64,000 bases of DNA from Aptenodytes patagonicus (taxonomy: Eukaryota; Chordata; Aves; Sphenisciformes; Spheniscidae). The first letter of the stretch is position 1. Each line of letters begins with the position of its first letter. Below, piece after piece: positions 1 through 64,000 of the stretch. Under the pieces are notes generated by a model. The model did not search any database, was not told where the DNA came from, and saw only the letters and a program-made list of their open reading frames with translations. Made by a program: the position numbers and the translations under genes. The stretch covers positions 3,601,001-3,665,000 of the forward strand of contig NC_134970.1 in assembly GCF_965638725.1 (NCBI RefSeq), read 5' to 3'.

Positions 1-3000
1 CACAGAGCGATGCCTTCGATGCCTTTGGTTTGCGATGTGCACAAAAGCAATGTCCCACTCCTCCGGCAGGTCACATTTCTATTGCACTTAACTTCCTAGT
101 GCCACTGGAAGTTTACTCTTAAAATGGGGCCGGTACTTTACTAGGGGTCTGTTTGAAAGGGGCCTCATTGTGGGTTTATTATATGGTTTGCCGAACAAAA
201 AAAAATAAAGAGAAGAAAAGGGAGAAAATGGAGCCATTATCTTGTTACAGGGCTGGTTCCCGCGGCAGCCCTGTGCTGCGGGCTCAGGTGCTGGGCTCCG
301 GGGCTGCCTGTGGCAGACAATAGGGACGGGAACAATTGCCTTGGCACAGGGAGTGTAACAGATCTTCGCCTTTAATGTTTCCCATTTAATGCAGGGTGGA
401 GGGGAAGGGAGGGAATGGCGTTGGGTTGCGAAGTGCCAGCCTGGAGGGCCAAAATGGACCTTATGGGGTCCTCGGTGGGGGACCAGGGACCCATGGGGCT
501 GCTTCCTCCCGGCACGGCATTTTGGGGAGCACGAGGGGGGGCTCATCTCACAAGCACTGAAGCCCTAAAATGCCCGTACTGCGCAGGCATCAATGTGCTC
601 ACCTTGCCTCCAAGCTCCAGCCCAGCAAGTCCAAGGGCTGAGATTTTCGGGATGGCGACAGCTTTTCTTTCTCCATTCGTACCCCCGAACGGCACGTCCT
701 GCAATTCTCCCCGTGACCGTGCCACCCTTCCTGCCTGCCAGCCGATCCTATCTGCCCCATTTGTGTTGCAAAAGGCCGGGAGGGCCGAGGCGCCAGCAAG
801 CCCCCACCCTGCACGGCACCACGGCAGCTTGGGGAGCGGTGACAAAATGCCGAGACACCCCCCCCCCCCCGGCACCCAGAGCCTCTTCCCGGTCGCTTGT
901 GCAGGCTCTGGCTTTGCAGAGAAGGGGGCCGCCAGCATCGCCCCACCGGCACAAAGCAGCAAGGAGAAGAAAAGCCGAAAAGCTGCCCGGCAAAGGCGTG
1001 GTGCCGGCTGGACCAGGCTTTCTCCCCGCAGCAGATCCTGCCTGTAGTTGTAAGAAAAGGGTTTCTGCTCACAGGGTGGCTGGAGCGGGAGGCCGGCAGG
1101 CGAGAATGCCTGAAGGCAGGGGGGCGTCTGCCCGTAGCTCGGGCAGGGATGAAGCAGGCGCCGAGGTTCCGTGAAACCCAAGCTCTTTGCAAAAACACCG
1201 GCGAGCGCAGGAGGCCAGAAAGCCACAAACACGCAAAGACAAACACGCAGTGTCTCCCGCGCTGCCAGGGCACGAGGAAGAGCCGCAGCGCTGCTCCGCT
1301 CGGGGCAGCGGCACTGCGGCACGCCACCTTCGCCAGTCCTGGGAGAGGATGCGAGTGCGGGGATGGTCCCGCACCCCTGCCCTGTGCCGCAGCACGCCTG
1401 CCTCGGGGCTGATCCTGCCCATTGACTCGGGGCTAATCCTGCCCCTCGACTCGGGGCTGATCCCACCCTGGGGGTCTGCGGTGCAGAGGGTTCCCGCATA
1501 AGGGGGACTGAGGGAGAGTGCCCAGCGGTTGTCGAGAGAGCCCAGGTTTATGGGCTGGCCTTGCCCCCGCCTGCCCATCAGGTTGACCGGGGCAGCAGGG
1601 GAGGCTACAGGGGCTTTTGTTTTCCCCTCTCTCCCCAGTTACAGCAGAAAGCTATCAGTTCACGGGTTACGGCGGATTCTTCCCTTCAGGAGCACAGCGT
1701 GGTACCCAGCCACCCCGAAACAAATCCACCCATCCCGAGCAGCACGCAGCCACTCACCCCGCGGCCGCATCCTGCCGCCACGGCCCACGTAACCAACCCA
1801 GCCGGGGGAGAATCACACAGGGCAAAAACCCGAGGGGGAAGACACAGCAACGCCACCGAGAGCCGTGGCGGTGCAACGCCACCGCCGTGCACACACCAGC
1901 CACGTGCAGCATTCGCAGCCCCCGGCACACCCTCGAGAGAGGGCAGAGGAAAAAATAAGACACACACAAATGTTTTCTTCTTCCAAGCAGGGCCAGAGGA
2001 ATCCCGGCTGGCCACTGGGACAGACAATAGCCCATCTCCTGCCAGACGAGCGCGCCGCTTTCCTGCCAGACTTGGAATGTCCTTTCGGGGCCGTTTCCAA
2101 GCGTTTCCGCCCGGCGTGCCTTCGCACATAAAAGAATGGATGGCTTCCTCCGCCATGCCCGGGCAGGGATGGCCAGGGACGGTCGAGGCGAATGGCCCTG
2201 GCTGGCGGAAGTTCACGGGGTTGCCATCATCCCCCAGGGATGCGGAGCATCCCGTGATGGCAGGTTATTCCCCGGGAAGGCGAAAGCAGGCGGCCGCAGG
2301 GGATGCGGGCTCTGCCACCCCCAAGCCATGGATGGAGGAGAATGCCAGCACGTTGGCTACGTGCTGTAGGTTGAAACGGGGCAGAAAGTGTAAGACCTCA
2401 GGGTTTTACTGCTTCTGAAAAAGCAGGTTTTAAACCCAGAAGACATTTGGATGCTGAACGTACTCAGCCCCAGAAACGCTGTCACCACGTGAGAGCCACG
2501 GCTCCACGTGTCCCTGACGGACAGCAGCCGCTCGGAGCAGCGCTGCTCGCTCGTGTTTCCCCGCGGGGCTGCATCACAGGCGCGCACCCACCCGTGCTGC
2601 CCCACAAACCAGGGTGCTGCAGCAACGGAAACACTGCATTTGGGGGAACGCCAGCCAACGCTTTACGTATCCTCAAATGCCGCATTTTTAACATCTTACC
2701 TGTCAGCGGCGCTCCCACGGAAAGCCACAACCTCCATCTGCCCAGAAGGCTGCCGAGAGCTCAGGTTGCCGGAAAAGCTGCAAAATCAATGCCGAGAAGG
2801 GAGATCTTTGGCAGACGGGGTGGGCGTTTTGGGAGGGTAATGCCCCAGGGGGCAGAGGCGCAGCAGTAAGTGCCCAGCAAGCGCAGAACTGGGCAGCAGG
2901 CTGTCACCTGCGTGCTAAGCCCTACCACGGGCAGGATGATGCCCACGTGAGCTGCCAGGCACATCCTGCCCAGTAGTAGCCCGTGGCTGCTTCACCATCC

Positions 3001-6000
3001 CAGAGAGACCCCCAGACCCCAACTGCCCCTCTCCATCCTGGCAAGACTTGGGGTCCCATGGGAAAAGCTCTGGCTTCAGCAGGAGATGGGATTTCCCACT
3101 GTCCTCACAAAACAGACCGGTCTTTGTCCAACCTCCATCCACCATCAGTTCCCTGAAGGCAATTTCTCTCCCCCCCCCCGAAGGATAACGGCCTCCGGAA
3201 ACGTCTCTACGGGGTCAGAGCAAAGCGGTGACCCTACGGTGAGAGCATCGGCATCACGGAAACTCCCGGGAACGGACGGCACAGGAAAGAGCAGGGGGTC
3301 ACCCTTCTGCATGTGCCGCCCCGGGCACCCCACCTTCCACCCAGGTCCCCTCTGTCCCCTCTCCAACCAGGCGGGGGACCCCCGTCCTGGTGCCCCACAC
3401 GGAGGGATATCTCCCCCTTCGCCCTTGGAAGAGTTCCTATTGCCGCAGCCTCGGCACTGCCACATTACGGCTCTTTGGCGGGGGGGGGGAGCATCAATTC
3501 TCCATCTACTAAGATGAAAAGCAGCAATGCAGGTCTCCTATTACCTCACGGCACTTGGAAGATTTAACCCTAAAGCAATTACAACCAGCTAGCACAGCAT
3601 TTACCAATTCTATCCAAAAAAACCCAACCTGCCTTCTTCAAAGGCCTCCGGGCCATATCCAGGACTGCTAATGAAATGCATATCTCTCTGATGCATGCCA
3701 GCAGAGAAGCCCTTCAGAGGTTGAGGGGGAAATCGAATCAATCCTGCTATTCAAAACTTGAGGAGAGAGAGAAAATAACCCATATTAATCACTAAATTCA
3801 CTTAAGTGAACACTTGCAAGACGGAGAAAAACGTGAATTCTCAGGCTGTGGCAGGGGGAAGAAGAGGATCTGGTTTGCTTAACGGGATGGCTGTATGTCC
3901 TCCATCGCCTGCGTACAGCAGGAGATCCCAGCTCTGCGTAGGCTGTCTCAGGGCACCGGCCGATGGCTCGTGCGAGCACTAAGCTACAGCAGATTGAGTC
4001 CTTAGAGGGCAGCCCTGTCCTCAGAGACTCAGCTCCTGCTTTCCTAAGTCTCGTGGAATAATCCCACTTGCCGAAATCCACCTTACCCCCTCGGGGCTTG
4101 CGCCCTGCCCCGTCCCTGCAGCGTAGGGCTGTCCTCTCCCTCGGGACCGGCCGGACCCGAGGAGGCGGTGATGGAGCCTGGACACGCGGGATGCTCCGGG
4201 TGGGAACGGGAAAACGAAGCCTCCCGTGGTAACGATGAGACAAGCACAACATATTCCCTATGGGTCCGTCTGATCCAGCTCGGCGCACGTTTTAACTGGG
4301 CCACGTCCCAGCCTCCCGATGCCTGCTCTTACTGACAATTTCCAGCTTACTGCCAACTCTGGTTTCACAGTGCTTCTGAGGGGGGGTTAATCACCTTGCT
4401 CTGGTTTCTTAGGAGATGGCAGAGGGGCACATCACTGCAAAATGCTTTCCTGTCTTGGCGTAAAGGCTTACTCAGCCGCTCCCTGCCCGCGCTGCCACCC
4501 AGCACGAGGGCTTTGCTGGAATCCCCCCCTCCACCGCCCGGCCATGCCCCCACAACCCGAAATCCAGGGATTGCCGCCTCTCGTGAGCCCGGCTGCGTTA
4601 GGATGCAGACAAAAACCAGCCAGTAGTTTTATAACTATCCGAATAATGAAATCAAATACAAAGAGGCGGTCGGATCCTTCCCTGGGTGTAAACTGGCACA
4701 GGTCCACCGCCTTCACAGCCACGACCCAAACACATTTTTCCTTTACTGCGATGAGCGACAGGAGGGTTTTAAGTAGGGGAAAAATTAAACTGAACCTCAG
4801 GTGGAACTTCCTGGCCGTGAGATTTATTAGACAGGGAATGATCTCATCAGGGAAGCGGAGGAAACTCCGTCGCGCTGGAATTATTTAAAACCGTGCAAAG
4901 CCCGGAGGAAGAAGGCACGGGAACAATCCCAGCGACAGCCCACGTGATGGCCGGGGACGTGCTGGTCATTCCCACTTCCTGACCTCAAGACTCGACAGTC
5001 TGCAGGATGGTTTGGTTTTTTTCTTCCACTCAATAAGACATATCAATAAGGAAAAAAATCTCCTTGAATCTCCTTGCACCATCTCTGGCTTTGCAGTCAG
5101 ATGGGTTTTTTTGTCCAGGGAAGGTTATGCGGTTGAGAGCATCTTTAAGAAAAGGCCTGGCAGCCCCGGAGGGTGCAGGCGTGCGCAGCGGGAGAAGGGG
5201 GTGCTCAGCGGAGGCGAGCGCTTTGCTCGGGTCCGAGCGGCGGCGCGGGCAGGGACGGCCGGGGAGAAGTGCTGGAAGAAGAAACTCCCCTTCCCTGCAG
5301 GTCTAAACGCTTCAGGGAAAAGCACAAACCCCACAATCTCAGTATTTTCAGAGACCCCCTTCTTATTGCATCCCTTTCCCCTGCCCTTCCTTTCTTCCCC
5401 GGCATTACAAGCCAATGAAACATAGAAATATCACAGCATGTTAACTAGGGAAGATGCAGGGGAAGCAAGAGGAGGGAGGAACTCCAAAGAACGGGTATTC
5501 ACTCTTTCTTTCCTTTTTTCTGCATCAGAAATAATTTTTAAAATAAGTTTCCTCTTTCACGCAAGGCTTCAGCTGGATGCAAAAAAAAATGGCAGCAAAA
5601 CCTGCCCGGCTCATGGGTGCTGAGCATTTACACCCAGCACCCGGGGTGGCTGGATCAGGCCGACGGTCCCACTGATGCCAGCAGCGGCCGACAGTCCCCG
5701 GGGTGGCGGGTGGTCGGGGGAGCTGCCAGGTCCCTGGGACCCAGTGGAGGTCCTTGGGGCTGCTCCCCAACCCCCTCCCACCACCCCAGCACAGGCATCG
5801 GCTTGTTCCGTCACCCCGCTCCCCAATTTAACCAATATGCATCAATGAATCAATTATGGGAAAGAAATTTAAAAAATCAGCAAACTCAGAGCAAATAAAG
5901 AATCCCCCCCCCTCTGTAGCGGGAGGCCAGCAGAGCCAGGAGGCGAAGGACGGGGACAACTCACCCAGCCCCGGCAGGATGGCGCGGCGACGGCCAGCGC

Positions 6001-8550
6001 AGCACGGCACGGTGCAGTGAGAGAGCGCGGTTAGTGCATCTCCCTCCTTTTCTTCGCGGTTTCTGTCCTCCCCTCACCCAAAAGCAGCCCTCGGGCTTAT
6101 CGGGGAGGCCAATCTTGGTGTCGTTTTTGTGCAATTTCACTCACTCAGCGTTTCCAGGCAGAGCGGAGGGCACGTTTGACTCGGCTGCTTCGTAAACAAT
6201 ACTTTCCTATCGCATGACGGAGGGGCGAAGACATCTGACCCTTTTCCTCTCCTGCTTAGAAAGAAAAAAAGACACGGGGCTCACTCGCCTCGACCGTGAT
6301 CTGCCCTGCACCTCCCGGGCTGGGGCTGCGGGGAGGGCAGGGCTTTCCAAACCCTTTTTCCACGCACCGTGCCACGAGGGACCCACGGGTGAGGTTTGTG
6401 GCACGCAGGACCTGGTGCTATTTCGGCACAGCCCCGTGGTCCATCCCAATGGCATCCCATGGCATCAGCTGGTGTCCGTCACCCCCTACTCTCATTGAGC
6501 TTCTCGTGGCATTTTACACCTTCCACTAATGTCATTATTTTTCCAGCCACCCCCAGGCTTTCAGGGGGCCTCCTCTTTGGGTGGGTGGGTGGGTGGGTGG
6601 GGGGCCATCCCATCTTGTTTGCACTTGTGTTTCCCTGGGTGAGCCAGGCACACACACACGTGAGCACCGAAAGGGTGCTCGGAGCCAGCCCTGGCACCTC
6701 TCACACACGGCACCCAAGCCCACGGTGGCAGACGAAAATCATGGGGCCGTGTTTCTGCCTGCAGTGCCCCACACCCCACAGCTGGCAGCACCCCGGAAAC
6801 CTTCGAGGTCCCTTTGCACGGGATCCTGAGCAAACAGGTCCCTATGCCCGAGCTGTCGCGTGCTTGGACACGGAGGTACAAAGCCTCCGCGGAGCCACTT
6901 CCCAGCTGCTGCCCAAATTTGGGGCAGGGGGGGAGCTCCAGCTGCTGGGGCCGCTTGACATTTCAGCAACAGATTTTTTTTTTGCTGGCATGACAGGAGC
7001 TGCCCCACGAGCCGCCGGGGCCATCGTCAACCTCCCTCTGAAAGAAAAGGCAGCCTGAAGGACGGGTGCTCGGTGCCAGTAGCTGTCCATCATCTGCCCC
7101 GAATCATCACACCCTTACTAATGGCAACCCTGACTCTGCTCCTGCTGTGCTTCGGCTCAGAAGAGTCATGGCTGGCTGAGTCTGGATGAAGAACCCCCAA
7201 GGAAAACGCTTTCGGCCTGACTTCTCCCCCTTATTAGTGTAAGCTGCGGTCACTTTGACGGTGTTGCCCCTGATTTAGGGTGCAGATTCAGACTCCTGTG
7301 TTCACGGCTCGGGAGGTAGCTAATCCCCTCGTTGCCCTGCACCCTGCGGGCGAGCCAGAGCATCCTGCAGCAGCAGCAACGGCGCTTGCAACCAGCGTCG
7401 CCTCCCGGGGCTGGTGGTCATGTTAACTGGGCAGGTCTCGCATCAGCAAGAGAGAAATTGCAGGAAGGAGCAGGGGTCTGGTTCATGCCATTTTTATTGC
7501 TACCATTATTTCAGCTCAGGGAGAGAACTCGGGCTCTGGGGGGTGGGGGACACCCCACCGTCTGTCCTGCTGCAGGACCCAAGGGATCCAGCAGCAGCGA
7601 CCCTCCAAACCACGACCATCCTGCAAGGCTGGGTTCGCACCTCACCCTTCCTCTCCCCTCTCGCTTTGGAGGAACTAAAGCCCGTGAAATCCTAGTCATG
7701 CAGCGGCTCCTGGCTGAGCTCCTCTCCTCTGGGGGAGCAGAGAGATTTGGGAACAAGCTTTTTACAGGCCCGCCGGGATGGTTTTCATTGCACAACAAAA
7801 ACACAGCACAGACGAGGGCCGAGGCGCTCCAGCAAGAAGCTGTCAGCCCTCCCCATTTGCAAGGGGGTGTCCAGTTGCCCCCAGCCAGCCCGGGGACCCC
7901 TGCGTCCCAGAGCACATGCCAGTGCACAAGGGGCTCTTTGTGCCCAGTGGCACCTGTCCCGTCCCCCCCCAGCCCCATATCCCGATTTCCCCTGGGGTCC
8001 CCGAGCCTGCTCCCTCCAGCGAGGGGCTTTGGCAGCTTCTGCCTCCACGTGCCGCGTCCCCACGCGCTTCCCTGCACGGCTTAGCGGAGCTGTGGGCAGG
8101 CAGAGCTGCTCTGCCTGCACAGGCGCGCCGGCAGGCACACGCAGGCAGGCCCACGCGCCCCGCTGCGCTGCGCACCCCTCGTGTGCCGTGGGGTGGGTCT
8201 CAGGCAGCACGGGGAGGATGAGAGGGACCGGAGGCGTTTCACACCGCCCTGGGCGAAGTCACACGCGGCTGCCGGAGCAGCGCAGCTGCTGGGCTGACGG
8301 CGCTGGGAGCCCTGCGGGGACGGGTCAGCCTTGCTTTGCCCCCCCTAAATGAAGGAAGGAGGAGGGCTGTAAGGGACCGCGGGGCTGTGGTTTGCAGCCC
8401 GAGGTGCTCACGGGCAGCGTTGGCTTCAATGCCACTCGCACGGCTCCTGCTGCATGTTCCCCTGGGCTGGTGCCACTTACACCAAGAGCCACATCCCGTA
8501 CCCAGCCCCCCAGTACCCAGCCTTGCTTGAAAACACACACATGCGCAAAG

Positions 8551-8578
8551 CCCCCCCCCCCCCCCCCCCCCCCCCCCC
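8551..8578. repeat. C homopolymer of 28 bp
   Basis: The longest uninterrupted G/C run in the window. It has potential to form i-motif or G4 structures and is a common site of assembly error. Confidence 0.9.
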
Positions 8579-9051
8579 AAATGTGCGTTCCCCAAGCCAG
8601 TTCCCAGGATGGACCCACAGACCGGAGGCAACGCAGCAGGAAGGACTGGGCACGGGAAGCCCAAAGGCCAGCGTCGCACCTGGAGACCCAAATCACAGCC
8701 CGAGAGCCTCCAAGAAAGGCAGATACTGCCTCTGCCTGTGCCACAGCCCACGCAGGTACAGATGGGTCCTCCAGCCCGCCCAGGGGTAGCCGTGCCCCGG
8801 GGATCTCCCTCAAATCAACCCTCCAGCTCCTGAAATCCCTGTGTCACGGCAAGAAAAATGAGCAGGGAAAGTCCCAAGCAGCCACCTCTCCCGCTCGGGA
8901 ATTCACCTGCAGAGCTGCCCACGGGTGGCAGCGCCCAAACGGGGCCACGCAGCACAGATTGGTGAGGATGGCCCTGCCCGTCCCTGCCCATAAATCCCCT
9001 CCCGCAGCCCCTGCCCCAGGGGACTCGCTTTCCGGCTGGGCGTGCAAGGTA

Positions 9052-9080
9052 GAACAATAGGGCCAAGCCCTCTATTGTTC
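9052..9080. promoter_or_regulatory. Inverted pair of SOX-type sites
   Basis: GAACAATAG at 9052-9060 and its exact reverse complement CTATTGTTC at 9072-9080, 11 bp apart. Paired inverted ACAAT sites are a known arrangement for dimeric SOX factors (SOX-D, SOX-E), though usually at closer spacing. Confidence 0.45.
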
Positions 9081-12000
9081 CAGACAAAAGATAAGCCGGG
9101 CTCTGGCATTCCCCTACGCCCTCGTGGGCAGGCAGGCAGCAGGCAGCAGGCAGGGCTGCCACCCTGGGCCAGGGCAGAGGGTTTTCTAAACCCTTCTCAC
9201 ATCAGCTCACTTTTAGACAGTGAACCAGAGGGGCTGCTGGGGGGGGGGGGGGGTGAGACCCTCCTGCCCAGCTTGGCACTTGCACACCCATGCACACACA
9301 CCTCATCCCCGCGGCCACGCTCGCCCTGCTCTTGCAGGCTTTGTCGCAGCTCTGTGTGGTCCCCAGTTTCTGCTGCAGTGGCCTCAGGCACCCACGTGTC
9401 CCCAGTGTCAGGACACCGGGGGATGAGCTGTGCGCTCAGCGCCTGCCCAGCCTCTTTACACAGACCTGGGTCCTGTCCTCTCCCCACCCCGAGCTGCTTC
9501 TCCTCTCCACATCCCGCAGGGACACGGTGGGGACAACGCACCCTGCCAGCCGCGGGGCAGTGGCAGGAGGGTTGTGTGTTGCCCAGCACTGGGGACTGGC
9601 TCCCCGGTGGCCTCGCCAGCCGGCGTGGGGAGCAGAGCAGACGTGCAAGCCCAGGACTGCCAGCTCTGCGCACCCCGGCACGTCCACTGCAATCCAACCC
9701 GCCGCCATCACCTAGCTCAGCTTTTTCAAACAAGTGGTTTTCCAGGCTCTGAACAAGGCTGCAAACCGGAGCCGCGCTGTGCTATCAACACCCAGCCAGG
9801 ACAAGGGAGGAAGACTACAGGGGATGAGGGCTGCTCACTGCAAACCCACACCCATCCAGGCACCCAGGCAAGAGCCGCCCTAGGTGACAACACCGGAGGT
9901 GACTATTGCTGCAATGGGTGCTGAGTACAGCAGCATGAAAAGCCTCATCCGTGCTGGGAAATGCCCCCACTCCCTCCCCGCAGCGCTGCCGGACGGGGTC
10001 TGCCGGCACCGCCTGGCCCTGGCGTCCCACCACCACGTCACCTGGCCGCGCTCGGCCAGGCCACGTGGTGAATCAAACAGGTTGACTTTTATGTCCAAAG
10101 GAAGAGTTTCGATTTTTGGCTCTCACCCGGTAGCGGCGTGGGCCCCGGCGGCAAGGGAAGGCGGCAGCCCCAGCACCATGGCGGCAGCAGAAGCTGCTGT
10201 GTGGTGCTGGCAATGCCGTCGGGTATTTCTATCCACCTGCTTCTACATCTTCTCTTCCTTCTCCTGTTAGACTCTGGCTCAGCCCAGCTCGCGATAACCC
10301 CATTTTGCATGGGCAAAGAGGATCAAATACCCCCACTGGACTCACTGCTACCCCCCGTTCTTTTAATTCTCTTTGTGATATTTAATTTATAATCTCATCC
10401 TCTTTCCTCCCAACAGACAATGAACTGCCACGAGCTGCCTTCACCAGGCAGAATTAAAAAATAATAACTCAGGCCAGCAGATTTTGGCCCAGGCTAGTGG
10501 GTGCTCGCAGGGGTCTTCCAGGCGGCTTTAATGATGAGCCACATTATCTTGTTCCTCTCTGATGAGACACGCGGGGGTACGTGGGGGAGGCTGCCCGGCC
10601 TCTGCAGCCACCAGACTGCATCTTTTATAACGGTCACATGCCTCGAGCAGGCCTGGGTGGTAATGGAGCATTAAATTATGGAGAGGCAGAATTTCAAATA
10701 TTTCAGATCCATCTCCCAATTTGCATTCTTCAGCTGAAGGGCTGCAAGCAGGAGCGGGACAAGAAGGCAGGGAAGGGAGCTTCCCTCCAGTACAATGTTC
10801 CCAGAAGCAGCTTTCCCCTTGAAAAACAATGCGTTTGAGGTAAAAGAAGCTGCAGAGCCATTCGGGGTCCAAGGTGCTGGCGGGTGCTTGGAGGCGAAGG
10901 GGACGAGGCTGTTTCAGCCGTGCCCCTAATGCTATCCTCCACTTCAACCATGTGCTCCAGCGCACTTGTAGAAATGCTTTGTTGAGGCAGATTCAGCCGC
11001 TGCATCCCCTACTCGTATTTTTTACTGACCCATCCAAGCGGCCGGGGCATTCCCGATGCGAGCCAGGGCCCCGCACAGCCAGCCGTGTCCCCCCCGACCT
11101 CCCCAGCCTCCCTCCCCGCCAGCCCCGAGCTGGTGGGATTGGGCAGACCAAGGGCCCTTGTTCGGGGCTGGAGCGGTTCCAGCTTGGGACATGTGGTCCT
11201 GGAGCAGGTGGACACAGAGTGGGAGGGAGGGAGGGCTTCCAAGCAGCAGAAAATTTTCCAAAAGTCGATGCCTTGGACCCTGCCAACTTTCCTCGTGCTG
11301 GAGGAGCCCACGCACTTCTCAGCCGCACGCAAGCAGCACCCAGCCATGAGGAGCTCCCCGAGGGGGGCACGGCCGAGCCAGCGGCAGCTCTACCCGAGGG
11401 AGTGGATTTCACTCCTGAAGTTATTCCCCAAAAGGTGCAGGACGGGGTAAAGGCACCGAGATATTTTCCAGCAGAACTGTCACAAGCTACACTAATTTAT
11501 TGCCCTTTTGCATGTTCTTTACTGGGTTAAAATGGGGTGGAAATTAGTGATGCATCATGCAAAACTTTTGAGTGGCCCAGATCTTCCTCCCCGCAGTGCA
11601 ATGAAACCAAAAGCCTCCAGGAAGTTTGTGAAAAATAGAGCAGCAGAGCGGAGGATAGCCCAGCCCCGGCTGGTCAGGGGTGGCCACGATGCTGCAAGGG
11701 ACCCCCAGCCGGGGAACGCCTGACCCCAGGGCTGCCCGTCTTTCTGGGCTCTCCCTCCCACCGAGCACAACTCCTCCATCAGCCCCGCTGCCAGACCAGG
11801 CTGCTGTCCGATGCACAAAAAGAGGCAGCTTTGACCCATCAGTATTTTCTAGCCGAGGGAAAATGAAAATATTTCATCACTAGTCCCCAGTTTGTAGCGA
11901 TGCTACGTTCAGCGGCGCGGCCGCAGGAGAGAACAAAAGAGGCCAGCGGGCTTTCTCCACAGCATCGCAGACCGTAGGTAGCAACTGCCCTGCCTGTGAG

Positions 12001-13768
12001 CGGATTTTTTTTTTTTTTAAATAAATGCTTTTTTTTTTTAGGAAAATAAGCAGTATGCATTTTCTTAGCACGGCTGGGAACGTCCAGGGTGTAAAAGCAG
12101 AGCAGAGCTGCACTGAGAGTGCGTCCCTACAGTCGGTGGCGGCCGTCTGCTAAAGGTTGTCGCTTTGGTAATAAAAGCTTTTCTGATTTCTGCAATTATA
12201 TGTGCACGCACAAAGCTGGCCCGACACAAAACCGTGGTAAGTGTTTACAATGGGATAAAGCTGGAGCAAGCAGGAACGCGGCTTCGCAGTGGGCAGACAA
12301 AGCGGGGCTCACCGCGCTCCGCGCCGGCTCGTGTGGGACAGCAAGCAGCCACGGGCCGTGGGCTCACAGGCTGCCCTGCTGCTCTGCCAGCCCCGAGGGT
12401 CCCTGACCCCCCCCGCCCCGGTCCGCTGGGTCTGCAGCGAGGGACCCCCAAAAGCAGAGCCACCAGCACTGCTGTGACGCCAGCCCGCCAGCACCACACC
12501 AAAATTCTTCAAAGTTTGTTTGGTTTCATCATCTGCCGGAGCACGGGCAGGATCCCCGAGCAGCCACAGCTGCGCCAAGCACATGGCAGGGCTGGGGACA
12601 GCAGAGGTGACCCGGCTCCCCCAGCAGCGAGCCGAATGTCCCATGCTGTTCACTGCACAGCCCACCGTATCCCACAGGGATTCGCTCTGCCACCCCGCCT
12701 ACTTGCCAGCGAACTTCCAACACCTGCAGCACCAGCCCCCTGCGGCCCCAAGGATGCTCCGTCCGGAGGACACAGCTCGGACCCGCGCCCCAGCCCGCCT
12801 GCGGCACTCTGCAACCCCGGGAGCAGCAGGCACGCAGCTCCCCCGCCATCTCCCCCCAAACCAGCCCTGAACACTCACCTGGGGAGTGCAAAGCACGCTG
12901 CTACCAGGTCCCGCAGCCACCCTTCACCCCCATCCCCTGACCCGCTCACAGGGTGCGTAATGGCTGCTCGACCCCAGCGAGTCTCAGTTCCGGGAAGGCG
13001 ATGGGCAGCGAGAGCGGCAGGCTCAGGTAAGCGCCCGGGGAGCCCACCAGCAAGTAACGAATGTAAAAATAAACCCACTGAAAGACTAGATTTACTGTGC
13101 TTCTCTGTTCCCTGCAAGGAGAGAAAAAAACCTTCCTCTGCATCCCGTGAACGAAATCAAAACCCCTCTAGCACGTAACAAGTTTACGATCTGCTCCGTC
13201 TTCCCGATGGCCTCGCGTGCCAGGGCACAGCTCCCCCGGCACCCCCACGGAAAATGGACGTTTCGGCAGGGAGACAAAAAGTCCAGCTATTCCCCCCGGG
13301 ACATCTTGCACCCTGGCTGGAATAAACTTTGCTTGTCAGAAGGACTTTGGGGGGGGGGGGGGGGGAGTGGTGCGGTTTGGGTGCTCCCATTTGGTAGAGG
13401 TAAAAAAAGCAACGCGGGCACGCCGGACGAGGGGAGCTGCCCGACGGCACGAAGAGCTGCGCATCGGAGAGGAAAATGTTTTTTTAAAAATTTGGGATCT
13501 CTGCTCCTACCTATTACTGTGCTCCAAAGGGATTTTGCCTCCTGCACGAGGTGGCAGATCAGAGGCCAAGGGCAAGGCCCCAGCCCCGCGGGCGGGCAGC
13601 CCCGGCAGCAGCTCTGCCAGTCGTGAGTGAAACAAACAGCACGAAGGGAGATGCTGGTAAAAATGTGTCACTCGCAAATGATTTAGAAAAATTGTCTTTA
13701 GCCTGCCCACGTTTGTCAAAGGACAGCAGCTATTTTTAACACAAAGCCTCTGAAATCGCAGGCTTTCA

Positions 13769-13792
13769 AAAAAAAAAAAAAAAAAAAAAAAA
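13769..13792. repeat. A homopolymer of about 24 bp
   Basis: An uninterrupted A-run at the edge of the AT-rich island. It could be an old poly(A) tail, but no retroposed body is recognised before it. Confidence 0.8.
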
Positions 13793-13937
13793 GTACTGTA
13801 TCAGTGTCAACAGAATGGATTCTGTACAAAATTAAATTGAACTAAAAGGAAATTGCATGAATTACAAACACGAGTTATTGGCTCAATAGGAGAGTAACTG
13901 AGTGATATTATCTGGTCTGTGCTATGGAGAAAATCAC

Positions 13938-13952
13938 ATTAGCTGAGCTAAT
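13938..13952. promoter_or_regulatory. Homeodomain-type palindrome ATTAGC-TGA-GCTAAT
   Basis: A perfect inverted repeat within the AT-richer island at 13.8-14.2 kb, presenting two TAAT cores facing each other. Function is inferred. Confidence 0.35.
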
Positions 13953-15864
13953 GGTCCTTTTTCACTCCTAAAATCTATTACTCCAGATTTGCTTTGGAAG
14001 TCAAGTGTTTTCCATGCTGAAGGTACCTCACAAGATGTAACTGAGACTCGAACAATATGTGGCCACGGTCTGTAATTTTTCCTGGGCAGCATCCCTCACT
14101 GGCACCAAAACCCCTGCATAAAACACTGGAAATCATTAGGTGGAGGTGGAAAGAAGCAAAGCTTTGTATTTATTTGCGCATTTCACACAAAAACCTCTCC
14201 TTTATGGCTCCCTGGGCGATGCATCTCCCAGTTTTTCTCTTCCACCACTAACTTTGTCGGTGTCTAGCTGTGGAGGTCCCCAGGGGCGAGTGCCCAGCTC
14301 TGTGCAGAGGCTGCGCTCCATCACCCGCCTTGCTGCTCCCTGAGCCAAGGTTTACCAGCGCCCGGGGGGCAAAATCCCCCAAATCCCCCCGCGGCTGCAC
14401 CCACAGCCCTGCCAGCCGCCCCGGCGCAGCACCGCGGGGCTGCCAGACGGCTGCGGGGCTGCCAGACGGCCGCGGGACCCCACGGCACAAGCCCCGCTGC
14501 CGGGAGGGCTCCGCTGTGCAGCAGCTTCAGCCCGCAGAGACCCAAATCTGCCCAGGACGGGTCGGACACGCGACTCCCAAGGCGTGGGCAGGACCCACCA
14601 TGGCTGCCGGGGAAGACGTAATCTCAGTGACAAAGTTCATCAGCTCTTAGGTCCCAGCAGGCGACAGAGCTTAGCGCTGACCCGGGTCCCAAACCCCCTC
14701 TCTGGCCGTGCGTTACGGCGATGCTGTCACTGCGGTTTGTTAGAACAACCCCAGCCCCTCTTGGACAGACAAACATCCGCGTGTGGCACCGCCGGCAAGT
14801 TTTCCTGCCCGGACCCTGCGTCTGCTTCCCGACGGAGATGGTGGTGCGGGGACGCGGCTCTCCGGGGCAAGCTGGAGCAATGAACTCGCCTCTCCCCGCT
14901 GAGCGCACCTCGAAAAGGCGGTGGGAGATGCACGACAGGGCAGGAGTGTCCCGTCCGTCCCATGGTGCAGCGGGGGACAAGGGATGGGGACCCCAACCCC
15001 TGAGCGCCGCAGAGTCATGAACACCCACAAACAGCCCCAAGCCCTACGGACACACGCGTGTGCCGGGGGCCGGGAACGGCGGCCAGGCCCTGTGCCCGCC
15101 TGTGCTGGCCCGCGGTGTCTGCCTGTGCTGGCACAGCGTGTCCGTCTGTCCGTGCACAGCGTCCATCTGTGCTGTGACCGCCAGTGCCGTGTCTGGGGGG
15201 GGGGGGGGGCTGCCAGCTTATACCCCGCTGCCCCTGTACCCCCGACCCAGAGCACCCAGTGGGGGCCGGAGCTGTGTGCCCGGGACAGGGGGACAGGTCC
15301 CACCGGGAGCCACGGTGACCAGCGGGAAGGGGCGAGAAACCTTCCCGGGGTGGGTGGGAGGGGGGTCCCGGGCAGCGGGCTCCGGCGGGGCAACCTTTGG
15401 TAGGCAGGTCGAGGGTCGGGGGGGGGGAAGGATGTCGTCCATGGATTAACCCCTCGCCTGTGGGCCCTGTGCCCCCGGGGTGTGCCCGTGGCTTAACCCC
15501 TTGCCTGCCGGGCTCTCCCTCGCCCCGGCACGGCTGCCGGCGCGGGGGGGCTCTCGGAGGAGAGTTTGCAGCCCCTGAACTTTGCAGAGGGGACGGGGCT
15601 GTGCGGGAGACGGGCCCTGCACCCCCCTTCCCCTTTTTCCTTCTGCTGTTTAAGCCAAGGGGCTTTGGGGGGGGGGGGGGGGTGTCCTGCCAGGCGGCCC
15701 CCCCAGCCCCGCTCAGCCCAGCCGGAGTGGGGGACCGCGACCCGAGAGGATGCTCGCCGCCCCGGGAGGATGCCAGCCGCCCCGGGGCCGTGTCGGTGCC
15801 CCCCCGGTCAATGGCCGTGCCCCCCGCGGGCCGTGCCCCCGCCCGTGCCCCCGGCCGCACTCAC

Positions 15865-16110
15865 GGCTTCGCCGCGCTGCAGCGCTGCGCCCCGCTCCCC
15901 GCCGCCGCTTTCGGTGCTGCCGCCGGTGCTGCCGCCGGTGCCGGTGCGGGCTCCGCCGCCGCCGCGCCCGGCTCAGGTCCGCTCCATGTCCCCAGCGCCT
16001 CCGGTGGGAGCTGCCCCGGCGCCGGGCGGAGAGAGGGAGCGAGGAGGAGGAGGAGGAGGAGGAGGAGAAGGGGAGGAGGAGGAGGAGGGACACCGGTCCA
16101 GCCAGCCAGC
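15865..16110 (-). other. SOX13: Candidate SOX13 non-coding first exon
   Basis: Within a CpG island (about 15.4-16.2 kb), minus-strand sequence ends in a strong donor, GAAGCC then GTGAGTGCGG, at 15865. Upstream is a pyrimidine-rich (TCC)n stretch (16039-16090), then a leader with a four-codon upstream ORF (ATGGAGCGGACC then TGA). In human, SOX13 is the next gene beyond SNRPE in this orientation and starts with a non-coding exon. No SOX13 coding (coiled coil or HMG box) occurs in the window, so the identity is positional inference only. Confidence 0.35.
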
Positions 16111-17184
16111 AGCCGGCTCCGGGGCGGCCCCTCTGCCCCGTCCCCTCCCCTCGGGACCCCCTGCCCCGCCGAGGGACCCACGCGTGACACCGCCGGGAGC
16201 CCCCGGACTGCTCCCACCCTCTGCCCTGGAGTCCTGTGGCGGGGCCGAGACACCCCCAAAGACTGAGGCACGATTCGGAGGAGTCCTGGGATGCACCCCG
16301 GCACCCCCCCGGGACCCCCGTCCGTGCAGGGACCCGTCCCACCCGGGCTGGAACAATGCCTGGCTTGCAGACAGCACAGCCCGCAGCTCTGGAGGGGGGT
16401 CCCAAAACCATGGCACGCCAAGTGACAGACCCCAGAGCCTGGCTTCCAGCCTCTCCTCCCCACAACACCCCCCCAATTTTTGCTCCTTTGCCCAGACCAC
16501 CACAACCAGGCCAGAAACAGGGAAACGGGGCCCTGGCAGGGCCTTTGCTGCCCTCGGCCGCTGAGGAGCTCGCCCCGTGCCCCGCATCCCGCACCCCACG
16601 CTCTGCATCCCAACAACGGCTCCGCCGGGAATGCCCTCCCGAAGGCAAAAAACGCTTCATTCCGAGCAAAACGGTGCTCCAGCTGGGGAGCGAGGGGGTT
16701 GGTTTGGACAAACAAATGTTGACAAACAGTCTTTTTTGTATAATGAAATCTTTAAAATGTTATGTCAACATTGAAGGAGAACTGTTTACTTTTTACCAAT
16801 GGGGAAAATTCCCATTGACTCGAAGCCGTTTCCTCCCCCACACTGTCATTTTCTTCCACGGGAATTTCTTTTTTCCAAACATTGTTTTCCCTCAGTCCCA
16901 GGAGCAGAAGGCAAGAGCTCGGCCTCCCGGGACTCCCTGGGAACATGGGGTTTCTGGAGGGGTTCGGGCACCCACCCCCCATATCCACCCCAACACGCAG
17001 CCCCCCCTTGCTCTGTGCCCATCACGCAGGAATGCGCGGAGCTGGGCGGAGCCAGGCAAGAAGTTATCTGAGAGAGTTTCCCATCTGGCATCTTCACCCA
17101 GAGGATTAAACACGAAGCACAACAGCGTTTAGAAGCCAGCGGCGGTCAGTGGGCTGCACCCACAGACCCCAAAATGTAAAGGAG

Positions 17185-17295
17185 CTCAGTGATACATGTT
17201 CCCATTTCACAGATGGGGAAACTGAGGCCCTGAGAGGACACGGTGTTCCCGGGGCCGTGCAGCAAGTACCGAATCTGCAGCAGGGCAGGATGCAA
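17185..17295 (+). repeat. Ancient MIR SINE remnant
   Basis: The segment CCCATTTCACAGATGGGGAA, followed by ACTGAGGCCCTGAGAGG and a tail GTGCAGCAAGTACC, matches the MIR core as I remember it. MIR belongs to the old amniote repeat set and survives in birds only as fragments. Confidence 0.75.
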
Positions 17296-20200
17296 AGGCA
17301 GCTCCCCCTGCGCTAGCCAGCCTCCCCCAGCCAGCCTCCCGCAGCCCCTCTGAAGCCCCCTCCCCAGCGGGGGGGGGACCGGCTGTCCCCAGTGCCATCC
17401 CATGCACAGGCAGTGCAGGCAACCTCATGCGCCCACCAAAGCCGCCGGCCCCTCTCTGCCGGCGCTGCTGGCTGCCAACGCTCCCAGCCCCCGGCTTGGG
17501 AGAAGACCCCAAGAGGTCACGTGAGGGAGATGGTTATCGGCGGCCAAGCGAGCGCCGAGCGTGCAGGCGAGCCCATGGCAACCTCCGCGCGCTCCTGGGG
17601 CTGCGGCCGCCCCAGCGAGGCCCCCCGAGCCGCTCCGAGGGCAGGAGGAGGCGGGAGGCGCATCCCCCCAAACTGGACAGGGAAACAATTAACAAAGGGT
17701 CTGAGGACCCGCACAACTGAGCCAAAAAAAAAGGAGCGGGAGCTTTGTTCAGGTCGTCATAGCAACAGCCAGGCCAGAGCAGCAGCCACGGACTTTCACT
17801 TTCCTTTCCTTCCTCCCCATCCCCGGTGGCCGTGGTGGCCGTGGTGGCCGTGGTGGCCTTCCCTGCCCCGTGCCTGGCAGGTCCCCCCAGGTGCTAGCCA
17901 CACTGCAGTCCCCTGGGCCCAGCACCACCTCGCAGATGGGTGCCAGGAGGTGGTGGCCCAACTGCCCATCCCCAGGTGTCACCACCCATGCATCCACGGG
18001 TCCTGTCCCCATCCTGGCTCTACTCTTCCCCATGTCCTCCTTTGAGCCGCACTAGCTCCACCTGCATCTCCTTCTCTCCACCTCGCTGAGAGGCATCCCC
18101 AGGACCCACGGGGCAGCCCCAGGACCTGCTGGGCATCCCCAGGACCATGGGCACGAGGTGTCAGGATGGACATGATGGTACAGAGACAGTCCCCGTCCTT
18201 TCAGAGGGGCTCACACAGAGCCCGCTCAGCTCCTGCTCCGTCTCTCCCTACCTGGCTGCACCCGGGTGAGCAACCAGGGCTGCTCCCACCCTGCAATCCC
18301 TCCCCTGGCTGTCTGCTTCCCTCAGCAGAAGGAAGCCAGGACAATGGGTGGAGGGACCAGGAAAGCTGGTGGGGGCAAAGATCCCGCTGCCGCCAGCGCA
18401 GGGGGCACGAAGGGGAAAGGCACAGCCAGCGCTCGCCTTCCTTTTCCCAAGCCCCCCACCCTGCTGTGGAGCCTGCGGTGCTGCTGGCCGCAGGAGCCGT
18501 GCCTCCTGCTTTGTGCTGGCTGCAAGTCCCGGCCTCTCGATCGCAGGATACTGGTGACTGAGTCATGGAAATGGTTCAGACAATGGCTTGGCCCCTTTAT
18601 AACTGGCCGGAGGGGGCAAAGCAGGGAGAACAAATCCGACCTTGCTTCCTGCGCGGAAGCAGGCCCATTGTTTGGAAATGGGCATGTGCTTTGCTCCTCA
18701 CCAGCCTGGGAAAGCTACAGAGCGATTGCTAACAGGGAGCAAGCTGCGAGGGTCCTGCCAGCTGCCCCCGTGGCTCCCCGCCTCGTGCACTGCCTGTGAA
18801 AATCTAAGGAAGATGCAGACGAAGGCGCTGCCATTGCACGCAAGGTTGCTGCCACGCACTCCCCCCGGGAGGCTGTTCAGCCAGTGAGTTGCTCAGCTGG
18901 CCCAGGCTGGTGTGGTGGCAATGCCCGGGCTGGCGTGGTGGCAGCGCCCCGGCGAGCCATGCTCAGCTCCTCGCTGTATTGGAGGGGTTGGGCTCATCGA
19001 GGCCCTCTCCTACCTCCCTTCCCGGCTCCCGTCAGAGCCCTCCTTCGCAGCACATGGTAGAAGAGAGGGTACTGCTGGGCATCTCAGAAACACCACTGAC
19101 CTCACCAAAAAACCCGAGCATGGTGTTACCCTTGCACTGGTCCTGGGGATGCAGAGCAACCCCGAGAAGCAGCCTCAAGGCTTCAGGCGAGCAGCAGCAA
19201 GCGGGGCCAGGGGAAGGAGAGGAGCCAGGGAGCAGCTCGGGAGCCTTGGCCACCCGTGGACTGGAGAGATGATGGGGTCCAAACCTTCCCCAGCTCCCGC
19301 TTCCAGACCTGCCTCGTGCATCCCACGATAACCCATGAGTGCGGGATGAGGGCGTCCCCACAGTGTCCCCGTCTGCAAGCCGAGTCCCTGCGCTGCCATG
19401 GGGTGGCGGGTGGCCACGCTGCACTTCTCAGAAAGGAGGAGCTGTGCCGGACTGGTGGAGTGAGGAGAGGGACCCAAAAGGGTCCCTTGCAACCCAGAAG
19501 ATCCAATGACAAGCTGCAAGCCAAGAGGCTCCAAGGCTGGACGCGTCCCGGCAAGGCCAGCACCGCGTCCCCAGCCGTGCCACGCGGTGAGAACCAGCTC
19601 GCAGGGAGCCATACCAGGCACACGCACTGTGGTCTTGCACTGTGTGGGTGCACACGCGCACACACGCAGACAGACAGACAGACATCTGCGGCCCATTAAA
19701 CCCAAGCTGATATGACAATGCTAACGGGGAAGCTCAAACCCTCTGGAACTGCGGCGGCTCTGGGGCTGTCCTCAGTTCACCCCATTGTATCTGGCTCTCG
19801 TGGTCCGTAGGGCTGAGGGACGCGGCACGCCAAGGGTCAGCGGCAGGGCTCCGCCAGCGACCTGTCTCACCCAGCCCTCTGCACCCCCCAGGCGATGGGC
19901 AGCTTGTCGTGATGGTCTTGCACCCCCTTTGTGCCTCCCAGGTGCTGCCTTTCCCTGCATCTGCCTCCCCGGCAGAGCTCCTACGGTCCCTGCCTGCCCG
20001 GCCCCCCTGGTTTTGGGGCTCAGGGTGGGAACACAGCTGGGCCATGTGGGACGCTCGCTGTGAAAGCAGCACATCCCAAACCCTCCCCGAGCCGGCAGCT
20101 TCTCCCCCTGCTCCCCGCCTGGTGCCTGCCCTCCTGGGCTCCTAGCAGGGTGGTGGGTGAGCTCCAGGAATTAACCTACCAATTATTTCCACCCAAACAC

Positions 20201-21379
20201 CACAATTTATCCTGGCCACTTCAGAGGCGTTTCCAGCGTCTGGGAGCTCCGTGCTGCCTTCCTCCCCAGCACTGGCAGTGCCCGGCTACTGCAGGGAGTC
20301 GGGGCTGTGTGAACGAGTCCACCCGCAGCATAACAGGCTCTAATCTGGGCATAATAAAACCAAGATGTTCCAGGATCGCTCTATGGGGAGCGCACTTGGA
20401 GCAGCTCAGTTCTTAGCCAATGCTCAGAGAGAGCGCGACAGAAAAGCAAAGTAAAATTGAGCAAATAATGATTCTGCAGGAAAGCAGAGCTGGGAAGGCA
20501 AGGGCTGAAATCACAGGTGAACTCTGGCTGGTGCCTGAGCAGAAATACCTGGGCAGAACATTTAGAAACAACCAAAACGGCCCCTGTGGCAGGCACAGCA
20601 CGTGATGCTGCGGCTGCAAGTATTCGGACACCGGCTAAAACCCCACATCCCACTGCCCCGGCCCCCTCCCGGCCAGCCGCCAGCCTCTGCCGAGGGCGAT
20701 GTCCCGGTGGAGGAGGGTGGCTTTGGCCAGCACTGCCTGCAGGCAGGACACAGAGGAGCTGCTGCCACCCAGCTCGTGGGGAAGGTGTGTGGCCAGGGCA
20801 GGTGATGGAGAACAGACGTGGGACCGGGGCCACGTTTTGGGTCTGGAACGGGGATTTTCAGAAAGCCCCTGGCTCTCGCTGCATAGTTCTCCGGCTGCCT
20901 GCCAGACTGGCACCTCCAAAAGACACTGAAATCACCCGCCGCTTCCAAAACCATCGCAGCTACAAGCAGCCAAAGGACCCCGGGCAGAGCGAAGCGCCTG
21001 CTGCAGCTGCGGCTGTGAGCGCCCCGGCTCCGGCAGGGCTCCCGTCCACCGTCACCATCCTCACGCCGCGCCGGCTGCCCGACCCTGGGGGTACCCGCTG
21101 CATCGCCCCCTCCAAGGCAGCACGTGTAACACAGCCGGACCCGTGCGTGCCAACAACAACCCTGCCAGGGACTTTCAGCTCCAAACAGGGATTCGACGGG
21201 GAGAGGAAACAAAGCGGCATCGCATCTCTGTAACTCTCTATTCCCAACCTGAACGCCGCTGTTGTTTTTAATCCAGACAATGCGAATCGTCCTCCCCGGA
21301 GCGCAGCCCAGCAGGCTGGACTGGGCTAGCCACACACAGAGCACCGGCCCACGGCTCCTCTCCTAAGAGAAAGCCACCG

Positions 21380-21840
21380 GGTGGGGAGGCCGCAGCGAGC
21401 CTGGCAGCCTCCCCAGAGCATCCCCCACCGTCCCCCAGGCCGCAGGGGCTGGGGCGGCAGACGGGGCAGGGGGCTGCGGCGGGGGGAAGCACGGGGAAGG
21501 GGAGCGATGCTGAGCAGGCTGCGCCGGAGAGACGCGTGGGGAGGGAGGGGATGGCCGGACCACACAGCGGGACGGGGACGGGGGACGAGGGGGGCCACGG
21601 CCGGAGGGCAGCGCGGGAGCAAAGCCGCGGCCCCAGGCTGCCGCCGACCTCCGCGCAGCGCCCGAGCCGGCACGGCGCTGGGAGGCCGAGGCCGTCGCCT
21701 CCCGTTCAAAGGCGAAACCGGGCTCCCGGGGCCTCCGCTCTCAGGCTCCGGCGCCCTCCGCCAGCCCGGCTCCAGCGGGGACCCGCAGCACCGCCCGTGC
21801 CACCCACCTCCCGCCGGGCCGGGACCCTCCAGCTCAGCCC
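21380..21840. promoter_or_regulatory. CpG-rich block, possible second promoter
   Basis: GC- and CpG-dense sequence with a possible minus-strand donor (GCGGGAG then GTGGGT near 21802-21810). No transcript can be shown. Open frames on both strands here reflect base composition. Confidence 0.3.
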
Positions 21841-21867
21841 CGACAGAGGGGCTTTTCTTGTCCCCTG

Positions 21868-21972
21868 CCTTTGTTTTCTATTTAGTGCTTTTGTTCTCCC
21901 CTCTTTGGTCCTTTGTTCCAGCTTGTCCTTTGTTCCGACGCCTTTGGTTTCTCTTCCCTTTGATGCTTTGTC
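21868..21972 (+). promoter_or_regulatory. Run of CTTTGT (SOX/TCF-type) motifs
   Basis: CCTTTGTT occurs at 21868, 21910 and 21927, with related CTTTGG, CTTTGAT and CTTTGTC between and after, next to the GC-rich block at 21.4-21.8 kb. Confidence 0.35.
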
Positions 21973-22234
21973 GCTCCCTTCATCTTGGTGCTTTTCTTTC
22001 CCCGGGTTTTTAAGCTGGCGGTTGTTTTCTCTCGCTGCTCTGTGCTTGGCATTTTTATCCTTTCTCCTGCCTGGTCCACTCCTCGGGTCACATGGGCCCG
22101 GCCCGGATTGTCTTCAAATCCCCATTTGTCTTGTTTTGGTGCCTGGATTTCCCTCCCTTTATGTCCTTTCTTAAGAGACTCTTAGCAATTTCTTCTCCTC
22201 AGTGAGGAAAGAAGTGGGGGGGGGGGGGGTTGGG

Positions 22235-22410
22235 GGCTTAATTAATTAGCGAGTGTAATCTTTAGATGCGTGGCACTGCAGGATGTGTGGAGCATCATTA
22301 TTATTGTCATTAGGATGTTAAGGGTTAGCGAGGGTTTAAATACCAGCTAATTGCAGCAAAGAGCTCCAACTTTGCAGAATTATATCGGAAAGAGCCAGAC
22401 TTGTTTTCGC
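22235..22410. promoter_or_regulatory. AT-rich island with homeodomain-type motifs
   Basis: TTAATTAATTAG, ATTATTATTGTCATTAG and GCTAATTGC are packed between GC-rich flanks. It has the look of a conserved non-coding element but is unproven. Confidence 0.3.
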
Positions 22411-25066
22411 CCACCAGGCTTGGGAGAAGAGAGAAATTCCTAACACAGACAGGCAGGCAAGAGGATGAGCGGAGGCAACTCTTCCCGGCCCCAGCCCCGA
22501 GGGCTGGGTGATGGTCGAAAAGGGCTGCCCGGAGCAAGGAGGAGCGGACCGCTGCGCTCGCCTCTCCCAAGAAGACCAAAGAGCATCATCCTGCCTCCGG
22601 AGATTTTAAATGCAGAGATTGGTGACTCCCCAGCGTGGCAGAGCCCGGGGGAACCGGCAACCCAGTGCCAGAGCAAGGGGTGCGGGTGCGAGGGCAGAGC
22701 TGCTGCCCCGGCGAGGGCAGAGGGGGTTAAAGCCTCCGGGGTTGGCGATTTTTGCTGGTGCCCATCACACAGCGGGGCCAATGCACCCTTTGGAAACAGG
22801 GACTTGCAAAGGGTTTGGCCTTGCCGAGCTTCTGCCACGGGCAGGGCAGGACGCAGACCACGGGCCTGCTTCTCCAGCAAGGCACAGAGGGTACAAGGGC
22901 TTTAACCCGGGGAGAACAACTGTTCCTGTGCTCGCTTTGCACCTCAAGACACAGCTCAGAGCACGTGTACAAACACAACCGCAAGATCAGATACCGGGCG
23001 GTCAGGATTAGGGAACCGTTTTCCTGAGAACAACTTCAATGTAAGACGCTGCTGCTTTGCTTTGATTTAGTGCCCCAAATATTCCCCCCCCCCCAGCGCC
23101 CTGTCCTCAGAGCCTGGTCGTGCCATGATTCACTGGCCGGGCAGGAAACGGCAGGATGCCACCCCGCTCACCGCGGCACCTCCGAGGCGTTGCATCGCTC
23201 TTGCTCACCACGGTCAAACGAAAAAAACCCGGGATCCATTTTTACAAGCACCAAACACCCCCCCCCCCCACCCCCCCGTGACACACGCCATCCCCGCCGC
23301 ACAGGTTTAAAGCAGCTGTAGCTGCACAACAGCTGTTGAACGGAGGAAGCAGCCAAACTTAGCAACAGGATGTACCCTCAGATAACGTGATCAATATCAG
23401 AAATGCAGCTTTTCAAGTGAGAGCTAAACCCATCTGCTAAAACTGGGTGTCTCAGGAGATCGGCACCGATACGGGGCATCTTCGACTCTGTCTTCGCAAC
23501 ACCCTGATTTCTCCTCTCCCAAGTCACTTATGGTAACTGGTGACGTCCCCACGGTTTGTGGCAGCTCGTGGTGGGGCAGCGTAGGAGGGATGGCTTTCTG
23601 AGTGCTGGACCAGAGGGGAAAAGGGCACGAGCATGCCAGGAGCTCCAGGAAGGGACGGGTGCCTTGTGGGAACATCACTCCCTGCCCAAACAGATGGGTC
23701 CAGCTGGATCAGAAAGCGTCTGGGTGCTGCAGACGGGATGCTTTGATAACATGCCTTGCAATAACAACCCCACGCTGTTGTTAAATGCGCTGGCATGTAG
23801 CCACATTAGCGTGACCCCGGGCTCGCAACGCAGCCAGCCCATTACCAGGCAGGACCAGATACCGGGAGACAACTGGGAAGACCCCGGAGGAGGGTTTTCC
23901 AGGCAAGAGCTGGACAAAACCTGCACCAGCTGCACTAAAGCCCACGAACCATCACAGGCACGGCAAGCGAGCTCTCCATCGCGGGCTGGGAAAGCCCGTC
24001 TGATGGGAGCAGCCACGCACCGGCTCCCATGGCACATCCCAAGGGGCCGCCGGTGATTTACGCCAGCTGAGGATGCGGGATGCTGGGGACAGCAATGGAC
24101 CAGCAACCTGCACAAGCAGCAGGCAAGACAAAGAGGGCGCAGAGCAGCACCCTGTCCTGCCCCAGCCCCGTGAGCCATGGCAGCGCCCGCACAGCTCCCG
24201 TCAGCCCCAGTATTGCAAGAGAAAAGGGGAGCCGCCTGCCCACCCTTTCCTGTGGCTCCAGGTTGTGCAAAAAACCTGAGCTTGGTGGTTGGCAGGAAGA
24301 GGCTGGATCGGTCGGGGACATTCTCACCCAGGGCGGACAGACTCTGCTCCGGCAGACTGCGGTGTCCGAGCATGGCAGAGCCGTGACCTGCAGATTAACC
24401 CCTCCAAACTGTGCCGCCGCCTCTACTCACCGGGGCTGGGTGACTCGCCCGTGGCTGTGGAGCAGGGGACGGGTGTGGAGGGATGCCAGGGAGCCATGCC
24501 TGGCAGCAGCCCGGCAGCTCTGCCAGCACTCGGGGCAGGGAGGGGGGGGTCTCAGCCCAGCGGGCACCTCTGTCCCAGCCCACACACTTCAGAGGTTAAA
24601 AACTTCAGTGCTTGAAACAAAAGCAGCTGAGAAAAGCCATCTTTCTGGTCTGCCGGGTTCTGGTTTCAGGCCTGCAAGTGCAGCTGGCCAAATGCAAAGC
24701 TTGGGGCTGAGGTGCCGGCTCTGCCACAGCCGCGCAGGGTCCCAGCCTGGCCCTTGCAGGAGGTGGCATCGGCCCCGATGCTCGTCCACCAGCGAAGCTG
24801 CACCGTCCTTGGCACCGGTGGGTCAGCTCGGCTGGCTCTGCCCACCCACCCCCTCGCTCTGCCCCGCTCTCCGAAGGGCTGAACCTGTTTTTATTACAGA
24901 GCTGGCACCGGGAAGGCAAAAAAAAGAACCAAACCCCCCTCATCTCTATCTGCAGCCATGCAAGGAATATTGTTCAGTGCAGCACAAAAGCATCCCTGAA
25001 AATAGAAGCGCCAGGGCCAGGCCTGCCAGTGGCTGTGTGAGATAACGTCTACTTGCAAACAGTGTG

Positions 25067-25263
25067 CCTTTGTGCCGCTGTCACTGTCCCCATTGTTCAG
25101 GAGCCTATTGCCTCGGGGATATTGTTCCCTTCTTTTGTCTCAGCCCGGCTCCTTTTTGTTTGACTTTACTTACCATTTCATTCCTCTCCTTTGTGCTGGG
25201 GTTCTTTCTTTTGTCTCTCTCTCTCTCCCTTTTCTCTGTGTGATTTGTATTTAGCAATTGTTC
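25067..25263. promoter_or_regulatory. SOX-type motif cluster
   Basis: CCTTTGTG (25067-25074, 25188-25195), CATTGTT (25091-25097), ATTGTTC (25121-25127), several CTTTTGT, and CAATTGTT (25256-25263) lie in one T-rich stretch. T-richness makes some hits expected. Confidence 0.35.
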
Positions 25264-25595
25264 CCGGCCTGTTGGAAACACAGTGTACTCCGGGCTCTTT
25301 TCTCTCCCCCATTCATTACCTATTCAGGTGGGTTTGCCAGCCTATAGGTAACCGGGAGGAGCGGGGCCTCTGGGAGCTCCCACGGGGTGCAGGAGGAGGC
25401 TGGCGGTGGCCTTTGGGAAGACCGCAAAGTGTCCCCGTGTCCCCAAGCCTGGCACTGGGTTCCCTTCTCCCTCTGTGACAAACGAGCACCGGGAAAAGGA
25501 CAAACTGGACCCCAACTCGCTGCTGCCCCGCTCTCGGCAGATGAGCCGAGGATGCTGACGCAGACACGATGGTGACCATGTGCTACAGCCACACG

Positions 25596-25727
25596 CACAG
25601 CTGGGGAAGCAGAGGCACGGAGAGGTGCCCAGGTCCAGCACAGCTGGGGAAGCAGAGGCACGGAGAGGTGCCCAGGTCCGGCACAGCTGGGGAAGCAGAG
25701 GCACGGAGAGGTGCCCAGGTCCAGCAC
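25596..25727. repeat. 43-bp tandem array, 3 copies, MIR-like unit
   Basis: The units start at 25596, 25639 and 25682 with almost no differences. The unit contains GGGGAAGCAGAGGCACGGAG, then AGGTGCCCAGGTCCAGCACA and GCTGG. This parallels the MIR order GGGGAAACTGAGGCACAGAG, AGG, TTGCCCAAGGTCACACAGCT, so the array seems to have grown from a MIR fragment. Confidence 0.85.
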
Positions 25728-26818
25728 GCCACCCGCTCTGACTCCCAGAGCCGGGATGGGGATCTGAGCCCTGATCCACACCAGATCCAAGCCCGGCCGG
25801 ACAGCCTTGGCCCTGGCGGTCCCCAGTTAACGACAACCTTGGCTCTTCCCCGTCCCTGTCTTTTAGGAGCCAGTGAAGGGACGAGGAGAGTGTTCAATGG
25901 CAGGAAACACCAAGGCTGCTTTGCAGCAGCGTTCCCGCTGCCCAGTGCCCCCCCAGCATCTCCCCCATGCTGCACGGTGACCGGGCACCCTCTGAAAGGG
26001 ACCCTCGGGGCTGCAGGGTGGGCACCCTCCCCCTCCTCCCCGCCAGACACCAGTGCCTAGGGCTGCTGCAGCCCATCTGGCAAAGCAGGGAGGGGATTCA
26101 CCCCTCTGCTCCGAGGCAGCCCCTGGCAGCTTCTGGGGACCACAGGGAAGCAAAGAGCATCTAAGGGTTTGATCCTTGGGGATGGCTGGATGCAGCCAGG
26201 AGGCAGAGGGAAGAGAGCAGAGGCGTCTGGAAAGCAGCTCAAAGGTCCCCGAGGTGCCCCAGCTCCTGCAGGATGGTGGGGTCCCCTCGCACCCCATCCC
26301 CTCCTCCTGCCTCCATCCCCTCCTGCCTCCTCCCCAGGCCCACCCTCCCACAGAGCATTTGGGGGTGTCTGCAGTGACCAGGGTGGACACAGCCACTGGG
26401 TTTGTTTCTAACCTCACAAGGAGGAGGATACGCCAGGAAACCTTCAGGGAGTGCCGTGACAGCAAGAGCTGACAAGTGGCCATCCTCAGAGACAACAAAG
26501 CCCCGCTGTTCTCCAGGGCACGGACCGCATGACCTAACAGGACTTTTCCATCCCTCCTGCTGATGAAACCCCAAGGATCAAAGCCCACTAGAAGCCACCT
26601 CCTTCTCCTCTCAGGCACAACCCGCGCGGACAGAGAGGCCACGGGGACCCCCAAGACTCACCCCGCAAACGAGGGATGGGACCGTGCGGAACGGGATGGG
26701 GGGGCAGCGAGCAGCGGCGGCGGGTCCTTGGGGATGGCGTGAGCCCCGGAACGCAGACGGCCCTGGGGCCACGGGACGGGGCTGCGGGGGGGCGTGCCTG
26801 GGAATAAAGGGAGCAGAC

Positions 26819-26890
26819 TGTGGTCTATTGTTTCATTGTTATGGCTTCAAAGGACAATGGGGCATTGTTGTCTCTGGGGATCCCATTGTT
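26819..26890. promoter_or_regulatory. Dense SOX-type motif cluster with RUNX site
   Basis: Within about 70 bp are three perfect CATTGTT sites (26834-26840, 26863-26869, 26884-26890), ATTGTTT (26827-26833), ACAATG on the opposite orientation (26854-26859), and a RUNX-type TGTGGTC (26819-26825). Flanking DNA is GC-rich, so the cluster is not due to base composition. Function is inferred. Confidence 0.5.
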
Positions 26891-27705
26891 TGCTTTCGCT
26901 GCAGATCCCAGCCGCGCAGCGGATGGAGGTTTCCCGAGGGCCAGGCAGGCTCTGTGTGTGGGACACTAAATAACGAGGCAGGCATGTTTCCTTCCCCACC
27001 CCCTCCCCACCACCCTTCCTAAAAAGGCACGGCACACTACAGCCTGCCTGTGCCCGCACAGGCCAGGGCACGGCACGGCACAGGCGGAGGCGCCAGGACC
27101 ACCCATCCGAGCAGGGAGCACACAGAGAAACCCCCACACCCCACAGAGACGGGGCAAGAGCAGGGAGGGTTCACCCCGGAGGGGCTGAGGTCGCTGTCTC
27201 CATCCCTGCCGACTCCAGCAAACCTGTGCCAGGGCGAGGGGAAAAAAAATACCCACGCAGCATTTACAGTGGGAGCCGAAGCCCCAGCTGCTGCCAGGAG
27301 CCATCCACCTCTGCAGCAGAGCAGGGTAGAGCCGCCGCGCCGCCGCTGGCTGGCAGCCCAGGGAGGTGCCCAGGCTCCAGCCGTGCTGGACGGGGCTGTG
27401 GCCCCGCTGCCCTCCCAGCGGCATTTGCTGGTGCTCCCCTCTCTGTGCCTGCAGGAGATGCACCGTGGCCACCTTGCAACGTCCCTATGTTTTTGCTGCC
27501 TCCTCTCATCACGCAGCATCCCCTAAAGACTGACATCCCCCAGGCACGTAGAGCAAGGGGCGTTTGCTGTTGTCCACCGCAAGGCCCGACTTCTCCATCA
27601 GTACCAAGGAAAAGGTACTTGGCACCATCAAAGGGACTTGGGAAAGGACGACGCAGCCCTGGGTCCTCCCTTCACTGTTTGTGCAGCACCCCAGGCCCAG
27701 GACTT

Positions 27706-27713
27706 ATTTGCAT
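27706..27713 (+). promoter_or_regulatory. Octamer motif ATTTGCAT
   Basis: A perfect POU/octamer match in a short AT-rich island (27700-27740). Confidence 0.35.
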
Positions 27714-28439
27714 AGCTCCTTCCTATGTAAAAATAAATCCCGGTGCGATGCAAAAGCTGGGGGTGGGGGAAGGAGCAGGGAGCCATCTCCAGCCCACAGC
27801 TGAGCCCTCCGGAGCCTGCCGCTGCCCCGGCACACCAGGCGGTGCTGGAGGTGGGCTGGGAGATTGATGGAGCAGGAAAGAGCTACGCTCTCCCCAGAGA
27901 CACCCTTTCAGCATGAGGCTGCTCACAACAGCTGGGGAAGGGAGTAACTCATCCAGGGAGCCCAAGCTGAGCCTGAGGAGGGGTTCAGGGCCGGGGCCGG
28001 GCCGGGCAAAGTAGCGCTGGCAAGCTCAGCCGGAGGAAGGGGACGCCCACCCTGCAGAAACTCAATCAGCCTGGGACAGCTTCGCTGCTGTGCCCCGCCA
28101 CCATGCAGGGAGCGGGGTTCGGACCCAGCGGAGCCCCCCTCCCCAGGGGTCCAACCACCCTCCCGGATAACCCGCAGAGAGGTCCCAGACAAGCTGGAAG
28201 AGCTGGCTTGCACAGCCCGGCCCCCCACCGCTCACCCGGCTCCCTGGACCGCAGCCCTCTCGCCGGAGGGCTGAGAAGCTGCACAAGGTCTGGGCTCAGA
28301 TCAGCTGCCGCCGAGCATCTTTCCCCACTGCCCAAATGCAGCTTGGCGCTGCCTGGGCACCAGCCGACCCTCCGGTCTTGTCACCCTCGGAGGGGGAAAA
28401 GCCCAGCCCAGGCCGTCGGTAGCCAAGCTCAGCGTCACA

Positions 28440-29349
28440 AGAACAAATAATAGGGTTCGGGTTTTTCAAAGAGAGGGAAGCAATAAAGGTACAAATTCAA
28501 CCTGGGTTTGTTTGTTTATGTTTTAATCCTGGGAATTCCCACTGCTTCTAATCAGATGAGGGTAGACCTTGCCTCTCAAATGCCTCTAAGATTAATTTCT
28601 GGAAAAAGCACCAGGGGATTTGTTTGGGGATCGATAGCAGCTATTTGGGAAAAACAGGTAAGGTGTGATAAGAGACGCTAGATCTTGGCACTGCTGCACT
28701 GCCTGCCTCTGACCAAATCCCTCTGCTTCCTGGGGCCTCGTGTCTCCGCCGTGGAGCGAGGGGATGTCTCCTCCCTCCGGGAACCCGGCTGCAGTTTGCA
28801 GAGGTCAAGCACGCTGAGTACCAAGGGTACCCATCCCCTGGGGACTGCACTCCATAGCTCTGGGAGCTCTGACGCTGCTTTGGCTGCTTCTGCCGTGATC
28901 CCCCGGGTCTCCTGGGGACTCGCTCTCATTCTCTCAAGCTGCCAGCCCAGGGAGGTGGCAGTGACCGGCTCCCTTGTCGGGGCCGGACCGACCCCAGCCC
29001 GGGCGTACACGGATCAGCCTGCGTTTGCAACGTGCCGACCCGACCCCAGGTGTTGGCAGGAGCTGGCAGCAAGCCTGTCCTGCACCAGGGGCTCTTTCAT
29101 GCTCTTTCATGCTCCTGGCAAGTGTTACACAAATGTGCACGCACACACATGTAGACACACACGCACACGCTCTCTCCCCCTTGAATAGTGCAATTTCCTC
29201 TCAGATAAAGAGCTCCTACCACAGCCCCCCCTTCCCTCTCCCCCCAAACTTGTGCATGTCTCACGCACTCATTTCGGAGCCCACCTTGGCCTCTGATATT
29301 ATCTCACTTCCTCGATATGAATATTAGCTCTGTTGTTGATTTACGATAA
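28440..29349. promoter_or_regulatory. AT-richer islands resembling conserved regulatory DNA
   Basis: The islands at 28440-28680 and 29270-29350 stand out from GC-rich flanks. The first has FOX-like TGTTTAT, the perfect NF-kB palindrome GGGAATTCCC at 28531-28540, and a GATA motif near 28667. The second has GATA (TTATCT) 3 bp from an ETS CTTCCT. There is no coding frame in either. A CA-rich microsatellite lies at about 29137-29168. Confidence 0.35.
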
Positions 29350-30074
29350 AGGGATGGGCTCCAAAACACTGTACTTCAGGGAGGAGGCAGTGGTGCAATA
29401 CGGTCTGCCGTGCCCCAGCTGAGAACAAAGCCTTTTCAAGAGCGGATGCTTGGTACCTGCTGCACTGCTAACTCGACAGCCCATCTCCCCCAAAGCGTGG
29501 CTCCCGTTGGCGCGGCCCTCCTGTCCCCCCCGACACCTGCACGTGGCAAGGCGGGAGGGGGCCCCGAGAGCAGCTTGGGGCTGCCTGCGCTCCGCAGGGT
29601 GACAAGCGCTCGAAGGGCAGAGAGCAGCTCTGCAGGTGCCACTGACACAAACCGCGGTCAGGCACGTCGAAAGTCCCCGTGCAGGGGAGGACGCTGGTGT
29701 CCGGACGGTGGACACCATCTGACCCTGGCCGCCGCTGGTCAAACTTCCCCTCTATTTTGTAGCATCTTAACGTACAAAATGCAACCGAGGTCCGGCAACC
29801 CTTTAAGATCCCTCACCAGCTGGACCTGGCCTACTTCAAGCTCAGTTTACAAGATGAAAAATGACCGCCTGAATAGTCTCCTTAACTCTTAACCCACCCA
29901 ACAGGGAGCACAGGGAAGGAGGGAAGCGTCCCCGGAAAACTCAGATTTATTTATGAACCAGATTGCCTGGCAGCAGGAGAGCCACAGAGACAGCAGGTCG
30001 GTGCGCAGCGCTGTTCCACTCAGCTGAGGACATCACACCACTCCATCAGCCATCGCCCCCCCAGGGGACTATTA

Positions 30075-30215
30075 GATATTGCTCCTATTTCACAGACAAG
30101 AGACTGAAGAATAGCAGATAAGGCAAAATTCTGAAAAGCAGCAGCCAGAATCAGGGCTGGACCCGCAGGAAAGCTCCGTCTGCTTTTGAAGCTCTGGCCC
30201 TTGCAGTAAAGGCAA
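30075..30215 (+). repeat. Ancient MIR-like SINE remnant
   Basis: The stretch CTCCTATTTCACAGACAAG, followed by AGACTGAAGAATAGCAGATA and then AGCCAGAATCAGGGCTGGAC, follows the order of the MIR core (CCCATTTTACAGATGAGG, GAAACTGAGGCACAGAG, then GAGCCAGGATTCGAACC) at moderate divergence. The consensus is recalled, not searched. Confidence 0.6.
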
Positions 30216-33200
30216 ACCCTTCTACAAACCTGATCTCGTACGCCTTTTCTGGTGAGACAGGCAAAACCTGGAATAGGACCCGAACGTCCTGGGTCTTAAT
30301 AAATACTCGCGCGTGAATAAAATAAACTGCCCAAATCTGAAGCTACCTCCTGGCTTTGTTCTACCGCGTCTATACCCCAAATCCTGCAGTTAGCTGACAG
30401 CCTGCCCCACAGAGCAGAGCTGTAAATAACTCTATCTCTGCTGCAGACAAACTGGTATCGTTGCGGGAGAAGCCCAGAAAACATTATCCACCGTGACGCC
30501 GTGCTGGGTGGGAACACGGCCCAAAGACAAGTGCAGGAAAACCGGGCTTAAACGTTGCGGCTCGAGGCACAGGAGGGAAGGAGACTTATGGGAACAGGGT
30601 CGTCTTTTGGGTGTCGGAGTTTGCTACGACACCTTGGGCTGAACTCCGCCCAGGCTTCTGTGCACGGGGAATCGGGGAACAACACCCTCCCCGAAGCCCA
30701 GGTTACCGCTGGCAAGAAAAGCGGTTAACATCGGCCGACTTCAGCGAAGCAAGTCCAGCTCCGTGCACGAAGGGGCCTGCTGGTATGCGAGGCAGCGGCG
30801 CGGGGGGGGGGCGGGCGTTGCTGCTGCTAATGTGGCAGAGTTTCCCTGCTGAGGGCAGGCAAAATGCCCATGACTCATTTTTCCAAGAGATGTTACAAAC
30901 AATAGTAACGATGCCCCTGGTGGGTATGAATGTGAAAAGGCACGACGGGGGGGCAGCCATGCTGGGCACCTTGTGTGTGGGCTGCCAACGGAGGGTACTG
31001 CCACGAACAAAACCTGCTGGAGCCAGTTTTTGGCATTGTGTGCGACGAGAGCCCTTCCCGCAAGGACTTCGGGGGAAGAAGGGCAAAATGGCTGCCCGGC
31101 AAACTCCTCTCCCCACGGCATCCTATCTGCTTGTGATGGGTACCAACCCTGTCTTCAGCCAAAGAGGGGACCGGTTTTATTGCCCGGGGAGAAAAATGGC
31201 AAAAATAATCCCAAACGGTTCCATCCCCATGTGGGACTGGAACAAGAACAGGCAGGGAATTTAGGAAAGCATTACAGCGCTTTAAGGCTGCTCTCCCCCA
31301 GCTCCTGCCTCTTGCCCTCCACACAAGTTTTCCATATTCAGATGCTGCCCTAAGGGGACAGCTTCTAAGCCGTTTGAGTCCTTGACCTTCCACTGTTGTC
31401 TCTTTGATACTATTATTTTTAGGCACACAATCCTTAAAACATACCAACACTTGAAATAAGTTCCCAGATAATGTGCACTGAAGCACGAGGTGGGGAGGCT
31501 TCGGGAGAAGGGAGCTCTGTGGGATCAAGGGTGGTGGCAGAGCACGACGGAGGGAAAGGTGATTTTTCCCCTTGTACAGCCCATGCAGCTACACATCCCA
31601 TCTCCCCGTTTACTTATTTTACGGACACTCAGAAGGTTACAGGCCTGAAAAGACAGTAAACGCTGAAGGTAGCCCAAGCTCAGCAAGCAGCCACGGGCTA
31701 CGCAAGGCGTCTGCTCCTGTTTGCGGTGCTCCTGCCAAGACAGACCCACGTCCTGCCCGAGGACGGAGCCCACCGCATCCCACGAAGCCTGAGCAAAAGT
31801 GCAATGACGCCTTTCAAGAGCCAGGAAGGGCACCAACCTGCAGGCAGCTGGCTGGCTCAGAGGTTTAGGTTCAAGCACACATAAAACTGTCCTACAAATC
31901 ATTGCATCCTACCAAAGAACCACAGAGAAACCATTCCCCTCTGGAAAGGCAGGACCACTCTGCCTCCCTCCTCGGGGGGCTCTTTCACAAGCACGGAGAG
32001 CCTCATCCCGCAAAAGGACCGGGCTGGGCCAGGGCAAGCAATTCCCAAGTGCGAAAGGGAAGAAATGCAGCCTTTTTCCCAGAACCCCAAGGCCACGGGC
32101 AGAGAAAAGGGGCAAATATTTACTCAAAGCGCCTTCCAGTGCTGTTCAAGGTGCTAACGCTTTTAAGAAAGGAAAAAAAAATAATAAAAAAAAATCAAAC
32201 ACTGCAGAGCCCCACCTGGATCTGGACGGGCTCTCACTCGCCTGCCACAAGCAGCACGATGGTCTCAAACTGAAATGCCGCATGGTAGAGAGCTCTCTTA
32301 TGCAACCTGTGCCATCATTAGTGCAGAAGCAGGGCTCAATCACTCGCTTTTTAAGAAAGAGCGAGCTCTGTTTCTACAAAACAGACATTCGGGTACGGTG
32401 AGATGGTATCTAAAAGTACCATCAGCTCAATTTTTGGTTGTGACAGATATCCGAGTGCTGGTAGCGGTAAGAAAACTTTCTCTGGCAAAGCCCGCCACAA
32501 GCACTTTGTTTCCTAGAGATGTGTGAACACTTCAGCGTGGTATTTGCGCCGCAACACGACATCCCACTGCAATAATCCGGCACGCTGGGGCGCTCCTAAT
32601 AATGCCACCTCAAGGCATCTTCTTCAAAAGGAACCTTCACACGCGCCCCCCCCCCGACCCACCCCGCTCCCCCCCGCCCCCGCGCTGGAGGGAAAGGAAT
32701 TTGCACGTTATGGAAAAGCACAATTTGCAAAAGCAAACACAACAGGCTTCAAGGCAGCAGAAAGCCAAGCGACGGGAGTTTTCTAAACACAGAGCCCAAT
32801 TGTAAGCGTTCACTCTACCTTGCTCCTCCTCACTGCCTCTGGCTCAGCCAAAACCAGAACCTTCTACTCCTCATCCCCTTCTGGAGCAGGACACGTCAGG
32901 GTGCGGACGAACCGGGGAAGGTGCCGGTGCCCAGGAGATTCAGGCACCCTGTCCGGCCACCGCACCGTCTGAGAGCAGTCCCGCACCGGACGGCCCGGTT
33001 TGCTTTCTTCCAGGTTGTTTGGGAGCCAATAAAGCTGCTTGAATGCTGGGGAACTCTATGTTCCTGCCGAGGCTTATGACACTTTGCTGGAGGGGCAGGG
33101 GGGAGCTGGCCGAGCCCGCAGCACCCCCTTCTGTCTACCGCACTCTTTTGCAGCCAGCTTTGAGTCTCATTCTGGCACTGCAGAGTTCAAGCGGTTCACG

Positions 33201-33675
33201 AGACGTTACCTTCTTGCTGCCTGCAGCTTGGAAACGCTCAGGAAGCCGGGAGGATTGGGGGTTAAAAAAATCAGCAAGCATTTAGATGAGTCAGTCCTGT
33301 GGTTTTTGTGAGGACAGACAAGTGCTTCTTGGGAAGCCAGTTTTGGCACAGCCAGAACTGTTTTTGTGCCCCATCTATGTGCTGGTAATGCCTAGAAGCT
33401 CTGTTCTTGGACCACAACGCTCCATTGCCAGGCACTCCCTCAAACAATGGGGCTGTGTTTCCTCCTGGACATCCACACACGCCTGGACTCTCCTGCAGGC
33501 TTTCGGCAGTTGTCACGGCTTCCTGCTGGGGAGCTTCTCCTTTTCTTCTGCAACTCCGCCCCACACATAATTACTGCCTATTTTGGTACCTTGCGAGATG
33601 CTTCAGAGCTGATTAGCCTGGACTTCCTTCCTCCCATCATCAACCTACTCCAATATTGACGTTCATTCGCGCTAA

Positions 33676-33690
33676 TTTGATAATATCAAA
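33676..33690. promoter_or_regulatory. Palindrome TTTGATA-A-TATCAAA (TCF/LEF-like, GATA-like)
   Basis: A perfect 7-bp inverted repeat about one base. The right arm continues as ATCAAAG, a TCF/LEF match. Function is inferred from the motif only. Confidence 0.35.
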
Positions 33691-35454
33691 GAGCAGAGGA
33701 GCTTTAGGAGGCATTACAGTGTCTTGAAGTGCACAATTTGGACTTGGCGGCAGCACTGCTGATAAGAACGAGCTATTTCTCCTAATGTCCAGTTCTCCTC
33801 AAAAAGCAGCCGCTTGCCAGCCATGTGCAAAGTGGAAGAAGGACAGACCCTTGTAGGCTCCGAAGCCAGTTTTATTTCAGTGGCCCTGGATAAACTGGAG
33901 CCAAGCAACGTGATGCAACACATCCCATTTAATAACCTTTTTCTCAACACGCACTAAGTGTTCGTAAAAAGCTACAAACACTTGGAAAGAGAAATGATTA
34001 CGTCAAAGTTACTTCAAAATGACTTCGAAGAGAGCGTGCATTTTTATAGAGTCTCAAGGCCATCATCTGTCTGTAACAACGAAGAGACGCAGGCAGGTAA
34101 ATTTTACAGCACTGCGTCCTAAATACCCCTTACTGCCACACCTGAACTATTGACTGAGACAATTCATTCCCGCCTTCCCCGAAAGCCTCACTTGGTACGC
34201 CGAGGACAAAATGGAAAGCAGGTGACCTCTCAAAATACCATTTTATTCCATATGTGCTAGCTTCTGGTGATGACTTCTATTACTAAATGACACTGGTAGG
34301 TCATTTCTGTTTACTCGATGCTGAAAGGACTCTGCAGCCTGTGAGCACAAATACAGAACTCCTGACTCCGTCAGGCTGCGCAGCTGGAGCTGTCTGAGCC
34401 ACTGTAGTATGTCATGCTGCCTCTCAAAAGTTTCTTACCACGAACGGCTGCTACGATACTCCTGACGTACGACTTCTTGGACCGGTCATCCATCACGCTG
34501 GATGACCTCTGCCAGAAGACTCATATATTTCTATCCTGTGAAGCAAGAAATCTTCCATCGTGAATTTATTAATTCTCATGCTTAAGATGACACACAAATT
34601 CAAGTTTTGAAATACTGAAAGCTTGTTAAATGATTTCTAGTGCAGCCTGGGTATCAAGATTCATTTCTCTCCATCCAGGTAATCTTAGTCTCCGAGTTAC
34701 AACTACAGTCAAAACGTTTCTTTTTTTTCTCTTTCTTCACACCAGAAAAGCAGCAGAGGGGACCGACGGTCCCAAGTAAGCCAGGGAACTTCTCTCTTGT
34801 TGATGTGATAAGCAGCTCGGCTCTCTTGTGGAAACTTAAATAGAACAGCCAGATCCTCAAACAGGTAATAATAATAAACCAACACGACTAAAACCCCAGC
34901 TGATACATCTGATATCCCAAGTTATTTAACAGTGCCATGGTTTAAGCTAGAGACTCTGCCCAAAGAAGCAAGAAATTATATTTAATCCAAACCAACTGCC
35001 CTCTCTCCTTCTCCGACCTGAAGATAAAAGTGATTTTACAAGCACGCCTACCAGTAAAGTTTGTAACTGTTGGATTACTATTTCACAGCTCCAAGTCCCT
35101 CACTAGAACCACACAAGCTCAAGGACCGCACGTCGCTCCAGTATCCTGAACGAGCCCACCCTGTCCACCTAACGCAGACGTAACATTCCAGAACGCCCAG
35201 ATCCACGGTGAAAATCACTTTGAATACATTTCTCCCCCTCCTCCACTCACAGAAGGGCATGAGACTGAAAGCAAGCAGATTTACATTTACAGTTAATGTG
35301 AAAAACGTTTATTTGTGAAGGACATCATCCACCATTTCAAACTACGAAAAAAAAAAAATTACTTGTACAAAGGGACGCGTGGTTTTCCACTCCGCTTGTG
35401 ACCCCAGTTACGCATAACTTCCTGCCTACTCGCTTCTCCTGCTCCTAGTAGCAC

Positions 35455-35460
35455 TTTATT
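35455..35460 (-). terminator. SNRPE: SNRPE poly(A) signal AATAAA
   Basis: AATAAAG on the minus strand, about 50 nt after the stop, giving a very short 3'UTR ending near 35435. This fits a small housekeeping mRNA. Confidence 0.85.
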
Positions 35461-35507
35461 CACCCCGAAGCACCGCAGCCATTGTTCTAAGCGAAGAACA
35501 ACAAATC

Positions 35508-37508
<2,001 letters not shown>

Positions 37509-37755
37509 GGCTGCTGCTGCCGCCGCCCAGCACGCGCTCCCGCCGCCGCCGCCGCCGGAAGCCGCTAACCACGGAGGGGGGTGGGGGGGGCGCGCAAGGA
37601 GCTGTGGGATGCTGGCGGACCCGGCCGCTCTAGGAGGCAGGGAGGACCGCCGTCTCTACTGCTCCGCGCCGGGAGGGATTGCAGGGGGGCTGCCCCCCCC
37701 CCCCCCGGGACCCTCTGTGCCCCCCACCCCGGCCCCACAGACAGACCACGCACCG
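37509..37755 (-). promoter_or_regulatory. SNRPE: SNRPE CpG-rich promoter and 5'UTR
   Basis: This is the very short interval between the ZC3H11A poly(A) site and the SNRPE ATG, GC-rich with (CCG)n at 37541-37558. An ETS-type CTTCCGG lies on the minus strand at about 37554-37560, typical of TATA-less housekeeping promoters. A C14 run sits at 37693-37706. The start site is not pinned down. Confidence 0.6.
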
Positions 37756-37756
37756 A

Positions 37757-39622
37757 CACCTTCCCTCGGCCAGGTTTATTTAAAAACACTGTTAACTGCT
37801 GTCACGCGGAACAGTTCAACTACCAGTGAAGGCGGAGGAGGCCAGACTACGTTTAATACAATACCTTAAATAGAATACAAATATAAAATGGAAGAATAAA
37901 ATATTTACAGAAACCACGGCGTAACACCAAATCCCGTCCCCGCCGCCCCTGGCCCAGGCTCTGTCCGCGAAGGCTGACGACAGAGCACGGAGGAGGGAAG
38001 CGGCGAGGGGGAAGCCTTCCTCACCGGGCTCTCGCGCGCTCTTCCTCTCTCCCAAAGTCGCCCCCGTCCGCGCGCGAGCGACCGACGCTGGCAGCAGTCT
38101 CACCGGCAGAAAGTCCTTCAGCAGGATAAAGGGTGGGCAGCCGGAACAGCAGTTTTCTAGTTTTGGTTTCGAACCTTTCCTCTAGGAACTAAGACATCAC
38201 AGTGGATTATCAAAGCACACAAGTGTTTCCTTCCAAAGAGAAAGTATTTACAATCAACTCAAACGACTCGGGTTGTTTTTTTTTTTTTTCCTCTGCCAGC
38301 AGCAAATGCCCGAGGGCCCCTACAGCTTCACAAATCATAGTAGGAAGAGACTGAAGTTCTTCAAAAATTTACCAAAATAATTCAAAATATATCTGCTAGG
38401 GAAAACGATCACTGGTGGCAGGGTACACAATACACCCCAGTCTCGGCTATTTTCCGCGGGGTCACAAATTCAGACTGCACGTAGAGACCCGAGGCAGACC
38501 AGTGACCTCCAGTCCTGCCTCCAGCGCGTGCTTCTACACGGAGCTCGAGCCCCAGCGGTGGGACGAGACCAGAGGGAGGAATCCCCGGGGCGTGTCCGAA
38601 AAGGAGAGCACGGTTGGTCCTGCAGCAGTACCAGGTTCCAAGATCGCCGGCCCGGGCCCACGCTCTCCCTTGGGTCGGTGCCGCCGAGGGTGCCGCACGG
38701 CCGGCGGGAGGTCAGACAGAGCCGACAGTGTTTGAACGCGAGTCCGAGCAGCCGCCGCTTCCCGGCAGAAGACGAGCCAGCAGCTCGGGGGAGCGATTCC
38801 TGGAACCAAGAGGCACTTAAACCCATTCTTAGTTTACCAATTTACCGCAGACGACGAGAGGAATCCTGACTACCCACCCCCAGAATCCTATTCACATCAG
38901 CAAAAAGCACCAACCCCCCCCAAGCTTTGGTACAGCACAACAAAACGGGAGCGGGGTATTCTAGCTGTACTGCAGAGCTGCTGCTTTTCACACTGACACT
39001 GTATCATCCCTGATAATTCAAAGTAAGGCTGGATGGACTGACCCCAACCACCACCCTTGGCAGCACGTTTGGTCCAAAACCCTAGAGTAATTGTTCTGCT
39101 CCCTCCCACCCCGACATTTTCATTGTTACCCTTAAAGTCAAAACGATAGCATACATAAATAAAACTCAAGAGTTGACATAGTAACTCCAGGCTTTAGATA
39201 TCAACTGTCCACAAAATCAGAATACCAAAGCTTTGAAACGCGCCGAACGTTGAGTTTTGCCAAGGGGGGGAGGAAGGAAGAAGCTTTAAGTTTAAGCCTT
39301 CAGAGCATCGCTGAATCAGTAGATCAGTTCACAACCACCACAGTTTGTAGATGGGCATCTCTCTGTCCCGAAATAAACAAGTGCTTCGTCCTCTTAACGT
39401 CGAAGGTAGCCACGGACAGTTACAGAATGGACGCACAGGACCTTGACTCTGACCAGCAGGGAAATTTAGGACAACTGAGTGCAGATGCTGCCAATTTCTA
39501 CCAGTTCAACTGTGCTTTAAGACTCATTGCAAAGCCTCAGCTAGAAGAAGGATCACCTCCGGGTATCCAATAAAATATAGAGTTTTAATTTTTTTTTTTT
39601 TTAAACCTTGAGACTATGCAGT
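37757..39622 (-). other. ZC3H11A: ZC3H11A 3' untranslated region
   Basis: About 1.87 kb of non-coding sequence from the stop to the AATAAA at 37775-37780. A weaker ATTAAA occurs at 37851-37856 and another near 39572, which could give a short 3'UTR. No coding is credible in it. Confidence 0.7.
37775..37780 (-). terminator. ZC3H11A: ZC3H11A poly(A) signal AATAAA
   Basis: AATAAA on the minus strand is followed by a GU-rich element (GGTGTCGGTGCGTGGTCTG), which is the expected cleavage context. Cleavage is expected at about 37755, some 250 bp before the SNRPE start codon. Confidence 0.75.
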
Positions 39623-49216
<9,594 letters not shown>

Positions 49217-49364
49217 AACGGACAAATTCTTAGGACAAGCTCAGGTTCTAAGGGTTGACTCAACAGTGACTTCCTCCACTCTTGGCAAGAGCTGGCTTCA
49301 CTCTTTCTTGGACTGAAAGTCTTCTACTGGCTTGATCAGTGAAATCTTCTTTTTAAAAGTAACC

Positions 49365-52300
49365 CTAAAGAAAGGTGTAAGTGAAAAATTATTAAGTAAT
49401 AAGCATTTTTACAGCCGCTTTCTGTTAATCAAATTAGTATCCTGAGGGGGGCAATGTCTTGAAATCAGCTGGTCACAAAAACTATCCCAATACTAAGTCA
49501 GACTTCTGTAAAACTGCATGGGTTTTGTCAGCAAGCGTTCTCTTCTGTGTCCTTAGTAACAGTTATACAGAAAAAACTACTGCGTGTGGCTGCAAGCCCC
49601 ACAAGAGAGTCACTTCTTAAAAAATTGGTCATACATTTGAGTTATCAGTCAATGATTAACTGTGGGTACTACTAATTTCTATAAAATACATTGACATATT
49701 AAACATTATTTTCCAATCACTGTGGATCTTCAAGTTCACATACCTGGACAACTTCAGCAAATATATTGATCTTCAAAGACTTCCAGTTAACTTCTCCTGT
49801 AGGCCGAACCAACACTGAATCCGTGAATTAATAATAAAGGGGTAGAAAGAATTTTCCTCCTCACATTGCCAAGGGAACCTCTCATCCACAATTCAAACAT
49901 AGGATGTGCTTTTAAACATCTTACAACTAATGGAGGAAGCAAGTCCATTTGAATACTGTCAGACTGGAGACAGCCAGGGTTAGTTAGCTCTTCAAAAAAA
50001 AAAAAACAAAAACAAAAACAAAAAAAAAACCAACAAAAAAACCCCAGTGCATTTAAAGATGAACTTGTGATTCAAAGTGGCTGCAAAAATGAGGATCCAT
50101 CTTCCACAGCCGGACAATTTTTATTTTTTTTTTTTTTTTAAATTTAAAATTCAGTAAGTTGCAATTTCTGGTCTTCAAGATTTCTTCACCTATTAAGAAA
50201 ACACAAAAACCTTCCCCCATCTTTATTACCTGCACAGTAAAAACATACTTGTGCATATAAATACACAAATATGTATATACATACACATATGTGTTTATAC
50301 ACACACCAAGAGTGAGTGATAATAAAGTCAGCAAGTGTGATAGTAAAAATTAGAATTTTGGGCTATTTGCCACATAAGACTGCATAAAAAGTCTCTCATT
50401 TTGAGGGAACTGGCAAAAAATGAAAGATCTACATAATATTTTGCTGAATACGCCTTCAAGGCTGATGCTTTATAACATGAGTGATTTGGGGGCCAGCACA
50501 CAAATATGCATACGTATGTACATGCATACAGTATAAACATATCTATACACACAAGCGTGCACAGTATATGTTGTATGATATCCATATCGAGACCAACTTG
50601 TAGCCCTGATCAGACACGTAGAGTTGCAATCAATTAACAGCAGGAAGACAGCAGATCAAGGATACAGCAAGCTTTGAGAGGCAGGGAAATGCTCACTTTG
50701 CAAGTGGCATGGCTGCATGATACCAAGAATTTTGAATTATTTTGATTTTAGGAAATAATTTGCCTTCTTTTTACATCGGAGCAAATACTACAAGTTTGCC
50801 ATCACATGCTGTTCCCTAGTCCAAATATCCATCATTATCCATTGCTGAAAGATCACGGAAGGTTTGAAAAGATGGCTTAGGTCCAATTCAACAGCTGATC
50901 ATTTTTTGGTGCCACCAGAGCTGAAACTGATTTTATTCAGCCACAAGCAGGTTTGGTTTTTTTGATGTGAAGTCAGATACTTCGATTCTTAATTTTTTTA
51001 AAGATACTAAATGCCATAAAACCTGCAACCAGACCAGATAAAGTTCAAATTAAAGTGATTCTGACCCCTTTCATTAAAATGCTGCACACTTCTGTGCAAA
51101 GTATTTCTGAGTCTTTTGGACAAAACTGAATGAAATAGTTCTTACAAATTAATAATAAAAGGTTGGAACCTTTTACTCACACAAACACTAGTGAATTTTC
51201 CAGGATATTTTTTTTTTGCAGGGAATTTTCCCAAATCTAAAATAAAGAGAGGAAAAGTTGGGTTCTCATATTAGTTATTATTTTCTTGACTGCTTGACAA
51301 AGGGAGTAAAAACAGTAGTTAAGTGCAAGGTTTTCTTCCCTTCTTCAGTATCGATGTGACTATTCACTTTTGACCTTTAGCACCTTCAAAACCAGACTTT
51401 GTGTCATACAGATTCCTATCCATCTACTTCTAAAAATTCCTGGTGCTCCTCCACGTAGAAATTTGACAAGAAACATTTTTCCAAATGTGTTACCAACACC
51501 ATTGATAGTTAAATTAAATTTCAAGCACGATTTCTTCAGTTTGCACAAGCTTAAATAGATGGCAATTAAGGACCACTGCTTTGCTGAGCAGAGGCATTCA
51601 AATACAAATCAGAAGGAATTCACGGTCTAGAAGGCAGCACTTCTTTTTCCTAGGAAGTGAGAGACACCTGTATAATGCAACATTACTACATCCACCACCA
51701 TGGGGGAAAAAAAGAAATCCCCTCAGATTTAGCTCTTTTGAATGTCCAAGCAGCTCAGCGTTTTGCTTGTGGCCTTCCATATTCCTGAGCAGACTTCAAG
51801 AGCTGTTCAGAATTTGAATGGATCTTGTTTAAGGAATGGTAAAAAAAGCAAAACTTTAAAACAAAACAAACAAAAAAACCCCCAAAACCCCTCAGAGTTC
51901 TAAACTCCATAAAAGTCCTTTCATTTTCAAAAAGGTTAACTCAAAAAATTTTTTTTTTTAAACTGGTATCAGTTAACATGGCAATCTGAGTGCTAAACAG
52001 AAATCAACCCAACTAACCCCTGAAAGTCTGAATAAAAATGAGTAACTCTGGTGCACTCAGCAGGTCTCTGATGGAAGCTGATAAGAATTTTAAATGCTTC
52101 TTTTTTCTCCAGAACTCTAGTAAAGTTTTTGTTTTGAGAGATTTTGAACTCATTTTGTAAAAACAAAAATAAATAATTACAGATGCAGTAGCTAGGGGTC
52201 AGGAAAAACACGCCAACAAATGCCACAAACTTTACCTTTGCTAAGGGAAGATAAATAGTACAATGTAAGTCTGTCTAGTTTGTTTTACAAGCTTGTCTTT

Positions 52301-52813
52301 CTCGGTACCGAAGAAACAGTCCTATTCCCTGGTTTAACTTTCCAGCTCGCTGACCTGCCTTTGTCCTGTACCGAAGAGCAAGGAGGGAACAGAAGTTTTT
52401 TGCACCCCAACAAATGCATGAGAGAAGTATTATTGCACCTACCCATGGGTACTTTTTGGTTACAAAGCACAAAATATTTCACTTGGACAGTCTCTCTCGC
52501 TGGTCTACTTTGTGCCTTTAATTTCTTACAAAAATACTAAAGATGCTTAACACCCCTGCTTATTAGGACAGTAAAGTAAGATGACAAGGAAGGAAGAGCA
52601 CCAGGCACTCCACATTCTAACCCCCTTTTTCAATCGGTCAGCATTACCCCAGCTGCAAAACAGCTGCTGCTGGTTCACCTGCTTGTTACCACATTCCACA
52701 GGCTGAAAGTGCAGCGCGCGCTAGATGTCACAAATTACATATAGAACTGTGCATTATGATGCATACGTAAACCACACATCATCACGTCGTCTGAAGCACA
52801 GGAGAACCTCTTG
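49365..52813 (-). other. ZC3H11A: ZC3H11A 5' intron, segment downstream of the ZBED6 relic
   Basis: Non-coding and AT-rich. It contains an A-rich (A,C) tract at about 49994-50042, a T-run near 50117-50140, and two stretches of alternating purine-pyrimidine (CATA/TGTA) microsatellite-like DNA at about 50245-50310 and 50498-50580. No exon or mobile element is recognised. Confidence 0.6.
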
Positions 52814-54659
52814 CTAACACATCTCATTCTCTATATCAAAATCTAAAGCTAAGTTGTCCAAAACTGAAGCAGAACAGTCATAATTTCTAGTCTTTACATT
52901 TGTTTTAGTCAATTCTAGCTGTCACGTTCTGCCTAAACCTGGACTGGGGACATGTTCTGAGCCTGGGAGTTACAGTACTCAAGACCCACTCAGAGCAAAG
53001 ACTGCAAGGTTGCCAGCCAAGAAGGCAAAGGTTAAAGCAGATGATCATCTCCGCTTCCTCTGCCATTGAGTCAGGGTCACCTTGAGTCGTGATCTCTGAG
53101 AGCCAGAGCCGTGAGTTACCACAGCCGTGAGGCAGAGCTGCCCCTTGCCGGCTGGAGCAACTCTACTTGAAGATGTGCCACTTCAGGGACCTGAATTAGG
53201 ACATTCTTCCTTAAGACGAGAGGCAAATCAATCCGCTCCTGAAAGGGCTGATTGGCCTGGTGTTTCTGTAACTGTCAAAGAATAACCTCGTACTGAAGCA
53301 CTCATCAGATCAGACGCTGCTTCAGTACAGACTTGTCTTTAGCTTGACACATCAAGACTCAGGAGGAGTTCTTCAAAGCAACCTTTAAAGCAGGGATCTA
53401 GTAAAGTGGCCAAGGCAAAAAGTGTTCAGATCTAAGCACACCACTCTCTAGAAAATCAGTTTCGAGCCTAAGATATTTCACCCATCTCACAGTCCAAGAG
53501 GGACAGTGACACCTTTGATCTGAAAGTCTTTCCACATGCTCTGCAAAGCCACAAGGACGTGACTGATGGCAGCACTTGACTAAGAACTGTAGTTCCCCAC
53601 TGGCCTCCACCTGCAGGCCAAGAATCTTGCACCCATCAGACATCTGGGACCACTGGAATGACCTGAGAATAGTCCCATTCTCCCTCGCAGGAGGATGCTG
53701 CTCCACCTTCTGCTGTTTTGAAGTCACTTTAACATATAAAAGGTAGAAAGAGATTCACTGAGCAGCTGTTTCCTGCTTCAAGTGATCTGTGGAAAATGGT
53801 TTGAATGCTGGAATTCCTGAAGAATTTGATGGGCCTCAGCAGAATGAGCAAGCAAATCTATTAAGCACCCGCTAACCTGTTCTCAGTGCTCCCGTGCTCA
53901 AAGTCCTGATTCATTAATTTTAAAATATATGTAAAACATTGCAGCTGGCACCTAGCACTGCGCACACAGCGTCGGCAGTGCTGTCGGAAGCTGGAAAGCC
54001 AGGGGTGAGGGGATTAAGGGAAAGCCACACATCAGTTTGGTAACTTGGTTCTTGTAGGACGCTTCCTACTGCAGAAGTTTTAGCAAAGCCAGTGGGAGGG
54101 AGCTGCCTGTTTTCTAAAAGGGGACTTCTGCTGGTGCAGTGTATCAAAAGATATCCTTGGGCCATCACTGTCAAGTAGTCCACGGTTCATTCAGGGTCTA
54201 CGTATCAATAGTTAAATGTGCATTTTTGTGTTGTGCTTTCTCCAAAGGTATGAAAAACTTTTCTTTTACAATGCTGTATAGTCACATTATAGATGGGAAC
54301 TGACTGTCTAGCGCCACAATCTGTATGAACAAGTTGGCATAAATGTCTTCAGTAATCAATTTTATAATACCTCTGTTTATCTGTTATTTAAGTGCATTTT
54401 CATATCTGAACTTCTTCACAGCAGTATGTACTTGAGAGTCTGAGTCCCATGGTTAAGATTTATGTCCTTTCTCCTACCAAGCACCTGCTCAGTAGGCAAA
54501 GATGGAATAGGAACACCCAAGCCTGGAGATGTTAAACCACAACTGGCTCTAAGCCTATCCGTTGAAAAGAAATAGCTCAATACATCACCTTCATGGGGCA
54601 AAAATTCATGTGGAACAGTAGAAAAATCCAGAAGTGCTTCCCGAGCTTCAGGTTATCAA

Positions 54660-54890
54660 CAGCACCATCAGATTTAGGTCCTGGCCCAGTGTGCAGGACG
54701 CGTGATCTGCAAGTGTTGCTGCAACGTGGAAGCGCCAAGGCGAGTCCCTGCCCTGCCCAACACACTTTTTAAACGTTGCAAGGAGCGTGCCAGGTATACC
54801 GAGGGTCAACTGAGAAGTTCCAGACAACAGATGCATTTGTCTAATTTCTGGCATCAAAAGGCTTTTGACAGTATCGCTTCCGTGAAGAAA
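54660..54890 (-). pseudogene. ZBED6 relic, BED domain 2
   Basis: This reads TNASVVWNFSVDPRYTWHAPC, then a stop, then in the next frame KSVLGRAGTRLGASTLQQHL and QITRPAHW. The spacing from BED 1 fits the two-BED layout of ZBED6. Confidence 0.85.
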
Positions 54891-55189
54891 ACTCCTATCT
54901 TCTCCAGACGCTCCAGGATCCACTACTGCTGCAGCTGCAACGGCTACACTGGTACGACCCACATCTACGGCAAATCTCTTTGACAGCTCTTGTTTACAGG
55001 GGCACATCTGCAGTCCACTCCTCCTCTTCCAGCTGAAAAACCAGCCCGCTGGCTCTGCCATGCTGTCACTGCTGACACAAGAGCTGAGAACATACGTCGA
55101 ACTCCCACTGCTAAAACTTCTGTCTGGGGAGATGGTTGACAGACACGTTACAGGCATGTTCACCCTCCCTACAGCGCTTACAGCTGAGA

Positions 55190-55425
55190 CACCTGGCTGT
55201 TAGCCGCGGCCCAATGTACACAACGCTCTGCTTGGAGATGTCACCAAAGAGTCAGTGTCCCCAGATGAGTACCTGGCTTGCCACAGTTGATTTTTTTTAA
55301 AAACCGTATGCTGGATATGGCACACCAGGTGAACCACAGATCCAAAGTTCCACATAATGGAAGTCTTTGCTCTTCTTCCAGGCAACAGTGCATGCTTTAA
55401 CATACTGCGTTCAATGAAGAAGCTC
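55190..55425 (-). pseudogene. ZBED6 relic, BED domain 1
   Basis: The first half (FFIERSMLKHALLPGRRAKT, then SIMWNF) is open in one frame. A shift of one base just after it continues as DLWFTWCAIS and then GKPGTHLGTLTLW, a stop, and HLQAERCVHW. The BED pattern W-F...C...GTSTL-HL...H is recognisable, but the second zinc-binding cysteine is lost. Confidence 0.85.
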
Positions 55426-55736
55426 TCTCCATCTTGCTCAGTGGCAACAGGCATGACTGCAGCACACTCAGGTGCAGCAGTATCTGCAGGTCCCAGATCC
55501 TTAACAGATTTTTAGATAGCACCAATTTTCTATGTAGTGGCTTTCCCTTAATGCATAACCCCTTCTTTCCTACATTTTTAGTGGGTGGCTCTCCTCTATT
55601 GTTCTGTCCACCAGCTTTTCCTCCTCGATGTCCGAATGGGCATCGAGAATCAATTCCAAAGTAAGGGGACTGCTAAAGCTGCTACATCTACTCTTGGGTG
55701 AGACAGGCATACTTAAAGAAAAGAAAAGGCACTCAT

Positions 55737-57046
55737 TCTTTTTCTACTAAAATCAACACCGGGGCCTGGCAGCAATTTACTATGGTGATTCATCTTCCTT
55801 GCTGAAATGTTTTATTAAATCTCAAAAAGAGTCAATTTCCCCTGGAAGCAGCCATTTGGAAGGGTGCCATTTTAGATGAGAAGCAACAGCAAGAGAAAGT
55901 TTTCTCTAGACTAGCTTTTCTCCTGAAACACCTGGCCATCCAGCAACAAATTCAGCCTATCTGTTCAGCCTGACCAGCTTAACGTGTGTCCAATTCAACC
56001 ACGTGCCACAGCGGTGGTTCTGTTATCGTTTCAAAATCCCCTATCCCCGGGAGATCTCCTTTTTTACAATCAAATAACACAGTGTTTTATTTTGAACGTA
56101 TGGCCCAGAGCTCAATCTCCGAGTGCAGCGTGCATCCCAGAGCACCAGTTCTGGGAACAATCTGTAGGCTCCACATATGGATCCCTGCAACAGTAAAAAT
56201 CACTTTTGCACTTTCATTATAAACATCAATGTAAGAAACCAGAAACCTCTGAGACCCAATTCTTAAGAACAAAACCAAACGTCACCCAATAGGGTTGTTT
56301 TAAACAACCTAAAGGAGAAATTAAGATGACAACCGGGTGCATCCAGAGTTAGTCAGATCCTGAAGGCAGTTCCTTTGGGGAACGGAGGAGCAATTTGTCA
56401 GATGACTACATTACAGCACGCCCCTTATACGCATTGCTACAAAAGGAAGGCACAAGGTTTTAACTGAAAATAACGTACGCTCATAAGGCACCTGCACTGG
56501 GATCTTCAGTTTGCCCAACCGAACCTCTCCAGAGCCTGCCCAAGGACTCCGTTTCCCCGGGAGACCACCGGCACGGGGGGGGGGGGCGGGGGCGGGGGGG
56601 GGGGGGGAGGGGGGGGGGGAGCCCGCAGCCAAGCCCTGTAGAAGGGCTAACGGCCGAGGGAAGGGCAGGGGTGGGGAACGGGAGAGCTGCGCTCCGGGCT
56701 GCGGCCCTGTAGCCGGGGGCAGAGGGGACCTTGGGCCTACCTCGGGCAGCGGGGAAGCAGCTCCCCCTCTTTAAGGTCCCGGGGCGCCGAGGCCGGGGAG
56801 AACACCTCACCCCCACCACCGCCGCTCCCGGAGGGCCCGCACTGCCCCAGGGACCCCAGCGGCCTCCCCCGCCCGCCCCAGTGGCTACGGACACCCCGGT
56901 GGGGAGGGCTCGGGGACGCGGCCTGGGCCGCCCGCCCCGCCGGGCGCGGGGGACGCGGCCTGCTTCCCCTGAGGGGAGCGGAGGGGACCCGGGCCTGACG
57001 AGAGGCCATTCCCCCGCCCCTGCGGTCTACGAACGGCTCTAGTTAC
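55737..57046 (-). other. ZC3H11A: ZC3H11A 5' intron, segment upstream of the ZBED6 relic
   Basis: Non-coding. It carries the GC-rich edge of the CpG island and the G-run tract at 56575-56619. Below about 56.4 kb it is ordinary AT-richer intron with no recognised element. Confidence 0.6.
56575..56619. other. G-run tract with G-quadruplex potential near the ZC3H11A promoter
   Basis: On the plus strand, successive runs of about 12, 5, 15 and 11 G are separated by single C or A bases. This is the template strand for ZC3H11A, about 0.5 kb downstream of the inferred start, so the nascent RNA would be C-rich and the template strand could fold. Confidence 0.8.
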
Positions 57047-57200
57047 CGGCGAGCAGGGACTTTACCGAACCCCAGGGGACCGCCGCTGCCGCCGCCGTGT
57101 CGCCTCGATCCGCCGGGGCCGCCGCTCAGGCCGTCGCCTTCCCCGCTGCCAGCCTCAAAGATGGCGCCTAACATACGGGCAACCCTCAGCTCGCCCGCTG
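57047..57200 (-). other. ZC3H11A: Candidate ZC3H11A non-coding first exon
   Basis: On the minus strand, two possible splice donors end this GC-rich leader: one giving exon end 57047 (GTAACT follows) and one giving exon end 57066 (GTAAAG follows). The start codon lies in the next recognised exon at 49163-49364, which has its own acceptor and an untranslated front part, so at least one upstream leader exon is required. The exact ends are uncertain. Confidence 0.45.
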
Positions 57201-57520
57201 CCAAGATGGCGGGCGGAACGGCTTCACCAGGGCCCACTTCCGCCCGTTGGAACCGGCGGGGGCGGGGCTCCGCGCGGGAGCAGTGGACGGGCGGCACCGC
57301 CCACCGGAGCGACAGAAGCGGGGCGGGCGGGGCCCGTAAACAAAGCGGGCGGGCGGTTTTTCTGCCCTTTCCTCTTCCGAGGGGCCCCGCCAGCGCCTCT
57401 AACCCCAGGCAAAGCCCTTCGCTGTGGGGCGAACAGGAGAGTGCCCCCTTCCCGTCCACCTCCGCCCCGGCTGCGGTGCCCCACGCCCACCTTCCCGTCA
57501 GGGTGTGCGTCCCTGCCCAT

Positions 57521-57607
57521 CATGGTGCCAGGCCTCAGCCCCTGAGGTGGCCGTCCCCTCCTGCCATGGTGCCAGGCCTCAGCCCCTGAGGTGGCCGTCC
57601 CCTCCCT
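57521..57607. repeat. 44-bp direct tandem duplication (2 copies)
   Basis: The unit beginning CATGGTGCCAGGCCTCAGCC occurs at 57521 and 57565, nearly identical. Each copy contains the short palindrome CCTCAGCCCCTGAGG. Confidence 0.85.
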
Positions 57608-58338
57608 CACGCTGCCGGGCGCTGCCTCAGGGTTACAATTCCCAAGCTGGAAGCTACGTTTTCAACACGGTTTCCCGGGCTGGCAGCCACTTGCCGTGGG
57701 GCCTCAGTACACCTCAGGCCATGCTGCGCCCCAGGGAGGGAGGCCTGGGCCTGGCTGGGGTGTTTCGGGTAGCAGCCGCTCCTCTTGTCAGGGCAGCATG
57801 GGCCTGCTAAGATTTCATGGCAGATCATAGACCTAAACCTGCCTCCCTCTGCTTTTCCCCTCTCCGTCCCAGGGTGCTGGTGTCCTGCTTCCCCCGGTTT
57901 GGCCCTGCGGCAGCGGCAAAGAGCCACCTTGTCAGCAGGAGCAGCGTCCATCCTGGGGGAGAGGGTGCCTGGGCCAGCCCCGTGGCTGCACAGCCATGCA
58001 CAGCCATTTCCCCCATTAAATGACTGAAAGTCCTGTGATTTGTTTCTTTCTTTGCATCCAGCCTGGGCTAGGTTTAAAAAAAGAAGCAACTGTGGCTGTT
58101 CTGTTGAATTAAGAGCTGGAGGACGCTGTGAGCACAGACACCTCCCCAAGAAAGCAGGCAAGAGGGTGACACTGCACAGTGTGCCCCGTTCATATCACTT
58201 GTCATCAGCTCCAAGGGTCAGACACTCGGCTGAGCAAGTTTTAGATTGAACTTTCTCACTTGACAGCCTCGCCCAGCTTGATCTCATCACGGCTTGGCTC
58301 GGGGGTTATTAAAGACACAGGGAAGCAACAGCCTCCCC

Positions 58339-58404
58339 ACCGAAGCCAGGGAGTTAAAACGGCTCCAGCGCACCGAAGCCAGGGAGTTAAACAGCTCCAG
58401 CGCA
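58339..58404. repeat. 33-bp direct tandem duplication (2 copies)
   Basis: The unit beginning ACCGAAGCCAGGGAGTTAAA occurs at 58339 and again at 58372. The copies differ by an indel and a substitution. Confidence 0.85.
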
Positions 58405-58961
58405 ATCAACCTGCTTGGGAATGAGAGTATTTCAGAGGCCAGTTGCTTTTATTTCCCGTTGTCCTCATCTGGGCAAAGTGCCTCTATGGAGGCAAAATAA
58501 TCTCAGTAGAGAGGCAGGACGCAGCTCAAAGCCAGTCCCCGGGAGATGGAGATCACAACCTCCACCATGCATCACCTTAGAGGCACTGCAGACATGGCAT
58601 CAGGGAAGGGGACAAGGGAGGACCTTTGCTCGACACGTAGCCCAGGAGCACTGGTTTGGATGGCATTTGACAGCCAATTCTGGACTTTGCTCGGAGAGGG
58701 AAGAAGCCATGCTTGAGACAAAGTGCTGGGCGCAACCAGCCAGCCCCTGCCTCTCAATAGCGAGGCTTACACAGAGAGAAAACCCACGCTAAGGGGTGCT
58801 TTTGTAGTGGTGGGGTTGCTTTTGACCCCCATCCCTCTATCCACCCCGCAGGCCCCACTTCCACGCTCCGGCTTGCTCCGACGGGAAGCCCAGCCGCTCA
58901 TCCAGCGCTAGGAGAAGATGCGGGATTGATTTCGCAAGCTGGTGGACAACACTGAGGACGT

Positions 58962-61900
58962 CACAGTTACATGTGGGCACATTTTATTCTCTGGATGCAC
59001 TTGCGCATTGTTTCTGCTCAACAGCCAAAGCTTTATTGATTCAAAACCATTACCCTTCTCCCCCATCCCCAGCACGCTTTATTTTTTTGCTATGTACCCC
59101 CTTCCCCACCCCTCAACCACTCGTCCGCTTCGAGTATTATCTCTGCTTGGAGTCTGTTTTCTCAGAAGAAGCCAACTGACAATTCATTCAAAATTTTTTT
59201 CTCCCAAGAACCATATAAATTACATGCAAAACATTGTACATAGAGATTAATATCAAAATGCAATACAGATCAGGTGCACTTTAAGCTGGACTCTAGGATA
59301 TGGCAAACACACCAGGGTACATATTGCTTTGAAACCACCATTTTTTTAATGTCATGCATACCACATAATATTCAGTCTTTTGTTTTGTATTTTTCTGTTT
59401 TTATACAAAAATACCAGTGCTTATTATACTTAGTTACTGGAAAAGAAAAACTCAGATCTGCGTGCCCTCTTCAAAAGAAAGTTTTGTTGCGAGAGCATTG
59501 GATAAATATATATACACACACAAATGTTGGTTTAATACTGTATATATATATATATTTATTTAAGGGGAGGAAATAAACTAAAGGCAGTTTTAGCCATGGG
59601 CTTTGCTGAATGAAAATTGTATTTTTTGTTGAGCAGGAGGATATCAGAGGCAGGACAGCCAGACATCAGCCTTGGCAAGAGAGATGCTGGAGCGGAACAG
59701 CCAGGTGCCAATAACCACCCCGGCGTTGCCCCACAGCCTCGCTGTTTGGGGCAGGACCGGGAGAGCAGTACCCCCCCGTCGCCGTGCCCCGCCGGGGAGA
59801 GCTGGGTTTGCAGGAGGGCGTTTTACGGGTTGCATGCTTCACGGGTTGATGAACTTGTAGGAGCTGGACCCAGCGGTGAGGAGCAACAGCAGGCAGGTAC
59901 ATGTGTCCTTCCCCCGAGAAGTACAAAAGCCTGCAGGGACTCTTCTTTGAGGTGCTTGGTCCCTGCAGTCATGGAGGGCAACAGCAGTTGGCAATGGCAC
60001 CTTGGAGATGCCCTCCCTGGACCTGGGCTGGGGCTTTTCCATTCACCCCAACATCATGTCACCCCAAGAAGCATTTCTAAAGGGGCTGAGCACTACAGGA
60101 CATCTACTCCTCGGCTGGGGAAAGCCAAAGGCTGCCCATGCTAAAATTTGGTTTAGTTTTTTTTTCCCTTCTTGAGATTGTTTCAAAATTTTCCTCAAAG
60201 CTTATTGCACAAAACCTCTGAAAATTAAGTATAACCCCTGTGCAAATCAAAGGAAACCTTATCACATAATGCAAATGCCTAAAAATGCTTGTTCAGCAAT
60301 GCACACAGGACGTGGTGTAATGTCTTTGGTACCAATCTGCCAATTTATTTAACAGAAAACCACCACCACCACCACCACCACCAGAGACCCTACTGTTATT
60401 AAGAACTGGATGCAAAATTATGTTCAGAGTGTTTTAATAACAAAGCATTCCAAGGCAAGTTAACACGTATCACAGGGTATGATTCGGTTCCTGTCTGGCA
60501 TGGCACTCTCCCCCGTGCACACTCGTGGCAGTTCAAACAAAACAAAAAAAAATTAAAAAAAAGAAAAAAAAATAAAATCTCCCCCTCTTTCAAGGCATGT
60601 CGCAGAGAGTCCCCAGAAGTTCGTGCCGCCGACCATGCCTTTCAGCGTAGAGCACCAATCTCCCCCAACTCTTTTGTAATGTCCTCAATAACTTAACCCA
60701 ATAGTCATCTGCTGCCAGTATATCACTGAAACTAAATAGGAAAAAAAAAAAAAAAAAACCACTTTACAGAAAAGATGTATGCACAATAAACGTTTATACT
60801 TTAAGCAACCAGCCATACCAACATAATTTATATAAAAAAAAAGACATTTGTGTCATCCAACTAACGTCTAGTATAAAGATGGCTGCTCAGAGAAAAGGAA
60901 GCTGACTGGCATCCGATCGCTGATACACTGAATTAATTACCTGTCACTTGGAACTGCCGTCACACAGTCACGCGCCGTTGCAGACGCGGGACTCAAGATT
61001 TATTTATTTTTTTTTCTTTAAACAAAATACATATGGCTGACGTAAAAATATCAGTTTCTGATCTAAAGAAAACTATATTTTTTGCATAATATTTATATAT
61101 AATTATTTCTCCCCCTCCTAATATGGAAACTAGAACAACAAAAATATATCAACTAGAGAACAACCAGACCCTTGTGGCAACCTGCCAGTCACAGATTTCT
61201 GTGAGTTACTTTGAGAGCCTCCAAACTTGGCTTTTTGTTGGTTTTTGTTGGTTTAAGTCTTTTCTTTTTTTTTTTTTAAACAAGTCTGAGGTAATAAAAA
61301 AAATATCAAAAGAAAAAAAGAAAAATCAGTGTATCCCCCCCCAAAGTATTTAATAAATATTTATGTAAGCTTGTAAGAACACCATTTTTTCATCCTTTTT
61401 TTTTTTTTTTTGCAAGTATTTAAAATAGAAAAAGTGATCTTTTAAGCAATGTCACCTTTAGTACAGAACCAAACCCCACAACCACCCCTTTTGTCTTTCC
61501 TGTCACCACTTGTGTATAACCCAAGAAAACACCCCCCCACCCCCCCGGTCCTGCCCAAGGTATTTTTTCAGCTCGTGTGAAGAAGGAACGGGGAGGGCAG
61601 CGATGGGTTTGTCTGCGCGGGCAGGGGGCTTGACACTGAATTTGCAATTGAGATGGGTAGTGGTGGCAATTTCTTCTTGCTGTTGGCAGTGTACGGAGCC
61701 CAGCCTTCACCCCCTTTGCCAGCACCGAGGCGGGAGACCTGGGAGAAGGACCTTTCCTCAGCTACCTGGGGCAGGAATGGGGTGACCTCGTCCTTCCCTT
61801 CCTCCCACCCCAAGGAAGGGATGAGTCGGTGCTGGGCTAGAAACAAAACAAAGACACTTGGTTTGTGTTGTCGTTTAAGGAACACTTATTTCTTGGCAAA

Positions 61901-63765
61901 GTACTGGGCCCTCGCGTGGCAGGTGGTGCTGCAGGCAGTGCTCGGAGAAGGCACGGGAGATTCTGCTGTGCGTTCTTAAAGGAAAGAAAAGAAACAACCA
62001 GCCAGCCCACCCTCTCGCTAAAACCTCTCTGCTTCCAGGGATGGAGGCTGGGCAAAGACGATGACGTTGTACAGCCAGTTACAACCAGGTTCTCTCTGCT
62101 TCCAACCAAGCCAACCAGGACGAAGGAGAGAAGGCAGCAGAGCTTCCTCCAGCCCTGCCTGCCTGGGGCCAGTAACCAGGGGTGCACCAGCAAGAGCCCA
62201 CGGGGAAGAAACTAAGCCCAAGTAAATCAAACTCCTGCCTCCTGCTCAGTCCCATGGCTTCACAAGAGGGTCAGTTTAGAGCCAACTTGCCCAGGACACC
62301 TGGGGCCTCTGCTCCAGAAAACCAGGACTCTCACCAAACGGTTACGAGACACCGAGGTGAGGCAGGACGCAGGGTGAAGAGATGACCTTCAAAAAAGCAG
62401 CAAGTGAGGCAAAGCCTCCATGCAGCACCTTCTCTGGAAGACCTGCAGCCAACCAACCAACCTGCCACCTCTGCGAGGAATTGCCTCCACTGGCAAATCA
62501 GCTCCAGAAGTGCTATGGAAATCAAAGGCCATGGAGCCTCCCTCCCTTCCACCAGCTAAAGAGACAACCTGAGTCACCCCTTCCATGATCTAGGAGTTGA
62601 CCCACTGTACTGTCAATAACCCGATGCTTGTTGTCCGTTCAGCCTGCTGACGCTTTGGCAGCGATGCGCAGAGCTGGTGGGTACGGCTGGAGCACCCTCT
62701 GGGGTTCCTCAGCAGTTAACCAGAACTTGTACTCCAAGGCTGAAGGATTATTTAACCCAAGAGTACAGACAGGCCAGAACGGGCAAGAGTCCTTCTGCTC
62801 TTGATGGCAGGAGCCGTTAAACCTTTGCAAGGCTCTCGCCAAAAGTTTCACAGCTGTTCAAGGGCAGAAGAGATGCATCTCTTAAGACTCCCCAGGAAGG
62901 AGCCCTGTTTCTCACAACCATGGGGTTTTTCTTCACCACCCTTCCGCTGCCAGTTCACCTCCACCTTGCTTTGTAGAAAAATCAGAATCTTTTACATCCG
63001 GCAAGGTTACAGCCAAGTCACCTTTGTTCCTTGTCTACCAATTACTGCTTTGGAAACAGAGAGAGAAAAGCATGTGCGCACACACAGAGGAGGAACTGTA
63101 AAGGCTAGGTACCATTTTTCAAGGTGGAAGACTGGTGTACATCCCTGTATCTATCAACCTGTGAGTAAACACCTTCCCCCTGGCTGGGTTTTTTTTGTTT
63201 ATTTTTAAATTTTCGCACTAGAGTGCTAACTCCCCCACTTCCCATTGTGAAGTTACTGGGGGCAAATCCCACAAGCAAAGAACAAACCCCAACATTAGAA
63301 GAGAACCCTAAAAACCACAAGTGGAAAAAAAATAAAGTCACAAGTGCACCCCAGCCCTCAGGCTGAGAGCGTGCATTTAAGACTACAACAATTTGAACTT
63401 TCTTTGAACATGCATTTTTCAAAGTGAAAACCCCCTACGGACGCATGGAGCCCAACTCTCGGAGAGGAAATAACCTGGCTGCTTCACCTGGGCGAGTACC
63501 ACTGAAAATTAGGGATGGAGATGCACAATTTTGGCTTAGCCTCTCTCTCCCAACACTCAGCATCGTGGTACTCTGGTTCCCACTGCTAAATAATGGTAAA
63601 AACAAAAACAAAAAACAAAACCCCCAAAAACAGAACACCAAAATGATATACGTATGAGCAGTTTGACACGAAGTGACCACAGTGTGTGATCAGTTACTGG
63701 TGCCAATATCACACAGGGCGAGGGGCGAAGGTGGAGGAGGAGGGGGGGGGTTCGAAGTTCTAAGG
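58962..63765 (-). other. ATP2B4: ATP2B4 3' untranslated region
   Basis: This is the inferred 3'UTR of the pump gene, running from the TGA at 63766 to the poly(A) signal cluster near 59.0 kb. No coding frame in it is credible. It contains an interrupted (CA)/(TA) microsatellite at 59506-59560, a (CCA)n tract near 60360-60382, A/T homopolymers (for example 60739-60756 and 61389-61411), and several AT-rich AUUUA-type stretches near 61000-61100 and 61340-61420 (transcript sense). Earlier AATAAA hexamers on the minus strand (for example near 61000 and 59554) could give shorter isoforms. The extent is inferred and not backed by transcript data. Confidence 0.6.
58983..59083 (-). terminator. ATP2B4: Cluster of three AATAAA poly(A) signals, ATP2B4 3' end
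   Basis: Three minus-strand AATAAA hexamers lie at 59078-59083, 59032-59037 and 58983-58988, within about 100 bp. The middle one reads AATAAAGC. They follow the long non-coding tract after the ATP2B4 stop and precede the spacer to ZC3H11A, so cleavage is expected at about 58960-59060. Confidence 0.6.
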
Positions 63766-63999
63766 TCAAACCGATGTCTCCAAGCTGTGTAAGGGGCTTT
63801 CGGGCTCCGGGACGGTGACCTCAGCTTGATCGCTGTCCACTGCATTGTTATTTCTGTTGAGGGATGTAGATCCACCCAGGCTACCCCCACCTCGCTTTTT
63901 GAGTCCGTCGGTCTCGGGGTCATCTTCAGCGCCGTCAAGGAATGGTGTTCGAGGCTCGTCTTCCTCCAGGATGAACTCTGGGTGAGTCATGAAGTTATG
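63766..63999 (-). CDS. ATP2B4: ATP2B4 (PMCA4) C-terminal coding piece, partial
   Basis: This is the C-terminal tail of a plasma-membrane Ca2+-transporting ATPase, which pumps Ca2+ out of the cell. About 78 codons read from the window edge to a TGA at 63766-63768. Visible family landmarks are FMTHPEF near the start, an acidic stretch (EEDEP, EDDPE), the NRNNNAVDS segment, and the end SPLHSLETSV. From family knowledge, a terminal ETSV (PDZ ligand) marks the PMCA4 'b' splice form, whereas PMCA1-3 'b' forms end ETSL. The synteny with ZC3H11A and SNRPE agrees with ATP2B4. The exon is open at its 5' side and continues past the window, so its acceptor, the calmodulin-binding region and the whole pump body are outside. 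The paralogue call rests on ETSV plus gene order. Confidence 0.9.
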   Translation of the reverse strand, partial: HNFMTHPEFILEEDEPRTPFLDGAEDDPETDGLKKRGGGSLGGSTSLNRNNNAVDSDQAEVTVPEPESPLHSLETSV

Positions 64000-64000
64000 G

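Follow-up and report, generated by a model that had tools for sequence, protein, structure and literature searches.

An end-to-end ZBED6 relic in the ZC3H11A 5′ intron of a bird genome

The window, the whole 64,000-nucleotide stretch of bird DNA analysed here, carries on its minus strand at positions 52,814–55,736 an end-to-end relic of ZBED6, which runs for 2,923 bases from an ATG to a terminal TAG inside the 5′ intron of ZC3H11A. We conclude with high confidence that this relic is the orthologue of mammalian ZBED6, decayed to a unitary pseudogene, on a case built from one sauropsid genome. Because a full-length relic lies in the same intron as the mammals' copy, ZBED6, with its insertion and both of its BED domains, is probably older than the divergence of mammals and reptiles, with its loss coming later. 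The relic adds an instance to a known kind of finding, the unitary pseudogene of a known gene, and matters for how the history of ZBED6 is read.

Extent, identity, and decay of the relic

The queries for ZBED6, ZBED4, ZBED1, and ZC3H11A were human-type reference proteins written out for this analysis rather than taken from a database, and frameshift-aware alignments were made with an aligner purpose-written for this analysis. As a check on the reference sequences, the ZBED4 and ZBED1 of this genome shared 79% and 84% of residues with their human references over nearly their full length. The BED domains of the reference ZBED6 matched Pfam zf-BED (E 3.7e-10 and 2.2e-11) and the solved ZBED2 (2.5e-5).

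Frameshift-aware alignment of the relic with the human-type reference ZBED6 gave a score of 765 and spanned residues 5–968 of 978, with 353 of 905 aligned residues identical and with 21 frameshifts and 17 stops. The relic measured 0.995 of the 978 codons plus stop of this reference, in agreement with the first-pass annotation, which had put a full-length copy within 1% of the mammalian gene. Three hundred first-order Markov resamples scored 42 on average and 56 at most against ZBED6, and the controls of reversed ZBED6 protein and the opposite strand of the relic scored 41 and 43, respectively. In the rest of the window outside the relic, the top score for ZBED6 was 52. Plain tblastn with the reference ZBED6 returned collinear minus-strand pieces from 55,719 down to 52,820; in the window search, the best had an E-value of 5.9e-13, followed by 3e-11, 1e-9, 1.5e-8, 2.9e-8, 2.3e-7, and 1.5e-6, and the N-terminal piece by itself reached only 0.81. 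The best tblastn E-values of the reference ZBED4 and ZBED1 in the window were 0.34 and 0.96. These scores bear out the earlier identification as ZBED6, and the absence of significant frameshift-aware similarity, which the same annotation had named as evidence against itself, was not what we found. The motifs that it had cited (HQILQEFQ, LATLLDPCFK, WQRK, and NYDCS) were all present in the frameshift-aware alignment.

When ZBED6 was cut into consecutive pieces of 96–98 residues, each of the ten had its top placement in the window within the relic and on the minus strand, with scores from 164 down to 56, of which the last two (67 and 56) were weak. Nine of the ten were collinear, the exception being residues 197–294, which were placed on the first BED copy. 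Pfam zf-BED and Dimer_Tnp_hAT were recognized in none of the six raw frames and none of the three stitched pieces of the relic; such recognition is no defining feature of a decayed copy, yet it counts as a negative result.

The relic is an intronless stretch with two BED regions, both scoring above noise, followed by a hAT body. A remnant start codon (ATG AGT GCC...) lies at 55,734–55,736 on the minus strand; its match to ZBED6 residue 1 was made by eye, because the alignment begins at residue 5. The N-terminal region (ZBED6 5–114; 55,419–55,719, minus strand), including a KKGLCIKGK stretch, retained 46 identities in 101 aligned residues. The first BED domain remnant (55,194–55,418, minus strand) was identical at 37 of 74 residues, and among the positions that we take from the BED pattern to be zinc ligands, C151, C154, and H180 were replaced by Ser, Phe, and Arg, respectively, with H175 retained. 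The second (54,667–54,890, minus strand) was identical at 38 of 76, with C288 turned into a stop, H314 replaced by Arg, and C285 and H309 retained. Thus, three of the eight CCHH ligand positions of functional ZBED6 were kept and five were lost. The remnant of the hAT body and C-terminal region (ZBED6 404–968; 52,820–54,398, minus strand) showed an identity of 0.32–0.42 by segment and scored 476 with ZBED6, compared with 52 and 33 for the reference ZBED4 and ZBED1. It held 14 of the 17 stops and was followed by the terminal stop codon TAG at 52,814–52,816 (minus strand).

Damage began early. The ATG frame met a TAA at codon 8, frameshifts started in the N-terminal region, and the 17 aligned stops started at the first BED domain, with the linker of residues 191–246 free of either; the pseudogene state proposed in the first-pass annotation held. 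With its 17 stops and 21 frameshifts, the relic contained no open frame of more than 900 codons such as functional ZBED6 has. It yields no BED-hAT protein today, since the ATG frame ends at codon 8, damage runs to the end, and only three of eight zinc ligands remain. The GC content of the relic region (52,751–55,750) was 0.36–0.54, which tended to be above that of the intron at 49.0–52.25 kb (0.30–0.39), and the immediate flanks stood at 0.42–0.44; the raised GC could be a trace of a coding past.

Host intron and gene neighbourhood

Searches by tblastn with the reference ZC3H11A placed its coding exons at 39,626–49,216 on the minus strand, with the first Met at 49,216. The aligned pieces at E below 1e-3, taken as pieces and not as an assembled transcript, contained no stop, and two of the exons matched Pfam zf-CCCH_3 (E 1e-22 and 1.7e-19). 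Upstream, a GC-rich and CpG-rich region at 56,501–58,000 (GC 0.64–0.80; no strand assigned) presumably holds the promoter and first exon, and this stretch of 56.5–58.0 kb is likely the ZC3H11A promoter. The relic sits between the CpG-rich region and the first coding exon, on the strand of ZC3H11A, and therefore within the ZC3H11A 5′ intron, which we infer to be intron number 1. The first-pass annotation had proposed this intron and the mammalian orientation, and both held, with the relic upstream of the first coding exon on the same strand.

The neighbouring genes were identified in the same way. Downstream, four tblastn pieces 72–100% identical to SNRPE marked its exons at 35,511–37,508 on the minus strand, one of which matched Pfam LSM (E 1.2e-7). 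At the upstream edge, the C-terminus of a plasma-membrane calcium ATPase was found at 63,769–63,999 on the minus strand (E 1.7e-16 in a tblastn search with a reference PMCA C-terminus), which we call ATP2B4-like by its position. The order on this single strand was thus the ATP2B4-like end, the relic, ZC3H11A, and SNRPE, matching the order around ZBED6 in the human genome. The place of human LAX1 would presumably correspond to 58,000–63,700 of the window, which separates ZC3H11A from the calcium ATPase end. A search of the window with a SOX13 HMG box found no match.

The genome gave at least 150 beta-keratin matches (from scoring 150 of the 380 candidates). Because beta-keratins are a sauropsid family, the genome is that of a sauropsid and neither a monotreme nor a marsupial, and the bird-like origin that had been read from the letters stands. 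The host matters, since dead ZBED6 has already been mentioned for platypus and opossum.

Genome-wide relatives and the origin of the relic

A BED profile search of the 1.35 Gb genome found six BED domains, all within three open frames: a four-BED ZBED4 of 1,172 aa, a ZBED1 of 695 aa, and a third, single-BED hAT protein of 676 aa. No intact ZBED6 and no other two-BED ZBED6 was among these matches. Own ZBED4 and ZBED1 (L008 and L009, contig C1) are hAT-derived BED genes like the relic; unlike it they are intact, and their frameshift-aware similarity to it was at noise (51 and 43), as was that of the third protein (44), against 765 for ZBED6. The third protein (L010; G000:C32:239500-245000, minus strand, on a contig of 335 kb) has an intact frame of 694 codons that encodes a single BED zinc finger along with a hAT dimerisation domain, is approximately 22–23% identical to the reference ZBED6, ZBED4, and ZBED1, and is possibly an uncharacterised domesticated hAT gene. 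Matches to the hAT dimerisation domain were also observed in long frames of 670 (L016; G000:C1:224949766), 573 (L019; G000:C18:1399640), and 743 residues (G000:C7:27195205). When seven hAT loci other than the three intact genes were compared with the relic by their longest open frames, not always the hAT part, the scores were 31–38; in this comparison L016 scored 38 and L019 scored 36.

At the level of single domains, the relic BEDs scored 70–102 with the two BEDs of ZBED6 and 23–51 with those of ZBED2, ZBED3, and ZBED4, and 95% of random pieces scored at most 33. The relic could fall among the random pieces, and this accounts for some of the maxima; the 95% values are those to go by. ZBED2 and ZBED3 entered this comparison by their BED domains only, and C7ORF29 and ZBEDX were left out of it.

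The genome also contained dispersed hAT fossils. A plain whole-genome search with ZBED6 and an E-value limit of 0.01 gave 24 matches among the 47 of 55 candidates that were scored; seven lay in the three BED-hAT genes (five in ZBED4), four in the relic, and 13 elsewhere, the last mostly short hAT or BED pieces. The best single piece of the relic (E 1.2e-7) ranked sixth among the 24 listed, behind the three BED-hAT genes and a pair of short fossils (2.3e-10 and 5.7e-8), and the frameshift-aware total alone sets the relic apart from the other matches. Nine of the 13 and one locus from the hAT-dimerisation search were aligned with frameshifts allowed, in a run that also took in L014 and, as L026, the relic. 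These ten fossils (L024, L025, L027, L028, L032, L034, L037, L038, L039, and L017), with approximately 30–300 aligned residues each, scored 88–163 with ZBED6 compared with 765 for the relic. Seven preferred ZBED6 over own ZBED4, and L027, L034, and L017 preferred ZBED4; L032, L037, and L039 had no stop inside the match. The dispersed fossils may be remains of the transposon family ancestral to ZBED6.

In the columns common to the relic and each fossil, identity between the relic and ZBED6 was 0.36–0.57 and that between the relic and the fossil was 0.18–0.43. The relic was nearer to ZBED6 than to the fossil in all ten pairwise comparisons, in which both copies were decayed and ZBED6 set the columns; the test is weak, because two decayed copies would both look nearer to an undecayed gene. 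The identity of the fossils with ZBED6 in these columns was 0.30–0.57, and two of the ten (L025 and L032) were slightly nearer to ZBED6 than the relic is. The first-pass annotation had allowed that another hAT family might lie closer to the relic, and this was tested in part: the three intact BED-hAT proteins reached only 43–51, and all ten fossils were farther from the relic than ZBED6 is, within the weakness of that test. The ten examined ZBED6/4-like fossils are fragments. Among nine fossil loci tested over 3.1–3.4 kb, none matched ZBED6 1–128 above noise (scores 31–39) and none held BED and hAT parts together; these loci extend approximately 1.5 kb to each side of the match, and parts beyond could exist.

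Multiple similar copies and terminal inverted repeats, the hallmarks of a dispersed transposon, were not seen for the two stretches searched and around the relic, respectively. DNA searches of the 1.35 Gb with 53,500–54,500 and 52,814–53,500 each returned a single match, the query itself, and none of the 12 weak pairs of inverted repeats around the relic was convincing as bounding it. No relatives turned up in viral contigs scanned with a ZC3H11A exon and with the BED region of ZBED6, the phage records gave no match, and a presumed CR1-type reading frame found in L015 had no match within the window.

Identity alone is no proof of orthology, because the fossils are about as close to ZBED6 as the relic is and two of them beat its best piece; the argument is therefore carried by position, strand, length, and the N-terminus. 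An independent insertion, in which a ZBED6-like hAT transposon happened to enter the same intron in an ancestor of birds, could draw on the related fossils and their similar identity to ZBED6 in common columns, yet it would have to reproduce the intron, strand, and length of mammalian ZBED6. With ten randomly inserted copies, the chance of one falling in the ZC3H11A intron on the right strand is approximately 3e-5, and with a thousand copies it is 3e-3; both relic pieces searched are single copy, and the nine loci of 3.1–3.4 kb offered neither the ZBED6 N-terminus nor joined BED and hAT parts, all of which makes such an insertion very improbable. That the relic descends from a different ZBED gene (ZBED4, ZBED1, or a closely related paralogue), an old copy of which was retroposed into the intron, seems to us scarcely credible. 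BED and hAT parts are common to ZBED genes, and the ZBED2 BED scored 51 with the first BED of the relic and one BED of the reference ZBED4 scored 48 and 45, above 95% of random pieces, but the whole proteins of own ZBED4 and ZBED1 remained at noise against the 765 of ZBED6. We also consider it unlikely that the relic is not simply dead and that part of it is conserved as a noncoding element or transcribed in a ZC3H11A isoform, given disruptions in nearly all segments.

With orthology as the preferred reading, a single ancient insertion would have brought a hAT transposase gene into the ZC3H11A 5′ intron of the ancestor of mammals and sauropsids, and the inserted gene would already have had two BED domains before these lineages parted. 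It would then have been retained in placentals, and on the lineage to this bird its death would have been followed by neutral decay. Mouse Zbed6 is described as intronless, located in Zc3h11a intron 1, and transcribed via intron retention (PMC2780926). By analogy with mouse, the live ancestor may have relied on the ZC3H11A promoter and on intron retention for its expression and may have acted as a DNA-binding regulator repressing target genes.

Time of loss and the history of ZBED6

To estimate when the gene died, we ran 9,000 simulations that started from the reference ZBED6 and left protein divergence (f), neutral divergence (D), and the indel ratio free. The 152 accepted simulations gave a D since death of 0.26 (0.14–0.50) per site, with D and f trading off. 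At an f of 0.75–0.85, as for a protein conserved like own ZBED4 and ZBED1, D was approximately 0.37 (16 of 1,492 simulations accepted), which corresponds to approximately 180 Myr at an assumed rate of 2.0e-9 per year and to 306 Myr at 1.2e-9. Mammals and sauropsids split 319 Myr ago. Decay since that split was rejected at 2.0e-9 per site per year, with none of 800 simulations reaching the score, and was not rejected at 1.0, 1.2, and 1.5e-9 (33 of 816, 26 of 854, and 12 of 777 simulations accepted, respectively). Death soon after the split is thus excluded only at the fastest rate tried, 2.0e-9, and given this rate dependence and the trade-off between D and f, we claim no date of death. A long function of ZBED6 in sauropsids is plausible. 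We put at about even the fuller scenario in which ZBED6 was domesticated before the split, functioned for long in stem sauropsids, and was lost toward birds, monotremes, and marsupials, with orthologues that may still live in turtles, crocodilians, or lizards; if true, the placental restriction of ZBED6 would reflect repeated loss elsewhere.

The original report describes ZBED6 as a controller of IGF2 and muscle growth that is unique to placental mammals, with no functional copy found outside placentals, and takes its function to have evolved once marsupials had split off (PMC2780926). Placental ZBED6 (PMC2780926) and the relic share ZC3H11A intron 1, strand, and a length within 1%, and both have two BED domains, a hAT body, and N- and C-termini; unlike the mammalian gene, the relic has no open frame among its 17 stops and 21 frameshifts, and its host is a bird. 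The same report mentions, as unpublished, nonfunctional ZBED6 sequence at this site in platypus and opossum, and places the insertion before the monotreme split (PMC2780926). The platypus, opossum, and bird sequences would thus all be dead copies at an orthologous site. The platypus and opossum remains lie within mammals and therefore show the insertion only to be older than the divergence of monotremes, so that an insertion before the mammal–reptile split antedates the published limit. With a dead but full-length copy present in a bird, at the same site and with both BED domains, the insertion and the duplication of the BED domain shift to before the mammal–reptile split, and the question shifts from how placentals gained ZBED6 to why placentals alone kept it.

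Other sources call ZBED6 mammalian-specific and not detectable in opossum (PMC8035546), list orthologues from six placental species besides human (PMC3606216), and record that ZBED genes in general occur in birds (PMC10027918). The main text of a survey of ancient fossils does not contain ZBED or ZC3H11A as whole words (PMC9004415), and the accessible portions of three further papers added nothing on ZBED6 in birds (PMC7786948, PMC3424704, and PMC3057954). The first-pass annotation knew of no such description for birds, which agrees with the open literature as far as it was accessible, in which we found no report of avian ZBED6; automatic annotation of reptile ZBED6 may exist. Within the ZBED6 clade, C7ORF29 and ZBEDX, the latter with two BED domains, have been reported (PMC3606216); both are located by LRRC61 (PMC3606216), unlike the relic in its ZC3H11A intron. 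The gene name Zbed6 is also used in a newt paper (PMC11872487) and, if it denotes an orthologue, might point to a still older origin of ZBED6.
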